This document shows, in pieces, positions 1 through 64,000 of a DNA stretch of 64,000 bases (its first letter is position 1; each line of letters starts with the position of its first letter). The DNA lies in NCBI GenBank assembly GCA_019745195.1, contig JAIETL010000050.1, positions 1 to 64,000 on the forward strand. Reading direction: 5' to 3'. The notes below the pieces were generated by a model, which was not told where the DNA came from, searched no databases, and saw only the letters and a program-made list of their open reading frames with translations. The stretch comes from Beijerinckiaceae bacterium (GTDB taxonomy: Bacteria > Pseudomonadota > Alphaproteobacteria > Rhizobiales > Beijerinckiaceae). The translations under genes were made by a program, and so were the position numbers.

Positions 1-1014
1 TTGAGGGATGGCCATCACGGCTATACGCCCGCCAACGGCATCCTGCCGCTGCGCGAGGCGGTCGCGGCCGACCTGCATAAGCGGTTTTCGGTCGAGGTCT
101 CGCCCGAGAGCGTGATGATCGTGCCCGGCGGCAAGGTCACCATGTTCATGGCGATCCTGATGTTCGGCGAGCCCGGCGCCGAAATCCTCTACCCCGATCC
201 CGGTTTCCCGATCTATCGCTCGATGATCGAGTATACCGGTGCGACGCCCGTCCCTGTGCCGATCCGGGAGGAGAACGGCTTTGCGTTCTCAGCCGATGAG
301 ACGCTGTCGCTGATCACGCCGAAGACGCGGCTGCTGATCGTCAACTCGCCGGCCAATCCGACCGGCGGCGTCACGCCCAAGGCCGAGGTCGACAAGCTCG
401 TCGCCGGGCTGGCGAAGTTCCCCGACGTTGCGATCATGTCCGACGAGATCTACGACCAGATGCTCTATGACGGCGAAAAGCATGTCTGCCTGCTGAGCTA
501 TCCCGAAATCCGCGACCGGCTGATCCTGCTCAATGGCTGGTCGAAGACCTATGCCATGACCGGCTGGCGCATGGGCTTCTCGGTCTGGCCGAAGCCGCTC
601 TACGAGAATGCGCGCAAGCTCGCGGTCAATTCGCATTCCTGCGTCAACGCGCCGGCGCAGTGGGCGGGGCTTGCGGCCCTGACCGGCCCGCAGGACGCGG
701 TCGCGATGATGCTGGCCGAGTTCGACCGTCGCCGGCAGGCGGTGGTGAAGGGGCTGAACGGCCTGCCCGGTGTCTCCTGCATCGTGCCCAAGGGCGCGTT
801 CTACGCCTTCCCGAACGTCTCGCAGACCGGCTGGAAGGCCAAGAAGCTGGCCTCGGCCCTGCTGGAGGATGCCGGCGTCGCCACCATCGGCGGCCCCGAT
901 TTCGGCGTCCATGGCGAGGGCTATATCAGGCTGTCCTACGCCAATTCGCTGCCGAACATCGAGCGCGCGCTGGAGCGGATGGGCGCGTTCCTGGCGAAGG
1001 CCAAGGCCGCGTAA
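1..1014 (+). CDS. PLP-dependent aminotransferase, class I/II (5' end outside window)
   Basis: Fold-type I aminotransferase of the aspartate/aromatic group, which moves an amino group between an amino acid and a 2-oxo acid in the cytoplasm. Visible motifs are NSPANPTGG near residue 115, SDEIYDQ near 147 and SKTYAMTGWRMGF, where K182 is the likely pyridoxal-phosphate lysine. Family members are about 390-400 residues and only 337 are seen here. The reading frame is open at base 1, so roughly the first 55-60 residues lie upstream and the TTG at base 1 is probably an internal leucine codon. The substrate cannot be told from the sequence. A minus-strand gene follows convergently. Confidence 0.9.
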   Translation: MRDGHHGYTPANGILPLREAVAADLHKRFSVEVSPESVMIVPGGKVTMFMAILMFGEPGAEILYPDPGFPIYRSMIEYTGATPVPVPIREENGFAFSADETLSLITPKTRLLIVNSPANPTGGVTPKAEVDKLVAGLAKFPDVAIMSDEIYDQMLYDGEKHVCLLSYPEIRDRLILLNGWSKTYAMTGWRMGFSVWPKPLYENARKLAVNSHSCVNAPAQWAGLAALTGPQDAVAMMLAEFDRRRQAVVKGLNGLPGVSCIVPKGAFYAFPNVSQTGWKAKKLASALLEDAGVATIGGPDFGVHGEGYIRLSYANSLPNIERALERMGAFLAKAKAA

Positions 1015-1047
1015 AGGCACGGGCGGCTGTCTTCGCCGTGGTGGGTT

Positions 1048-1923
1048 TCAAGCCGCGATCGCCTCGGCGAGCGCCACCACGCGCGTGGCCATCTCGGCAT
1101 GCAGCCGCTCGACCATGCGGCCGTCGAGCTGGATCGCGCCCTTGCCGGCGTTCTCCGGCTCGTCGAAGGCCGCGATGATGGCGCGCGCCCGCGTCAGTTC
1201 CGCATCGTCGGGCGCGAAGACGGTGTTGGCGGCCGCCACCTGCGAGGGGTGGATCAGCGTCTTGCCGTCGAAGCCGAGATCGCGGCCCTGCTCGCATTCG
1301 GCGAGAAAGCCGGCTTCGTCCCTGATCTCGTTGTAGACGCCGTCGACGATGTCGATGCCATGAGCGCGGGCGGCCAGGATGGCGCTGGTCAGCCAGGGCA
1401 GCATCGGCGCTCGGCCCGGCACAAATCGGGCCCGAGTCTCTTTGGCGAGGTCGTTGGTGCCCATCACGAAACAAGCGAGACGGCTCGTCGGCGCGCGTGC
1501 CGCCCTCGCGATCTTTTCGACGTCGAGGATGGCGAGCGGGGTTTCGATCATCGCCCAGATTCGGATCGCGGGATCGGCCCAGCGGCTCGTCAGCGTGTGG
1601 CCGATCTCGATCAGCGTCTCAGGGCTCGAGACCTTCGGGATCAGGATGGCGTCGGGTTTGGCGTCGGCTGCGGCGGCGAGATCGGCCGCGAACCAGGGCG
1701 TTCCGAGACCGTTGGTGCGGATGACCAGCTCGCGCCGGCCATAACCGCCGGCCTTGACCGCCGCGCAGACCTGCTCGCGCGCCATCTCCTTGGCGTCGGG
1801 CGCAACCGCGTCCTCCAGATCGAGGATCAGCGCATCGGCTGCGATCTCGCGGGCCTTTTCGAGCGCGCGGGCGTTGGAGCCGGGCATATAGAGGACGCTG
1901 CGGCGCGGACGGATCGGGGTCAT
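1048..1923 (-). CDS. HpcH/HpaI aldolase / CitE-like CoA-ester lyase
   Basis: A 291-residue TIM-barrel protein of the citrate lyase beta-subunit/malyl-CoA lyase family. The Mg-binding LDLEDAV motif is at about 34-40, followed by VIRTNGLGTPW (68-77), LIPKVSSPE (94-102), AMIETPLAILD (124-134) and GKTLIHPSQV (220-229). The ATG at 1921-1923 puts the conserved RRSVLYMPGSN near the N terminus; the open frame extends much further upstream but without conserved sequence. The length fits (3S)-malyl-CoA thioesterase or a beta-methylmalyl-CoA lyase relative. A role in the ethylmalonyl-CoA pathway is inference, supported weakly by the mesaconyl-CoA hydratase near 56 kb. Confidence 0.85.
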   Translation of the reverse strand: MTPIRPRRSVLYMPGSNARALEKAREIAADALILDLEDAVAPDAKEMAREQVCAAVKAGGYGRRELVIRTNGLGTPWFAADLAAAADAKPDAILIPKVSSPETLIEIGHTLTSRWADPAIRIWAMIETPLAILDVEKIARAARAPTSRLACFVMGTNDLAKETRARFVPGRAPMLPWLTSAILAARAHGIDIVDGVYNEIRDEAGFLAECEQGRDLGFDGKTLIHPSQVAAANTVFAPDDAELTRARAIIAAFDEPENAGKGAIQLDGRMVERLHAEMATRVVALAEAIAA

Positions 1924-2017
1924 GGCTGTCTCCTGACGGCTCTTCGCTGCACTGCACACTAGACTGACATGCGATGCAACGTCAGTGCTGCGAAAGGCGG
2001 ATGACGGGAGGGATGCG

Positions 2018-3766
2018 ATGGCGTGGGTCGCGGGAGTGGATGGGTGCGAGAGGGGCTGGATCGCGGCATTCAGCGATCCGGAGCTTCGCCATGCGCCGAT
2101 CGTCAAGGTGTTCGGCAGCTTCACCGAAATCCTGGACTGCGCGTATTCGCCAAGCCTTGTCGCAGTCGATATGCCGATTGGCCTTCCAGAGACGATCGAC
2201 GGCGCTGGCCGCGGCCCGGAGCAAGCAGCCAGAAAAGTTCTGGGTCGAAGGGCCTCGTCTGTTTTCAGCATTCCATCTCGTGAGGCGGTTTACGCCGTCA
2301 CGCGCACACTCAACGGAATGGCGGAAATAAAGGCTGGCCACGATCGCGCAGGCGACGTTGCAAGCCGCACATCGACCCCCAGCAAGCGTTGCACGAGACA
2401 AGCCTTCATGATTTTCCCGAAGATCAGGGAGATTGATAGCCTGCTCAGAGACCGCCCCGAACTGCGATTGCGCGTCAGGGAAGTCCATCCCGAGATCGCC
2501 TTCTGGACGATGAATGACGAAAAGCCGCTCGGCTTCGGCAAAAAGGCTGTCGCTGGTGGAGAAGAGCGTGCAGCCTTGCTCGCGTTGCAGGGCATTCCGC
2601 AGGCAACCCTGTGTCTAGCAGCACCTGAAGGAGCCAAACGAGACGATATGCTCGACGCGCTGGCCGGGTTGGTCGTCGCCAGACACATTGCGGCTGGACG
2701 AGAACGGTCCTTCCCGAGCGAGCCTGAACGCGATAGCCACGGCATTCCGATCGCGATCTGGACCTTTCCGCCAGCGCGCTCGCCTGCCCAGGAATCCGCC
2801 GAGGACACGCCCATGACCGACCGCCCCGTTCCGCGCGCCATGATCGAGGCCGCCGCCCAGCGCATCGCCGGCCATGCCCGGGTCACGCCGGTGATGCAGC
2901 TGGGGACGGGCGCGTTCGGCAGCGCCGCCGACATCTCGCTGAAGCTCGAAGCCTTACAGCATGCCGGCTCCTTCAAGACGCGCGGCGCGTTCAACAACCT
3001 GCTCTCGCTGCCGGTGCCGGCCGCCGGCGTCTCGGCGGCGTCCGGCGGCAATCACGGCGCGGCGGTGGCCTATGCCGCCCGCGAACGCGGCGTGAAGGCG
3101 ACGATCTTCGTCCCCGAGATCTCGCCCGCCGCCAAGATCGAGGCGATCAGGCGTTTCGGGGCCGATGTCAGGATCGGCGGCGCGCAATATGACGACGCGC
3201 AGGCCGCCTGCGACGCCTTCGTGGCGGAGACCGGCGCGCTGAAAATCCACCCCTTCGCGGCGAAGGAAACCATCGCCGGCCAGGGTACGCTCGGGCGCGA
3301 ATGGGATTTGCAGGAGCCGGACCTCGATACCGTGCTGGTCGCGGTCGGCGGCGGCGGGCTGATCTCCGGGATCGCCGCCTGGTTCGCCGGCTCCAAGGTC
3401 AAGGTCGTCGGCGTCGAACCCGAGCATTCCCGCGCCCTGCAGGCGGCGCTGGAGGCGAAAGGCCCGGTCGAGGTCACGGTCAAATCCGTCGCCGCCGATT
3501 CGCTGGGCGCGCGCAATGTCGGGCCGCTGGTGCATGAGGTCTGCAAGGACACGGTCGACCATGTCGCGCTGGTCCCTGACGAATGGATCACGAAGGCGCA
3601 AGCCGTGCTCTGGCGCGATTTCCGGCTCGCGGTCGAGCCCGGCGGGGCTGCCGCGCTCGGGGCGCTGCTGTCGGGGGCCTATGCGCCCAGGGCCGGCGAG
3701 CGGCTGGGCGTGCTGATCTGCGGCGCGAATGTCGATCTCGCAACGCTGGGCGCAATCGTCGGCTGA
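2018..3766 (+). CDS. DUF429 protein fused in frame to threonine/serine dehydratase
   Basis: One open frame carries two domains. Residues 1-265 are a DUF429 domain (opening VAGVDGCERGW; VAVDMPIGLPE; VREVHPEIAFW), an uncharacterised family usually found alone. From residue 266 (MTDRPVPRAMIE) follows a complete PLP fold-type II threonine/serine dehydratase with SFKTRGAFNN (PLP lysine about K320), SGGNHGAA and VGGGGLISG. The start ATG at 2018 follows a GGGAGG site; an ATG at 1985 in the same frame is less well placed. The DUF429 part ends with DSHGIPIAIW, where lone DUF429 proteins normally stop, but no stop codon occurs. The dehydratase may also be made separately from the internal ATG at 2813. 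It would deaminate threonine or serine to 2-oxo acids. Confidence 0.8.
   Translation: MAWVAGVDGCERGWIAAFSDPELRHAPIVKVFGSFTEILDCAYSPSLVAVDMPIGLPETIDGAGRGPEQAARKVLGRRASSVFSIPSREAVYAVTRTLNGMAEIKAGHDRAGDVASRTSTPSKRCTRQAFMIFPKIREIDSLLRDRPELRLRVREVHPEIAFWTMNDEKPLGFGKKAVAGGEERAALLALQGIPQATLCLAAPEGAKRDDMLDALAGLVVARHIAAGRERSFPSEPERDSHGIPIAIWTFPPARSPAQESAEDTPMTDRPVPRAMIEAAAQRIAGHARVTPVMQLGTGAFGSAADISLKLEALQHAGSFKTRGAFNNLLSLPVPAAGVSAASGGNHGAAVAYAARERGVKATIFVPEISPAAKIEAIRRFGADVRIGGAQYDDAQAACDAFVAETGALKIHPFAAKETIAGQGTLGREWDLQEPDLDTVLVAVGGGGLISGIAAWFAGSKVKVVGVEPEHSRALQAALEAKGPVEVTVKSVAADSLGARNVGPLVHEVCKDTVDHVALVPDEWITKAQAVLWRDFRLAVEPGGAAALGALLSGAYAPRAGERLGVLICGANVDLATLGAIVG
2800..2815 (+). promoter_or_regulatory. 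Internal ribosome binding site and ATG inside the fusion
   Basis: GAGGA at 2801-2805 lies about 7 bases before an in-frame ATG at 2813-2815. Starting there gives a 317-residue protein, the normal length for a stand-alone threonine/serine dehydratase. The dehydratase could therefore be translated both as part of the fusion and on its own. Confidence 0.5.
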
Positions 3767-3776
3767 GACGCCGACC

Positions 3777-3844
3777 GGAGACTTCCGTCGCCCGGAGACT
3801 TCCGTTGCGTGGAGACTTCCGTTGCCTGGAGACTTGCGCCTGTG
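3777..3844 (+). repeat. 17-bp tandem repeat, four copies
   Basis: Four head-to-tail units beginning GGAGACTTCCGT start at 3777, 3794, 3811 and 3828, a strict 17-base period. They lie between the dehydratase stop and the zapE start. The second and third units are nearly identical and the fourth is diverged at its end. The period is not a multiple of three, so the array is not coding. Confidence 0.85.
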
Positions 3845-3893
3845 CGGGCGCTCCCGTAACCCGGAAGCCCGTCCCGGCACGCACTCCATTTCC

Positions 3894-5072
3894 ATGTCCG
3901 CCTCGATCACCGACCGCTATGCAGCCCTCGTCGAGACGGGGGCCATCGAACGCGACCCGGCTCAGGTCGCGGTGGTCAAACGGCTGGCGGCGCTGGAGGA
4001 GGCGCTCGCCGCCCGCAGGCTCGCCCGCAAGAGCAGCGCGCTCGGCTGGCTGCTCGGGCGCGGCAAGGCGACGGCCGAGCCGCCGACGGGGCTCTATATC
4101 TGGGGCTCGGTCGGGCGCGGCAAGACCATGCTGATGGACCTGTTCTACGACGCTTCTCCGGTCGAGAAGCGCCGGCGCGTGCATTTCCACGAATTTTTGG
4201 CCGATGTGCATGGCCGCATCCACGCCTATCGCCAGCGCCTCAAGGCCGGCGAGGTCAGGGAGCCGGACCCGATCGCGCCTGTCGCCGCGCAGCTTGCCGA
4301 GGAGGCGAGCCTGCTCTGCTTCGACGAGTTCACGGTCACCGACATCGCCGATGCGATGATCCTCGGGCGGCTGTTCACGGCGCTGTTTTCGGCCGGCGTC
4401 GTCGTGGTCGCGACCTCCAATGTCGAGCCCTCGCGGCTCTATGAGGGCGGGCTGAATCGCGCGCTGTTCCTGCCCTTCATCGATCTCCTGACCGAAAAGG
4501 TCGAGGTGGTGAGGCTCGACGCACGCACCGACTTCCGGCTGGAAAAGCTCGGCGGCGCGCCGACCTATCATGTCCCGGCCGACGCGGCGGCGACCGTCGC
4601 GCTCGACACGGCTTTCAGGCGGCTTTCGGGCGCCGCGCGGGGCCAGCGCGTGACGCTCGACGTCAAGGGCCACGACTTCGTCGTGCCGCAGGGGGCGGGC
4701 GGCGTGGCGCGGGCGTCTTTCGAGGATCTTTGCGCGCAGGCCTATGGCGCGTCGGACTACATCGCGCTCGCCCAGCGCTTCCATACGCTGGTGCTGGACG
4801 GCGTGCCGGCGATGACCCAGGACCGACGCAACGAAGCCAAGCGCTTCATCATCCTGATCGATACGCTCTACGAGCACCATGTAAAGCTCGTCGTCTCGGC
4901 GGAGACCGAGCCGCAGCATCTCTACACCGCGAGCCAGGGCCGCGAAGCCTTCGAGTTCGACCGCACCGTCTCGCGGCTGATCGAGATGCGCTCGCAGGAT
5001 TATCTGGCGCTGCCGCATGGCCGGCCCGATTCCGCCGCCAGCGGCGACAGCGGCGGCCTGGTCGAGACCTGA
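3894..5072 (+). CDS. zapE: ZapE/AFG1-family cell division ATPase
   Basis: A P-loop ATPase of 392 residues from the ZapE (bacterial) / AFG1-LACE1 (mitochondrial) family, linked to Z-ring dynamics at division and to protein quality control. Walker A is GSVGRGKT at about residues 71-78 and Walker B is LLCFDEF. Downstream come TDIADAMILGRLF, the sensor-like TSNVEPSRLYEGG and a conserved C-terminal LIDTLYEHHVKLVVSAE. The ATG at 3894 was chosen because conserved sequence begins just after it; no strong Shine-Dalgarno sequence is visible. In many alphaproteobacteria this gene lies close upstream of mdh, as here, with only a TetR gene between. Confidence 0.9.
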   Translation: MSASITDRYAALVETGAIERDPAQVAVVKRLAALEEALAARRLARKSSALGWLLGRGKATAEPPTGLYIWGSVGRGKTMLMDLFYDASPVEKRRRVHFHEFLADVHGRIHAYRQRLKAGEVREPDPIAPVAAQLAEEASLLCFDEFTVTDIADAMILGRLFTALFSAGVVVVATSNVEPSRLYEGGLNRALFLPFIDLLTEKVEVVRLDARTDFRLEKLGGAPTYHVPADAAATVALDTAFRRLSGAARGQRVTLDVKGHDFVVPQGAGGVARASFEDLCAQAYGASDYIALAQRFHTLVLDGVPAMTQDRRNEAKRFIILIDTLYEHHVKLVVSAETEPQHLYTASQGREAFEFDRTVSRLIEMRSQDYLALPHGRPDSAASGDSGGLVET

Positions 5073-5075
5073 GCC

Positions 5076-5675
5076 ATGGCGCAGCGCGAGCCGAGCGAGA
5101 CCCGCATCCTCTCGGTCGCCAGCGAGCATCTGCGCCAGTTCGGCCTGAAGCGCTTCACCGTCGTGGCGGTGGCCGAAGAGGCGGGCATGACGCATGCCAA
5201 TGTCTATCGCTACTTTCCCTCGCGCGCCGCGCTGGTGGACGCCGTGGTCGATGTCTGGCTCAAGGCCACCGAGCGCCGCCTCGCCGACATCGCCGATGGG
5301 CCGGACCCTGCCAGCGACAAGCTGGAGCGGTTGATCCTGGCGCTGGCCAAGGGCAATCGCGATCTGCTCGTCGATGATCCGCATCTCTTCGCGGCGCTGT
5401 CGCAGGCGGTGGCGAAGCGCCATGCCATCAGCCGGCGCAACAGGACGCGAGTCCGGGCCCTGTTCGAGCGCGTCATCGACGAGGGCATCGCGTCCGGGGC
5501 CTTCGAGCCGCGCGACCGCGACAGGGCGATCGCCTTCGTCATCGACGCCACTCACCGCTTCATTCATCCGGCCGCTCTGGCGCTGGAGGCCGACGTGCCG
5601 CAGGCCTCGGTCGATGCCCGGCTGGCGACGCTGATCCGCGTCGCGCTGCGCGTTCTGGAGGCCGGAATCATCTGA
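5076..5675 (+). CDS. TetR family transcriptional regulator
   Basis: A 199-residue one-component regulator. The N-terminal helix-turn-helix runs from about residue 8 to 55, with FTVVAVAEEAGMTHANVYRYFPSR as the typical TetR recognition helix followed by RAALVDAVVD. The C-terminal ligand domain has no recognisable specificity. It starts 3 bases after the zapE stop, so the two are probably cotranscribed. Whether it acts on the AT-rich region upstream of mdh, which lies directly downstream of it, is unknown. Confidence 0.9.
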   Translation: MAQREPSETRILSVASEHLRQFGLKRFTVVAVAEEAGMTHANVYRYFPSRAALVDAVVDVWLKATERRLADIADGPDPASDKLERLILALAKGNRDLLVDDPHLFAALSQAVAKRHAISRRNRTRVRALFERVIDEGIASGAFEPRDRDRAIAFVIDATHRFIHPAALALEADVPQASVDARLATLIRVALRVLEAGII

Positions 5676-6910
<1,235 letters not shown>

Positions 6911-7024
6911 GATAAGTTCCAGTCGGCGACGGCCGGCCGGCGGGTGTGAGACCGCGCCGGCCTGCCGATCCAACCGCCTGCCCACCGCTGCCTACTGCCG
7001 ATCTTCTTTCAAGGAACCACAGGC

Positions 7025-8221
<1,197 letters not shown>

Positions 8222-8230
8222 TTCGAGATC

Positions 8231-8419
8231 ATGCTCGACGTCCGCCTGAATTCCCTGCCGTTTTTGGTGTTTGTGCTTATATTCTTCTTCTTCACGAGTA
8301 AGCAGAAGAATCATGTTGACCAAGTGATGCTAATGAATCAAGAAATATTGGAAACAAATCGCCAGACTGTGAAAATTCTTGAAGAAATCAAGACGATACT
8401 ACAAAATGGAAAAGCCTGA
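8231..8419 (+). CDS. Small AT-rich membrane-anchored coiled-coil protein, unknown function
   Basis: A 62-residue ORF starting 9 bases after the sucC stop. Residues 9-22 ([14 protein letters not shown]) form one transmembrane segment, followed by a charged, heptad-like helix (residues about 24-58) rich in N, Q, K and E. The base composition is clearly poorer in GC and the codons (ATA, AAA, TTG, AAT) differ from all neighbours, which suggests recent arrival by transfer. I do not recognise the family. Expression would come from the TCA operon transcript. Confidence 0.55.
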
Positions 8420-8421
8420 CA

Positions 8422-8460
8422 TCCATCCTGATTGATAAGAGCATCAAGGTCATCTGCAAG
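8422..8460 (+). pseudogene. Decayed duplicate of the sucD 5' end
   Basis: 39 bases match the start of the intact sucD (9258-9296) at 34 positions and would encode SILIDKSIKVICK against [13 protein letters not shown]. There is no start codon in place (ACA where sucD has ATG) and similarity stops within a few bases at the right end. Four of the five differences make the remnant less GC-rich or change an amino acid. It marks the original junction of sucC/sucD or a duplication made when the toxin-antitoxin cassette entered. Confidence 0.8.
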
Positions 8461-8486
8461 CAGCCTTCGTGTAGGAATTAGAGAAG

Positions 8487-8831
8487 ATGACAAGGATCAC
8501 GATCGAAATCGACGACCAGATCATGGCGCGCGTGGCGACTGTCGCGCGTTCGCGTCATGCGTCGGTCGAGTCGTTGCTCGCTGAGCACGCCAGTATGATC
8601 GGAAGCCTTGCGCCGATCGAGATCGACAATCCGGCCCATCGTAAGCTGATGTCCAATGTCGTCAGGCCCCCCGGCTATTACGAAACTGCGCGCGAAGAAA
8701 GCTATGACCGGGATCGTCAGCGCGCCGAGATCTACGCCGCGAATAAGAGCCGCCTGCTTCGCCTCATAGACGAGACGGAAGGAGATATGGGCGATCAAGG
8801 CTGGAGCCGGGAGCGGCTTTATGTTCGCTGA
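8487..8831 (+). CDS. Antitoxin, ribbon-helix-helix (CopG-like) type
   Basis: 114 residues. The N terminus (TRITIEIDDQIMARVATVARSR, then ASVESLLAEH) fits a ribbon-helix-helix strand plus two helices. The C-terminal part (from about 50) is charged and probably wraps the toxin. It overlaps the following PIN-domain gene by 11 bases, the normal antitoxin-then-toxin order of VapBC-type modules. It probably binds its own promoter, but as placed it may also be read from the TCA operon promoter. The cassette lies between the sucD remnant and intact sucD. Confidence 0.75.
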   Translation: MTRITIEIDDQIMARVATVARSRHASVESLLAEHASMIGSLAPIEIDNPAHRKLMSNVVRPPGYYETAREESYDRDRQRAEIYAANKSRLLRLIDETEGDMGDQGWSRERLYVR

Positions 8832-9240
8832 CTGTTTCCTCGACACTAACGTGCTGTTCTATGCCGCGCTTGGGCGTTTCACCGAGCCTGGCAAATATGA
8901 ACGCGCGCGCCAGGTGATCGCGGAAACACATTTTGGCCTCTCAGGCCAGGTGATGCAGGAATTCTTCGTCAACGTGACGAGGAAGACCGCCCGTCCGCTG
9001 ACGACGACGAAGGCGCTTGAATGGCTCGACGCACTCGGCGATCGGCCTTTCGTCTCTGTCGATCGCCAACTGGTCGGCGAAGCCGCCGCCGTCGCCGACC
9101 GCTACCAGATCAGCTACTGGGACGCAGCCCTCATCGCCGCCGCCGAGCGGCTTGGCGCGCCCGTCCTCTACACCGAAGACCTCAACCACGATCAGACCTA
9201 CGGGTCGGTCCGCGTCGTGAACCCTTTCCGAGCCAACTGA
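8821..9240 (+). CDS. PIN-domain ribonuclease toxin (VapC-like)
   Basis: A 139-residue PIN-domain protein with the expected acidic metal-binding residues: D8 in CFLDTNVLFYA, E47 in VMQEFF, D101 in SYWDAALIAAA and D120 in LYTEDLN. Members of this family cleave RNA, often tRNA, when their antitoxin is lost. It is the toxin partner of the preceding ribbon-helix-helix protein. The gene ends 14 bases before sucD, so the toxin is embedded in a housekeeping operon. Confidence 0.85.
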   Translation: MFADCFLDTNVLFYAALGRFTEPGKYERARQVIAETHFGLSGQVMQEFFVNVTRKTARPLTTTKALEWLDALGDRPFVSVDRQLVGEAAAVADRYQISYWDAALIAAAERLGAPVLYTEDLNHDQTYGSVRVVNPFRAN

Positions 9241-9254
9241 GCCGAGAACCTTAA

Positions 9255-10139
9255 ATGTCCATCCTGATCGACAAGAACACCAAGGTCATCTGCCAGGGCT
9301 TTACCGGCAAGAACGGCACCTTCCATTCCGAGCAGGCGATCGCCTATGGCACGCAGATGGTCGGCGGCACCTCGCCAGGGAAGGGCGGTTCGCTCCATCT
9401 CGGCCTGCCGGTCTTCGACAGCGTCGTCGAGGCGCGCGACAAGACCGGCGCGACGGCGTCGGTCGTCTATGTCCCGCCTCCGGGCGCGGCCGATGCGATC
9501 TGCGAGGCGATCGACGCCGAAATCCCGCTGATCATCTGCATCACGGAAGGCATCCCGGTGCTCGACATGGTCAAGGTCAAGCGCTCGCTGATCGGCTCGA
9601 AGTCGCGCCTGATCGGGCCCAACTGCCCCGGCGTCGTCACCGCCGGCGAGAGCAAAATCGGGATCATGCCGGCCAACATCTTCAAGCCCGGCTCGGTCGG
9701 CATCGTCTCGCGTTCGGGCACGCTGACCTATGAGGCGGTGTTCCAGACGACGCGCGAGGGGCTGGGCCAGACCACGGCCGTCGGCATCGGCGGCGATCCG
9801 GTCAAGGGCACCGAATTCATCGACATGCTCGAGATGTTCCTCGCCGACGACAAGACCCATTCGATCGTGATGATCGGCGAGATCGGCGGTTCGGCCGAGG
9901 AGGACGCAGCGCAGTTCCTCGCCGACGAGGCGAAGCGCGGCCGCAAGAAGCCGATGGTCGGCTTCATCGCGGGCCGCACTGCCCCTCCCGGCCGCCGCAT
10001 GGGCCATGCCGGCGCGATCATCTCCGGCGGCAAGGGCGGCGCGGAAGACAAGATCGCGGCGATGGAAGCCGCCGGCATCCGGGTCTCGCCCTCGCCGGCG
10101 CGCCTTGGAAAGACCTTGGTGGACGTGTTGAAGGGCTGA
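9255..10139 (+). CDS. sucD: Succinyl-CoA synthetase, alpha subunit
   Basis: 294 residues, intact. It carries the CoA-binding domain ([14 protein letters not shown] near 17-30), [11 protein letters not shown] near 118 and the phospho-histidine loop [12 protein letters not shown] with H251. It pairs with SucC. The start [16 protein letters not shown] is standard for the family, so the functional gene kept its full N terminus despite the insertion. The ribosome site (GAGAACC) is weak and lies in DNA next to the toxin gene, so translation may depend partly on coupling to it. Confidence 0.97.
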
Positions 10140-10149
10140 AGGTTTCGCC

Positions 10150-10230
10150 CGTCATGGTCGGGCTCGGCCCGACCATCTCGTGACGCGCGAGACTCCCGAC
10201 GAGATGGTCGGCTCAAGGCCGACCATGACG
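10150..10230. repeat. Paired inverted palindromes (REP-like) between sucD and sucA
   Basis: Two 31-base units (10150-10180 and 10200-10230) are inverted copies of each other, and each can fold on its own (ATGGTCGG...CCGACCAT). The long stem would bring together 10150-10180 and 10200-10230 around a 19-base loop. Such structures within an operon can stabilise upstream mRNA or attenuate downstream expression. Confidence 0.85.
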
Positions 10231-10260
10231 GCTAGGCAGGCAGAAAAAGGCAGGACGACC

Positions 10261-13218
10261 ATGGCTCGCCAGGACATCAACGAGGCCCTCGCCCAGACCG
10301 GGTTCCTCTATGGCGGCAACGCGGCCTATATCGAGGATCTCTACGCCCGCTACCAGACCGATCCGACATCGGTCGACGAGCAGTGGCAGGGCTTCTTCGG
10401 CGGCCTGAAGGATGACGGCGCGTCGATCGTCCAGAACGCCAAGGGCGCCTCCTGGACCAGGCCGAACTGGCCCGTCCACGCTAATGGCGAACTCGTCTCG
10501 GCGCTCGACGGCAACTGGGCCGTGGTCGAGAAGGTCGTTTCCGACAAGCTGAACGGCAAGGCCAAGGCGGCCGGCGCGACTCTGTCAGCGTCCGACGTCC
10601 AGCAGGCCACGCGCGATTCCGTGCGCGCCATCATGCTGATCCGCGCCTACCGGATGCGCGGCCATCTCCACGCCAAGCTCGATCCGCTCGGCATCGAGAG
10701 TCGCACCGATTCCGAGGAACTGGCGCCGGCGGCCTTCGGCTTCGGCGAGGCCGATCTCGACCGCAAGATATTCATCGACAACGTGCTCGGCATGGAGTTC
10801 GCCACGATCCGCGAGATGGTCGCGATCCTGCAGCGGACCTATTGCAACACCATCGGCATCGAGTTCATGCACATCTCCGATCCGGAGCAGAAGGCATGGC
10901 TGCAGGAGCGGATCGAGGGCCCCGACAAGGAGATCGCCTTCACGCGCGAGGGCAAGAAGGCGATCCTGAACAAGCTCGTCGAGGCCGAAGGCTTCGAGAA
11001 GTTCATCGACCTGAAATACACCGGCACCAAGCGCTTCGGGCTCGATGGCGGCGAGGCGCTGATCCCGGCGCTGGAGCAGATCATCAAGCGCGGCGGCGCG
11101 CTCGGCGTGCGTGACATCGTCTTCGGCATGGCCCATCGCGGCCGCCTCAACGTGCTGACCCAGGTGCTCGGCAAGCCGCACCGCGCGCTGTTCCACGAGT
11201 TCAAGGGCGGCTCCTTCGCCCCCGACGACGTCGAAGGCTCGGGCGACGTCAAGTATCATCTGGGCGCCTCGGCCGACCGCGAGTTCGACGGCAACAACGT
11301 CCACGTCTCGCTGACCGCCAACCCGTCGCATCTCGAGATCGTCGATCCGGTCGTGCTCGGCAAGGTCCGCGCCAAGCAGGACCAGTTCGGCGACATCGTC
11401 GAGCGCTCCAAAGTGCTGCCGCTGCTGCTGCATGGCGACGCGGCCTTCGCCGGCCAGGGCGTGGTCGCCGAATGCCTCGGCCTGTCGGGGCTGAAAGGCC
11501 ACAAGACCGGCGGCTCGATTCATTTCATCGTCAACAACCAGATCGGCTTCACGACCTATCCGCGCTATTCGCGCTCCTCGCCCTATCCCTCGGATGTGGC
11601 GAAGATGGTCGAGGCTCCGGTCTTCCATGTGAACGGCGACGATCCCGAGGCGGTGGTCTTCGCCGCGAAGGTCGCGATCGAGTTCCGGCAGAAATTCCAC
11701 AAGCCGGTCGTGGTCGACATGTTCTGCTATCGCCGCTTCGGCCATAACGAGGGCGACGAGCCGGGCTTCACCCAGCCGCTGATGTACCGCAAGATCCGCG
11801 GCCACAAATCGACGCTCGAGCTCTACTCGGCCAAGCTCGAGGCCGAGGGCGTGATCGCGCCAGGCGAGGTCGACGAGATGCGGGCCGCCTGGAAGGCGAG
11901 GCTCGAGATCGAATTCGACGCCGGCCAGGCCTTCAAGCCCAACAAGGCCGACTGGCTCGACGGCCGCTGGGCCGGCATGAAGGCGATCCGCGCCGACGAG
12001 GACGACCCGCGTCGCGGCGCGACCGGCGTTCCCGCCGCCGTGCTCCGGGAAATCACCGAGAAGATCACGGCGGTTCCCGCCGGCTTCAATGTCCACAAGA
12101 CGATCCAGCGCTTCCTCGACAACCGCAAGAAGGCGGTCGAGTCCGGCCAGGGTATCGACTGGGCCACGGCGGAATCGCTGGCCTTCGGCTCGCTCCTGCT
12201 CGACGGCCACCCGGTTCGCCTCTCGGGGCAGGATTGCGAGCGCGGCACCTTCTCGCAGCGCCATTCGGTGCTGATCGACCAGGAAACCGAGGCGCGCCAC
12301 ACCTCGCTGAACCATATTCGCGAGGGCCAGTCGCGCTACGAGGTCATCAACTCGATGCTCTCGGAAGAAGCCGTGCTCGGCTTCGAATACGGCTACACCC
12401 TGTCGGAGCCCAACGCCCTGACCTGCTGGGAGGCGCAGTTCGGCGACTTCGCCAATGGCGCGCAGGTCGTGTTCGACCAGTTCATCTCGTCGGGCGAGCG
12501 CAAATGGCTGCGCATGTCGGGCCTCGTCTGCCTGCTGCCGCACGGCTATGAGGGCCAGGGGCCGGAGCACTCCTCGGCCCGGCTGGAGCGCTTCCTGCAG
12601 ATGTGCGCCGAGGACAACATGCAGGTCGCCAACTGCTCGACGCCGGCGAGCTATTTCCACATCCTGCGCCGGCAGCTCAAGCGCGACTTCCGCAAGCCGC
12701 TGATCCTGATGACGCCGAAATCGCTGCTGCGCCACAAGCGCTGCGTCTCGACGCTCGACGAACTGGCCGAGGGCTCGAGCTTCCACCGCGTGCTGCATGA
12801 CGACGCCGAACGCGGAAACTCGACGACGAAGCTGGTCAAGGATTCCAAGATCCGCCGCGTCGTGCTGTGCTCGGGCAAGGTCTATTTCGACCTGCTGGAG
12901 GAGCGCGAGAAGCGCGGGCTGGACGATGTCTACCTGATGCGCGTCGAGCAGCTCTATCCCTTCCCGCTGAAGTCGCTGGCGCATGAGCTGTCGCGTTTCA
13001 AGGGCGCGGATGTGGTCTGGTGCCAGGAGGAGCCCAAGAACATGGGCTCCTGGACCTTCGTGGAGCCCTATCTCGAGTGGGTGCTCGGCCATGCCGGCTC
13101 GAAGTCGAAGCGGCCGCGCTATGTCGGCCGCCCGGCCTCGGCCGCGACCGCGACGGGCCTGATGTCGAAACACCTCGCCCAGCTCAACGCGTTCCTCGAC
13201 GAGGCCTTCGCGGCCTGA
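10261..13218 (+). CDS. sucA: 2-oxoglutarate dehydrogenase E1 component
   Basis: 985-residue thiamine-diphosphate enzyme that decarboxylates 2-oxoglutarate and passes the succinyl group to the lipoyl arm of SucB. The N-terminal segment [18 protein letters not shown] is the E2-binding region. Thiamine and active-site motifs include [24 protein letters not shown] and [11 protein letters not shown]; the C-terminal half has SHRHS-type FSQRHSVL and [13 protein letters not shown]. The ATG at 10261 (after AGGACG) gives the standard start; an open frame runs 81 bases further up through the palindromes but is not conserved. Confidence 0.97.
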
Positions 13219-13270
13219 TCCGCAAGCTCATCCTGACACGCCAGACGAAGACACGAAGAAGAGGCCTGAC

Positions 13271-14548
13271 ATGGCGACCGAAATCCGCGTTCCCACCCTC
13301 GGCGAATCCGTCTCCGAGGCGACCATCGGCAAATGGTTCAAGAAGCCGGGCGACGCGGTGAAGGCCGACGAGCCCTTGGTCGAGCTCGAAACCGACAAGG
13401 TGACGCTGGAGGTCAACGCGCCGGCGGCCGGCGTGCTCGGCGAAATCGTCGCCAAGGAAGGCGAGACGGTGGGCGTCAGCGCCCTGCTCGGCATGATCTC
13501 GGCTGGAGACGGCAAGGCCGCGGCGCCCGCGCCGAAGGCCGACGCGGCAGTGGCGCAGGCCGCCGGCAAGGCCGGCGAGACCACGAGCGCCGCCGCCGAG
13601 AAGAAGTCCGGCGAGGTCGCCGGCGACACGCAGATCAAGCCCGCGACCAAGGCCGGTGATTCCGGCCCCGCCGTCGGCCGTCTCGCCGCCGAAAGCGGCG
13701 TCGATCCATCCTCGGTCAGCGCCTCGGGCAAGGATGGCCGCGTCACCAAGGGCGACATGCTGGCGGCGATCGCGACCGGCGGCCAGGCCGCGCCTGCGGC
13801 GGCTCCCGCTCCCGTGCAGGTCCGCGCGCCCTCGGCCCCCGACGACGCCTCGCGCGAAGAACGCGTGAAAATGACCAAGCTGCGCCAGACCATCGCGCGC
13901 CGCCTCAAGGAGGCGCAGGCGACGGCCGCGATGCTGACGACCTTCAACGAGGTCGACATGTCGGCGGTGATGGCGCTGCGCAACCAGTACAAGGACGTGT
14001 TCGAGAAGAAGCACGGCGTGAAGCTCGGCTTCATGGGCTTTTTCGTGAAGGCCTGCGTGCAGGCGCTGAAGGAAATCCCCTCGGTCAACGCCGAGATCGA
14101 CGGCACCGACATCGTCTACAAGAACTACTATCATGTCGCCGTCGCCGTCGGCACCGACAAGGGCCTCGTCGTGCCCGTGGTGCGCGATGCCGACCAACTC
14201 TCCATCGCCGGCGTCGAGAAGAAGATCGGCGAACTCGGCAAGAAGGCGCGCGACGGCGCCCTCAAGATCGAGGACATGCAGGGCGGCACCTTCACCATCT
14301 CGAATGGCGGCGTCTACGGCTCGCTGATGTCGACGCCGATCCTCAACGCGCCGCAATCGGCGATTCTCGGCATGCACAAGATCCAGGAGCGCCCGATGGT
14401 CGTCGGCGGCCAGATCGTGGTGCGCCCGATGATGTATCTCGCGGTCAGCTACGACCACCGCATCATCGACGGCAAGGAAGCCGTGACCTTCCTCGTCCGC
14501 ATCAAGGAGGCGCTGGAGGACCCGGCGCGGCTGGTGCTGGATCTGTGA
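13271..14548 (+). CDS. sucB: Dihydrolipoyllysine succinyltransferase (2-oxoglutarate dehydrogenase E2)
   Basis: 425 residues with three domains in order: one lipoyl domain ([11 protein letters not shown], lipoylated K43), an Ala/Pro-rich linker (about 80-125), a peripheral-subunit-binding domain ([24 protein letters not shown]), and the catalytic domain ending with [13 protein letters not shown] (H396, D400). It transfers succinyl to CoA and forms the core of the 2-oxoglutarate dehydrogenase complex. AGAAGAGG precedes the ATG. Its usual partner gene lpd is 748 bases downstream, displaced by two extra ORFs. Confidence 0.97.
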
Positions 14549-14567
14549 GAAATCTGGCTCGGCGGTC

Positions 14568-14975
14568 GTGCAGAGCTGGATCGCCGTATCGGAGATCGTT
14601 CGCAACCTCGGGCTGGCGCTGGCCGCCTTTGGCGGCGTTTATCTCGCATGGCGCAAAATGATACCGGAAATGCGTCAGGCGGGTAGTGCGGCTGCCAAGG
14701 CGGAACTTGATCGCCGCGGCCATGTCTACGAGCTTTTCAATCGAGCGGTCGGCCAATTGTCGGATGATCGCCTTGAGGTCCGGTTGGGCGCTATATACGT
14801 TCTGCGCGAGTTGGGTCGGGATTTTCCCGACTTGGCCAACCCAGTCTTCGAACTTCTCGGTACGCATCTGCGCGAGCGTGCCCGGGGCTACGGCGAGAAT
14901 GAGCCGCCGATCGACGTTCAGGAGATCGCGGCGACCTTGAGAATGAGGATTGCAAAAGATGCCGATCCGAAATGA
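14568..14975 (+). CDS. Membrane-anchored N-terminal half of a pentapeptide-repeat-type protein
   Basis: 135 residues starting at GTG 14568. Residues about 10-28 form one transmembrane helix, followed by a conserved helical module (YELFNRAVGQLSDDRLEVRLGAIYVLRELGRD ... IDVQEIAATLR, given here in parts). From memory, in related proteins this module is joined directly to a C-terminal pentapeptide-repeat domain. Here that domain is encoded in another frame by the next, overlapping ORF. Either one frame change split an ancestral gene or the two parts are translated separately. It sits between sucB and lpd in the TCA operon. Confidence 0.6.
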   Translation: MQSWIAVSEIVRNLGLALAAFGGVYLAWRKMIPEMRQAGSAAAKAELDRRGHVYELFNRAVGQLSDDRLEVRLGAIYVLRELGRDFPDLANPVFELLGTHLRERARGYGENEPPIDVQEIAATLRMRIAKDADPK

Positions 14976-15279
14976 CCTCTCGTCTCTAGCGCCTGTCCTG
15001 AAGCTCAATGGCGCGTTCATTCGCAAAGTCGACCTTAGCGACGCAATTCTCCGAGGCGCAAATCTGTCTCGCGCGGATGCGAGCGGCGCCTTGTTCAGGA
15101 ACTCTGATTTTGCAGGCGCCAATCTCGAGGGCACCATCCTCAAAGGGGCGGACCTGACGGGCGCCATCAATCTTACGGAAGAACAACTGGCTGTCGCGAT
15201 TATCGACGATGGAACGCGCCTGCCGGCGTATATCGATGCGTCAAAACTCGGCCGTCTGACGACGGCTGGCCATCAGTAA
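14959..15279 (+). CDS. Pentapeptide-repeat protein (C-terminal half of the pair)
   Basis: 106 residues from ATG 14959; GAGGA at 14945-14949 is well spaced for it. Residues about 17-70 are consecutive A(D/N)LXX-type pentapeptides (LSDAI LRGAN LSRAD ... FAGAN LEGTI LKGAD LTGAI), expected to fold as a right-handed quadrilateral beta helix. The tail has LTEEQLAVAIIDDGTRLP, common at the ends of such proteins. The start overlaps the previous ORF by 17 bases in a +1 frame. The function of the family is generally unknown; lpd follows 16 bases later. Confidence 0.65.
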   Translation: MPIRNDLSSLAPVLKLNGAFIRKVDLSDAILRGANLSRADASGALFRNSDFAGANLEGTILKGADLTGAINLTEEQLAVAIIDDGTRLPAYIDASKLGRLTTAGHQ

Positions 15280-15295
15280 GCGGAAATCTGTCTAA

Positions 15296-16696
15296 ATGTC
15301 CTACGATCTCGTCGTCATCGGAACCGGCCCCGGCGGCTATGTCTGCGCCATTCGCGCGGCCCAGCTCGGCCTCAAGGTCGCCGTCGTCGAAAAGCGCGCC
15401 AGGCATGGCGGCACCTGCCTGAATGTCGGCTGCATTCCGTCCAAGGCGCTGCTGCACGCCTCGGAGATGTTCGAGGAGGCCGGCCACACCTTTCCGAGCC
15501 TCGGTATCTCGGTGGGCAAGCCAAAACTCGACCTGACGCAGATGATGGTCCACAAGCAGGAGACGGTGGACGCCAACGTCAATGGCGTCGCCTTCCTGCT
15601 GAAGAAGAACAAGATAGAGCCCTTCCACGGCACGGCCTCGGTCCCGGCCGCCGGCAAGGTCGTCGTCACCGCCGACGACGGCAAGACGCAGGAGCTGGAG
15701 ACCAAAGCGATCGTCATCGCCACAGGCTCCGAGGCGATGGGCCTGCCCGGCGTCGCGGTCGACGAAAAGACCGTCGTGACCTCGACCGGCGCGCTCGAAC
15801 TGACCGCCGTTCCCAAGGAGCTTCTGGTCGTCGGCGCGGGCGTGATCGGGCTGGAGATCGGCTCGGTCTGGAGCCGGCTCGGGGCCAAGGTCACCGTCGT
15901 CGAATATCTCGACCGCATCCTGCCCGGCATGGACGACGAGATCGCCAAGCAGTTCCAGCGCATCCTGCAGAAGCAGGGCTTCGAGTTCCATCTCGGCTCG
16001 AAGGTCACCAAGGTCGAGACCGGCAAGAAGGGCGGCGCGACCGTCACGGTCGAGCCCGCAGCAGGCGGCGAGGGCAAGACGCTGACGGCCGACATCGTGC
16101 TGGTCGCGATCGGCCGGCGGCCCAATACGGAGGGCCTGGAACTGGAGCAGGCCGGCGTCACGACAGAGCGCGGCCGCGTCGTCATCGACGATCACTTCAG
16201 GACCAATGTCGCCGGTATCTACGCGATCGGCGACGTGGTGCCCGGCCCGATGCTGGCCCACAAGGCCGAGGACGAGGGCGTCGCGGTCGCCGAGATCATC
16301 AGTGGCAAGCACGGTCATGTGAACTACGACGTCATTCCCGGCATCATCTACACCGCGCCGGAAGTCGCCGCGATCGGCAGGACCGAAGAGGAACTCAAGG
16401 CCGCAGGCGTCGCCTACAAAATCGGCAAGTTTCCGTTCACGGCCAATGGCCGCGCCCGCGCGATCCGCCACACCGACGGCTTCGTGAAGGTGCTGGCGGA
16501 TGCCGCCACCGACCGCGTGCTCGGCTGCCACATCATCGGCCCCCATGCCGGTGACCTGATCGCCGAGGTCGCGGTGCTGATGGAATTCGGCGGCTCCTCG
16601 GAAGACCTCGCCCGCACCTGCCACGCCCACCCGACGCTCTCGGAAGCGGTCAAGGAAGCCGCGATGGCGGTGGAGAAGCGGCAGATCCATATGTGA
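15296..16696 (+). CDS. lpd: Dihydrolipoyl dehydrogenase (E3)
   Basis: 466-residue FAD flavoprotein that reoxidises the dihydrolipoyl arm of the 2-oxoglutarate dehydrogenase complex with NAD. The FAD-binding GTGPGG is at 9-14, the redox disulfide is in [13 protein letters not shown] (C41, C46), the NAD-binding motif is [12 protein letters not shown], and the C-terminal HAHPTLSEA holds the catalytic histidine. It is the last core gene of the operon. Confidence 0.97.
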
Positions 16697-16700
16697 GGGG

Positions 16701-16719
16701 CGGGCGCGCTTCGCGCCCG
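16701..16719 (+). terminator. Hairpin after lpd, possible terminator
   Basis: A perfect 8-bp GC stem (CGGGCGCG / CGCGCCCG) with a CTT loop lies 4 bases after the lpd stop. No T-run follows, so termination would be weak or factor-assisted. Confidence 0.4.
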
Positions 16720-16744
16720 GACCGATCTGGTGTAGACTGGTGGC

Positions 16745-17041
16745 ATGACCCGTGACGAAGCCACCGCCGAGTTGGCCGGCCGAGCCGGCGCACTGCGCAG
16801 TCGTGGCGCGCGGGCAGCGTTCGTCTATGGTTCGACCGCCAGGGACGAGGCCCGACGCGACAGCGACGTGGATATCTTTATCGACATTGAGCCCGGCAGA
16901 AAGTTCTCGCTGCTCGATCTCATCGCCATGCAGCGCTATCTGAGCGACGAACTCGGTGTCGAGATCGATCTGAGAACGCGCGCGAGCCTTCATCCCAGGC
17001 TCAAGGACCAGATCGAGCGCGAGGCGATCCGGATCTTCTGA
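16745..17041 (+). CDS. MNT-domain nucleotidyltransferase antitoxin
   Basis: 98-residue minimal nucleotidyltransferase with the hallmark GSTARDEARRDSDVDIFID: G29-S30 bind the nucleotide, and D41 and D43 bind metal. MNT proteins paired with HEPN proteins act as antitoxins, in studied systems by AMPylating the HEPN toxin. The gene ends at 17041, overlapping the HEPN gene by one base. It lies 48 bases after lpd on the same strand. Confidence 0.85.
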   Translation: MTRDEATAELAGRAGALRSRGARAAFVYGSTARDEARRDSDVDIFIDIEPGRKFSLLDLIAMQRYLSDELGVEIDLRTRASLHPRLKDQIEREAIRIF

Positions 17042-17385
17042 TGCCGCGTCAGACCGACGTTGTTCTAGAGGATATTCTCAACGCAATCGCCCTGCTCGAC
17101 TCTGAGCTCGCCGGCCACAGCGAAGTATCGTTTGCGCGCACGTTGTTCGTCCAACGCGGAGCCGAGCGGACCCTCGAAATCATTTCCGAGGCCGTGCGCC
17201 ATCTTCCGGATGATCTACTCGCGCTACGGCCGGATATCTCCTGGACCGACATCCGCTCGATCGGCAACACGATCAGGCACGAATACAGGTGCGTCGATCC
17301 TGCGTTGATCTGGTCGATCGCCAGGAACGACCTGCCGCCACTGCGCGCCGCAGTCGAGGATCTCGTGCGGCGTTTCAACCCATAA
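17041..17385 (+). CDS. HEPN-domain (HepT-like, DUF86) toxin
   Basis: 114-residue all-helical HEPN protein, the presumed toxin partner of the preceding MNT protein. The motif region is IRSIGNTIRHEY with H80 and Y82 (the HxY part is intact). The usual arginine of the R-x4-6-H ribonuclease motif is not at the standard position: residue 75 is Gly and 73 is Ser. R72 and R79 are the nearest arginines. I recall a subfamily with GN..RHEY in this place, so the variant may be normal for it. Together with MNT it forms a type VII-like module. Confidence 0.85.
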   Translation: MPRQTDVVLEDILNAIALLDSELAGHSEVSFARTLFVQRGAERTLEIISEAVRHLPDDLLALRPDISWTDIRSIGNTIRHEYRCVDPALIWSIARNDLPPLRAAVEDLVRRFNP

Positions 17386-17400
17386 ACCGGCTTCGCCGGT
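17386..17400. terminator. Short hairpin between convergent genes
   Basis: ACCGGC-TTC-GCCGGT begins at the base after the HEPN stop codon and lies between it and the convergent folD end. The gap is only 17 bases, so this could serve both strands. Confidence 0.4.
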
Positions 17401-17402
17401 CT

Positions 17403-18275
17403 TCACCCCCGCCGCGCCTGAAACGCCGTCAGCGTGTTTCGCAGCAAACAGGCGATCGTCATCGGGCCCACCCCGCCGGGCACCGGCGTGATCGCCCCGG
17501 CCACCGCCACAGCCTCCGCGAAGTCCACATCCCCGACCAGCTTTCCGTCCGGAAGACGGTTGATGCCGACATCGATCACCGTCGCGCCCGGCTTGATCCA
17601 GTCGCCCTTGACGAAATGCGGCCGACCCACCGCCGCCACGACGATGTCGGCGCGCCTGACCACGCTGGCGAGGTCGCGCGTGCGCGAATGCGCGATCGTC
17701 ACCGTGCAGTCGGCCTGGAGCAGGAGCTGAGCCACCGGGCGGCCGACGAGCTCCGAACGACCGATCACCACGGCCTCCAGTCCGGCCAGCACCGGCAGCG
17801 CCTGCTTCAGAAGCAGCATGCAGCCGAGCGGCGTACAGGGGACAAGCAGCGTCGCGCCGCTTGCCTTGCCGCTCGCCAGCCTGCCCGCGTTGATGGGGTG
17901 CAGACCGTCGACATCCTTGGCCGGGTCGATCGCGTCGATGATGACGCCGGTGTCGATGTGTTTCGGCAGCGGCAGTTGCACGAGGATGCCATCGACCGTG
18001 TCATCGGCGTTCAGTTCAGCGATCTTCGCCAGCAGCTCCGCCTCGCTCGACTCAGCCGGCAGGCGGTGCGCCCTCGACTTCATGCCGATCTCGGCGGCGA
18101 GTTTTTCCTTCGAGGCGACATAGACCCGGCTCGCCGGATCGTCGCCCACAAGCACGACGTCGAGACCCGGCACGAGGCCGGTCGAGGCCCTGATCGCCGC
18201 GATCTCTTCGCCGATCCCGGCCCTCAACGCGGCGGCTGCCGCCTTGCCGTCGATGATGCGCGCCTGCCCGGCCAT
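17403..18275 (-). CDS. folD: Bifunctional methylenetetrahydrofolate dehydrogenase/cyclohydrolase
   Basis: 290 residues. FolD interconverts 5,10-methylene-THF and 10-formyl-THF in one-carbon metabolism. Motifs are [14 protein letters not shown] (substrate lysine region near 53), the signature [12 protein letters not shown] near 93-104, and [19 protein letters not shown] and [15 protein letters not shown] for NADP binding and the C-terminal loop. It is convergent with the MNT/HEPN pair and divergent from the amidohydrolase gene. Confidence 0.96.
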
Positions 18276-18434
18276 GTCCTTTGTCTCCGTCCCGTTCGCG
18301 AGCCGCCCTCATGCGCGATCGGCCGGGGCGCGACAAGTCCGAATGCGGCGCAAGGATGCCGCAGCGCACCATGCCTTGCGAGCTTCGGCTGGCGCGGTTA
18401 TCGATCTCAGGTGAGGTTTGGAGAGGCGAGCAGC

Positions 18435-19766
18435 GTGACCACCGGATTTGCGTCCATTCCCGCCTCCGGCCCCTGCCGCCTGATCCGCACCCGCATCCCG
18501 CTCTGCCTCGTCGATGGCGCGGCGCTGGCCGCCGACCGCGACGGCCTCGCGCTCGCCGATATCGCGGTCGAGGACAGGCGCATCGCCTCGATCCTGCCTG
18601 TCGGCACCGACGTCCACAATGGGGATGGCCCGGCCGTCGATCTCGACGGCGGCATCGTGCTGCCGCGCCTCGTCGATGCCCATGTCCATCTCGACAAGGG
18701 CCATATCTGGCCGCGCCGGCGCAATCCCGACGGCTCTTTCAAGGGCGCGCTGGAGAATGTGCTCGCCGACCGCGAGGCCAACTGGACGGCGGACGATGTC
18801 CGCGCCCGGATGGGATTCGGGCTGCGCTGCGCCTTTGCCCATGGCACCGCGGCGGTCAGGACGCATATCGATTCGCTCGGCAAGCAGATCGGCATCTCCT
18901 GGCCTGTGCTGGCCGAACTGCGCGCGGAGTGGGCTGGCCGCATAACCTTGCAGGCCTCGCCGCTCTTCGGGCTGCAGTTCGCGCTCGAAGCCGCCCATAT
19001 GCAGGCGGTCACCAAGGCGGTGCTGGCGCATGGCGACGGGCTGTTCGGCTGCGTCACCTACATGATCCCCGAGATCGACCAGGCGCTCGACATCGTCTTC
19101 CGCAATGCGATCGAGCACGGCTTCGATCTCGACTTCCATGTCGACGAAACCAACGACCCCGAGGCGCGCGCTCTGGAGCACATCGCGGACGCGGCGCTGC
19201 GACACCGTTTCGCCGGCAAGATCCTGTGCGGGCATTGCTGTTCGCTGGCGCTGCAAGAACCGCAGGACGAGGCGCGCATCATCGCCAAGGTCAGGGAGGC
19301 CGGCATCGCGGTGGTCTCGCTGCCGATGTGCAACATGTATCTGCAGGACCGGCAGGCCGGCCGCACGCCGCGCTGGCGCGGGGTCACGGCGCTGCACGAG
19401 TTGAAGGCGGCAGGAGTGCCGGCGATGATCGCGTCGGACAACACCCGCGACCCGTTCTACGCCTATGGCGACCTCGATCTGATCGAGGTTTTCCGCGAGG
19501 GCACGCGCATCCTCCAGCTCGACCATTCCGGGACCGACTGGGCCAACGCCGTGGCGCGCACGCCCGCCGATGCGATGGGGCTCGGCGAGGCCGGCCGGCT
19601 ATTGGTCGGCGGCGCGGCCGATCTGATCCTGACGCGGGCGCGCGACTGGACCGAGTTCTTCGCAAGGCCGCAGTCCGACCGGACGGTGCTGGTTGCGGGC
19701 AAAGCAATCGACAGGACGCTGCCCGACTATCGCGAGCTCGATCATCTGACGGGAGTGCGGACGTGA
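18435..19766 (+). CDS. Cytosine-deaminase-like amidohydrolase
   Basis: 443 residues from GTG 18435, preceded by GAGAGG at 18421-18426. Metal ligands of the amidohydrolase superfamily are visible: H83 and H85 in VDAHVHLDKGH, the FHVDETND histidine, CGHCCSLA and the aspartate in ASDNTRDPF. The DKGH and HVDE forms match the cytosine deaminase/N-isopropylammelide hydrolase group. It probably deaminates a pyrimidine- or triazine-like ring; the exact substrate is not determinable. A much longer open frame extends upstream through folD antisense and is not used. Confidence 0.85.
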   Translation: MTTGFASIPASGPCRLIRTRIPLCLVDGAALAADRDGLALADIAVEDRRIASILPVGTDVHNGDGPAVDLDGGIVLPRLVDAHVHLDKGHIWPRRRNPDGSFKGALENVLADREANWTADDVRARMGFGLRCAFAHGTAAVRTHIDSLGKQIGISWPVLAELRAEWAGRITLQASPLFGLQFALEAAHMQAVTKAVLAHGDGLFGCVTYMIPEIDQALDIVFRNAIEHGFDLDFHVDETNDPEARALEHIADAALRHRFAGKILCGHCCSLALQEPQDEARIIAKVREAGIAVVSLPMCNMYLQDRQAGRTPRWRGVTALHELKAAGVPAMIASDNTRDPFYAYGDLDLIEVFREGTRILQLDHSGTDWANAVARTPADAMGLGEAGRLLVGGAADLILTRARDWTEFFARPQSDRTVLVAGKAIDRTLPDYRELDHLTGVRT

Positions 19767-19792
19767 TGCTCGACCGGGTGTCATCCCCACGC

Positions 19793-19903
19793 CGTCATCC
19801 CGGACAAGCGGCCGCAGGCTGCGCCGCTCCGGGCTCCATCATCGGGCTCGGCGGCGCTTTACGATGGATCCCGGAGCTCCGCATCGCTGCGTCCGGGATG
19901 ACG
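19793..19903. repeat. Dispersed palindrome family A, copy 1
   Basis: An imperfect inverted repeat bounded by CGTCATCCCGGAC and GTCCGGGATGACG. It fills most of the gap between the amidohydrolase and the FAD oxidase. Other copies are at 31729, 33641 and 35642. Confidence 0.85.
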
Positions 19904-19950
19904 GCGGTGTTTCTATGGACTGATCGCGTCGCGTCGGAGCCTTGCCAGCC

Positions 19951-21378
19951 ATGAGCCCACGCTACGACATCGCGGCCCTCAAAACCCGCCTCGCCCGCAT
20001 CCGCAGCGAGGACAACCCGGCGCTGGTGAAGCAGAAGAGCCGCGACTTCTTCTGGTATTCGCCGACGCTGAAGCGCCAGCTCGACCATGTGACGGCCGAC
20101 ATCGTCGTCTCGCCGACGAGCGAGGCTCAGGTGCTGGAGACGCTGGCTGCTTGTCACGCGCTCGGCATCCCCGTGACGCCGCGCGGGGCCGGCACCGGCA
20201 ATTACGGTCAGGCCATGCCGCTCTCGGGCGGGGTGCTGCTCGACCTTTCGGGCTTCGACCAGGTGCTCGATATTCAGCCCGGCCGCTATGTCGCGCAGCC
20301 CGGCGCGATCATGGCCCGGATCGACGAGCGCACGCGGGCCGATTCCCGGCAGGAGCTCAGGCTCCATCCCTCGACCTACCAGACGGCCTCGATCGGCGGC
20401 TTCATCGCCGGCGGCTCGGGCGGCGTCGGCTCGATCAAATGGGGCGGATTGCGCGACTGGGGCAACATCATCTCGCTCAGGGTCGCGACGATGGAGGAGA
20501 CGCCCCGCATCCTGGAGCTTACCGGCGAGGACCTGCACAAGGTCGCCCATGCCTATGGCACGAACGGCATCATCACGCAGGTCGAGATGCCGCTGGCTCC
20601 GGCCTACAACTGGATCGACGTCATCCTCGGCTTCGCGGATTTGCGCGCCGCCACCGAATTTGCCAATGCGCTGGGCGAGCAGGACGGGCTGGCGCTGAAG
20701 AACCTCGCCGTGGTCGCGGCCCCGATCGGCCACGACTACTTCCTGCGCCACCGCAAGTTCCTGCCGCGCGAGAGCCATCTGGTCATCGTGACGGCAGCGG
20801 ATTTCGCGGTCGAGTCGCTGCTGGCCTATGCGCGTCGGACCAGCGGCTGCGAATTGCTGATGCGCTCGGACCGGCTTTCCCCCGAGGAGGCGAGGGGCCT
20901 GCCGCCGGGCTACGAGCTCGGCTGGAACCACACCACTCTGCGGGCGCTGCGCGTCGATCCGGCGATTACCTATCTGCAGGTGCTCTACCCGTTTCCCAAC
21001 CAGGTCGAGCTGGTGAGCCGCATCCACGAGCGCTTCGGCGACGAGGTGCTGTGCCATCTCGAATTCGTCCGCTTCGACGGCAAGGTCACCTGCTTCGGCC
21101 TGCCGCTGGTGCGCTTCACCACCGAGGAGCGGCTGGAGGAGATCATGGCGATCCATGAGGAGATGGGGGCGCCGATCTTCAACCCGCATCGCTACACGCT
21201 GGAGGAGGGCGGCATGAAGCAGACCGACGAAGCCCAGCTCGCCTTCAAGCGCCAGGCCGATCCGCAAGGGTTGCTCAATCCCGGCAAGATGATCGCCTGG
21301 GAGGACCCGGACTACGACTACGCCTCGGGCAAGACCTTTCTGTTCCGAAGCCTGTCGCAAGGCGCGGAAGCCGGCTGA
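19951..21378 (+). CDS. FAD-binding oxidase (PCMH/VAO type, GlcD-like)
   Basis: 475 residues. The N-terminal FAD-binding PCMH domain shows TPRGAGTGNYGQAMPLSGG (near 72-90) and STYQTASIGGFIAGGSGG (near 147-164). The C-terminal FAD-oxidase domain ends with QADPQGLLNPGKM, the usual flavin-contact tail of glycolate/D-lactate dehydrogenases. It probably oxidises a 2-hydroxy acid or similar alcohol. ATG 19951 is preferred over TTG 19942. It lies downstream of the cytosine-deaminase-like gene and 2 bases before a flavoprotein gene. Confidence 0.85.
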   Translation: MSPRYDIAALKTRLARIRSEDNPALVKQKSRDFFWYSPTLKRQLDHVTADIVVSPTSEAQVLETLAACHALGIPVTPRGAGTGNYGQAMPLSGGVLLDLSGFDQVLDIQPGRYVAQPGAIMARIDERTRADSRQELRLHPSTYQTASIGGFIAGGSGGVGSIKWGGLRDWGNIISLRVATMEETPRILELTGEDLHKVAHAYGTNGIITQVEMPLAPAYNWIDVILGFADLRAATEFANALGEQDGLALKNLAVVAAPIGHDYFLRHRKFLPRESHLVIVTAADFAVESLLAYARRTSGCELLMRSDRLSPEEARGLPPGYELGWNHTTLRALRVDPAITYLQVLYPFPNQVELVSRIHERFGDEVLCHLEFVRFDGKVTCFGLPLVRFTTEERLEEIMAIHEEMGAPIFNPHRYTLEEGGMKQTDEAQLAFKRQADPQGLLNPGKMIAWEDPDYDYASGKTFLFRSLSQGAEAG

Positions 21379-21380
21379 GC

Positions 21381-21962
21381 ATGCGCGTCCTCGTCCTCCA
21401 CGCCCATCCCGTGCCGGAGAGCTTCAATGCGGCGCTCTACCGAACGGTCGTCGAGAGCCTCGGTGCGGCCGGGCACGAGGTCGATGCATGCGATCTCTAC
21501 GCAGAGGGCTTCGACGCCGTTCTCAGCCGCGAGGAGCGAGCCGGCTATCACGACCTTTCGGGCAACACGCGTCCCGTTGCCGGCTATGTCGAACGGCTGC
21601 AGGCCGCCGAGGCGCTGGTGCTGTGTTTTCCGGTCTGGAATTTCGGCTATCCCGCGATCCTGAAGGGCTTTTTCGACCGGGTCTTCCTGCCCGGCGTCTC
21701 GTTCAAACTGGTCGACGGCAAGGTCCGCCCCAATCTCTGGAACATTCGCCGGCTTGTCGCCGTGACGAGCTATGGCGGCACGCGCTGGCGGGCCTTGCTG
21801 ATGGGCGATCCGCCGCGCAAGGCCGTCTGCCGCGTGCTGCGGGCGGTCTGCCACCCGGCGGCGCGACCGCTCTATCTCGCCCATTACGACATGAACCGGG
21901 CGACGCCGCAGAGCCGGGCGGCTTTCCTTGCGGATGTCGCGCAAAAAATCCGCCGGCTCTAG
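21381..21962 (+). CDS. Flavodoxin-fold NAD(P)H:quinone oxidoreductase-like protein
   Basis: 193 residues of the NQO/MdaB/KefF family, which bind FMN or FAD and reduce quinones or related acceptors. The phosphate-binding start is LVLHAHPVPESFNAALY, with FPVWNFGYPAILKGFFDRVF (isoalloxazine contact) near 93-112 and TSYGG. The start is 2 bases after the FAD-oxidase stop, so the two are very probably one transcript and may form an oxidation/electron-acceptor pair. Confidence 0.85.
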   Translation: MRVLVLHAHPVPESFNAALYRTVVESLGAAGHEVDACDLYAEGFDAVLSREERAGYHDLSGNTRPVAGYVERLQAAEALVLCFPVWNFGYPAILKGFFDRVFLPGVSFKLVDGKVRPNLWNIRRLVAVTSYGGTRWRALLMGDPPRKAVCRVLRAVCHPAARPLYLAHYDMNRATPQSRAAFLADVAQKIRRL

Positions 21963-22054
21963 GCGCAGGCTGGCAATGCGTCATCAGGCTGTCATCATGG
22001 CAAGCGAACTGGCAGCCGGCGAAACGTTTTGCTCGCCGGCATCAAGGACTGGCT

Positions 22055-22102
22055 CATGACCAAGATCTGCCATGACCGAGAACTGCCATGACTAAGTCTC
22101 TC
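22055..22102 (+). repeat. 16-bp tandem repeat across the MarR start
   Basis: CATGACCAAGATCTGC (22055) is followed by CATGACCGAGAACTGC (22071) and a third, diverged unit CATGACTAAGTCTCTC (22087) that contains the gene start. Each unit supplies an ATG but in different frames. The upstream ATGs may act as decoy starts. Confidence 0.7.
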
Positions 22103-22570
22103 GAGAAGAGCGTCGGACGCGCCCTGCTCGTCACCGCGCGGCTTCACCGCGCGCGCATGGGCGAGCGGCTGAACGCGCTCGGGCTGTTTCCCGGACAGGA
22201 ACAGGCGCTGAAGGCGCTGCAGGCCGCCCCGATGACGATGGGCGAACTCGCCACGCTGCTGCGCGTCAAGCCGCCGACCGTGTCCAAGACGATCGGCCGG
22301 CTCTCCGTGCAGGGGCTGGTGACCCGCGAGGGCGGCGGCCGCGACGGTCGGCTGGTCCAGGTCGCGCTGACGGATGCCGGCCAGAAGACCGCCGCGACGC
22401 TCGACGCGGTCTGGAACCAGGTCGAGGACGAGTTGCTGGAGCGGCTCGACGCGAAGGAAAGAAAGCAGCTCCGCAAGCTGCTGCGCAAGGCGGCCAAGGG
22501 TCTGTCGAAAGCCGGCGTCGAGATCGACGAAGCCGAGGCGGACGCCGACGAGGCCGATAGCGACGCCTGA
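22088..22570 (+). CDS. MarR family transcriptional regulator
   Basis: 160 residues. The winged helix-turn-helix is visible as GLFPGQEQALKAL, MTMGELATLLRVKPPTVSKTIGRL (about 51-75) and the wing LVTREGGGRDGRLVQVALT. The C terminus is acidic (EIDEAEADADEADSDA). It lies upstream of an EamA-type exporter and may regulate it. The ATG at 22088 is the third of three tandem ATG-containing repeats. A hairpin overlaps the stop. Confidence 0.9.
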   Translation: MTKSLEKSVGRALLVTARLHRARMGERLNALGLFPGQEQALKALQAAPMTMGELATLLRVKPPTVSKTIGRLSVQGLVTREGGGRDGRLVQVALTDAGQKTAATLDAVWNQVEDELLERLDAKERKQLRKLLRKAAKGLSKAGVEIDEAEADADEADSDA

Positions 22571-22597
22571 TTTGCGCATGCGGACCATGCGCAAATC
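22569..22597 (+). terminator. Perfect 12-bp hairpin at the MarR stop
   Basis: GATTTGCGCATG (22569-22580) pairs exactly with CATGCGCAAATC (22586-22597) around a 5-base loop, beginning inside the stop codon. No T-run follows, so termination is probable rather than certain. Confidence 0.5.
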
Positions 22598-22651
22598 CAC
22601 TGGCATGCACGCCTAAACCGGTTAATCCTGCGCTCGTCATTCCCATTATGC

Positions 22652-23584
22652 ATGACGGGACGCCGCTTGCCCGCCGCTTACACGCATGTTCCCGAGACCG
22701 GCCGCTCGCGCCTTGTCGCCATCGGCCTGATGTGCGGCGCGATCGCGTGCTTCGCCTTGCTCGACGCCAGCGCCAAATGGCTCTCCAGCGTCGTCGATCC
22801 GCTGCAGGTCGTGTTTGCGCGCTATGCCGGCAGCATGGCGCTGGTGCTGGCGTTCCTCAATCCGTGGAGCCGGCCCGGCATCCTGAAGACGAAGCGGCCC
22901 TGGCTGCAGGGCGTGCGCTCGTTGCTGCTGCTCGGCTCGACGGCGCTCAACTTCATCGCGCTGAAGTATCTGCAACTGGCCGAAACGGTCTCGATCATGT
23001 TCGCGACGCCTCTGCTGGTCGCGCTGTTCTCCGGCCCGCTGCTCGGCGAATGGCCCGGCCCGCGCCGGCTGATCGCGATCGGCATCGGCTTCATCGGCGT
23101 GCTGGTGATCACCCGTCCGGGCATGGGCAGCATGCATCCGGCCGCGATCCTGATCGTCTTCGGCTGCCTGTGCTACGGCTTCTATTCGCTGGCGACGCGC
23201 GTGCTCTCGGCCTTCGATCCGCCGGAGACCACGATGGTCTATTCCGGCGTGGCCGGCACGCTCGCCATGCTGCCGCTGCTGCCCTGGATCTGGACGACGC
23301 CCGACGGGTGGCTGCCCTGGGCCCTGATGCTGGCGACGGGCGTCTTCGGCGGCTTCGGCCACTGGCTGCTGATCCTGGCGCACCGGCTCGCGCCCGCCAC
23401 CGTGCTCGCGCCCTTCATCTATTCGCAGATCATCTGGATGATCGCGCTCGGCTGGTTCGTCTTCGGCCAACTCCCCGACCGCTGGACGTTCGTGGGAACC
23501 GGCATCGTCATCGCGTCGGGGCTTTATCTGCTCTATCGCGAGCGGGTCAGGGCGGTGCCGGAGGGGTCAGCGCGGTTGGATTGA
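22652..23584 (+). CDS. EamA/DMT family transporter
   Basis: 310 residues with about ten hydrophobic helices in two EamA repeats (first from LVAIGLMCGAIACFALLDAS, second from AAILIVFGCLCYGFYSLATR). Members export metabolites or drugs across the inner membrane; the substrate is unknown. The N-terminal ~18 residues are polar and cytoplasmic. It lies 81 bases after the MarR gene on the same strand. Confidence 0.88.
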   Translation: MTGRRLPAAYTHVPETGRSRLVAIGLMCGAIACFALLDASAKWLSSVVDPLQVVFARYAGSMALVLAFLNPWSRPGILKTKRPWLQGVRSLLLLGSTALNFIALKYLQLAETVSIMFATPLLVALFSGPLLGEWPGPRRLIAIGIGFIGVLVITRPGMGSMHPAAILIVFGCLCYGFYSLATRVLSAFDPPETTMVYSGVAGTLAMLPLLPWIWTTPDGWLPWALMLATGVFGGFGHWLLILAHRLAPATVLAPFIYSQIIWMIALGWFVFGQLPDRWTFVGTGIVIASGLYLLYRERVRAVPEGSARLD

Positions 23585-23591
23585 CCGCCTT

Positions 23592-23714
23592 GCCATTCCG
23601 GGGCGGCCGCAGGCCGAACCCGAACCCACGACGGGATGAGCGCGTCGGATCGGCTATCCAAGGTTCGCACCCGGTCGTGGGTTCCGGGTTCTCGCTTCGC
23701 GAGCCCCGGAATGA
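23592..23714. repeat. Dispersed palindrome family C
   Basis: An imperfect inverted repeat bounded by GCCATTCCGGGGC and GCCCCGGAATGAC, with inner arms GAACCCGAACCCACGAC and GTCGTGGGTTCCGGGTTC. It fills the gap between the convergent EamA and kup genes and ends 3 bases before the kup stop codon. It could act as a bidirectional terminator. Confidence 0.8.
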
Positions 23715-23717
23715 CAT

Positions 23718-25715
23718 TCACACGGTCACCTGCGTCCCGACCTCGACCACCCTCCCGGTCGGTATCTGGAAGAAGCTCGTCGCGTCGGTCGCGCTCTTGG
23801 TCAGCGAGATGTAGAGCTTGTCCTGCCAGACCGGCATGCCTGATTGCGGCGAGGCCTTGATCGAGCGCCGCGACAGGAAGAACGAGGTCGACATGATGTC
23901 GAACTTGAAGCCCTGCTTGCGCAGCACGGCCAGCCCCTTGGGCACGTTGGGGCTCTCCATATAGCCGTAAGTCATCTCGACGCGCCAGAAATCGTCGGTG
24001 ATTCGGGAGAGGCGCACGCGCTCCTCTTCGCTGACGCGCGGCGTGTCGGCCGAGCGCACCGTCAGGATGACGTTGCGCTCATGCAGCACCTTGTTGTGCT
24101 TGAGATTGTGCAGCATCGAGGCCGGCGCGGTCTCGGGGTCGCTGGTCAGGAACACCGCCATGCCCTTGACGCGATAGGGCGGGCTCTTGCTGAGCATGCC
24201 GACGAGCTCGAGCAGCGGCACGTCGGTCTTGCGGGTCTTGTCGAACAGGATCTTGGTGCCGCGCACCCAGGTCCACATCAGCACGACGAGCACGATGGCG
24301 AGCAGCACCGGGACATAGCCGCCGCTGAACAGCTTGAGCATGTTGGCCGAAAAGAAGGCGACGTCGATGACGAGGAACGGCGTCACCACCGCCAGCGTGG
24401 CGGTCAGCGACCAGCGCCAGCCCTTCCAGATCACGATGAAGGCGAGCAGCGAATCGACCATCATCGCGCCGAAGACCGAGATGCCGTAGGCATGCGACAG
24501 GTTGGACGACGAGCGGAAGGTCCAGACCAGCATCAGCACCACGATCAGCAGCATGATGTTGATGCGCGGAATGTAGATCTGCCCCGAGGTCTGCTCCGAA
24601 GTATGGCGGATTTCCAGACGCGGCAGCAGGCCGAGCTGGATCGCCTGCCGCGTCAGCGAGAACGCGCCGGTGATCACCGCCTGGCTGGCGATGATCGTGG
24701 CGATCGTCGCCATGATCACCAGCGGCAGGATGAACCCGTCCGGAGCGAGCTTGTAGAAGGGATTGTCGATCGCGCTCGGGTCCGAGAGTATGAGCGCGCC
24801 CTGACCGAGATAGTTCAGCCAAAGCGCCGGGAAGACCAGCCAGATCCAGGCACCGCGGATCGGCCCCCGGCCGAAATGGCCCATATCGGCATAGAGCGCC
24901 TCGGCCCCGGTGACCGCGAGGCAGACCGAGCCGAGCACGGCCAGCGATACGCCGGGATTGTTGATGAAGAAATGCAGGCCCCAATAGGGGTTGATCGAGG
25001 CGAAGACGCCGAGATCGTCGGCGATGTGGTAGATGCCAAGCCCCGCCAGCGTCAGGAACCAGATCATCATGACCGGCCCGAAGAAATTGGCCACCTTCTC
25101 GGTGCCGCGGCTCTGGACCAGAAACAGTGCGATCAGGATGCCCGAGGCGATCATGACGACATAGTCGTTCAGCGCCGGCGTCACCAGCTTGATGCCCTCG
25201 ACCGCCGAGAGCACCGAAATGGCCGGCGTGATCACCGCGTCGCCATAGAACAAAGCCGCGCCCGCCATGCCGAGGAACAGCACGACGCCGCCGCGCATGC
25301 GCCCGAGCGCGCGCTGCGCCAGCGCCACCAGCGTCAGCGTGCCGCCTTCGCCGTTATTGTCGGCCGAAAGCAGCAGGACCACGTATTTCAGCGTCACCAC
25401 GAGGACGAGCGACCACAGGATCAGCGAGAGCACGCCGATGATGACCTCGCGCGGAACCGGCGCGGCGAGAGCGACGCCGACCGCGCCGCCATGTCCGCCC
25501 GAGGCCGCGCCCGTCGCGGCCAGCACGGTCTCGCGCAGCGCATAGAGCGGGCTCGTGCCGATGTCGCCATAGACGACGCCGAGCGCGCCCAGCGCCAGAA
25601 CGGCGAAGCTGCTGGTCGAATGCGGCTGCTTGCCGGGTTCGCCGTGCCCGTCATCGAGCCCGAAACGGGAATCCTCCGGCCGGGCGGTCGGAGGATTCGG
25701 CTTGTCATTCCCCAT
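23718..25715 (-). CDS. kup: Low-affinity potassium transporter Kup
   Basis: 665-residue inner-membrane K+/H+ symporter of the KUP/HAK family. The signature [18 protein letters not shown] is at about 46-63, with about 12 transmembrane helices and a C-terminal cytosolic domain ending in [19 protein letters not shown]. The ATG at 25715 ([10 protein letters not shown]) was chosen; an in-frame ATG 57 bases upstream gives a basic, non-conserved extension. Convergent with the EamA gene. Confidence 0.95.
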
Positions 25716-25816
25716 CAGGGATCTCCGCGCGCTGCGGTGCAGCAAATGGCGGGGCGCTCTAGCACGATGCACCGGAAGCGCAAAGGCGCGCGCGCCGCCC
25801 GCTGCCGGCTTCCGGC

Positions 25817-27091
25817 CTACTGCGCCGCATCGTCCCGCCCGCCATAGCGCCGCGCCACATAGTCATCGACCATGGTCTTGAACTCGGCGGCGATGGCGGG
25901 GCCGCGCAAGGTCGCGACCTTGCGTCCGTCGACGAAGACGGGCGCCGTCGGCTCCTCGCCTGTGCCCGGCAGGGAGATGCCGATATCGGCATGCTTGGAT
26001 TCGCCCGGTCCGTTGACGATGCAGCCCATCACCGCGACGTTCAGAGCCTCGACGCCGGGATAGCGCGTCTTCCACTCCGGCATGGAGGTGGAAATCCAGC
26101 TCTGGATGTCGCGCGCCAGCTCCTGGAAGACGGTCGAGGTGGTGCGCCCGCAGCCGGGGCAGGCGGCGACCAGCGGCACGAAGGCGCGGAAGCCCATGGT
26201 CTGGAGCAGCTCCTGCGCCGCCTTGACCTCGAGCGTCCGGTCGCCGCCGGGCTCGGGCGTCAGCGAGAAGCGGATCGTGTCGCCGATGCCCTCCTGCAGC
26301 AGGATGCCGAGCGCGGCCGACGAGGCGACGATGCCCTTGGAGCCCATGCCGGCCTCGGTCAGGCCGAGATGGATGGCGTAGTCGGCGCGCGAGGCCAGCG
26401 TCCGGTAGACCGCGATCAGGTCCTGCACGCCCGACACCTTGGCCGAGAGGATGATGCGGTCACGGTTTAAGCCGATCTCCTCCGCGCGCTGCGCCGAGAG
26501 CAGGGCGGACTGCACCATCGCCTCGCGCATCACGGCGCGCGCGTCGATCGGCTGGGCTGAGCGCGCGTTCTCGTCCATCAGCGCGGTCAGCAGTTCCTGA
26601 TCGAGCGAGCCCCAGTTCGCGCCGATCCGAACGGCCTTGCCGTGTTTCGCCGCCAGTTCCACGATCTGGCCGAACTGGCGGTCCTTCTTGTCCTTGAAGC
26701 CGACATTGCCGGGGTTGATCCGGTACTTCGCGAGCGCCTGCGCGCAGGCTGGGTGCTCGGCCAGCAGCTTGTGGCCGATATAGTGGAAATCGCCGACGAG
26801 CGAGACGTCGCAGCCGATCCGGTCGAGCCGCTCGCGGATATGGGGCACGGCGGCGGCCGCCTCGTCGCGATCGACGGTGATGCGGACCAGTTCCGAGCCC
26901 TGCCTTGCGAGCGCGGCGACCTGCGCCACGGTGCCGGCGACATCGGCGGTGTCGGTGTTGGTCATCGACTGCACGACGATCGGCGCGCCGCCGCCGACCG
27001 CGACGCTGCCGACCATGACCTGAACCGTCATGCGGCGGGGCAGCGGGCCGGCCCGGTCGGGCAGGCAATCGAGGGCGACGCGCTCGTTCAT
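25817..27091 (-). CDS. ispG: 4-hydroxy-3-methylbut-2-en-1-yl diphosphate synthase
   Basis: 424 residues (GcpE). IspG converts MEcPP to HMBPP in the non-mevalonate isoprenoid pathway using a 4Fe-4S cluster; the cysteine ligands are in [10 protein letters not shown] and [10 protein letters not shown]. The N-terminal barrel opens with [27 protein letters not shown] 27091 overlaps the stop of the upstream zur-type gene by 4 bases (ATGA), so translation is probably coupled and expression may follow the regulator. Confidence 0.96.
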
Positions 27092-27660
27092 GCCATCCTC
27101 GCGGTCTGAGCCGGATCGCGGCAATGCTCGCAGCGGCCGACGATCTCGACGACCTGATGGGTCGGCGCGAACTGCCGGCCGGCCGTGATCGCCGCGACGG
27201 CCTTCCTCATCGCGGGCGAGGCGTCTTCGTCGACGCCGCCGCAGGCCTCGCAGATCAGGAAGGCGACCACCTCGTTCGCGCCATGGCCGTGCAGGCAGGC
27301 GAGATAGGCGTTCTTCGAGGAGAGCCGGTGGACGAAGCCCTGCTCCACGAGGAAGTCGAGCGCGCGATAGATCGAGATCGGGGCCAGCCTGCGCCCCCCT
27401 TCCGGCGAAATGCGGTCGGCGAGATCATAGGCGCCGACCGGCTTGTGGTCGGCGTGCAGGGCCTCCAGCGCCTTGCGGCGGATCGGCGTCAGCCGCAGGC
27501 CGCGCTCGCGGCAGAGGCGCTCGGCCCGTTCCAGCGCCTGCGCCGCATGGTGGCGGTGCTCGTGGACATGGCGGCAGCCGCCGCCTTGAGGATCATGATC
27601 ATGCGCAGCATGGTCATGGTCATGGCCGTCATGCTTGCGGGCTTGGGCGTCTGGCTGCAT
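27088..27660 (-). CDS. zur: Fur-family regulator, Zur-like, with His-rich N terminus
   Basis: 190 residues from ATG 27660. The first ~45 residues are histidine- and aspartate-rich ([16 protein letters not shown]), a likely zinc-binding extension. The Fur winged helix follows ([33 protein letters not shown]), then dimerisation/metal residues and the structural zinc pairs CEACGG and CEHCRD. Zur represses zinc uptake when zinc is bound; no znuABC is adjacent. Coupling to ispG, an iron-sulfur enzyme, is the notable context. An upstream in-frame start is possible but less likely. Confidence 0.85.
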
Positions 27661-27790
27661 TTCGGCCGTGTTGCGTTGCAAAAGGACATCGGGCAACGTG
27701 CCGCGATCTTTCTTGGGCTGCCGGCGCAAGCGCCCGCCCGATGCGCAGCCTAAGCATTTTTATCCCCCTTGTCAGGAGCCTTGAACGCTC

Positions 27791-28576
27791 ATGTTCCTCA
27801 AAGACCGCTGCGCCGCCATCACCGGCTCCACCTCCGGCATCGGGCTCGCCTATGCCCGCGCGCTCGCCGCCGAGGGCGCGAACATCGTCCTCAACGGCAT
27901 CCTGCCGCCGGCCGAGGCCGAGACGCTGCGCGCCGGCCTGGCGAGCGAGTTCGGCGTCGAGGTGCTGTTCTCTTCCGCCGACATGACCAAGCCCGCCGAG
28001 ATCGCCGGCTTCGTCGCGCTGGCGGAAGACAAATTCGGCGCGGTCGACATCCTGATCAACAATGCCGGCATCCAGCATGTCGCCCCCGTCGACGAGTTCC
28101 CGATCGAGAAATGGGACATGATCATCGCGATCAACCTGTCCTCGGCCTTTCACGCCACCCGCGCCGCCCTGCCGAAGATGAAGGAAAAGGGCTGGGGCCG
28201 GATCATCAACACCGCCTCGGCGCACGCCTTCGTCGCCTCGCCGTTCAAATCGGCCTATGTCGCCGCCAAGCACGGCATCGCCGGCTTCACCAAGACGGTG
28301 GCGCTCGAAGTCGCGACCAAGGGCATCACGGTCAACGCGATCGCGCCGGGCTATGTCTGGACGCCTTTGGTCGAGAAGCAGATCCCCGACACGATGAAGG
28401 CGCGCGGCCTGAGCAAGGAGCAGGTCATCAACGACGTGCTGCTGACGGCGCAGCCGACCAAGGAGTTCGTCACGGTCGAGCAGGTGGCGGCGCTGGCGCT
28501 GTTCCTGTGCTCGGATGCGGCCAAGTCGATCACCGGCACGACGCTGCCGATGGATGGCGGCTGGACCGCCGCGTGA
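27791..28576 (+). CDS. bdhA: 3-hydroxybutyrate dehydrogenase
   Basis: 261-residue short-chain dehydrogenase. TGSTSGIG (about 10-17) binds NAD, NNAGIQHV is the family N-N-A-G with the IQH extension typical of BdhA, and the catalytic S-Y-K is in NTASAHAFVAS and SAYVAAKHG. The C terminus ends LPMDGGWTAA. It oxidises (R)-3-hydroxybutyrate to acetoacetate in polyhydroxybutyrate breakdown. AGGAG precedes the start. It overlaps the patatin gene by 4 bases. Confidence 0.93.
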   Translation: MFLKDRCAAITGSTSGIGLAYARALAAEGANIVLNGILPPAEAETLRAGLASEFGVEVLFSSADMTKPAEIAGFVALAEDKFGAVDILINNAGIQHVAPVDEFPIEKWDMIIAINLSSAFHATRAALPKMKEKGWGRIINTASAHAFVASPFKSAYVAAKHGIAGFTKTVALEVATKGITVNAIAPGYVWTPLVEKQIPDTMKARGLSKEQVINDVLLTAQPTKEFVTVEQVAALALFLCSDAAKSITGTTLPMDGGWTAA

Positions 28577-29643
28577 CCGGCCGGCGCAAGGCCTCCTCGC
28601 TCGCGGTCAACGGCCTCGCCGGCCCGAAGGCGCGCAAGACCGTCTCGCTCGCGCTGCAGGGCGGCGGCGCGCATGGCGCCTTCACCTGGGGCGTGCTCGA
28701 CGCGATCCTGGAGGATGGCCGGCTCGCCATCGAGGCCCTGTCGGGCACCAGCGCCGGCGCGATGAACGCCGTCGTGGTCGCTGAAGGCTGGATCGAGGGC
28801 GGGGCGGACGGCGCGCGCGCCAAGCTTGAGACGTTCTGGCGGGCGATCAGCGTCGACGGCAAGTATGGCGGCTCGCAGCGCTCGCTGATCGACACGCTGC
28901 TCGGGGCCTGGGGCAGCAGCGGCACGCCGCCCGGCCTGATCTGGTTCGAGATGTTCTCGAAGGTGGCGAGCCCCTACGACATCAATCCGCTCAACATCAA
29001 TCCTTTGCGCGGGGTGATTTCGGACCTGATCGACTTCGACAAGGTCCGCGGCTGCACCGCGGTCAAGCTCTTCATCGCGGCGACGAACGTCCGCACCGGC
29101 AAGATCAAGGTCTTCAACGGGCCGGAATTGACGCCGGACCATCTGATGGCCTCGGCCTGCCTGCCGCTGCTGTTCCAGGCGGTGAAGATCGGCGGACAGG
29201 CCTATTGGGACGGCGGCTATATGGGCAATCCGGCCCTGTTCCCCCTGTTCTACGAGGCCCATTGCGACGACATCATGCTGGTGCAGATCAACCCGCTGCA
29301 GCGCAGGGCGCTGCCGACCAAGGCGCGCGAGATCCAGGACCGGCTCAACGAGATCACCTTCAACGCCTCGCTTTTGCGCGAACTGCGCGCGATCGACTTC
29401 GTCAACCGGCTGGTCGACGCCGGCAAGCTGCCGACCGACGAGTACAAGCGCGTGCTGATGCACCGGATCGACGGTGGCGCGCCGCTGGCGCAATTGACCT
29501 CGTCTTCGCGGCTGAACTCCGACTGGGACTTTCTGCTGCGCCTGCGCGACATGGGCCGCAGCGCCGCCAAGCGCTGGCTCAGGCGCAACTACGAGGCGAT
29601 CGGCAAGGTCGGCACGCTCGACCTGAAGGAGGCGATCTCGTGA
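28573..29643 (+). CDS. Patatin-like phospholipase
   Basis: 356 residues from GTG 28573, which overlaps the bdhA stop (GTGA). The oxyanion motif GGGAHGAFTWG is at 30-40, the nucleophile elbow GTSAG has S60, and the catalytic aspartate is about D213 in YWDGGYMGNP, completing the Ser-Asp dyad. The conserved C-terminal region (LREIDF-type LRELRAIDFVNRL) fits the group often paired with bdhA. It may hydrolyse lipid or act at PHB granules; the latter is inference from the operon. Confidence 0.88.
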   Translation: MTGRRKASSLAVNGLAGPKARKTVSLALQGGGAHGAFTWGVLDAILEDGRLAIEALSGTSAGAMNAVVVAEGWIEGGADGARAKLETFWRAISVDGKYGGSQRSLIDTLLGAWGSSGTPPGLIWFEMFSKVASPYDINPLNINPLRGVISDLIDFDKVRGCTAVKLFIAATNVRTGKIKVFNGPELTPDHLMASACLPLLFQAVKIGGQAYWDGGYMGNPALFPLFYEAHCDDIMLVQINPLQRRALPTKAREIQDRLNEITFNASLLRELRAIDFVNRLVDAGKLPTDEYKRVLMHRIDGGAPLAQLTSSSRLNSDWDFLLRLRDMGRSAAKRWLRRNYEAIGKVGTLDLKEAIS

Positions 29644-29656
29644 GGTCCGGCTTCCC

Positions 29657-29734
29657 CGTCTTTGCGAGCGTAGCGAAGCAATCCAGGAGACGTAGAGCGA
29701 GACGCTGGATTGCTTCGCTGCGCTCGCAATGACG
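29657..29734. repeat. Dispersed palindrome family B, copy 1
   Basis: Inverted repeat of the type TCATTGCGAGCG-AGCGAAGCAATCCAG ... CTGGATTGCTTCGCT-CGCTCGCAATGACG. The first edge here reads GTCTTTGCGAG. It lies between the patatin stop and the next start. Further copies are at 42717, 47629 and 52054. Confidence 0.88.
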
Positions 29735-29748
29735 GATAGGGTCGCGCC

Positions 29749-31191
29749 ATGACGCAGAACCGCATATTGAAGAGTCGCTCGGGCCTCGATGCGCGCGGCA
29801 GCCGGGGCGGGCTGGCGCTGACGATCGCCGATGGCGTGATCTCGTCGATCGACGATGACGGTGCGGCCGATTTTCCCGACACCATCCTGATGCCGGCTTT
29901 GGTCAACGCGCATGACCATGCCCGTCCGATGCGGAACTCCTCGGTCGGTGGCTTCGGCAAGCCGCTGGAGATCTGGCTGCACCGGCTGGCGCTGCTGGCT
30001 CCCGCCGACGCCTACCTCGCCGCGCTCGCGCCGCTCGGCCGCGCCGCGCTCGGCGGGCAAAGCGCGGTGATGGTCCATTGCGTACGCCCGCAGGGCCTGA
30101 CCGACCTCGTCACCGAGGCAGGCGATGTCGCGCGCGCGGCCGGCGACGTCGGCGTCCGCATCGCCTTCGGCGTCGGCATGCGCGACCAGAACCCGCTGGT
30201 CTACGGCCCGGCCGATCCGGTGATGGCGGCACTGGAGCCGGAGATCGCAGCCGAGATCGGCAGGCGCTTCCTCGTCCCGATGACGCCTTTCCGGGACCAG
30301 CTTGCGCTGGTCGACGAGGTCGCGGCCGCCGTGCAAGGCCCGATGGTCGATGTGCAATATGCGCCAAACGGCCCGCAATGGGTGTCCGAGCCGTTCTGGC
30401 GGGCCATCGCCGAGGCGTCGGCGCTGAGCGGGCGGCGCGTCACCACCCATCTGTTCGAGACGCAGTACCAGCGCCAATGGGCCGATCGCGAATACCGCCA
30501 AGGTCTCGTGCGCCACTGGCGCGACATCGGCCTGCTGACGCCCCGGCTGACGCTGGCCCATTGCGTCTGGGCGAAGCCTGACGAACTCGAGATGATCGCC
30601 GAAGCCGGCTGCACCATCGTCGTCAATTCATCGTCGAACTTCCATCTGCGCTCCGGCATCGCTCCGGTCGAGGCGATGCTGAGGGCCGGCTGCAAGGTTG
30701 CAATGGGGGTCGACGGGCAGGCCTTCGACGAGGATGACGACGCGCTGCGCGAAATCCGCCTGCTCTGGGCGCTGCATGGCGGCTGGGGTTTCGACAGCGA
30801 AGGGGGGCCGCAGCGCATGCTCTCCATCGCGTTGGAGAATGGCCGCGGGGCGCTGAGCGCACCTGTGGGCGGGCGTCTGGAGGTCGGCATGGCCGCCGAC
30901 CTGCTTGTCGTGGACCGCGCCGCGCTCGACGAGGACGCGCTGACCGAGGTCGATCCGCTCGACCTGCTCTTCGCCCGCGCCAGCCGCAGCCATATTCGCG
31001 AACTGATCGTGGCCGGCCGCAGCATCGTCGTCGATGGAAAGATTTTGGGCGTCGATCTCGATTCAGCGCATCGCGAGCTGCGCGCGCATTACCGGGCCGG
31101 CCTGAAGGACCGCGCCGGCTTGCAGGCCGCATTGCCGGCACTGGAGCGCGTCATCGCCGGCCACTATGCGATGCGGCTGGGCTGCTGCTGA
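29749..31191 (+). CDS. Amidohydrolase (metal-dependent deaminase/hydrolase)
   Basis: 480 residues. Metal ligands are H55 and H57 in VNAHDHARPM, the THLFETQ histidine, AHCVWAKPDE and the aspartate in VAMGVDGQAFDEDD, the layout of ATZ/TRZ-like amidohydrolases. The composite beta-sandwich closes with EVGMAADLLVVDRAAL. The substrate is unknown. It is the first gene of an amidohydrolase/ABC-transporter region on the same strand and is preceded by palindrome family B. Confidence 0.85.
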   Translation: MTQNRILKSRSGLDARGSRGGLALTIADGVISSIDDDGAADFPDTILMPALVNAHDHARPMRNSSVGGFGKPLEIWLHRLALLAPADAYLAALAPLGRAALGGQSAVMVHCVRPQGLTDLVTEAGDVARAAGDVGVRIAFGVGMRDQNPLVYGPADPVMAALEPEIAAEIGRRFLVPMTPFRDQLALVDEVAAAVQGPMVDVQYAPNGPQWVSEPFWRAIAEASALSGRRVTTHLFETQYQRQWADREYRQGLVRHWRDIGLLTPRLTLAHCVWAKPDELEMIAEAGCTIVVNSSSNFHLRSGIAPVEAMLRAGCKVAMGVDGQAFDEDDDALREIRLLWALHGGWGFDSEGGPQRMLSIALENGRGALSAPVGGRLEVGMAADLLVVDRAALDEDALTEVDPLDLLFARASRSHIRELIVAGRSIVVDGKILGVDLDSAHRELRAHYRAGLKDRAGLQAALPALERVIAGHYAMRLGCC

Positions 31192-31274
31192 AAAAAGACG
31201 CCGACCGGCGATTGCCGAACGCGGCCTCCGGTGTCATTCCCGAAATCTCCGCAGAACCGCGAAAGCCCTGACTC

Positions 31275-31688
31275 ATGAGCAAGCTGATCGTCACCGCCGG
31301 CCCCTTCACCTTCGACGCCAGGCTTGAGCTGGAGGCCGCGCCCAAGACATGCGCCGCCTTCCTGCGCCACATGCCCTTCGTCTCCAAGATCGTGCATGTA
31401 CGCTGGTCGGGCGAGGGCGTCTGGATGCCGCTCGGCGAGCTCGATTTCGGCGTCGGCTACGAAAACCATACGAGCTATCCCGCGCCCGGCCAGATCATCC
31501 TCTATCCCGGCGGCATCAGCGAGACCGAGATCCTGCTGGCCTATGGCGGCGTGCATTTCGCCAGCAAGATGGGTCAGCTCGCGGGCAACCACTTCATCAC
31601 TTTGACCTCGGGGCTGGAGAACATCTACCCGCTCGGCCGCAAGACGCTGTGGGAAGGCGCGCAGGACATCCGGTTTGAATTGGCCTGA
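31275..31688 (+). CDS. DUF3830 family protein
   Basis: 137 residues matching the DUF3830 family, small cyclophilin-like-fold proteins of unknown function. Conserved features are the TFDARLE start, SGEGVWMPLGEL and the aromatic-rich NHTSYPAPGQIILYPGG and FASKMGQLAGNHF segments. These genes are commonly found beside amidohydrolases and peptide-type ABC transporters, as here. There is no signal peptide, so it is probably cytoplasmic and may act on an intermediate of the same pathway. Confidence 0.8.
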   Translation: MSKLIVTAGPFTFDARLELEAAPKTCAAFLRHMPFVSKIVHVRWSGEGVWMPLGELDFGVGYENHTSYPAPGQIILYPGGISETEILLAYGGVHFASKMGQLAGNHFITLTSGLENIYPLGRKTLWEGAQDIRFELA

Positions 31689-31728
31689 ACCTCTGGCTAG
31701 GGTTTTACGGTCGCATCCATACCCTCCC

Positions 31729-31826
31729 CGTCATCCCGGACAAGCGGCGTAGCCGCGCCGATCCGGGATCCATTGCAAGGCACGACGGGGCTTTAGGATG
31801 GATCCCGGGGCAAGCCCGGGATGACG
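31729..31826. repeat. Dispersed palindrome family A, copy 2
   Basis: Inverted repeat CGTCATCCCGGAC ... CCCGGGATGACG with inner GATCCGGGATCCAT / ATGGATCCCGGG arms, 40 bases after the DUF3830 stop. The remaining 144 bases to the next start show no other feature except the GGGAGGAA ribosome site. Confidence 0.85.
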
Positions 31827-31970
31827 CTTCAGGGTGTTCGCGACTTCGGTGACAACGGCTACCGCAGCACCGGCAGAATCTTGCGTCGCCGCGCTTAAAT
31901 TTAGCGCAGCGGGCGGATTGCCCGCCTTGCCCAATGCGGCCATGATTTCGTTCCGGGAGGAACCAAACCC

Positions 31971-33596
31971 ATGGTCGCTCTGCCCAAGGCCGATATCGTT
32001 CTGCGCAACGGCCCCGTCTATCTCGGGCTGAAGGAGGGCTATGCCACGGCGGTGGCGCTCTGGGCCGGCAAGGTGCTGGCGACCGGCTCGGCCGCCGAAC
32101 TCGAACCGCTGATCGGCCCCGGCACCAGGGTGATCGACCTCGCCGGGCGCATGGCGACGCCGGGCCTCTACGAGGCGCATCTGCATCTGCTGCCGCTCGG
32201 GCTGACCATGAAGGAGCTCGACATCAGGCCGCGCTTCGTGCGCACGCTCGACGGGCTGCTCGACATGATCAAGGCGGCCGCCGCGAAGGCAAAGCCCGGC
32301 GAATGGATCCTGGCGCGCGGCTACGACCATTTCGAGCTCGATGTGAAGCGCCATCCGCACCGCACGGAACTCGACCGGGCGGCCCCGCACAATCCAGTCT
32401 ACATCGTGCGCGCCTGCGGCCATCTCTCGGTCGCCAATTCGCTGGCCTTGAGTCTTGCCGGCGTCGATGAAAGCACGCCGGTTCCGCCCGGCGGCGCGAT
32501 CGAGCAGGTCAACGGCACGCTCACCGGGCTGATGGCCGAGAACGGCCGCGACCCGATCAAGAAGGTGATCCCCGATCCGACCGACGAGGAGCTGGTGGCC
32601 GCGATCGAGCGGGCCGGGCTCTATTGCAACCAGTTCGGCATCACCAGCGTGATGGACGCGGCGGTGGGCATGCGCTCGCAGTATCGCGAGGTCGCGGCCT
32701 ACCGCACCGCCAAGCGCACAGGCCGCCTGCCGGTTCGCACCAATATGTGCCTGCTCGGCGGCCATAACGGCATCGTCTCCCAAGCCTATGCCGACGGGCT
32801 CGTCACCGGCGCGGGCGACGCCTGGCTCAGCGTCGGGCCGGTGAAAATCTTCACCGACGGCTCGGCCGGTGGGCGGACGGCGGCGATGAGCGAGCCCTAT
32901 CTCGGCGAGCCGGAGACGAACGGCATCTTCTGCCTCGAAGACAGCGAGATGGACACGCTGACCCGCGACTACCACGCCATGGGCTATCAGCTTGCCGTCC
33001 ACGCCATCGGCGACGCCGCGATCGAGCAGACGCTGAACGCGATGGAAAAGGCGCTGCACGACCATCCCGACCCAAAGCGCCGCCACCGCATCGAGCATTG
33101 CGGCTTCAACACGAAGGAGCAGATCGCGCGCATGGTCAGGCTCGGCATCGAGCCCGTGCCGCAGCCGATCTTCCACTATGATTTCGGGGACCTCTATCTC
33201 GCGGTGCTGGAGCCCGAACGCGTCCATCCGGCCTATCCGATGCGGGACTGGATCGCGGCCGGGCTGAAGCCCGCCGCCTCCTCCGACGCGCCGGTCTGCG
33301 ACGCGAATATCTGGCCCAACATCTACACGATGCTGACCCGCAAGACGGCGCGCGGCACGGTGATCGGCCCCGACCAGACGCTCACCATCGACGAGGCGAT
33401 CTGCGCCTATACCGAGTTCGGGGCTTTCGTGAACCGCTGCGAGAGCCAACGCGGCCGGCTGCTGCCGGGCATGGCGGCCGATGTCGCGATCTTCTCGCGC
33501 GACCTGTCGCAGGCCACGCCGGAACAGCTCTTGCACGAGACCCGCTGCGACATGACGATCCTCGACGGGAAGATCGTTTTCGAGGCGGAGGCGTGA
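31971..33596 (+). CDS. Amidohydrolase family 3 (YtcJ-like)
   Basis: 541 residues, typical length for the YtcJ-like group. The HxH motif is H70/H72 in YEAHLHLLPLG; a long insertion holds GEWILARGYDHFEL. Later landmarks are KIFTDGSAGGRTAAM, HAIGDAAIEQTL, RIEHCGFN and SSDAPVCDANIW. Members hydrolyse C-N bonds of cyclic or acyl amides, often with unknown substrate. A strong GGGAGGAA site lies about 10 bases before the ATG. It is directly upstream of the ABC permease genes. Confidence 0.87.
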   Translation: MVALPKADIVLRNGPVYLGLKEGYATAVALWAGKVLATGSAAELEPLIGPGTRVIDLAGRMATPGLYEAHLHLLPLGLTMKELDIRPRFVRTLDGLLDMIKAAAAKAKPGEWILARGYDHFELDVKRHPHRTELDRAAPHNPVYIVRACGHLSVANSLALSLAGVDESTPVPPGGAIEQVNGTLTGLMAENGRDPIKKVIPDPTDEELVAAIERAGLYCNQFGITSVMDAAVGMRSQYREVAAYRTAKRTGRLPVRTNMCLLGGHNGIVSQAYADGLVTGAGDAWLSVGPVKIFTDGSAGGRTAAMSEPYLGEPETNGIFCLEDSEMDTLTRDYHAMGYQLAVHAIGDAAIEQTLNAMEKALHDHPDPKRRHRIEHCGFNTKEQIARMVRLGIEPVPQPIFHYDFGDLYLAVLEPERVHPAYPMRDWIAAGLKPAASSDAPVCDANIWPNIYTMLTRKTARGTVIGPDQTLTIDEAICAYTEFGAFVNRCESQRGRLLPGMAADVAIFSRDLSQATPEQLLHETRCDMTILDGKIVFEAEA

Positions 33597-33640
33597 TGAG
33601 AGCTGTCTTGCCCCATCGGAGAACGACACCGGAAACACCG

Positions 33641-33751
33641 CGTCATCCCGGACAAGCGGCCGCAGGCCGCGCCGCTCCGGGATCCATCATAGGGCACTGT
33701 CGTGCCTTACGATGGATCCCGGAGTTCCGCTTCGCTGCGTCCGGGATGACG
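33641..33751. repeat. Dispersed palindrome family A, copy 3
   Basis: Bounded by CGTCATCCCGGACAAGCGG and GTCCGGGATGACG; nearly the same as copy 1 near 19.8 kb. It lies between the amidohydrolase and the first permease, inside the putative operon. Confidence 0.85.
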
Positions 33752-33789
33752 GCGTTGTTCCCGATTGCAGCGATCAGCGGCCACAGCCC

Positions 33790-34734
33790 ATGCTGAACCA
33801 CGTCGCCTCGCGCCTCGCGCTCTCGGTGCCGGTGCTGTTCGGCGTGCTTCTGTTCGGCTTTCTGTTGCTTCAACTCGTTCCGGCCGATCCTGCCGCGATC
33901 ATTGCGGGCCCCACCGCGAGCCCCGAGCTGATCGCCGAAATCCGCAAGGATCTCGGGCTCGACCGGCCGATCTTCGTCCAGTTCGCGCTTTACATGTCGC
34001 GCGTTCTGCAGGGCGATCTCGGCGTCTCGCTGATCTCCAACACCCGCGTCACCGAGGATCTCGGCGAAGCGATCGGCCCGACCGTCGAGCTGATGTTCGC
34101 CTGCCTCGTCTGGGCCATTCCCGTGGGCATCGCGCTCGGCACGATCGCGGCGGTCAATCGCGGCCGTTTCCTCGACCGGCTGGTGATCGCGATCTCGGTC
34201 GCCGGCGTCTCGACGCCGGTGTTCTTCATCGGGCTGATCCTGATGCAATATGTCGGCTACCAGTGGGAGTTGCTGCCCTTCATCGGGCGCGGCGGGCCGC
34301 TCTGGAGCCTGTCGGGGCTGGCCTCGATCGCGCTGCCGGCGCTGACGCTGGGTCTGATCTTCATCGGGCCGATCGCGCGGATGACACGGACGGCGGCGCT
34401 CGAGGTGATGAACGCCGACCATGTCCGCACCGCCCGCGCCAAGGGGCTGGGCGAACGCACCGTCATCCTGAAGCATGTCCTGCGCAATGCGCTGATCCCG
34501 GTCGTCACGCTGATCGGGCTGCAGGCGGGCTATCTGCTCGGCGGCGCGGTCGTCACCGAGACGATCTACTCATGGCCGGGCGTCGGGCGTCTTGCGGTCG
34601 GCGCAATCCTGGCGAGCGACTTCCCGCTGGCGCAGGGCGCGATCCTCGTGCTGGCGCTGGCCTTCCTGACGATCAACCTGATCGTCGACATGCTCTATGC
34701 CGCGCTCGATCCGAGGGTGCAGAAGCATGGCTGA
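33790..34734 (+). CDS. Oligopeptide/dipeptide-type ABC transporter permease (DppB-like)
   Basis: 314 residues with about six transmembrane helices. It opens with a typical N-terminal helix (FGVLLFGFLLLQLVPADPA) and has DLGLDRPIFVQFALYM and the EAA loop NADHVRTARAKGLGERTVILKHVLRNAL. The C terminus ends YAALDPRVQKHG. It forms half of the membrane channel of a family-5 importer. ATG 33790 was chosen because conserved sequence begins there; the ribosome site is weak. It overlaps the next permease by 8 bases. Confidence 0.92.
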   Translation: MLNHVASRLALSVPVLFGVLLFGFLLLQLVPADPAAIIAGPTASPELIAEIRKDLGLDRPIFVQFALYMSRVLQGDLGVSLISNTRVTEDLGEAIGPTVELMFACLVWAIPVGIALGTIAAVNRGRFLDRLVIAISVAGVSTPVFFIGLILMQYVGYQWELLPFIGRGGPLWSLSGLASIALPALTLGLIFIGPIARMTRTAALEVMNADHVRTARAKGLGERTVILKHVLRNALIPVVTLIGLQAGYLLGGAVVTETIYSWPGVGRLAVGAILASDFPLAQGAILVLALAFLTINLIVDMLYAALDPRVQKHG

Positions 34735-35620
34735 CGCGACCCTTCCCGCAGCGCCCGCCCGCCGCCGCCGGATCGCCTCACCGATGCTGCGGCGCATCCT
34801 GCGCGACCGGCTGGCTCTCGCCGCCGCGATCCTGCTTGGGCTGATCTGCATCGCCGCGATACTCGCGCCCTGGCTTGCGCCCTTCGACCCCTACAACACC
34901 ACCCGCCGGCCCTTCGTGCCGCCGCGCTGGAGCGAGGGCTCGCTGCCGCAATACTGGCTCGGCACGGACGGGCAGGGCCGCGACATGCTCTCGCGCCTGC
35001 TCTACGGCACGCGGCTGACGCTGGTGATGGGGCTCGCCTCGGTCATCGTCGGCGGCGGCATCGGCGCATTGTTCGGGCTGCTCAGCGCCTATTATCGCCG
35101 CATCGACCCCTATGTGATGCGCTTCGCCGACATCCTGCTGTCTTTTCCGGCGATCCTGCTCGGGCTGGCGCTCGCGGCCGTCGTGGGGCCGGGCCTGACC
35201 GCGATCGTGATCGCGCTCTCGATCGCGACCATCCCGGACGTGGCGCGCATCACCCGCTCGGCGGCCATCGTGGTGATGGGGCAGGACTATATGGAGGCCG
35301 GCCGCGCCGTTGGCCTGTCCGACAGGACGCTGATCTGGCGCTATCTGGCGCTGAACTGCCTGTCCTCGGTCTTCGTGTTCCTGACACTGCGCTTCGGCCA
35401 GATCATCCTGATCGGGGCCGCGCTGTCTTTTCTCGGCCTTGGCGTCCGTCCGCCGGAGGCCGAGCTTGGCATGATGGCGTCGCTCGGGCGCGACGCCTTG
35501 TTCTTCGCGCCGCATATCGCAATGCTGCCGAGCCTGATGATCGTGATGATCGTGCTCTGCGCCAATGTGCTGGGCGATGCGCTGCGAGACCTGCTCGATC
35601 CGCGGCTGAGGAATACGTGA
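34727..35620 (+). CDS. Oligopeptide/dipeptide-type ABC transporter permease (DppC-like)
   Basis: 297 residues with about six helices. Typical DppC features are the N-terminal cytoplasmic basic stretch, FDPYNT, WLGTDGQGRDMLSRLLYGTR and the EAA loop GQDYMEAGRAVGLSDRTLIWRYLALN, ending ALRDLLDPRLRNT. It is the second half of the channel and overlaps its partner by 8 bases. Confidence 0.93.
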   Translation: MADATLPAAPARRRRIASPMLRRILRDRLALAAAILLGLICIAAILAPWLAPFDPYNTTRRPFVPPRWSEGSLPQYWLGTDGQGRDMLSRLLYGTRLTLVMGLASVIVGGGIGALFGLLSAYYRRIDPYVMRFADILLSFPAILLGLALAAVVGPGLTAIVIALSIATIPDVARITRSAAIVVMGQDYMEAGRAVGLSDRTLIWRYLALNCLSSVFVFLTLRFGQIILIGAALSFLGLGVRPPEAELGMMASLGRDALFFAPHIAMLPSLMIVMIVLCANVLGDALRDLLDPRLRNT

Positions 35621-35641
35621 TGGAACTCGCTCCACCCTCGC

Positions 35642-35740
35642 CGTCGTCCCGGGCTTGCCCCGGGATCCATCATAGAGCGCGGTCGCTCCCCTATGATGGA
35701 TCCCGGAGCTGCGCCGCTTCGCGGCTTGTCCGGGACGACG
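35642..35740. repeat. Dispersed palindrome family A, copy 4
   Basis: A variant with CGTCGTCCCGGG and GTCCGGGACGACG ends and inner GGGATCCATCATAG / CTATGATGGATCCC arms. It lies between the second permease and the binding-protein gene. Confidence 0.85.
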
Positions 35741-35798
35741 GAGTTGGTGAAACCACGTCAAACTGCATCTCGATGATCAAAAACAGGGGAGACTGCGC

Positions 35799-37394
35799 GT
35801 GAAACATCTCACTTCCATGGCGACCGGGGCGCTGCTTGGCCTCGCCGCCCTCTCCGGCCCGGCTCTCGCCCAAGGCTCGAACGCCTCGCTCACCATCGTC
35901 CGCGAGGTCGATTCCGACCGCTACGACCCGCATCGCTCGACGGCGCGGGCGGCGTCCGAAATCCTGTTCATGATGGGCGACACGCTGGTTTCGCTCGACC
36001 ATGACATGGCGACGATCAAGCCCGGCATCGCCACGAGCTGGACGACCTCGCCGGACGGCAAGACCTACACCTTCAAGCTGCGCAACGACGTCTCCTTCTG
36101 CGACGGGAAGAAGCTGACCGCGCAGGACGTCGCCTATTCGATCAAGCGCTGGATCGACCCGGCCACGCGCTCGCCCGTCGCCTGGCGCGCCGGCCAGGTC
36201 GAGGACGTCGTCGCCACCGACGACACCACCATCGAATACAAGCTGAAAGCGCCGTTCTCTGAGCTGCTCTACCAGCTCACCCAGAGCTTCGCCGTCATCG
36301 TCGACAAGGCCAATGTCGAGGCGCTGGGCGCGGATTTCGGCGTCAAGGGCTTCAACGGCACCGGGCCTTATTGCTGGGGCGACTGGAAGCCGCGCAACGA
36401 GTTCCGCCTGAAGAAGCATGCCGCCTATAAATGGGGGCCGCCGATCTACGAGAACAAGGGCGCGGCCCAGATCGAGGAGATCGTCTGGCGTATCGTGCCC
36501 GAGGAGAACACCCGGCTCGCCGCCGTGATGACCAACCAGAGCCAGGTCACGCAATACGTGCCCTATTCCGGCATGGCCCAGCTCCGGGCCAACCGGAACC
36601 TCAAGGTGATCGAGTCGAAAGAAGCGTTCTGGACTTACTTTGTCGGCTTCAAGATCGACAAGGAAGGCGTCAACGACCCGGCGGTGCGCCGCGCCATCGT
36701 CATGGCCGTCGACCAGAAGGCGATCGCCGACAACCTCTATTTCGGCGAGGTCGAGCCGGCCTATTCCTACATCTCGACCGAGGCGCTGGACTGGAACAAG
36801 GCGCTGACCTCCAAGCTGATCAAGACCGACGTGGCCGAGGCCAACAAGGTGCTCGATGCGGCAGGCTGGGTGAAGGGCGCGGATGGTTTCCGCATGAAGG
36901 ACGGCAAGAAGCTCTCGCCGATCGTCTACGGCTTCACCGGCTCGACCTGGCAGAAGCTGATGGAGGCGATCCAGGGCGATCTGCGCAAGATCGGCGTCGA
37001 TCTGCGGATCCAGTTGTTCGACGCCACCATCGCCTGGGGCAAGCTCGCCACGCAGGAGTTCGACATGTTCGGGATGAGCTTCCCCTACATCTCGGCCGGC
37101 GATGCGCTGAACCTCTATTTCCGCTCGACCAATGCGCCGACGCCCAACCGGATGAACTGGAAGGACGCCAGGACGGACGAACTCCTGACCAAGGGCTCCT
37201 CGGCCCTGAACGACGCCGACCGCGCCGCCGCCTATGGCGAGGTGCTGACGCAGGTCCATGAGGCTGCCGTCTGGCTGCCGCTCTATCACGAGCCGATGAA
37301 GATCGCGGCCTCGGCGAGGCTCGCCCCGTTCAAGGCGCACAACATCTATGGCTGTGGGCTGTACAAGGGGCTGGACCTGAAGTTCGTGAGGTGA
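35799..37394 (+). CDS. ABC transporter substrate-binding protein, family 5
   Basis: 531 residues from GTG 35799. The signal peptide is MKHLTSMATGALLGLAALSG ending PALAQG, with cleavage after ALA, so it is periplasmic. The SBP family-5 fold is shown by VDSDRYDPHRST, TWTTSPDGKTYTFKLRNDVSFCDGK (in parts), LTAQDVAYSIKRW and AVMTNQSQVTQYVPY. It captures a peptide-like or amide ligand for the adjacent permeases; the ligand is unknown but probably the substrate of the neighbouring amidohydrolases. Confidence 0.92.
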   Translation: MKHLTSMATGALLGLAALSGPALAQGSNASLTIVREVDSDRYDPHRSTARAASEILFMMGDTLVSLDHDMATIKPGIATSWTTSPDGKTYTFKLRNDVSFCDGKKLTAQDVAYSIKRWIDPATRSPVAWRAGQVEDVVATDDTTIEYKLKAPFSELLYQLTQSFAVIVDKANVEALGADFGVKGFNGTGPYCWGDWKPRNEFRLKKHAAYKWGPPIYENKGAAQIEEIVWRIVPEENTRLAAVMTNQSQVTQYVPYSGMAQLRANRNLKVIESKEAFWTYFVGFKIDKEGVNDPAVRRAIVMAVDQKAIADNLYFGEVEPAYSYISTEALDWNKALTSKLIKTDVAEANKVLDAAGWVKGADGFRMKDGKKLSPIVYGFTGSTWQKLMEAIQGDLRKIGVDLRIQLFDATIAWGKLATQEFDMFGMSFPYISAGDALNLYFRSTNAPTPNRMNWKDARTDELLTKGSSALNDADRAAAYGEVLTQVHEAAVWLPLYHEPMKIAASARLAPFKAHNIYGCGLYKGLDLKFVR

Positions 37395-37418
37395 AGCCCT
37401 CTGTCCAGTGAGACGCGA

Positions 37419-37565
37419 GGAACCCCTCTCCCGGAGGGAGAGGGGCAGGGGTGAGGGGTCGGCCCTTTACCCAGTTGCGTGATCCCTGACCGCGCGTCCG
37501 TTCAGGCCAACCCCGAGACGTCCGTCACCTCACCCCTGCCCCTCTCCTTACAGGAGAGGGGTTCT
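37419..37565. repeat. Dispersed palindrome family D
   Basis: Left arm GGAACCCCTCTCC...GGAGAGGGGCAGGGGTGAGG and right arm CCTCACCCCTGCCCCTCTCC...GGAGAGGGGTTC, inverted around a central unique part. It fills the 217-base gap between the binding-protein gene and the next amidohydrolase. Confidence 0.85.
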
Positions 37566-37611
37566 TCCAGCGCCTGACCGCCCAAGCCTGCCACCACGCC
37601 GGAGCCTGCCC

Positions 37612-39051
37612 ATGACCATCACCCTCATCCGCAACGCCGCCTGGATCGTCGCCTACGACGCAAAGGCCAAGGGCCATGTCTATCTGCGCGACGGCGACGT
37701 CGCCTATGCGGGCGACAAGCTGATCCATGTCGGCGGTTCGTATCGCGGCGAGGCGGATGTGACGATCGACGGGCGCGGCAGGATGGTGATGCCCGGCCTC
37801 GTCAACATCCACTCGCATCCGTCCTCCGAGGCGATGACCAAGGGCTGGAACGACGAACTCGGCTCGCCCAAGATGTACGGAACGGCGCTCTACGAGTTCA
37901 TGCCGCTGTTCCGGTGCGACGCTCAAGGGATCAAGTCCTGCGCGCAGGTGACCTATTCCGAGCTTTTGATGTCGGGCGTCACGACGCTGGTCGACATGTC
38001 GGTCGCATGGGACGGCTGGCTGGAGACCTTCAAGGCGTCGGGCCTGCGGGCCGTGTTCTCGCCGATGTATCGCTCGGCGCGCTGGTACACCGACAACGGC
38101 CATCTGGCGAAATACGAATGGGACGCCAAGGCCGGCGAAAAGGCGATGGCCGAGGCGATGGCCCTGCTCGACCAGGTCGCCGCCGACGATTCCGGCCGGC
38201 TCTCGGGCATGGTCTCGCCGTCGCAGATCGACACCTGCACCCCCGAGCTGATCCAGGACAGCTTCGACGAAGCCGAAAGGCGCAAGGTTCCCTTCCAGAT
38301 CCACGCCGCCCAGAGCGTCGTCGAGTTCCACGAGATCACGCGCCGCCACGGCATGACGCCGGTGGAATGGCTCGAGGAGCTCGACGTGCTCGGGCCGTTC
38401 TCGATCATCGGCCACGGCATCTTCCTCGACCACCACTCCTCGGTGAAATGGCCGGCGACCGGGGACATGGACGCGCTGGTCGAGAGCGGCACCAGCGTCG
38501 CCCATTGCCCGATCGTGTTCCAGCGCCGCGGCATCGCGATGCAGAGTTTTGGGCAGTATGTGGCGGCCGGCATCAATGTCGGCATCGGCACCGACACCTA
38601 TCCGCACCACATGCTGGAGGAGCTTCGGGCCGTCTGCATCGGTTCGCGGATGATGGCCGAGGATGTGTTCGATCTGCGCACCTCGGACGCCTTCAACGCG
38701 GCGACCCTTGGCAGCGCCAAGGCGCTCGGCCGCAACGATATCGGCCGGCTCGCCAAGGGCGCGAAGGCCGACATCGTCATCGTCGACGTCACCCATCCGA
38801 TGATGCGGCCGCTGCGCGACCCCGTCCGCAGCCTGATCTATGCGGCCGGCGAGCGCGCCGTCACCACGGTCATCGTCGACGGCGTCACCGTGGTCGAGAA
38901 CGGCAAGGTTTTGACCATGGACTACGCCTCGGCCGCCGCCGAACTGGAGGAGGCGCAGCGCCGGGCCGAGCCGAAAGTCAAGGACCTCGACTGGGCCAAG
39001 CGCGACCATCTCGAGATCTCGCCGCTGACCTTCCCGGCCGGGAAGGGCTGA
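37612..39051 (+). CDS. Amidohydrolase of the ATZ/TRZ (chlorohydrolase/deaminase) type
   Basis: 479 residues. Metal ligands are H67/H69 in VNIHSHPSSE, the IHAAQSV histidine, IGHGIFLDHH and the aspartate in GIGTDTYPHHM. The C terminus shows ADIVIVDVTHPMMRPL and VTTVIVDGVTVVENGKVL, typical of the subtype-I amidohydrolase sandwich domain. It probably hydrolyses an amine or halide from a heterocycle or an amide, the third such enzyme in this locus. Between it and the ATPase gene lies palindrome family E. Confidence 0.87.
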   Translation: MTITLIRNAAWIVAYDAKAKGHVYLRDGDVAYAGDKLIHVGGSYRGEADVTIDGRGRMVMPGLVNIHSHPSSEAMTKGWNDELGSPKMYGTALYEFMPLFRCDAQGIKSCAQVTYSELLMSGVTTLVDMSVAWDGWLETFKASGLRAVFSPMYRSARWYTDNGHLAKYEWDAKAGEKAMAEAMALLDQVAADDSGRLSGMVSPSQIDTCTPELIQDSFDEAERRKVPFQIHAAQSVVEFHEITRRHGMTPVEWLEELDVLGPFSIIGHGIFLDHHSSVKWPATGDMDALVESGTSVAHCPIVFQRRGIAMQSFGQYVAAGINVGIGTDTYPHHMLEELRAVCIGSRMMAEDVFDLRTSDAFNAATLGSAKALGRNDIGRLAKGAKADIVIVDVTHPMMRPLRDPVRSLIYAAGERAVTTVIVDGVTVVENGKVLTMDYASAAAELEEAQRRAEPKVKDLDWAKRDHLEISPLTFPAGKG

Positions 39052-39082
39052 CCATGAGCAGCCGCTTTTTCTGGCATTCATC

Positions 39083-39196
39083 AGCCCTCATCCTGAGGAG
39101 CCGCGACAGCGGCGTCTCGAAGGATTACCCAGTTCGCTCCGGAGGCATCTGGAGCATCCTTCGAGACGCGCCTGCGGCGCTCCTCAGGATGAGGGC
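39083..39196. repeat. Dispersed palindrome family E
   Basis: Left arm AGCCCTCATCCTGAGGAGC plus GTCTCGAAGGA, right arm TCCTTCGAGACGCG plus GCTCCTCAGGATGAGGGCT. It forms a long imperfect stem between the amidohydrolase and the ABC ATPase. Confidence 0.85.
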
Positions 39197-39229
39197 TTTG
39201 GAGCCTGATTCACCGCGCAGGGTTGCCCT

Positions 39230-40228
39230 ATGACGGCGTCTGCGATCGCACCCGTGCTGGAGGTGCGCGATCTCAAGACGCATTTCCACACCGACCGGGG
39301 TTTCTACCGCGCGGTCGACGGCGTCAGCTTCTCGGTCCATGCCGGGCGCACGCTCGGCATCGTCGGCGAGAGCGGCTGCGGCAAGAGCGTGACCTCGCTT
39401 TCGGTGATGGGGCTGGTGCCGGAGCCGCCGGGCATCCGGGCCGGCGGCGAGATCGTCTTCGAGGGCGCCGACCTCCTGAAGCGCTCGCGCGGCGAGATGG
39501 AGGCGATCAGGGGCGCGAAGATCGCGATGATCTTCCAGGAGCCGATGACCTCGCTCAACCCGGTCTACCGGGTCGGCGAGCAGATCGTCGAGGGGCTGCG
39601 CCGCCACCGCCGCATGGGCAAAGCCCAGGCCCGGGCGCGCGCTATCGAGATGTTGCGGCTGGTCAAGATCCCCTCGCCCGAGACCCGGGTCGATTCCTAT
39701 CCGCACGAGATGTCCGGCGGCATGCGCCAGCGCGTCATGATCGCGCTCGCGCTCGCCTGCGATCCGAAACTGCTGATCGCCGACGAGCCGACGACGGCGC
39801 TGGATGTGACGATCCAGGCCCAGATCCTCGATCTGATGCGCGACTTGCAGCAGCGGCTCGGCACCGCGATCATCCTGATCACGCATGATCTCGGCGTCAT
39901 CGCCGAGACCGCCGACGACGTCGTGGTGATGTATGCCGGACAGATCGTCGAGCGCGCTGATGTCGCGACATTGTTTGCCGACGCGCAGCACCCTTACACG
40001 CTCGGCCTCCTCGCCTCGATCCCGCGTCTCGACGAGGATCGCGACCGGCTGCAGACCATCGAGGGCATGGTGCCGGCGCCCGACGCCATGCCGGCCGGAT
40101 GCCGCTTCGCGCCGCGCTGCACGGTCGCGATCGAGCGCTGCCGCTCGCAGATGCCGCCGCTAAGGGAGCTTTCCGCCAGCCACGCCGTCGCCTGCTGGCG
40201 CGCGCCCATCGAACAGGCCGCGCCATGA
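39230..40228 (+). CDS. ABC transporter ATP-binding protein (DppD-like)
   Basis: 332 residues. Walker A is GESGCGKS (about 47-54), the signature [15 protein letters not shown] lies near 160, and Walker B is [12 protein letters not shown]. The C-terminal oligopeptide/dipeptide domain contains the cysteine motif CRFAPRC...C...C, which in this family can bind an Fe-S cluster. It drives uptake with the permeases encoded 5 kb upstream. ATGA overlap with the second ATPase gene. Confidence 0.93.
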
Positions 40229-41310
40229 ACGCCGAGACAGCGATCCCGTCCCCGCATGACCCCCCGCTGCTGGAGGTCGATGGCCTCGCCAAGCATTTCA
40301 CGATGTCGAGCGGCCTGCTCGGCCGCGCGAAGGGCGTCGTCAAGGCGGTCGACGGCGTCTCCTTCACGCTGGAGCGCGGCGAGACGCTGGCGCTGGTCGG
40401 CGAGTCCGGCTGCGGCAAGTCGACCACCGGCCGGCTTATCCTGCGCCTGATCGAGCCCAGCGCCGGGGCTCTGCGCTTCGCCGGGCAGGACATGCTGGCG
40501 CTGCGCAAGCACGAATTGCGCTCCCTGCGCCGGCGCATGCAGATCATTTTCCAGGACCCGTTCGCCTCGCTCAATCCGCGCCTGTCGGTCTCCGACATCC
40601 TGGCCGAGCCGCTGCTGCTGCACGGGCTGGCGACGCCGGCCGAAATCCCTGCGAAGGTCGCAGAACTTCTCAAGGTGGTGGGCTTGGGCCCGCAGCATGC
40701 CGAGCGCTTCCCGCATGAGTTTTCCGGCGGACAGCGCCAGCGTATCGGCGTGGCGCGCGCACTCGCCACCAAACCCGATCTCGTCGTCTGCGACGAGCCG
40801 GTTTCGGCGCTCGACGTCTCGATCCAGGCGCAGGTGGTCAACCTGCTGCAGGACCTGCAAGCGCGGTTCGGCCTGTCCTATCTCTTCATCGCTCATGACC
40901 TCGCCGTGGTGAAGCACATCGCGACGCGGGTGGCGGTGATGTATCTCGGGCGCATCGTCGAACTCGCCGACAAGACGACGCTCTACGGTCAGCCGCGTCA
41001 CCCCTACACGCAGGCGCTGCTGGCGGCGGCTCCCTTGCCCAGCCCCGGCCTGCGCCGCGAGCGCCCCGTCCTGCAGGGCGACGTGCCGAGCCCGCTCAAC
41101 CCGCCCTCGGGCTGCACCTTCCATCCGCGTTGCCCGCATGCGCAAGCCCGCTGCGCGGCCGAGCAGCCGCTGTTGCGACGGCTCGACGATGGCGCGCAGG
41201 TCGCCTGCCATTTCGCCGAGACGATTCCCGCCCCGCCGCCGATCCCGCTCTCGCCCGAGAATCCGGTCATCGCCCGGCGCTTCGCGGCCTTGGGAGACGC
41301 GGCGGCGTGA
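40225..41310 (+). CDS. ABC transporter ATP-binding protein (DppF-like)
   Basis: 361 residues from ATG 40225, overlapping its partner by 4 bases. Walker A is [13 protein letters not shown], the signature is [15 protein letters not shown] and Walker B is [14 protein letters not shown]. The C-terminal domain holds [11 protein letters not shown]. It is the second ATPase of the importer. It completes a transporter split as permeases, binding protein, amidohydrolase, ATPases. Confidence 0.93.
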
Positions 41311-41392
41311 CCCCACAGCGCTGCTGGCCTGTTGCCAAGCAGGAGCGCTGCCGCCAAAGACGATGGCGGTGCTCTCGACGATCGGTTCAGGC

Positions 41393-42697
41393 ATGGACAG
41401 TCACGACAAACGTCTCGCCGCGCTGCGACGCCTGCTGACGGAGGCTCATCGCAGGCTGGAGCTGAAGCTCGGATTTCACCTCTGGGACGGCAGCCGCGTG
41501 CCGCTCGACTGGCCGCCGGACCGGCTCGCGATCGCGATCCGCGATCCGGGCGTGGTCGCCGCCATGATCCGCCGGCCGACCCTCGACCGGCTGGTCAATC
41601 TCCACGTCGCCGACCGTCTGGCCATCGTCAACGGCTCGATCTTCGATCTGGTCGAGAACCGGCCGCAGGGCAAGCCCGGGCGGCTGTTGCGCGGCATCCC
41701 CAAATCGGCGGTGCTGGAGGTCGCGCGCCGTTTCCTGTTCGCACCAGGCGAGGCGCCGGCGGCGATCGCCCATCGCGAGGGCGACACCCGCGCCCATGCC
41801 GGCGACCCCGCCACGAACAAGGCCAATATCGCCTATCACTACGACGTCTCGAACGCCTTCTACAGCCTCTTCCTCGATGAGGACATGGTCTATACCTGCG
41901 CCTACTTCACGCAGGATCATGGCGATCTCGCCCGCGCCCAGCGCGACAAGCTCGACATGATCTGCCGCAAGCTGCGCCTGAAACCCGGCGACCGTTTCCT
42001 CGACATCGGCTGCGGCTGGGGCGCGCTCGTCTGCCATGCGGCGCAGCATTACGGCGTCGAGGCCCATGGCGTCACGCTCGCCGAGGAGCAGATCAAGCTC
42101 GCGCGCGAGAAGGTCGAGCAGCGCGGGCTCACAGGGCGGGTGACGTTGCATCTCAAGGATTTCAGCCAGCTCGAGGGCGAGTTCGACAAGATCGCCTCGA
42201 TCGGCATGTTCGAGCATGTCGGCATCGCCAACCACCCGGCCTACTTCGCCGCCGTCAACCGCCTGCTGCGCCCGCGCGGGCTTTACCTGCACCACACCAT
42301 CGCGCGGCGAGCGAAGAAGACCGATCGCGCCTTCAACCGCAAACCGCCGGAATACAAGGCGATCGTGCGCTACATCTTTCCCGGCGGCGAACTCGACCAT
42401 CTCGGCATGTCGATCGTCAATCTCGAGCGCGCCGGCTTCGAGGTCCATGACGTCGAGGGGTGGCGCGAGCACTACCAGCGCACGACGCGGTTGTGGTGGG
42501 AGCGCCTGAACGCGCGCCGCGCCGAGGCCGAAGCCGAAATCGGAGCCGAGCGCACGCGCGCCTGGCTGCTCTATCTCGCAGGCGTGTCGCTGGGCTTCGA
42601 GCGCGGCGGTCTGATGATCAACCAGACGCTGGTCTCGAAACGCCGAAAAGGTGCGTCGGGCCTGCCGCTGTCGCGGGCTGATCTTTATCGGGTTTGA
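41393..42697 (+). CDS. Cyclopropane-fatty-acyl-phospholipid synthase
   Basis: 434 residues, SAM-dependent, adding a methylene group to unsaturated acyl chains of membrane phospholipids. The SAM motif is FLDIGCGWGALVC, preceded by IAYHYDVSNAFYSLFLDEDMVYTCAYF (in parts: HYDVSNAFY, MVYTCAYF). EHVGIANHPAYF and RYIFPGGELDHL are conserved C-terminal catalytic segments. ATG 41393 was chosen; an in-frame ATG at 41363 is possible and neither has a clear ribosome site. Function is independent of the preceding transporter. Confidence 0.92.
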   Translation: MDSHDKRLAALRRLLTEAHRRLELKLGFHLWDGSRVPLDWPPDRLAIAIRDPGVVAAMIRRPTLDRLVNLHVADRLAIVNGSIFDLVENRPQGKPGRLLRGIPKSAVLEVARRFLFAPGEAPAAIAHREGDTRAHAGDPATNKANIAYHYDVSNAFYSLFLDEDMVYTCAYFTQDHGDLARAQRDKLDMICRKLRLKPGDRFLDIGCGWGALVCHAAQHYGVEAHGVTLAEEQIKLAREKVEQRGLTGRVTLHLKDFSQLEGEFDKIASIGMFEHVGIANHPAYFAAVNRLLRPRGLYLHHTIARRAKKTDRAFNRKPPEYKAIVRYIFPGGELDHLGMSIVNLERAGFEVHDVEGWREHYQRTTRLWWERLNARRAEAEAEIGAERTRAWLLYLAGVSLGFERGGLMINQTLVSKRRKGASGLPLSRADLYRV

Positions 42698-42716
42698 TGC
42701 TCAGGTCCGACCCGCC

Positions 42717-42792
42717 CGTCATTGCGAGCGCAGCGAAGCAATCCTGCGTCTCACGCCGACCCCTGGATTGCTTCGCTGCGCTCGCAAAGACG
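42717..42792. repeat. Dispersed palindrome family B, copy 2
   Basis: CGTCATTGCGAGCGCAGCG with AAGCAATCC, paired with GGATTGCTTCGCTGCGCTCGCAAAGACG. It lies between the convergent CFA synthase and DUF2853 genes and could work as a bidirectional terminator. Confidence 0.88.
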
Positions 42793-42801
42793 AGGGAAAC
42801 C

Positions 42802-43119
42802 TCATTTCTTCACGAACATGTCCAGCTTGCCGTAATGCTCGGCCAGAAGATAATAGAAGGTCAGGCGCGACTTGGTCTTGTCCGCCTTCATGTGCTCGCA
42901 GATCGCCTTGATCGAGGCGTCGAGATCATTGGTCTTGAGACCGAGCTTCTTCTTCAGGAAGTTCTCGCGCACGCGCTCCAGTTCGGTCGCGTCGGAGCAG
43001 GCGACATAGCGCGTATCGGCCTTGCCCATGACCAGCGCATAGGATTTCGCCATTCCGGCGAAGGCCGCTTCGTTGAGAGCCTTTTTGGCGAATTTCTTGA
43101 CGTCGGCGAGATGATCCAT
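42802..43119 (-). CDS. DUF2853 family protein
   Basis: 105 residues from ATG 43119 (MDHLADVKKFAKKALNEAAF). Lysine-rich and helical with conserved NFLKKKLGL, ICEHMKADKTKSRLTFYYLL and a C-terminal GKLDMFVKK. This is a small cytoplasmic family of unknown function found across alphaproteobacteria. The longer open frame upstream is not conserved. Confidence 0.85.
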   Translation of the reverse strand: MDHLADVKKFAKKALNEAAFAGMAKSYALVMGKADTRYVACSDATELERVRENFLKKKLGLKTNDLDASIKAICEHMKADKTKSRLTFYYLLAEHYGKLDMFVKK

Positions 43120-43280
43120 CGTTAGCCCCTCATGAGCCCGCCTGCGTGTCGCGCCGGGCTGTCCTGTTGTCGCGCGCAGAAACGTTAACGCGCTTTTTTG
43201 TCGCAGGCGAGGGCCGAGGGCGGATCGAGCCGGCTTTTTCGATGCCGCATTGCGGCATGGGCTTTCGGAGCCAGTCGGCG

Positions 43281-43799
43281 TCAGGGCAGCACGACGACGG
43301 CCGCGCCCATGCGCACGCGGGCATAGAGGTCGATTACGTCCTGGTTGTGCATGCGAAAGCAGCCATAGGAGGCCGCCGTGCCGATGCTGCCGGGCATGTT
43401 GGTGCCGTGGATCGCATATTGTCCGCCGGGTCCGAGCCCGATGACGCGTGCGCCCATCGGGTTGCGCGGCGAGCCGCCGGGGATGAAATCGGGAAGCGAG
43501 GGCTTGTCGCGCTTGACCGAAGCGGGCGGGCTCCAGGCCGGCTCGACCGCGAGTTCCTCGACATATTTGGTGCCGCGCCACTGCTTGCCGGCCTTGCCGA
43601 CGGCGATGGTGTAGCGGATCGCTTCGCCCCGGCCGGTGACGAAGTAAAGCTTCCGCTCGCCCGTGCGGATTACGATGGTGCCGGGCTGGAGGCGCGGATC
43701 GGGCGTCTCGACCAGTTCGCGGGCTCCGGCGTGGCCTGCTGCGCCCAGCGCGTTGGCCGCGACCAGCAGGGCGGCGATCAGGGCATGGCGACGGTTCAT
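43281..43799 (-). CDS. L,D-transpeptidase (YkuD domain), exported
   Basis: 172 residues with an N-terminal signal peptide (RRHALIAALLVAANALGAAGHAGA in parts, about 1-27). The YkuD motif is intact: H131 in YAIHGTNMPGSIG and the nucleophile C147 in SYGCFRM. GARVIGLGPGG precedes it. These enzymes make 3-3 cross-links in peptidoglycan or attach proteins to it in the periplasm. Single gene; the 161 bases up to the DUF2853 gene show no other feature. Confidence 0.92.
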   Translation of the reverse strand: MNRRHALIAALLVAANALGAAGHAGARELVETPDPRLQPGTIVIRTGERKLYFVTGRGEAIRYTIAVGKAGKQWRGTKYVEELAVEPAWSPPASVKRDKPSLPDFIPGGSPRNPMGARVIGLGPGGQYAIHGTNMPGSIGTAASYGCFRMHNQDVIDLYARVRMGAAVVVLP

Positions 43800-43905
43800 G
43801 GCGGCCTCCGGCTGGCGCTACAGCCGGCGATTTCGCGCCGCTCAGGTGAATCCCCTGTTGAGCGATATAGTGAAGCCGCGATTCATCATGAATTCCGGCT
43901 GAAGA

Positions 43906-44313
43906 TCAGGATCTGCGAGCCGACGCGGCATCCTCGGCCGCGATGCTGCTGCGGCCGAGCAGCGCCAGCGCCATGCGGCGGCCCAGCACAAGCGCCGGAT
44001 AGAGCAACCGCGACAGGCGCGGCGAGGCGAAGATCAGGCGGTTTGCCCGGTTGAACAGGCCAGACGGCGTCGAGAGCAGCGCCAGCCGGTTGAGACAGGC
44101 GTCGCCATGGTGCCAGACCCCGTCGAGCCGCATCGCCATGCCGGCATCGAGATCGAACCCGAGCCGCTTGACCTGCGCCACCACGGGGTCGCCTGAGCGG
44201 GCGTCGATCAGGCGCACGGGGCCGATATCGGCGCGCAGGCGCAGCAGCCGCATGTAGGCGGCGCAGAACGGGCAGTGCCCGTCATAGACGATGAGCAGGG
44301 CGTCGGCGCTCAT
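43906..44313 (-). CDS. DCC-family thiol-disulfide oxidoreductase-like protein (DUF393)
   Basis: 135 residues. The defining motif is YDGHCPFCAAYMRLL with C14 and C17, a thioredoxin-like CxxC. DARSGDPVVAQVKRLGFDLDAGM (in parts) and the FASPRLSRLLYPALVLGRR tail follow. The ATG overlaps the stop of the upstream HTTM gene by 4 bases; the two families are often neighbours or fused. The function is unknown, and a redox role is likely from the motif. Confidence 0.88.
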   Translation of the reverse strand: MSADALLIVYDGHCPFCAAYMRLLRLRADIGPVRLIDARSGDPVVAQVKRLGFDLDAGMAMRLDGVWHHGDACLNRLALLSTPSGLFNRANRLIFASPRLSRLLYPALVLGRRMALALLGRSSIAAEDAASARRS

Positions 44314-45749
44314 GAGGACGCCTCGCGGACCTCGCCATCGGGCCGTTCGCGCGCGCTCCGTGGCGTGAAGGGGGTCGTCAGCGGCGTGATGAAATCGGCC
44401 GTCCGGAACGGGTTCAAGGCACGCGTCGTCAGGTCGATCTCCGGCTTGATCAGCGGCTGGAACGGCCGGCCGTTCAGCGACATCGCGACATGGGCGTGGA
44501 CGGCGACGTCGCGCTCGCCCCTGGCCGCGAAATGCCGTTCGAGATGATGGGCAAATTGCAGGATCATGTCCGGTCGCGTCAGCATCACGCCGGCCTGCCG
44601 GTCGGTGAGGTGATCGGTGGGCGAGACGCGCCAGCGCCGGCCATCCTGCGCCACGACCTCGAAATCGCCTTCGCCCCGGCGGTCATACATCCGCATCCGC
44701 CAGGCGAAGCGGTGGCCCTCGCCGGCCCAGCGCACCTCCGAAGGATAAAGCGCGAAGCGCAGCGGCACGAGCACCTGCACGACCATCCAGGCGACGAGGA
44801 TGCCGACCAGAGCAAGGCTCAGCCCATTCCGGGCCAGCGGCGCTGCCGCGGGCAAGGCCGGCATCGGCGGCAGCGCCTCGAAGCGTCCGAGCAGCCAGCG
44901 CAGCAGGCGCTGCGGCCAGTCGGGCGGAAAGAAGATCGTCGTCGCGGCGATGGTCAGGAACGGGAAGATGCCGATGTTGAAGAAGAAGCCGTTGCTGAGA
45001 TGGAACGCGCAGTAGATCAGGAAGACCGGCAGCCGCGTGCGGGCAAACAGCAAGAGCGGCGCGCCCAGCACATGCAGCGCGATCGTGCCCCAGGCTCCGG
45101 CGAGGATGACCCAGTCATGCGCGAAGAGCGCGCCGAAGGGCAGATCCTGCGCCTGTTCGCGCAGCCAGATCCCCAGCGGCTCACCCCTGAGCCAGTCCTC
45201 CGTGATCTTCACCAGCCCTGCATAGAGCAGGATGATCTCGGTCTGCGCCCGCAGCGCCCAGACCGACCAGTAGGGCGCGGTCTCGCGCCGGCTCTTCGGA
45301 AACAGTTTTGCGTCGAGCGAGAGCGCGTTGCCCGCCGGCAGCAGGCAAAGCAGCCCGGCATAGAGCAGCACCATGTAGAAGTGGTTGAGGTACTGCGCCT
45401 TGTCGAGCAGGAAGAAGTAGCCGAACAGCAGCGTGAAGCCGATGATCGCGAAGCGGTAGAACAGTCCGACAGCGACCATCAGCGCGAGCACGCCGACCCC
45501 GAGCCAGGCGATGTGCAGCCACGGCTCGGGCAGGGGCTTCACCCAGGAAAAACCCCAGTAGCTGAACAGGAAATCCGGCTGCGCATAATAGCGCGCGATG
45601 CGGTCGTCGCGGATGAAGCGCCAGACGTCCCAGGCCAGCAGCAGGCCGAACCCGATCCGCAGCAGGGCGAGCGACTGGATCGAGACCGGTGCGTGCAGGC
45701 GGTCGACGAAGCGCGACAGCGGGTTCTGGCTGATCGGGATCGGCGGCAC
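44310..45749 (-). CDS. HTTM-domain membrane protein
   Basis: 479 residues with about eight to nine transmembrane helices in the first 300 residues. It has the horizontally transferred transmembrane (HTTM) pattern related to vitamin-K-dependent gamma-carboxylase: SLALLRIGFGLLLAWDVWRF, LLYAGLLCLLPAGNALSLD, EIILLYAGLVKI and FLIYCAFHLSNGFFFNIG. A soluble C-terminal domain (from about 330: WAGEGHRFAWRMRM) follows. It is coupled to the DCC gene by ATGA. The biochemical role in bacteria is not established. Confidence 0.85.
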   Translation of the reverse strand: MPPIPISQNPLSRFVDRLHAPVSIQSLALLRIGFGLLLAWDVWRFIRDDRIARYYAQPDFLFSYWGFSWVKPLPEPWLHIAWLGVGVLALMVAVGLFYRFAIIGFTLLFGYFFLLDKAQYLNHFYMVLLYAGLLCLLPAGNALSLDAKLFPKSRRETAPYWSVWALRAQTEIILLYAGLVKITEDWLRGEPLGIWLREQAQDLPFGALFAHDWVILAGAWGTIALHVLGAPLLLFARTRLPVFLIYCAFHLSNGFFFNIGIFPFLTIAATTIFFPPDWPQRLLRWLLGRFEALPPMPALPAAAPLARNGLSLALVGILVAWMVVQVLVPLRFALYPSEVRWAGEGHRFAWRMRMYDRRGEGDFEVVAQDGRRWRVSPTDHLTDRQAGVMLTRPDMILQFAHHLERHFAARGERDVAVHAHVAMSLNGRPFQPLIKPEIDLTTRALNPFRTADFITPLTTPFTPRSARERPDGEVREASS

Positions 45750-45833
45750 GGCTTGAGGCTCCAGAACGGGTTTGCGTCGCTGCCGACAACGCGCCAGCGC
45801 GCGATTTATTCCGTCAGGACCGGTCTGGACCCG

Positions 45834-46355
45834 TTATCTGTTCAGCCACCAGATCGAGACGTTGAGCAGAGTCGCGAAGGAGACCCAGGCGACATAGGGC
45901 CATTGCAGATTGGCGGCCAGCCGGTCGAGCGGGCGGAAGGCCGCGATCATGGCGAGGATCATCGCCAGAAAGGGGACGATCACGAAGACGCCGCCGAGCG
46001 GGCTCTGCAGGCCGAAGAAGACGCAGGACCAGAGCACGTTGAGCCCAAGCTGCGCGTGGTAGACGATCAGCGCCCGCGCCTTGCCCGACATATCGGCAGG
46101 CAGACGCAGGATGCGGTAGACGCCATAGGCCATCAGCGCGAACAGCAGCGTCCAGGCCGGGCCGAACAGCCAGTTCGGCGGGTTGAAGAACGGCTTGACC
46201 AGCGTCGGGTACCAGGTCGGGATCTGCGGGATGGTCACCGCATTGCCGAGCAGGGAGGCGGCGACGACGGGGACGATCGCGATCAGCGCATCGACCCAGA
46301 CGGGTCTTGGCGACTGTCCTGGCGCGGCGTCTGCATGGGAATGTGAAGCGCTCAT
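45834..46355 (-). CDS. tspO: TspO/MBR family tryptophan-rich sensory protein
   Basis: 173 residues with five transmembrane helices. Conserved TspO features are WYPTLVKPFFNPPNWLFGPAWTLLFALMAYGVYRI (in parts: KPFFNPPNW, FGPAWTLL), QLGLNVLWSCVFFGLQ and WVSFATLLNVSIWWLN. It binds porphyrins or cholesterol-like ligands in the membrane and is linked to stress and tetrapyrrole handling. ATG 46355 was chosen; upstream in-frame ATGs exist. Confidence 0.9.
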   Translation of the reverse strand: MSASHSHADAAPGQSPRPVWVDALIAIVPVVAASLLGNAVTIPQIPTWYPTLVKPFFNPPNWLFGPAWTLLFALMAYGVYRILRLPADMSGKARALIVYHAQLGLNVLWSCVFFGLQSPLGGVFVIVPFLAMILAMIAAFRPLDRLAANLQWPYVAWVSFATLLNVSIWWLNR

Positions 46356-46470
46356 GCCTGCGAAATGGGGCATGGTTGCGCCGGAGGCAAGGTCGCAGCC
46401 CTTGCGCCACGCCTCCTGCTTACGCCAGATGGCGGCGTTGGTCCCTCTTGGAACTTTATCGGATATCCCC

Positions 46471-47625
46471 ATGCCCAAGCGCCCGCTTCACCCCCGCTCT
46501 CTCGCCGCGCAGGCCATGGGCAAGATCGACCCGCTGACAAAGGGCGTGGTCACGCCGATCCACATCGCCACGACCTATATCCGCGACGAGGACAACGCCT
46601 ACTCCTCCGGTTTCGTCTATGGCCGGCCCGACAACGAGACGGTCCGCGAGGCCGAGGCCGTGCTCGCCATGCTGGAGCAGGCGCAGGCCGGGGCGCTGCT
46701 GTTTGGCTCAGGCATGGCGGCGGCGACCGCCGTGTTCCAGGCGCTCTCGCCGGGCGACCATGTCGTCGCCTCCAAGGTGATGTACTGGGCGCTGCGCTCC
46801 TGGCTTTTGACTGAAGCTGCGCGCTGGGGGCTCAAGATCGACTTCGTCGAGACTGACGACCTCGTGGCGCTGAAGGCCGCCGTGAAGCCGGGTGTCACGA
46901 AACTGGTCTGGGCCGAGACGCCGTCGAATCCGCTCTGGACCATCACAGACATCGCGGCGGCGGCCGAGATCGCCCATGCGGCGGGCGCAAAACTCGCGGT
47001 CGATTCGACCTGCGCCTCGCCGGTGCATACGCGTCCGCTGACGCTCGGCGCCGACATCGTCATGCATGCCGCGACAAAGGTTCTGAACGGCCATTCCGAC
47101 GTCGTCGCCGGCGTGCTCTGCGCTCGCGAGGAGGATGAATTCTGGGGCCGGGTCAAGACCGTCCGCAAGATGCAGGGCGGCATCCTCGGTCCTTTCGAGG
47201 CCTATCTGCTGATGCGCGGCCTGCGCACGCTGCATGTGAGGCAGGAGCGCCAGTCGGCCTCGGCGATGACGTTGGCGCAAAAGCTTTCGGCCCATCCGCT
47301 GGTGGCGCGCGTGCTCTATCCCGGCCTGCCGCAGCATCCCGGCCACGACATCGCGGCGCGCCAGATGGAAGGCGGCTTCGGGTACATGCTCTCGGTGCAG
47401 GTGACGGGCGGCGAGGCGGCGGCGATCAAGTCCGCCGCCCATGTCGAACTCTACAAGCGCGCCACCTCGCTCGGCGGCGTCGAGAGTCTGATCGAGCACC
47501 GCGCCTCGATCGAGGGCGCGGGCTCGCCCTGTCCGACGGACCTGCTGCGCCTCTCGACGGGCATCGAGGATGTCGGCGATCTCTACGATGATATCGATCG
47601 GGCGCTGAAGGCGGGGCATGGCTAG
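46471..47625 (+). CDS. Trans-sulfuration PLP enzyme (cystathionine gamma-synthase/beta-lyase family)
   Basis: 384 residues. The PLP lysine is K203 in HAATKVLNGHSDVVAGVL; YGRPDNETVREAE and FGSGMAAATAVFQALSPGDHVV are N-terminal signatures. VWAETPSNPLW holds the PLP-contacting residues and SLGGVESLIEHRAS the C-terminal substrate arginine region. It acts in methionine/cysteine interconversion; which reaction (gamma-synthase, beta-lyase or O-acyl-homoserine sulfhydrylase) cannot be decided by eye. ATG 46471 starts at MPKRPLHPRS; no strong ribosome site. Confidence 0.87.
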   Translation: MPKRPLHPRSLAAQAMGKIDPLTKGVVTPIHIATTYIRDEDNAYSSGFVYGRPDNETVREAEAVLAMLEQAQAGALLFGSGMAAATAVFQALSPGDHVVASKVMYWALRSWLLTEAARWGLKIDFVETDDLVALKAAVKPGVTKLVWAETPSNPLWTITDIAAAAEIAHAAGAKLAVDSTCASPVHTRPLTLGADIVMHAATKVLNGHSDVVAGVLCAREEDEFWGRVKTVRKMQGGILGPFEAYLLMRGLRTLHVRQERQSASAMTLAQKLSAHPLVARVLYPGLPQHPGHDIAARQMEGGFGYMLSVQVTGGEAAAIKSAAHVELYKRATSLGGVESLIEHRASIEGAGSPCPTDLLRLSTGIEDVGDLYDDIDRALKAGHG

Positions 47626-47628
47626 AGC

Positions 47629-47718
47629 CGTCATTGCGAGGAGGCGCAGCCGACGAAGCAATCCAGGAGGGCGTAGAGCGAGACCTTCTGGATTGCTTCG
47701 CTTACGCTCGCAATGACG
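47629..47718. repeat. Dispersed palindrome family B, copy 3
   Basis: CGTCATTGCGAG ... GAAGCAATCCAG paired with CTGGATTGCTTCGC ... CTCGCAATGACG, starting 3 bases after the upstream stop codon and lying between convergent genes. The left arm carries an extra segment (GAGGCGCAGCC) absent from other copies. Confidence 0.88.
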
Positions 47719-47725
47719 ATGAACG

Positions 47726-48322
47726 CTACACCCAAATCCCCTTCGCCACCGCCAGTAGCCGCGTCCGCTCGGGCAGCCCGTTGCGCCCGCCGTTGATCAG
47801 CTTCGTCACCGCCACCACGTCGTCGGCGTCGGCCGCCGCGTTGCAGCCGCGCTCGCGCCAATAGGCGAGCGCGACGCGCAGCGAGATCTCCGCCTCCTTC
47901 GCCCGCTCGGGTTCGCGCTCCAGATCGACGCCGATCGCCTCGCCAAAGCGGCGGTAGTTCGCCCGGCCGGTGAGCTGGAAAATGCCGCGCCCGTGGTAGC
48001 GCGCCCCATCACCGCTCTGTGTGTTGCCGAGGTCACGACGACCCTCGTAGCGGGCGAAATAGGCCGGCCCGCCATACTCCTCCAGCGTGCGGAAGCGATC
48101 GGTCTCATGCGCGGCCTGCGCCAGGAAATGGCAGATGCGCAGCCGCGTCGTCATGCCGGCGGACGGTGCCAGCCTGTCGAAGCCGGCCGCGACGCCGGCG
48201 ATGAGCTCAGGCCTGCCCGACGGCGCGAGCCGGCGCAGCCGCTCGACCGTGACCGATAATGGCGATGGCCGAACCGGCGCTTCTGGCGGCGCGGCCGCGA
48301 TCGTCGAACCCTGCATGGACAT
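47726..48322 (-). CDS. GH19-type chitinase/endolysin-like hydrolase
   Basis: 198 residues of the glycoside hydrolase 19 lysozyme group. E73 in QAAHETDRFRTL is the probable general acid, EEYGGPAYFARYEGR follows and GRGIFQLTGRANYRRFG is the characteristic substrate-binding segment. There is no signal peptide. Similar proteins are common in phages and in isolated chromosomal genes. No other phage gene is near, so it may be a domesticated lysin. Confidence 0.87.
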   Translation of the reverse strand: MSMQGSTIAAAPPEAPVRPSPLSVTVERLRRLAPSGRPELIAGVAAGFDRLAPSAGMTTRLRICHFLAQAAHETDRFRTLEEYGGPAYFARYEGRRDLGNTQSGDGARYHGRGIFQLTGRANYRRFGEAIGVDLEREPERAKEAEISLRVALAYWRERGCNAAADADDVVAVTKLINGGRNGLPERTRLLAVAKGIWV

Positions 48323-48415
48323 GGTGGCGCTCTCCCGATGAGGACCGCGCCATGATGAGGCCGTTTCGGTGCACGGGGATTGCGCGGGCGGGTATACCCG
48401 CCCAACGGAGCGGAG

Positions 48416-50032
48416 CTATGCCCCAGCCACCTTCTGATAGTCCTTCACGTCCGAGAACGTGACCTCCGGCGCGCGTTCGGCGTCGTATTTCAGGGTGAAC
48501 TGGCTGGACGCCATGAACACCGGATCGCCGTCGAGATCGTCGGCCATCGAGGAGGGTTTGAGGCTCACGAACTTCTGCAGCGCGGCCTTGTCGTCGCTGG
48601 AAACCCAGCGCGCGATCGAGAACTGGCAGGGCTCGAAATCGACGGGGAGCGAATACTCCGCGTCCATCCGCTCCTTCAGCACGTCGAGCTGGAGCGCGCC
48701 GACGACGCCGACGATGGCCGGCGCGCCGTCATGGGGCAGGAAGAGCTGGACGACGCCTTCCTCCGCCATCTGCTGCAAAGCCTCGCGCAGCTTCTTGGCC
48801 TTCATAGCGTCCTTGAGCTTGACCCGGCGCAGGATTTCTGGCGCAAACGATGGCACGCCCTTGAAGACGATGTCCTCGCCCTCGGTCAGCGTGTCGCCGA
48901 TGCGCAGGGTGCCGTGGTTGGGCAGGCCAACGATGTCGCCGGCATAGGCCTCCTCCGCGATCGAGCGGTCGCGGGCGAAGAAGAACTGCGGCGCGTTCAG
49001 CGGCATCGGCTTGGCGGTGCGCACGAGCTTCGCCTTCATGCCGCGCGAGAGCTTGCCCGAGCAGACGCGCATGAAGGCGATGCGGTCGCGGTGGTTGGGG
49101 TCCATGTTCGCCTGGATCTTGAAGACGAAGCCGGTCATCTTCGACTCGCCGGCCTGGATCGCGCGCTTGTCGGCGATCTGGGCGCGCGGGCTCGGCGCGA
49201 GCGCGCCCAGCGCGTCGATCAGGTCGCGCACGCCGTAGTCGCGCAAAGCCGCGCCGAAATAGAGCGGCGTCAGGTGGCCCTCGCGAAAAGACTGCAGGTC
49301 GAAGGGCTTCAGGCCCTCGGCTGCGAGAAACACCTCCTCGCGCCAGGCTTCGGCCGCGCCATGCGGCAGCAGCTCGTCGAAGAGCGGGTCGTCCCAGCCG
49401 GAGACCTTTTGATCCTGCCCCTGCTCGTCGCCCTTCTGGTTGCGGCGGAAGGTGTTGGCCTTGAGGTCGTAGGTGCCGACGAACTCGCGTCCGCGCCCGA
49501 CAGGCCAGGTCATGGGAGCGACGTCCAGCGCCAGCGTGTTCTCGATCTCGGCGATCAGCTCGAAGGGGTCGCGCGTCTCGCGGTCGACCTTGTTGATGAA
49601 GGTGACAATCGGGATGTCGCGCAGCCGGCAGACCTCGAACAGCTTCTTGGTGCGCGCCTCGATACCCTTGGCCGCATCGATCACCATCACGGCCGAATCG
49701 ACCGCCGTCAGCGTGCGGTAGGTGTCCTCGGAGAAGTCCTCGTGGCCCGGCGTGTCGAGCAGGTTGAAGACGTGTCCGTCGTACTCGAAGGTCATCACCG
49801 AGGTGACGACCGAGATGCCGCGCTGGCGCTCGATCTTCATCCAGTCCGACGAGGTCTGGCGGCGGCCGGCCTTGGCGCGCACTTCGCCGGCGAGCTGGAT
49901 CGCGCCGCCGAAATAGAGCAGCTTTTCGGTCAGCGTGGTCTTGCCGGCGTCCGGGTGCGAGATGATCGCGAAGGTACGCCGGCGCGCATGCGGGGCAGAA
50001 TCCGCGCGGTCGATGGTCGAAGTGTCGGTCAT
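48416..50032 (-). CDS. prfC: Peptide chain release factor 3
   Basis: 538-residue GTPase that recycles RF1/RF2 from the ribosome after termination. G1 is SHPDAGKTT (about 25-33), G2 RQRGISVVTSVM, G3 LLDTPGHEDFSEDTYR and G4 TFINKVDRE. The C-terminal RF3-specific part includes EYSLPVDFEPCQFSIARWV. Divergent from the ornithine cyclodeaminase gene, with 156 bases between them. Confidence 0.96.
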   Translation of the reverse strand: MTDTSTIDRADSAPHARRRTFAIISHPDAGKTTLTEKLLYFGGAIQLAGEVRAKAGRRQTSSDWMKIERQRGISVVTSVMTFEYDGHVFNLLDTPGHEDFSEDTYRTLTAVDSAVMVIDAAKGIEARTKKLFEVCRLRDIPIVTFINKVDRETRDPFELIAEIENTLALDVAPMTWPVGRGREFVGTYDLKANTFRRNQKGDEQGQDQKVSGWDDPLFDELLPHGAAEAWREEVFLAAEGLKPFDLQSFREGHLTPLYFGAALRDYGVRDLIDALGALAPSPRAQIADKRAIQAGESKMTGFVFKIQANMDPNHRDRIAFMRVCSGKLSRGMKAKLVRTAKPMPLNAPQFFFARDRSIAEEAYAGDIVGLPNHGTLRIGDTLTEGEDIVFKGVPSFAPEILRRVKLKDAMKAKKLREALQQMAEEGVVQLFLPHDGAPAIVGVVGALQLDVLKERMDAEYSLPVDFEPCQFSIARWVSSDDKAALQKFVSLKPSSMADDLDGDPVFMASSQFTLKYDAERAPEVTFSDVKDYQKVAGA

Positions 50033-50188
50033 GCCGGTTGAAGACAGGATGCGCCCGGCGAAGTCAATCGCGCGGGCAGCCGCTCCCGCGCCTCACGCAT
50101 TCGCGAGACCCGCCCGCTATCCTTGCGCGGCCCGCCGACGCCGGCCACTCTCGCCGGGACCGCCATCCCGACCTTCGCGAGACCGCCC

Positions 50189-51196
50189 TTGTCCCATGAA
50201 CCGCTCCATATCGATTTCCTCAACGCGCTCGACGTCGCGGCGCTGAATCTCACCGACGCCGAGATCATCGGCGCCGTCGAGGCGGGGCTTGCCGCGCAGG
50301 GCCGGGCCGAGACGGTGATCGAGCCGCGCATGCACCTGATGCCGAAGGTCGCCAACGGCCATTTCAACGTGCTGCGCGGCGCCTTCCGCGCGCCGATCAA
50401 CCGGGCCGGCGTCAAGGTGATCGGCGACTTCGTCGACAACTACAAGCTCGGCCTGCCCTCCGAGATGGGGCTGTTGCTGCTGTTCGATCCCGCCACCGGC
50501 GTGCCGACCGCGATCGTCGACGGCAGCCACCTCACCGACATGCGCACCGGTGCGATCACGGCGATCGGAGCCAAGCACCTTGCGCGGAAGGGATCGAAGA
50601 TACTGGGCCATGTCGGGGCGCGCGGCACCGCCTATTGGAATGTCCGCCTGCTCGATTCCCTGTTCGATTTCGACGAAATCAGGGTCCACTCCCGCCGCAA
50701 GGAAAGCCGCGACGCCTTTGGCGCGAAACTCTCGGCCGATCTCGGCAAGATGGTAACTGTCACCGAGGACTGGCGCGCTTGTGTCGAGGGGGCCGACATC
50801 GTCGTCGAGGCCTCGCGGCTGGATGCGCCCGCGCCGATGCTCAAGACGGAGTGGATCAAGCCGGGCGCCTTCGTCGTGCCCTATGGCACGATGAGCGCGG
50901 TCGAGCTGTCGCTGACCGACATCATGAGCAAGCTCGTCGTCGACGACTGGGGCCAGTGCAAGGGGGGTCCGTTCGGTAGCTTGCGCGCTCATGTCGAGGC
51001 CGGAAAGCTGTCCGAGCAGACGCTGCATGCCGAGATGGGCGAGATCGTCGCCGGGCTCAAACCCGGCCGCGAACGCGAGGACGAGACCATCCTGTTCTGG
51101 CATCGCGGCCTCTCGCTCTCGGACATCGCGCTCGGCGACTTCATGCTGGCCAAGGCCAGGACGATGGGGCTCGGCCAGCGGCTGCGCTACGCGTGA
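50189..51196 (+). CDS. Ornithine cyclodeaminase/mu-crystallin family protein
   Basis: 335 residues from TTG 50189; the start is uncertain because no ATG or GTG is well placed. Family features are EPRMHLMP, FVDNYKLGLPSEMGLLLLFDPATG (in parts), the catalytic region DGSHLTDMRTGAITAIGAKHLA and the NAD-binding Rossmann segment LGHVGARGTAYWNVRLL. The family includes ornithine cyclodeaminase and ketimine or amino-acid reductases; specificity is unknown. GTGA overlap with the following PhnD-like gene. Confidence 0.85.
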   Translation: MSHEPLHIDFLNALDVAALNLTDAEIIGAVEAGLAAQGRAETVIEPRMHLMPKVANGHFNVLRGAFRAPINRAGVKVIGDFVDNYKLGLPSEMGLLLLFDPATGVPTAIVDGSHLTDMRTGAITAIGAKHLARKGSKILGHVGARGTAYWNVRLLDSLFDFDEIRVHSRRKESRDAFGAKLSADLGKMVTVTEDWRACVEGADIVVEASRLDAPAPMLKTEWIKPGAFVVPYGTMSAVELSLTDIMSKLVVDDWGQCKGGPFGSLRAHVEAGKLSEQTLHAEMGEIVAGLKPGREREDETILFWHRGLSLSDIALGDFMLAKARTMGLGQRLRYA

Positions 51197-52002
51197 GCCT
51201 CATCGCCAATGCGCGGATGTATGCGGTCAATCCGGTGGTTGCCGAGGCTTGGGCTGCTCTGTTCGCTTGGGTGTCGCGGCGAGCGGAGATTCCGCTGACG
51301 GTCATCCCGCATGCCGCGCCGTCTCCGCTGGAGGCGCTGTGGAACCGGGACGATCTGGGGCTCGGCTTCATCTGCGGCTACCCCTTTGCGACAGGCCGTT
51401 TTCCAGTGCAGCCGATCGCCGCGCCGGTCCCGCTTTCGCTCCTCGCAGACGGTCGGCCGATCTACGCTACGCATCTTGTCGTTCGGGCTGACAGCACGAT
51501 CACGACGCTGCAGCAGAGTTTCGGCTGCCGCATCGGCTGGACCGTCGAACACTCGCAATCGGGCTTCAACGCGCTGCGGGCGCATCTGCTGCCGCATCGT
51601 CGGGACGACCGGCCGCTCTACGCCGCCGGCATCGGGCCGCTGCTGACGCCGCGCCGCATCGTCGATGCGGTGCTGGCGGGCGCGATCGACATCGGTCCGC
51701 TCGATTCCTACTGGTACGATCTCCTGCTGGCGCATGAGCCGGAGACGGCGGCGCGGTTGCGCATCGTCGAGACGACTCCGCCAACGCCGATGCCGCTGCT
51801 GGCGGCGTCGGATGGGGTCGATCCGGCGCTTGTCGCGCGGCTGAGGGCGGCGTTGCTCGGCGCTAGCCGCGACCCTGAAGCTGGTAAGCTGCTGGCTGCC
51901 CTGTCGCTTGCCGGCTTTACGGAGGTGTCGGCCGACACTTACCAGCCGCTCCTCGACGCCGCGCGACCGGCCGACGCAGCGGGGTATCACCAGCCGGGAT
52001 AG
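51193..52002 (+). CDS. PhnD-like periplasmic-binding-fold protein without signal peptide
   Basis: 269 residues from GTG 51193. It resembles phosphate/phosphonate-type binding proteins: short early segment MYAVNPVVAEAW, GFICGYPFA, YATHLVVRADSTITTLQQ (in parts), IGWTVEHSQSGFNALRAHLLP and VLAGAIDIGPLDSYWYDLL. No signal peptide is seen, so export is doubtful; it may be a cytoplasmic sensor or enzyme-like relative. Start overlaps the cyclodeaminase stop by 4 bases, which implies coupled function. Confidence 0.8.
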   Translation: MSLIANARMYAVNPVVAEAWAALFAWVSRRAEIPLTVIPHAAPSPLEALWNRDDLGLGFICGYPFATGRFPVQPIAAPVPLSLLADGRPIYATHLVVRADSTITTLQQSFGCRIGWTVEHSQSGFNALRAHLLPHRRDDRPLYAAGIGPLLTPRRIVDAVLAGAIDIGPLDSYWYDLLLAHEPETAARLRIVETTPPTPMPLLAASDGVDPALVARLRAALLGASRDPEAGKLLAALSLAGFTEVSADTYQPLLDAARPADAAGYHQPG

Positions 52003-52053
52003 GATTGCGCTGTCTCGTGCTGTGGCACTGATCCGAGCGCCTCATGCCCTCAA

Positions 52054-52129
52054 CGTCATTGCGAGCGTGGCGAAGCAATCCAGCGTTTGCGCGAGACGGC
52101 TGGATTGCTTCGCTACGCTCGCAATGACG
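52054..52129. repeat. Dispersed palindrome family B, copy 4
   Basis: CGTCATTGCGAGCGTGGCG-AAGCAATCCAGC paired with GCTGGATTGCTTCGCTACGCTCGCAATGACG. It fills the gap between the convergent PhnD-like and ABC-2 permease genes. Confidence 0.9.
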
Positions 52130-52154
52130 GGAATTCGGAATCGAGGTGTTGATC

Positions 52155-53869
<1,715 letters not shown>

Positions 53870-54005
53870 GGCCGGCATATAGGGGAGGAAGGCTAAGGTT
53901 GCGATGACGCCGGCCCGTCGCCCGGCGGGCAGCCGCCATGCGCGGCGGGCCGGAGATGTCGCTGGCGGTACGGTCAAGCCGTGTCAGCAGCGCGACAGCG
54001 CCAAA

Positions 54006-54040
54006 CGAACATGGCCGGGTCGCGGACCCGGCCATGTTCG
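54006..54040 (-). terminator. Perfect 16-bp hairpin, probable terminator
   Basis: Left arm 54006-54021 and right arm 54025-54040 are exact inverted copies (CGAACATGGCCGGGTC / GACCCGGCCATGTTCG) with a 3-base loop. It lies 19 bases beyond the stop of the 24-aa minus-strand gene; TTTGG follows on that strand. It is a good candidate for an intrinsic terminator. Confidence 0.65.
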
Positions 54041-54059
54041 CATTGGAACGCAAACCTGC

Positions 54060-54134
54060 TCAGCGCATGAAGAACCAGAGCAGGATGATCACCGGAATCG
54101 GCACGCCGAGCAGCCACAGAGCAATCGAACGCAT
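54060..54134 (-). CDS. 24-aa single-pass membrane peptide
   Basis: Encodes MRSIALWLLGVPIPVIILLWFF followed by MR: one hydrophobic helix with a central Pro-x-Pro, closed by arginine at both ends. A GGGGG run lies about 8 bases before the ATG and a perfect hairpin follows the stop, so it looks like a complete short gene. Very similar tiny proteins are, from memory, widespread in Hyphomicrobiales and usually annotated as hypothetical or missed. Function unknown. Confidence 0.65.
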   Translation of the reverse strand: MRSIALWLLGVPIPVIILLWFFMR

Positions 54135-54218
54135 GGCAGCAACCCCCAAGTTTGATTGTGAATGAGGGGGCAACGCCGCGCCGACGGCGTAGGTTCCGGG
54201 GGCCGCAGGGCAAATGCC

Positions 54219-54722
54219 CTATTTGAACGCGATGCTGTCGAAAATTTTCTTCATCGCCGCGTCGTATTTTTTGTGGCCGTCCTCGGAGGCCCAATAGGTC
54301 ATCAGGATGATCTTGCCCGCGACATTGGGGTTGATCGCGATGTAGCGGATGATCGAGGGGCCATCCTTGCTGGTGGCCTTGAGTTCGGTGAAGGACCAGG
54401 CCCGGCCGTTGATCTCCTGCTTCGTGGTTTCCGACGCACCGGTGATCTTGACGCCTTCCTTCTCGAAATAGCTGTCGTGTTCCTTCTGCACGGCGTCCAT
54501 CTCGCCCGGCGCGATCAGTTCGAACCAGACATAGATCTCGTCATCGGGCGTCTTGAACTCGATGCCGCGCGAGACCTTCGAGTTCGGCCAGGCGTCGGGG
54601 ATCGTCACGATCGCGACCGGGTCGGCGCTGGTGATCGAGAGCGGCCCCGCCAGAGCGGCTCCGGACATGGGCATGCTTGCGCAAAGCGCGATGGCGAGCG
54701 CGACAAGAGTGGTCCGCAACAT
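54219..54722 (-). CDS. Exported protein of unknown function
   Basis: 167 residues with a clear signal peptide (LRTTLVALAIALCASMPMSG, ending SGAALA at about 25). The mature part is a single alpha/beta domain: ITSADPVAIVTIPDAWPNS, GIEFKTPDDEIYVWFELIA and a C-terminal WASEDGHKKYDAAMKKIFDSI. The pattern resembles small PsbP/DcrB-like periplasmic domains but I cannot assign it. Single gene with 84 bases to the 24-aa gene. Confidence 0.75.
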   Translation of the reverse strand: MLRTTLVALAIALCASMPMSGAALAGPLSITSADPVAIVTIPDAWPNSKVSRGIEFKTPDDEIYVWFELIAPGEMDAVQKEHDSYFEKEGVKITGASETTKQEINGRAWSFTELKATSKDGPSIIRYIAINPNVAGKIILMTYWASEDGHKKYDAAMKKIFDSIAFK

Positions 54723-54843
54723 GGTGTTCCCCCGGTTGTCTGCTGGATGTCATGACGACGACAGCCGGCTCTGGAGGCCTGGACGCTGGCGTCGTCGCAC
54801 GATGCGCCGCCCCTGTGTCAACCGCAAGCGGCGCCCGGCGCGG

Positions 54844-55467
54844 TCAGGCGAGCGCCGTGACCGATGGATGCCATAACGGTGGATAGCCGTTCGCAAGCGC
54901 GGCCAACGAGGCGGGCGGCGTCGCGACCCGGACGAGACCCGAGGGGCGGTCTCGTCTGGCCAGATAGCCGGATGGCGACCATGTGAGCGCCGCCTGGCCC
55001 CTGAGAGCCATGAAATCTCCGCCCTGCGCGACCATCGCACCGTCCGGCAGGCTTTCGGCCGGCGCCATGTGAAAGCGCTTGGCCCGGCCGTCGCGTCGCT
55101 CGCCATCGAGCAGCCGGTCGATCTCCGGAAACAGCGGCGTCCCGGCCATCCCGTATCCGCGCATCAGCGCGGCGCGGAAGGCGTGCGCGTCGGTGCGGCG
55201 GCATTCGACGCAGGGACGGTGGCCTGCGGCCAGCGCCGTCACCTCGTCGCAGAAGAACAGTTCGGTGTAGCCCTTGCCCCAGACCGCCCGCCGCCGGCTC
55301 TTGAAGGCGAGCACGCAGCAGATCCATTGCCGGCTGGCGTGGCTGCGGACGGGGAGCGCCCGCGTCGCCGGGTCATGAAAGCGCCCGCCACGATTGCCGA
55401 ACAGGGTTCCGCGCGCCGGATCGGCGAAGAGGCTTCCGTCCGGTGCGACGCGGTTGGGGAGGGGCAT
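54844..55467 (-). CDS. Conserved hypothetical protein with HRPCVECRR motif
   Basis: 207 residues. N-terminal MPLPNRVAPDGSLFADPARG and GNRGGRFHD, then WICCVLAFKSRRR, YTELFFCDEVTALAAGHRPC and VECRRTDAHAFRAAL, where the two cysteines (C-x2-C) could bind metal or act in redox chemistry. I recall it as a conserved, unnamed family in Hyphomicrobiales. It lies 4 bases downstream of the DUF29 gene on the same strand, so they are probably cotranscribed. Confidence 0.7.
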   Translation of the reverse strand: MPLPNRVAPDGSLFADPARGTLFGNRGGRFHDPATRALPVRSHASRQWICCVLAFKSRRRAVWGKGYTELFFCDEVTALAAGHRPCVECRRTDAHAFRAALMRGYGMAGTPLFPEIDRLLDGERRDGRAKRFHMAPAESLPDGAMVAQGGDFMALRGQAALTWSPSGYLARRDRPSGLVRVATPPASLAALANGYPPLWHPSVTALA

Positions 55468-55471
55468 TCAA

Positions 55472-55939
55472 TCAATCCGGCAGCCAATCCTCATCTCGTA
55501 GCTGCGCGACAGCGTAAGGCGTCGTTGCCGGGAATCGCTCACGCCCCAACCCCGTCTCGTCAATCGCGGCGTTGACGGCCTTCGGACAGGCGACGCCCAC
55601 CAGTTCATCGACCTGTGCGGCGAGGGAAGGACTTTCCCTTTCCAGCATCTCTATATGCTCGCGCTGCGCTCGGATCGTGACACGCCACGATTTGCTGCGC
55701 TTCTCCGGCTGGAACTGCCATTTCAGCAGATGCTGGATCAGCACGCGATAGGCCGAGATCAAGGCGCGACGGTCGCTGCGGCCCAAGCTCTCGATTTCCT
55801 CGACGATGTTGGCAAGGTCGATCTCGGCGAAGCGGCGCTGGCGCAGCAGTTCCGCCTGTTCGCAGCTCCAGAGATAGAAGTCCGTTTCGTAATCCGCTGC
55901 TGGTTCGGCTCGCGGCTTCGGTTTGGCCTGGCCCATCAT
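55472..55939 (-). CDS. DUF29 family protein
   Basis: 155 residues of the DUF29 family: DYETDFYLWSCEQAELLRQ, DLANIVEEIESLGRSDRRAL and LIQHLLKWQFQPEKRSKSW are the diagnostic helices, and the C terminus ends with ATTPYAVAQLRDEDWLPD. It is a helical cytoplasmic protein of unknown function, often in several copies per genome. Upstream of and close to the HRPCVECRR gene. Confidence 0.88.
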   Translation of the reverse strand: MMGQAKPKPRAEPAADYETDFYLWSCEQAELLRQRRFAEIDLANIVEEIESLGRSDRRALISAYRVLIQHLLKWQFQPEKRSKSWRVTIRAQREHIEMLERESPSLAAQVDELVGVACPKAVNAAIDETGLGRERFPATTPYAVAQLRDEDWLPD

Positions 55940-56012
55940 GGCGCTCCAGTCGGGACATCGATGCTATCCGATATCGGGTGGCGCTCCAATCGCGGTCAGG
56001 AGCATTGCAATC

Positions 56013-57077
56013 TCACGGCGGCAGCAGCGCCCAATAATCGAATTCGAGGATTACCCCGTCGTCATAGTGAGTGGCGTCGTGTTTCAGCGGGTATTCGTTG
56101 CACGGCCGGTTCTTGGTCGCGACGAGGCGCAGGCGCAGCGCGCCGACATCGCTGCGGCCGGGCAGTTCGGCCGATTCCAGCACCTCGCTCCAGGCGAAGA
56201 CGGTGTCGCCGGCAAAGAGCGGCGCGACATGCCGGCCGCCATTGATCGCGGCGATGTGGAAGGCGTTGCCCAGGCCATTGAAGGAGAGCGCGCGCGCCAG
56301 GCTGATGACGTGTCCGCCATAGATCAAGCGCTTGCCGAAGCGCGTCTCGCGGGCCGAGTAGGCGTCGAAATGCACCTTTGCGGTGTTCTGGTAGAGCCGC
56401 GTCGCGATCTGGTGCTCGGCCTCCTCGACGGTTGCGCCATCGACATGGTCGATCTTCTCGCCGACCGCATAGTCGCCCCAGCGAAAGGCCGAGCCGGCGA
56501 GCGCATCGTCGTAGAACGCCGTCGCAAGCGGCGGGCAGCCCTGGCCGAGTTCCTCGGGCGGCACGGCCCCGGCCAGTTCCGGCACCTGCTCGGCATGGGC
56601 CGGCGTGCCGGGCCGGCGCTTGCGCACCAGCACCCAGCGCGCATAGCTCAGCACGATCTCGGCGTTCTGGTTGCGGCCGATCGAGCGGACATAGACGATG
56701 CCGGCGTCGCCGGCCGAGGTCTGCTTCAGCCCAATCACCTCCGAGGTGGTCGAGAGCGTGTCGCCGGCATAGACCGGCCTAAGAAAACGGCCATCGGCAT
56801 AGCCGAGATTGGCGACCGCATTCAGCGAGATGTCCGGCACCGTCTTGCCGAAGACGATGTGGAACACCAAAAGATCGTCGATGGGCGCTTCCGCGTAGCC
56901 GATCGCCCTGGCGAAGGCGTCCGAGGACTGCACCGCGAAGCGCGGCCCGTAGAGCGCGCTGTAGAGCGAGGCGTCGCCGGCCCGGATCGTGCGCGGCGTC
57001 GCATGGACGATCGTTTCGCCCAGGCGGAAATCCTCGAAGAAGCGGCCGGAACTGGTTTTCGCGACGGGTTCGGACAT
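56013..57077 (-). CDS. Mesaconyl-CoA hydratase (double MaoC/hotdog)
   Basis: 354 residues, twice the size of a single hotdog MaoC protein. The N-terminal FFEDFRLGETIVHATPRTI, SALYGPRFAVQSSDAFARA and a second repeat from FRWGDYAVGEKIDHVDGATV match the mesaconyl-C1-CoA hydratase group. That enzyme interconverts beta-methylmalyl-CoA and mesaconyl-CoA in the ethylmalonyl-CoA pathway for acetyl-CoA assimilation without isocitrate lyase. No other pathway gene is adjacent. The group call is from remembered family signatures. Confidence 0.8.
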   Translation of the reverse strand: MSEPVAKTSSGRFFEDFRLGETIVHATPRTIRAGDASLYSALYGPRFAVQSSDAFARAIGYAEAPIDDLLVFHIVFGKTVPDISLNAVANLGYADGRFLRPVYAGDTLSTTSEVIGLKQTSAGDAGIVYVRSIGRNQNAEIVLSYARWVLVRKRRPGTPAHAEQVPELAGAVPPEELGQGCPPLATAFYDDALAGSAFRWGDYAVGEKIDHVDGATVEEAEHQIATRLYQNTAKVHFDAYSARETRFGKRLIYGGHVISLARALSFNGLGNAFHIAAINGGRHVAPLFAGDTVFAWSEVLESAELPGRSDVGALRLRLVATKNRPCNEYPLKHDATHYDDGVILEFDYWALLPP

Positions 57078-57214
57078 GGGCTCGGGCTCGGTTGCACGCG
57101 CAGAGTGTGCGCCGCGGCAGGCCGCGTCGTCCAGTGGCGGAGGAGGTCGACCAAAGCAGGATCAGGCGCCGCCCGCCATCGCGCGATGCGGCCAGGCTGG
57201 GGAGATGACCGCAG

Positions 57215-58144
57215 TCAGCCCTCGTCGGTGAGCGGGTGCAGGTCGCGGACCATGCTTTTCAGGCGCTCGTCGAGAACGTGGGTGTAGATCTGGGTGGTGG
57301 CGATGTCGGCATGGCCGAGCAGTTCCTGCACCACGCGCAGATCCGCGCCGTTCTGCAGGAGATGGCTGGCGAAGGCGTGGCGCAGGACATGCGGGCTCAT
57401 CCGGGCGGCCGACAGGCCGGCCGCGCCGGCGAGGACCTTGAGGTCGCGGGCGAAAGCCTGGCGGGTCAGATGGCCGCTTTCCGCGTCGGACGGGAAAAGC
57501 CAGCGCCCCTCCGCCTGCCGCGCCTCCTTCAGCGCATCGAGCCAGGCCCTCGACGCGGCGCGCGCCGCTTCGTTGAGCGGCACGAGCCGATCCTTGTCGC
57601 CCTTGCCGCGCACGATCAGGAAACGCTCGCGCGTGGTCGCGGCCGAGCGGGGCAGGGCGATCAGTTCCGAGACGCGCAGGCCGGTGGCGTAAAGCATCTC
57701 GATCAGGCACGCCATTCGCAGCGCCCGCAAGCGGCCGGCCGGCGTCGATCCTTCGACCTCGCAGGCTTGTCTGGCGGTCTCCAGCAGACGGTCGACGGCC
57801 GCGACAGAGACCACCTTGGGCAGCGGGCGGCCCTGCCTCGGGCCCTGCAGGGCCGCCGCCGGATCGGTCTGGGACAGGCCCTCGGTGTAGAGAAAGCGAT
57901 GGAACTGGCGAACGGCCGAAAGCCGGCGCGCAGCCGACGAGGCCTTTAGGCCGCGCGCGGCGATGTCGGCGAGCCAGCCGCGGATGTCGTCGGAGGTCGC
58001 GTCCGCCACGGCGCGGGCACCGAGGAAGATGATGTAGTCGCTGACGTCGCGCTCATAGGCGTCGAGCGTGTTGCGCGCCGCCCCGCGCTCGGCCGCCAGC
58101 ATGTCGAGAAAGCCCTTCAGCCGCTGCTGCGACAGCCGGCTCAT
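57215..58144 (-). CDS. xerD: Tyrosine recombinase XerD
   Basis: 309 residues, resolving chromosome dimers at dif with XerC. The N-terminal SAM-like DNA-binding domain is FLDMLAAERGAARNTLDAYERD (in parts); catalytic residues are R in ATGLRVSELI, H-x-x-R in SPHVLRHAFASHLL, H in LGHADIATTQ and the nucleophile Tyr in IYTHV. ATG 58144 overlaps the stop of the small membrane gene by 4 bases. Its place next to aroK supports XerD over XerC. Confidence 0.9.
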   Translation of the reverse strand: MSRLSQQRLKGFLDMLAAERGAARNTLDAYERDVSDYIIFLGARAVADATSDDIRGWLADIAARGLKASSAARRLSAVRQFHRFLYTEGLSQTDPAAALQGPRQGRPLPKVVSVAAVDRLLETARQACEVEGSTPAGRLRALRMACLIEMLYATGLRVSELIALPRSAATTRERFLIVRGKGDKDRLVPLNEAARAASRAWLDALKEARQAEGRWLFPSDAESGHLTRQAFARDLKVLAGAAGLSAARMSPHVLRHAFASHLLQNGADLRVVQELLGHADIATTQIYTHVLDERLKSMVRDLHPLTDEG

Positions 58145-58287
58145 TTCGGCTGGAGTTTGGCCGGCGGCACCGTTTCGGTGATCTCGCGCGGCTCGGGCTT
58201 CACGAAGGTGACGAGCGCGACCATGCCGCCGAAGACGAGCCCGCCCAGGATGGCGAGGAAGGCGACGAATCTGAACAGCGTCGGCAC
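58141..58287 (-). CDS. 48-aa single-pass membrane protein upstream of xerD
   Basis: Starts at GTG 58287 with AAAGG 9 bases before it. One transmembrane helix (FRFVAFLAILGGLVFGGMVA, about 5-24) is followed by a short periplasmic tail rich in P and E (VKPEPREITETVPPAKLQPK). It overlaps xerD by 4 bases (ATGA) and is divergent from aroK. A protein with this tail is, from memory, conserved at the same place in related genomes. Function unknown. Confidence 0.7.
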   Translation of the reverse strand: MPTLFRFVAFLAILGGLVFGGMVALVTFVKPEPREITETVPPAKLQPK

Positions 58288-58477
58288 GCGCGGCGACCTT
58301 TGCGGATGTCACGTCCCGATTCGCACCGGAACCTCCCGGTTATTCCCGATCGGACCTTGCGGACGCAAGGGCGGCCGGGCAACGGGGGCGCGCAATCGCA
58401 GCCGGACGAGGGCGCGGGGAGGGGCATGACGCCGCGCGATCGGTCATGCTAAAGCGACTTTCGAGGACAACGCCAAA

Positions 58478-59080
58478 GTGACGATCGTGGAGACCGCAGA
58501 GACCATCGACCGCGACGCCCTGCGCCATGCGCTGGGTTCGCGCGCGATCGTGCTCGTCGGGATGATGGGCTCGGGCAAGAGCTCGGTCGGCCGCAGGCTC
58601 GGCGCGAAGCTCGGCCTGCCCTTCGTCGATGCCGATGTCGAGATCGAGACGGCGGCCGGCATGACGATCCCCGAAATCTTCGCGCAGCGCGGTGAGAGCG
58701 AGTTCCGCGACGGCGAGCGCCGCGTCATCAGCCGCATCCTGGCCACGCGCGCGCCGCTGGTGCTGGCGACGGGCGGCGGCGCGTTCATGAACTCCGAAAC
58801 GCGCGAAAAGATCGCCCGTCTCGGCATCTCGATCTGGCTCAAGGCCGAGCCGGACGTGCTGATGCGGCGGGTGCGCAAGCGCGCCAACCGGCCTTTGCTG
58901 CAGACCGCCGATCCCGACGCCACCATGCGGCGGATGCTGGCCGAGCGAGAACCCGTCTATGCGCTGGCCGATCTGACGCTGACCTCGCGTGACGCGCCCC
59001 ATGACGTGGTCGTCGAGGATGCGGTGGTCGCGCTCGACGCGCTGCTGCGGACGCTCGCCCCTCGCGCGGAAGCATCATGA
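58478..59080 (+). CDS. aroK: Shikimate kinase
   Basis: 200 residues from GTG 58478. Walker A is GMMGSGKSSVGRRLG with K34; FVDADVEIE and FRDGERRVI bind shikimate; the GGGAFMN glycine motif and RPLLQ lid follow. It phosphorylates shikimate in aromatic amino acid synthesis. The stop overlaps the aroB start by 4 bases, the classic aroKB pair. Confidence 0.96.
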   Translation: MTIVETAETIDRDALRHALGSRAIVLVGMMGSGKSSVGRRLGAKLGLPFVDADVEIETAAGMTIPEIFAQRGESEFRDGERRVISRILATRAPLVLATGGGAFMNSETREKIARLGISIWLKAEPDVLMRRVRKRANRPLLQTADPDATMRRMLAEREPVYALADLTLTSRDAPHDVVVEDAVVALDALLRTLAPRAEAS

Positions 59081-60219
59081 CCATCCCCGCCGATGAGAAA
59101 CCCGGCGCGCGGATCGGCGTTTCCGTCGCGCTGGAGGGCCGCGCCTACGACATCCATATCGGCCGGCATCTGCTCTGCGAGGCCGCGGGCCTGATCGGCG
59201 ATCTCGCACCGGGCGCGAAGGTCGCGCTCGTCACTGACGGGACCGTGGCCGCGCTGCATGCGCCGGCGCTGGAGGCGAGCCTGCATCAGGCCGGCATCGC
59301 GTCGACCCGCATGGTCATCCCGCCCGGCGAAGCCTCGAAATCCTTTGGCCAGCTCGCCGCGCTCTGCGACGAATTGCTGGCGGCGAAGATCGAGCGCAAC
59401 GACATCGTGGTGGCGCTGGGCGGCGGCGTCGTTGGCGATCTGACCGGGTTTGCGGCGGCGATCCTGCGGCGCGGCGTCCGCTTCGTGCAGATCCCGACAA
59501 GCCTGCTGGCGCAGGTCGACTCGTCCGTCGGCGGCAAGACCGGGATCAACTCCAGCCATGGCAAGAACCTGATCGGCGCGTTCCATCAGCCGGCGCTGGT
59601 GATCGCCGATACGGCGCTGCTCGACACGCTGAGCGAGCGCGAGTTCAAGGCGGGCTATGCCGAGGTGGTGAAGTACGGGCTGATCGACGATCCCGGCTTC
59701 TTCGACTGGTGCGAGGCCAACTGGAGCCGGATCATCGCCGGTGGGCCCGAGCGCGACCATGCGGTCGCTGTCGCCTGCCGCGCCAAGGCGGCCATCGTCG
59801 CGCGTGACGAGCGCGAGGAAGGCGACCGGGCGCTGCTGAACCTCGGCCACACTTTTGCGCACGCTCTGGAGCGGCTGACAGGTTACGATTCAAGGCGCCT
59901 CGTCCATGGCGAGGCGGTGGCGATCGGTCTCGCGCTCGCCTTCCGCTTCTCGCAGCGGCTGGGGCTGTGCCCGGGGCAGGACGCGGTGCGCGTCGCGCGC
60001 CATCTCGATGCGGTCGGCCTGCCGAGCCGCTTGCGGCAGGTGCCGGGCGGAACCGGCAGCGCCGACGAGATCGTCGCCGCCATGGCGCAGGACAAGAAGG
60101 TGAAGCGCGGCGTGCTGACCTTCATTCTGGCGCGCGGCATCGGCCGAAGCTTCATCGCGCCCGGCGTCGCGGCCGAGGAGGTGCGCGCCTTCGTCGCGGA
60201 TGAGCTGGCGGCGGGTTAG
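59077..60219 (+). CDS. aroB: 3-dehydroquinate synthase
   Basis: 380 residues, NAD- and Zn-dependent, cyclising DAHP to 3-dehydroquinate. Motifs are VPPGEASKS-type IPPGEASKSF, ALGGGVVGDLTGFAAA, IPTSLLAQVDSSVGGKTGIN (in parts) and the Zn ligands in EVVKYGLI, LGHTFAHALE and LVHGEAVAIG. The stop codon overlaps the stop of the convergent minus-strand oxidoreductase, leaving no room for a terminator between them. Confidence 0.96.
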   Translation: MTIPADEKPGARIGVSVALEGRAYDIHIGRHLLCEAAGLIGDLAPGAKVALVTDGTVAALHAPALEASLHQAGIASTRMVIPPGEASKSFGQLAALCDELLAAKIERNDIVVALGGGVVGDLTGFAAAILRRGVRFVQIPTSLLAQVDSSVGGKTGINSSHGKNLIGAFHQPALVIADTALLDTLSEREFKAGYAEVVKYGLIDDPGFFDWCEANWSRIIAGGPERDHAVAVACRAKAAIVARDEREEGDRALLNLGHTFAHALERLTGYDSRRLVHGEAVAIGLALAFRFSQRLGLCPGQDAVRVARHLDAVGLPSRLRQVPGGTGSADEIVAAMAQDKKVKRGVLTFILARGIGRSFIAPGVAAEEVRAFVADELAAG

Positions 60220-61160
60220 GCCAGCTTCGCCATCATCTCTCTCGCCAGCGCGTCGCCGCTCTCGAAGGCGGCTTCGACGCGGGGCCCGAGGCACCAGTCG
60301 CCGCAGGCGCTAAGAGCGATGGTCTCATCCCAGAGGAAAGGCTGGCCGGCCGTCCGCTCGACCAGCGCGTAACGCCAGCGATGCGCGGCGAGGAAGCCCG
60401 GCTTCGCCGCGATGCCGCTCAGATCGCGAAAGGCCGCGAGCAGGCGCGGCGCGACATCGTCGGGACTGTCCTCCAGATTGGCGCGCGACCAGTCGGGCGT
60501 CGCATGGACGACCACCGTCTCGGTCTCGCGGCTGCGAGCGGGCTTGCTCGAATCGCGCGCGATCCAGCCGATGGCGGCGTGCTCCGGGCGCATCCGGTCG
60601 GAGGGCAGGTCGAGGCTTTTGTCGAAGGCCAGCATCAGGGCCCAGCAGGGCGCATAGGACGCCTGCTGCATCGGGCTCCAGGCGATGCCGGCAGTGGCTG
60701 CGAGCGGGATCGCCTGCGGCGCAGGCACGGCGAGGATGGCGGCCGCGAAGGAGCCGTTCCCCGGCGTCGCGACCGGACCTTCGGCGTCATGAATGGTCCA
60801 GCCGGCATCGTCCCTGTGCAGCGCCGTCACCTGGCTCCCGGCGACGATGCTGCAGCCTGCCGCCAGCGCGCGCGCCGGCGCGCTCATGCCGGGCGTGCCG
60901 ACATATGAGCCGTTATCCCACTCGCCGACCTGCCCGCCGGCAAGCCAGCCATCGACCAGTTCGCGAAAGCGCTCGCCTCTGGCGGTGAAATACTGCGCGC
61001 CATGGTCGAACTGCAGCGCGCCCGCGCGCCGCGTCGCCATGCGGCCGCCGAGCCCGCGGCTCTTGTCGAACAGGGTCACCGCGTGCCCTGCGTCATTGAA
61101 GCGCCGAGCGGCGGCGAGGCCGGCCATGCCCGCCCCGATGATGGCGATCTGTCTGGTCAT
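60216..61160 (-). CDS. NAD(P)/FAD-dependent oxidoreductase (renalase-like)
   Basis: 314 residues from ATG 61160. The dinucleotide motif is IAIIGAGMAGLAAARRFNDAGH; LFDKSRGLGGRMATRR and FDHGAQYFTARGERF are the hallmarks of the bacterial renalase-like family (YjbC/renalase amine-oxidase fold). The C-terminal FAD-contact is LSACGDWCLGPRVEAAFESG (in parts). It probably oxidises a reduced nicotinamide isomer or similar small metabolite; this is unproven. The stop codon shares bases with aroB. Confidence 0.88.
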   Translation of the reverse strand: MTRQIAIIGAGMAGLAAARRFNDAGHAVTLFDKSRGLGGRMATRRAGALQFDHGAQYFTARGERFRELVDGWLAGGQVGEWDNGSYVGTPGMSAPARALAAGCSIVAGSQVTALHRDDAGWTIHDAEGPVATPGNGSFAAAILAVPAPQAIPLAATAGIAWSPMQQASYAPCWALMLAFDKSLDLPSDRMRPEHAAIGWIARDSSKPARSRETETVVVHATPDWSRANLEDSPDDVAPRLLAAFRDLSGIAAKPGFLAAHRWRYALVERTAGQPFLWDETIALSACGDWCLGPRVEAAFESGDALAREMMAKLA

Positions 61161-61242
61161 CTGTTCTCGTCCGACATGCGATGCTGCAATACGCATGGAG
61201 CGCCGCGCCGGACTTGCCGCTCGGGCGAGAACGAGCTTGGCT

Positions 61243-62028
61243 TCAGCCGCGTGCGGCGTCCATGAAGCGGCGGCAGAGGTCGGCGTCCCAGCGCAGCACG
61301 TCGCCGTCGCTTGCGTCCTTGCGCATCAGCGCGGTCGAGACGATGACGCCGTCGGCGGCTCTCAGGGCCTCGCCAACATTGTTCTCTGTGACGCTGCCGC
61401 CGAGCAGGATTGGTCGCTTGATGCCGGATTTGCGGGCCCGGTCGATGCGCGCGAGTGAATCGGCCCAGTTGGCCCCGGTCAGGATCAAACCGTCGGCGCC
61501 GGTCTTCTGCGCCCATTCGGCGGCGAATTCAGGATTCTCGGAGGACATCGGCACGGCGGTCCGATCATGCACGTCGGCGAGGATCGCGATGTCGTCGCGG
61601 CCGAGCCCGCTGCGGAAGGCCATGGCCTGCGCGCCCATGCCGGTGCGCGGCCCCTGCGCCGTCATCGCCGCCCCGACGAAGACCTTCAGCCGGACGAAAT
61701 CGGCCCCGGCCGCATGCGCGACCGAGAGCGAGGCGACCGGATCATGCGCCTCGACGATGATGCCGAGCCCGATATTCGGCACCTCGCGGCGCAGGAAACG
61801 GCCGAGAGCCGCCGTCATGGCGAGCGAGAGCGGAGCCATCGCGCCAGCCTCGCGGGTCTGGTCCTGCAGCTTGACGTAAGGCACGCCGGCCTGCGCGAAA
61901 ACACGGGCATTGCTCGCGACATAGTCCTCGAGGAACGCCATGCCCTTGTCGCGCAGTCTGCCGAAGTCGGGCAGATGCAGCGCGGCGATGACGAGTGGGC
62001 GGGGGGCAAAGACGCGAAGCATGGACAT
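61243..62028 (-). CDS. BtpA/SgcQ family protein
   Basis: 261-residue TIM-barrel protein of the BtpA family (LRDKGMAFLEDYVASNARVF, VPYVKLQDQT, NIGLGIIVEAHDP, ADFVRLKVFVGA, GLILTGANWADSL, ILLGGSVTENNVGEAL). BtpA was linked to photosystem I assembly in cyanobacteria; SgcQ is its sugar-operon relative in enterobacteria. Here the neighbours are a PfkB kinase and a SIS-domain isomerase, so a sugar-related enzymatic role is more likely. 27 bases after the kinase gene, same strand. Confidence 0.85.
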   Translation of the reverse strand: MSMLRVFAPRPLVIAALHLPDFGRLRDKGMAFLEDYVASNARVFAQAGVPYVKLQDQTREAGAMAPLSLAMTAALGRFLRREVPNIGLGIIVEAHDPVASLSVAHAAGADFVRLKVFVGAAMTAQGPRTGMGAQAMAFRSGLGRDDIAILADVHDRTAVPMSSENPEFAAEWAQKTGADGLILTGANWADSLARIDRARKSGIKRPILLGGSVTENNVGEALRAADGVIVSTALMRKDASDGDVLRWDADLCRRFMDAARG

Positions 62029-62055
62029 GGCGGCGATGGTTCCGAAGACCAGAGT

Positions 62056-63081
62056 TCAGGTGGCGATGCCGGCAGCATGCGTCGTGACGCGCGCGCGACA
62101 GGCGGCGCGATCGATCGGCAGCGCGCCGTCGACGCCGAAGCGGCTGACGATGAGCGAGGCCGAGACCGCTCCGAAACAGGCGGCCGTGACAGGATCGCCG
62201 GTTTCGACGAGGCCCGCGAGGAAGCCGCCGCAGAATGAGTCGCCCGCGCCGGTGGGGTCGATGGCTTCGGTCGGCAGGACCGGGACGAGGACGGGCCTGC
62301 CTGCAGTTTTGTCGAAGACCAGCGCGCCCTTCGCCCCGAGCTTGACGGCGGCCGTGCCGCGGCAGCGGGCGGCCAGCAGCGCCAGCGCCGGTTCGATCGC
62401 GACTCCCGGCAGGATGGCGCGCAGTTCGACCTCGCTCGGCAGGAAGGCGTCGACCTGCGCCAGCAGCGGTTCGAGTTCGGGCAGGGACAGCTCGGCGAGC
62501 TGCCAGCCGGCATCGAGCGTCACCACCATGCCGCGCGCGTTGAACAGCGGCAGCATGGCGTTCAAAACGACCGTGCGGCTCGGCGCAAGATGGACGCCGC
62601 GCGCGGCGAGGTAGCTCGGCGGCACCTGCGCGGGCACCATCGGATAGGTGTCGCGGAACTGAGAATAGCTCAGCTCCGACGAGACGTCGCGCCGGCGCAG
62701 CATCTCCTGCCAGCGAGCGATCTGTTCCGGGCGCAAGCGGTCGGTGGGAAAGCCGGCTTCGGCAAGCGCGCCGGGTGGGCTCGACAGGCGCTCCTGCCGG
62801 TTGCCCTCGGGATCGTAGATGAACCAGTTGCAGCTCTCGAGTTCGGCGTCATGCGTCACGACGCCATCGAGTGCGATGCCGTTATGGCGAAGCGTCTCCA
62901 GCGCCGGCTTCGGATAGGTCGAGACGGCGACGCTGACGAGGCCGACCATGTTTGCCCAGCACAGCGCGCCGACGGCGGAGTAGGCGCCGTTCCCGCCGAC
63001 GCGCGCCAGCGCGACGGTCCCGTCCGACGAGATCACGTTGTCGACGGTGAGCCCGCCGACCGTGACGAGCTCAGGCGTCAC
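62056..63081 (-). CDS. PfkB-family carbohydrate kinase
   Basis: 341 residues of the ribokinase fold. GGNGAYSAVGALCW near residue 29 is the N-terminal glycine signature and DPTGAGDSFCGGFLAGL the C-terminal signature with the catalytic aspartate (GAGD). The substrate sugar is unknown. ATG overlaps the upstream SIS gene stop by 4 bases, so the two products probably act in sequence, with BtpA following. Confidence 0.9.
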   Translation of the reverse strand: MTPELVTVGGLTVDNVISSDGTVALARVGGNGAYSAVGALCWANMVGLVSVAVSTYPKPALETLRHNGIALDGVVTHDAELESCNWFIYDPEGNRQERLSSPPGALAEAGFPTDRLRPEQIARWQEMLRRRDVSSELSYSQFRDTYPMVPAQVPPSYLAARGVHLAPSRTVVLNAMLPLFNARGMVVTLDAGWQLAELSLPELEPLLAQVDAFLPSEVELRAILPGVAIEPALALLAARCRGTAAVKLGAKGALVFDKTAGRPVLVPVLPTEAIDPTGAGDSFCGGFLAGLVETGDPVTAACFGAVSASLIVSRFGVDGALPIDRAACRARVTTHAAGIAT

Positions 63082-64000
63082 GCCGCAAGACCACCGACGG
63101 CCTGACCGCCGAGGTTGGGCGCGCCCAGCCCAAGCGCGTCGCGCGCCTTGGTGACGTGGTAGGAGAACAGGTGCAGCGGTACGCTGTAGAGCATCGGCGC
63201 GAGCTCGGCCCGCACCTTGGGCAGATGCCAGACATGGGCGGCGTAGTCGTCGAAGGCGCTCTCGCCCTGCGGCGCGAGCACGATGGTGTGGCCGCCGACG
63301 CCCTTGCCGACGATCACCGTCTCGAGCGCGCGCTGATGGCTCGCGGCATCGGGCGCGATCACGAACATCGGGTCGCCGGCCTTCTGGGTGCGGTAGTGGT
63401 GGTACTCCTCCAGCGGGAAGGCGATGGCGTGGATCGGCGCCAGTTCCTTCAGCTTGGCCGCGCCGAAGGCGGCCGGCGCGAAATGCGGGCCGGCGCCGGC
63501 CAGCAGCACCATGTCGGCGCGGGCCAACTCCTTGCCGAGCGCGATCGCCCGCTCTGTGAAGTCGCGCGAAACCTGATCCATCAGCGCGGGCATCGCGGCG
63601 AGGTCGGCTGCGAGCCCGGCGGCATCACCCTCACTCAGCCCGCACGCCTTCGCGATGGCGAGCGCCAGCGCGATCTTCAGCGCCATGGCGGCCGTGCTGG
63701 ACTGCGTCGGCCAGCCGCCGCGCGTCGCCTGGATCAGCAGGGTGTCGGGGAATTCGCGCGTCATCGCGGAATTGGCCGAGTTCGAGAGCGCGACCGCATA
63801 GCCGCCCCTGGCGACCGCGCCGCGCAGGCCGGCCATCACCGGGGCGGTGTTGCCGCTGGAGCTCAGGCCGATCACGAGCGTGGCGTCGTCGACGGTGGCG
63901 AGCCCGTAATGCTCGAAGTCGAAGGCCTCGTAGGGCTCGCAGACGATTCCGAGCACGCGTTCCATGGCGAGGCGCACGCCATATCCGGAAATCCAGGAAT
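63078..64000 (-). CDS. SIS-domain sugar isomerase/deaminase-like protein (5' end outside window)
   Basis: The frame is open to the right edge, so the N terminus is missing. The visible 307 residues carry two SIS domains: VIGLSSSGNTAPVMAGLRGA (phosphosugar-binding SSSGNT) and a second from LARADMVLLAGAGPHFAPA. LEEYHHYRTQKAGDPMF is a likely active-site region as in GlmS-type/AgaS proteins. It likely isomerises or deaminates a sugar phosphate for the adjacent kinase. The GTG at 63977 is probably internal because conserved sequence continues beyond it. Confidence 0.85.
   Translation of the reverse strand, partial: SWISGYGVRLAMERVLGIVCEPYEAFDFEHYGLATVDDATLVIGLSSSGNTAPVMAGLRGAVARGGYAVALSNSANSAMTREFPDTLLIQATRGGWPTQSSTAAMALKIALALAIAKACGLSEGDAAGLAADLAAMPALMDQVSRDFTERAIALGKELARADMVLLAGAGPHFAPAAFGAAKLKELAPIHAIAFPLEEYHHYRTQKAGDPMFVIAPDAASHQRALETVIVGKGVGGHTIVLAPQGESAFDDYAAHVWHLPKVRAELAPMLYSVPLHLFSYHVTKARDALGLGAPNLGGQAVGGLAA

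Follow-up and report, generated by a model that had tools for sequence, protein, structure and literature searches.

The junction between sucC and sucD is a recurrent variable slot, occupied by a single small co-directional gene or by a PIN-domain toxin-antitoxin (TA) pair, and most of the genomes examined closely have it empty. In the Beijerinckiaceae bacterium genome from which the window was taken (the whole 64,000-nucleotide stretch of DNA analyzed), both kinds of occupant are present at once, and a truncated copy of the sucD start (here called the fossil) lies between them, in the order sucC, small open reading frame (ORF), fossil, TA pair, sucD. This arrangement, and the same one in two other alleles, more likely than not arose, with considerable doubt, by recombination joining a sucC-ORF-sucD allele to a sucC-TA-sucD allele, so that the two occupants became stacked. 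Genomes are designated below by G-numbers, the window's own being G000, and loci by L-numbers. The literature covered, which leaves out most subscription papers, yielded nothing on a TA pair or an inserted gene at the sucC-sucD junction.

Coordinates of the features are collected in Table 1. The likely genes in the 1,033-nt insert (8222-9254) are the small ORF, the antitoxin and the toxin only, and no recombinase-like gene was found within it. Rfam gave no match to a known RNA in the window, and PADLOC gave no defence-system match for the three inserted proteins. The first-pass annotation, which had an antitoxin and a PIN toxin lying between two copies of the sucD start, was correct on this point, and the sucD 5' end is complete, with an older start left behind, as it had stated. 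Over its first 60 nt, sucD of G000 is 88-98% identical to that of the compared genus genomes (sliding identity). Separately, the spacer between sucD and sucA (window 10149-10231) carries a long, hairpin-like palindrome made of a 28-base sequence in two inverted copies; the second copy has 2 mismatches and is beyond chance in the window, the search pattern having been drawn from the first copy.

Table 1. Features of the sucC-sucD junction in G000 (window positions)
Feature	Position	Strand	Remarks
sucC, left flank of slot	7025..8221	+	NCBIfam PRK00696.1, E 1.6e-170
Small ORF, first occupant, 62 aa	8231..8419	+	absent from the first-pass annotation
sucD fossil, codons 1-14, ATG to ACA, overlaps stop of preceding ORF	8419..8460	+	
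Seam, sucD fossil to antitoxin gene, origin not recognisable	8461..8486	+	
Antitoxin gene, 114 aa, probably ribbon-helix-helix	8487..8831	+	upstream of and overlapping PIN gene
PIN-domain toxin gene, 139 aa	8821..9240	+	PF01850; 11-nt overlap with antitoxin gene
Intact sucD, right flank	9255..10139	+	NCBIfam PRK05678.1, E 7.6e-137

Type II modules of the VapBC and FitAB kinds consist of a PIN toxin and a ribbon-helix-helix (RHH) antitoxin. The window pair resembles them in having a PIN toxin, as first annotated (PF01850, E 2.1e-12), overlapped by a small upstream gene; its acidic residues D8, E47, D101 and E119 are invariant among 8 aligned sequences, and no PDB sequence relative was found at E 0.01. 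An operator-like dyad upstream of the TA genes in many relatives is a further likeness. It differs in that its close members in this order are almost confined to the sucC-sucD gap, and in that its antitoxin is longer, reaches no family cut-off and lacks a recognisable dyad (the best in G000 scored 12/23 and was located outside the seam). As to the RHH assignment of the earlier annotation, no Pfam or NCBIfam cut-off was passed by the window antitoxin itself, and of two antitoxins at the same position elsewhere one passed DUF6364 and the other fell just short, both matching RHH models weakly. The window antitoxin is thus likely to be of the RHH type. Three further PIN genes were reported in G000, 32-35% alike to the window toxin, and the idea of plasmid-borne copies was discarded, 7 of 72,556 records being matched, all at <60% identity.

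The duplication of the sucD start is real, with 34/39 positions identical between 8422-8460 and 9258-9296 at an offset of 836. No other ungapped placement in the window did better than 26/39 (minus strand; 23/39 on the plus strand). When 8222-9254 was searched against its own 5.4-Mb genome, the sucD start was the sole other place reported (E 9.2e-6), and the local alignment score of the fossil was 53, as compared with 28 and 23 for the best of the shuffled spacers (single-base shuffles). A chance match is ruled out by the window scan, the own-genome search and the shuffles together. A repeated cassette elsewhere in the genome was also rejected, the segment being reported once. As annotated, the remnant has no start codon, ACA replacing ATG at 8419-8421. 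The supposed drift toward AT is borne out only in part: the 39 positions hold five changes, of which three are C>T, one is C>A and one is A>G. Read against the genetic code, 3/5 of these changes alter amino acids.

The small ORF has a G+C fraction of 0.39 as against 0.67 in the window, and its protein, judged by eye, has one membrane segment and a charged helix. It has no Pfam or NCBIfam match at 0.001; its C-terminal pattern recurs in ORFs that occupy this junction elsewhere, and BLASTP links a group comprising L002, L010, L063, L064 and L208. Three genomes of the same genus (G031, G025 and G030) carry a related ORF as the sole occupant between sucC and sucD. DNA of the window matches G025 and G030 at 76% over 85 nt, a stretch that takes in the end of the ORF and the beginning of sucD. 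Of the genus genomes compared, G031 is the most similar to G000 at the DNA level (identity 0.932 in sucD and 0.917 in sucC), and the small ORFs of these two align at only 26% protein identity. In the single-ORF relatives the ORF stop overlaps the sucD start (TGATG); the stretch from the end of the ORF into sucD is CCTGATGTCC in G031, G025 and G030 and CCTGACATCC in the window. In the window the start codon of sucD at this overlap has become ACA, and the remnant is thus what was once the beginning of sucD in a sucC-ORF-sucD allele.

Empty sites are plentiful. In the genus sample of 67 genomes, 64 junctions were readable (G044, G059 and G064 were not), and in 54/64 sucC and sucD lie 9-12 nt apart, which disposes of the objection that no empty site exists and agrees with the earlier description of the TA pair as extra DNA. 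The ten occupied junctions are those of G000, G031, G027, G045, G052, G054, G025, G030, G033 and G065, and a lone TA allele was found in none of the 64. A second comparison centred on L105, for which 61 genomes were searched and 30 fetched loci read, L105's own included; 19/30 loci were tight and 11/30 had an insert, and the two nearest to L105 (L184 and L185) were tight. Both the genus and L105 with its relatives thus show one site with differing content and with empty alleles. Spacers of >300 nt in the mdh-sucC-sucD-sucA-sucB cluster were counted at 41 loci, a hand-chosen sample that includes junctions known to be occupied and so serves as a rough control only, and were found 8 times between sucC and sucD, 3 times between mdh and sucC, and at neither sucD-sucA nor sucA-sucB. 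The three mdh-sucC spacers with extra DNA were those of L224 (872 nt), L230 (445 nt) and L237 (603 nt).

Contents of the sucC-sucD slot vary, and include small membrane-like ORFs, secreted-looking ORFs, Ivy, cupin and TA genes. The slot protein of L188 is lysozyme-inhibitor-like (Ivy, E 3.6e-9), with that of L187 tied to it by a BLASTP link, and that of L192 is a cupin (E 9.1e-14). A wider pool for the 204-aa secreted ORF of G045 was sought and rejected, 1/397 genomes being matched (E 9.7e-4), at a locus where neither sucC nor sucD was found. At L158 (positions 1-2724, G112) the PIN TA pair is followed by a second small-gene pair, by eye DUF433-like plus PIN-like, with apparent repeated stretches around each pair.

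In this order the PIN family is closely tied to the slot. In an order-level sample of 397 genomes (Hyphomicrobiales), 28 PIN rows passed 1e-12. At E<=1e-20, 20 of 21 rows, the window's own included, had sucD in the same ~3 kb locus, the one row without it coming from a second copy in G112, and the weaker rows had it in 0/7. Extending the family search brought in L275 and L276, which likewise lie at sucD; L276, from a genome of the window's own order, has the spacer of L103 (Bauldia), which makes that order the Hyphomicrobiales. Among named genomes sucD stood beside the toxin at 5/44 loci (L102-L105 and L107, Hyphomicrobiales going by their names), with sucC opposite in 4/5; the flanks fetched for the other 39 showed neither sucC nor sucD, and one of these loci, L106 from a gammaproteobacterial MAG, is equally similar to the window (55%). 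Within the class beyond the order, 7/385 genomes (own excluded) had weaker PIN matches (37-40%), and sucD was found in none of the seven fetched loci.

Spacers were scanned for fossils by DNA and by translation (42 spacers in the main scan, of which L154 duplicates L002 and seven come from second sucCD copies). Clear sucD-start fossils were present only in G000, G054 (L062) and the MAG locus L105, and all three alleles have the order of parts given above for G000. The L105 fossil is 47/50 identical to its own sucD start and keeps an ATG and a short reading frame. At L062 (G054 C12) the ORF continues in frame into the fossil for a total of 137 aa, and the TA genes behind it are degraded. Single occupants carried no such trace: a significant fossil was found in 0/8 single-occupant insertions of the genus and in none of the lone-TA junctions tested, and ten single-occupant junctions of L105 relatives (8 one-ORF, 2 TA) had none, with scores <=18 as compared with 80 in L105; for these loci only the placements of sucC and sucD were used, the TA content of L210 and L211 being taken from separate comparisons. 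L171 scored above its shuffles through a match on the PIN gene start and was set aside as chance. The fossil is not universal among two-occupant alleles, being absent from the ORF-plus-TA alleles L103, L156, L157 and L173; it is also absent from L158-L160, which have other extra DNA beside the TA. The kept frame of L105 and the in-frame fusion in G054 would suit a fossil retained for function, e.g. as a leader peptide or an element coupling translation of the downstream genes; with the start codon lost in G000 and most of the changes there altering amino acids, this is considered very improbable.

On the sucC side, seven distinct lone-TA alleles, all with a recognisable dyad (16/23 or better), have the in-frame sucC stop exactly 6 nt before the operator-like dyad (L162, L163, L164, L165, L167, which equals L211, L168 and L210). 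Stop-to-dyad spacings in other lone-TA alleles were 14 (L102), 86 (L155), 8 (L166), 8 (L169), 7 (L170) and 17 (L275), and in L104, where the dyad is poor, the spacing was 6. L105 (276 nt), L160 (132 nt) and L161 (26 nt) have a more distant in-frame sucC stop, and a TGA nevertheless stands at -6 in these three, with GGCT or GTCT ahead of it; what comes after the fossil in L105 is GGCTTGA, placed exactly 6 nt from the dyad of the TA pair. Such a pattern is what would be expected if the TA pair had arrived with a sucC tail. Nine alleles have a recognisable dyad and an in-frame sucC stop away from -6; TGA at -6 was kept in 3 of them and was missing in L062, L102, L155, L156, L157 and L173. No recognisable sucC tail was found in the 26 nt after the fossil in G000.

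Some integrating elements, on entering a gene, restore its 5' or 3' end, and the first-pass annotation had proposed that the cassette entered at the sucD start and restored the gene in this manner. The junction is like such elements in that the end of a target gene is duplicated and the host gene is complete at sucD; it is unlike them in its lack of a recombinase-like gene in the insert, in the tested single occupants without a fossil, and in the sucC-like tail at the L105 seam, and a duplicated target end was not found in each insertion. The proposal is not supported, because fossils among the tested alleles occur only with a small gene plus a TA pair. In a more specific form, the TA pair would be a site-specific element entering sucD at codon 14-17 and bringing or duplicating a 5' end. 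The end of all three fossils at almost one sucD position and the near confinement of the PIN family to this junction in the order are in its favour. It is judged quite improbable, given that lone TA pairs (e.g. L162, L164, L165, L167, L168 and L210) stand 6 nt from the sucC stop with no fossil, that the genus single insertions have none, that the insert contains nothing recombinase-like, and that the sucC-like stop at the L105 seam is not predicted by it.

The same structure could also have been built in reverse order, by entry of an ORF cassette (the small gene plus ~45 nt of sucD) into a sucC-TA-sucD allele. TA-only alleles do recur in the order, and the sucC-like stop that stays with the TA pair in L105 fits this sequence of events; the genome nearest to G000 in both flanks within the genus, G031, has the ORF and no TA pair, and the lone TA allele that would have received the cassette is absent from the readable genus junctions. 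This order of events is regarded as unlikely.

Under the preferred reading, in which a sucC-ORF-sucD allele and a sucC-TA-sucD allele were joined in G000, G054 and L105, the seam would run from approximately codon 14-17 of sucD in the first allele to just before the TA pair of the second. Given that position, the complete sucD would be supplied by the second allele and the 39-50 nt fossil would be left by the first. Which allele was in place first, and by what route they were joined, we infer: probably a homologous crossover downstream in sucD was combined with a join at the seam that was illegitimate or used microhomology, which is the simplest route, or else sucCD was duplicated in tandem and a deletion followed. 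The three seams are no more than about 10 nt apart in sucD, which would be unexpected from random illegitimate joins unless microhomology guides them; at the L105 seam sucD reads GGCTT, similar to GGCTTGA of the sucC tail, so microhomology may do so. Both sucD copies of L105 are of the species' own type, so the incoming allele would need a close-relative donor. With neither a sucC tail nor a dyad recognisable in G000, stacking there is deduced from the ORF allele of its relatives and from the fossil.

Several observations go against stacking: to the missing sucC tail and dyad of G000, the closeness of the three seams and the own-type sucD copies of L105 are added the degraded TA pair of G054, the ORF-plus-TA alleles and L158-L160 with no fossil, and the displaced-stop alleles (6/9) with no TGA at -6. 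No foreign or donor tract was visible in sucD of G000 by sliding identity. A PIN tree of 29 rows was weakly resolved (4/25 inner branches well supported), and forcing five PINs into the group that they form in the SucD tree was disfavoured (p-AU 0.039, in a comparison run with six rows left out and for a group picked after the trees were seen).

Chromosomal hotspots exchange accessory content through recombination in flanking core genes. The sucC-sucD slot is like them in its fixed position, variable content and mostly empty state, and unlike them in lying inside a tight operon whose sucC and sucD normally overlap or stand 9-12 nt apart. A broader reading, which we regard as rather doubtful, is that the junction acts as an integrase-free, order-wide docking slot, into which small genes and a dedicated TA family enter, swap and stack by recombination in the ends of the flanking genes, the TA pair guarding the slot by killing cells that receive an empty or foreign allele in its place. 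Were it true, stacked alleles would bear a scar in which a sucD start meets a sucC end, and from which the sequence of events could be read. Addiction may account in part for the persistence of the TA pair, which would be co-transcribed with an important operon; as it lies in a central operon, a swap for an empty allele would end the supply of antitoxin, and the pair would stay. That a TA family is tied to one site in a central-metabolism operon across many genera suggests persistence by position and not by mobile elements, and a TA pair that blocks replacement of its own allele is an idea open to an allele-exchange test. Fossils of the sucD start and of the sucC stop allow the entry and stacking of accessory genes to be read in tight operons that have no recombinases.
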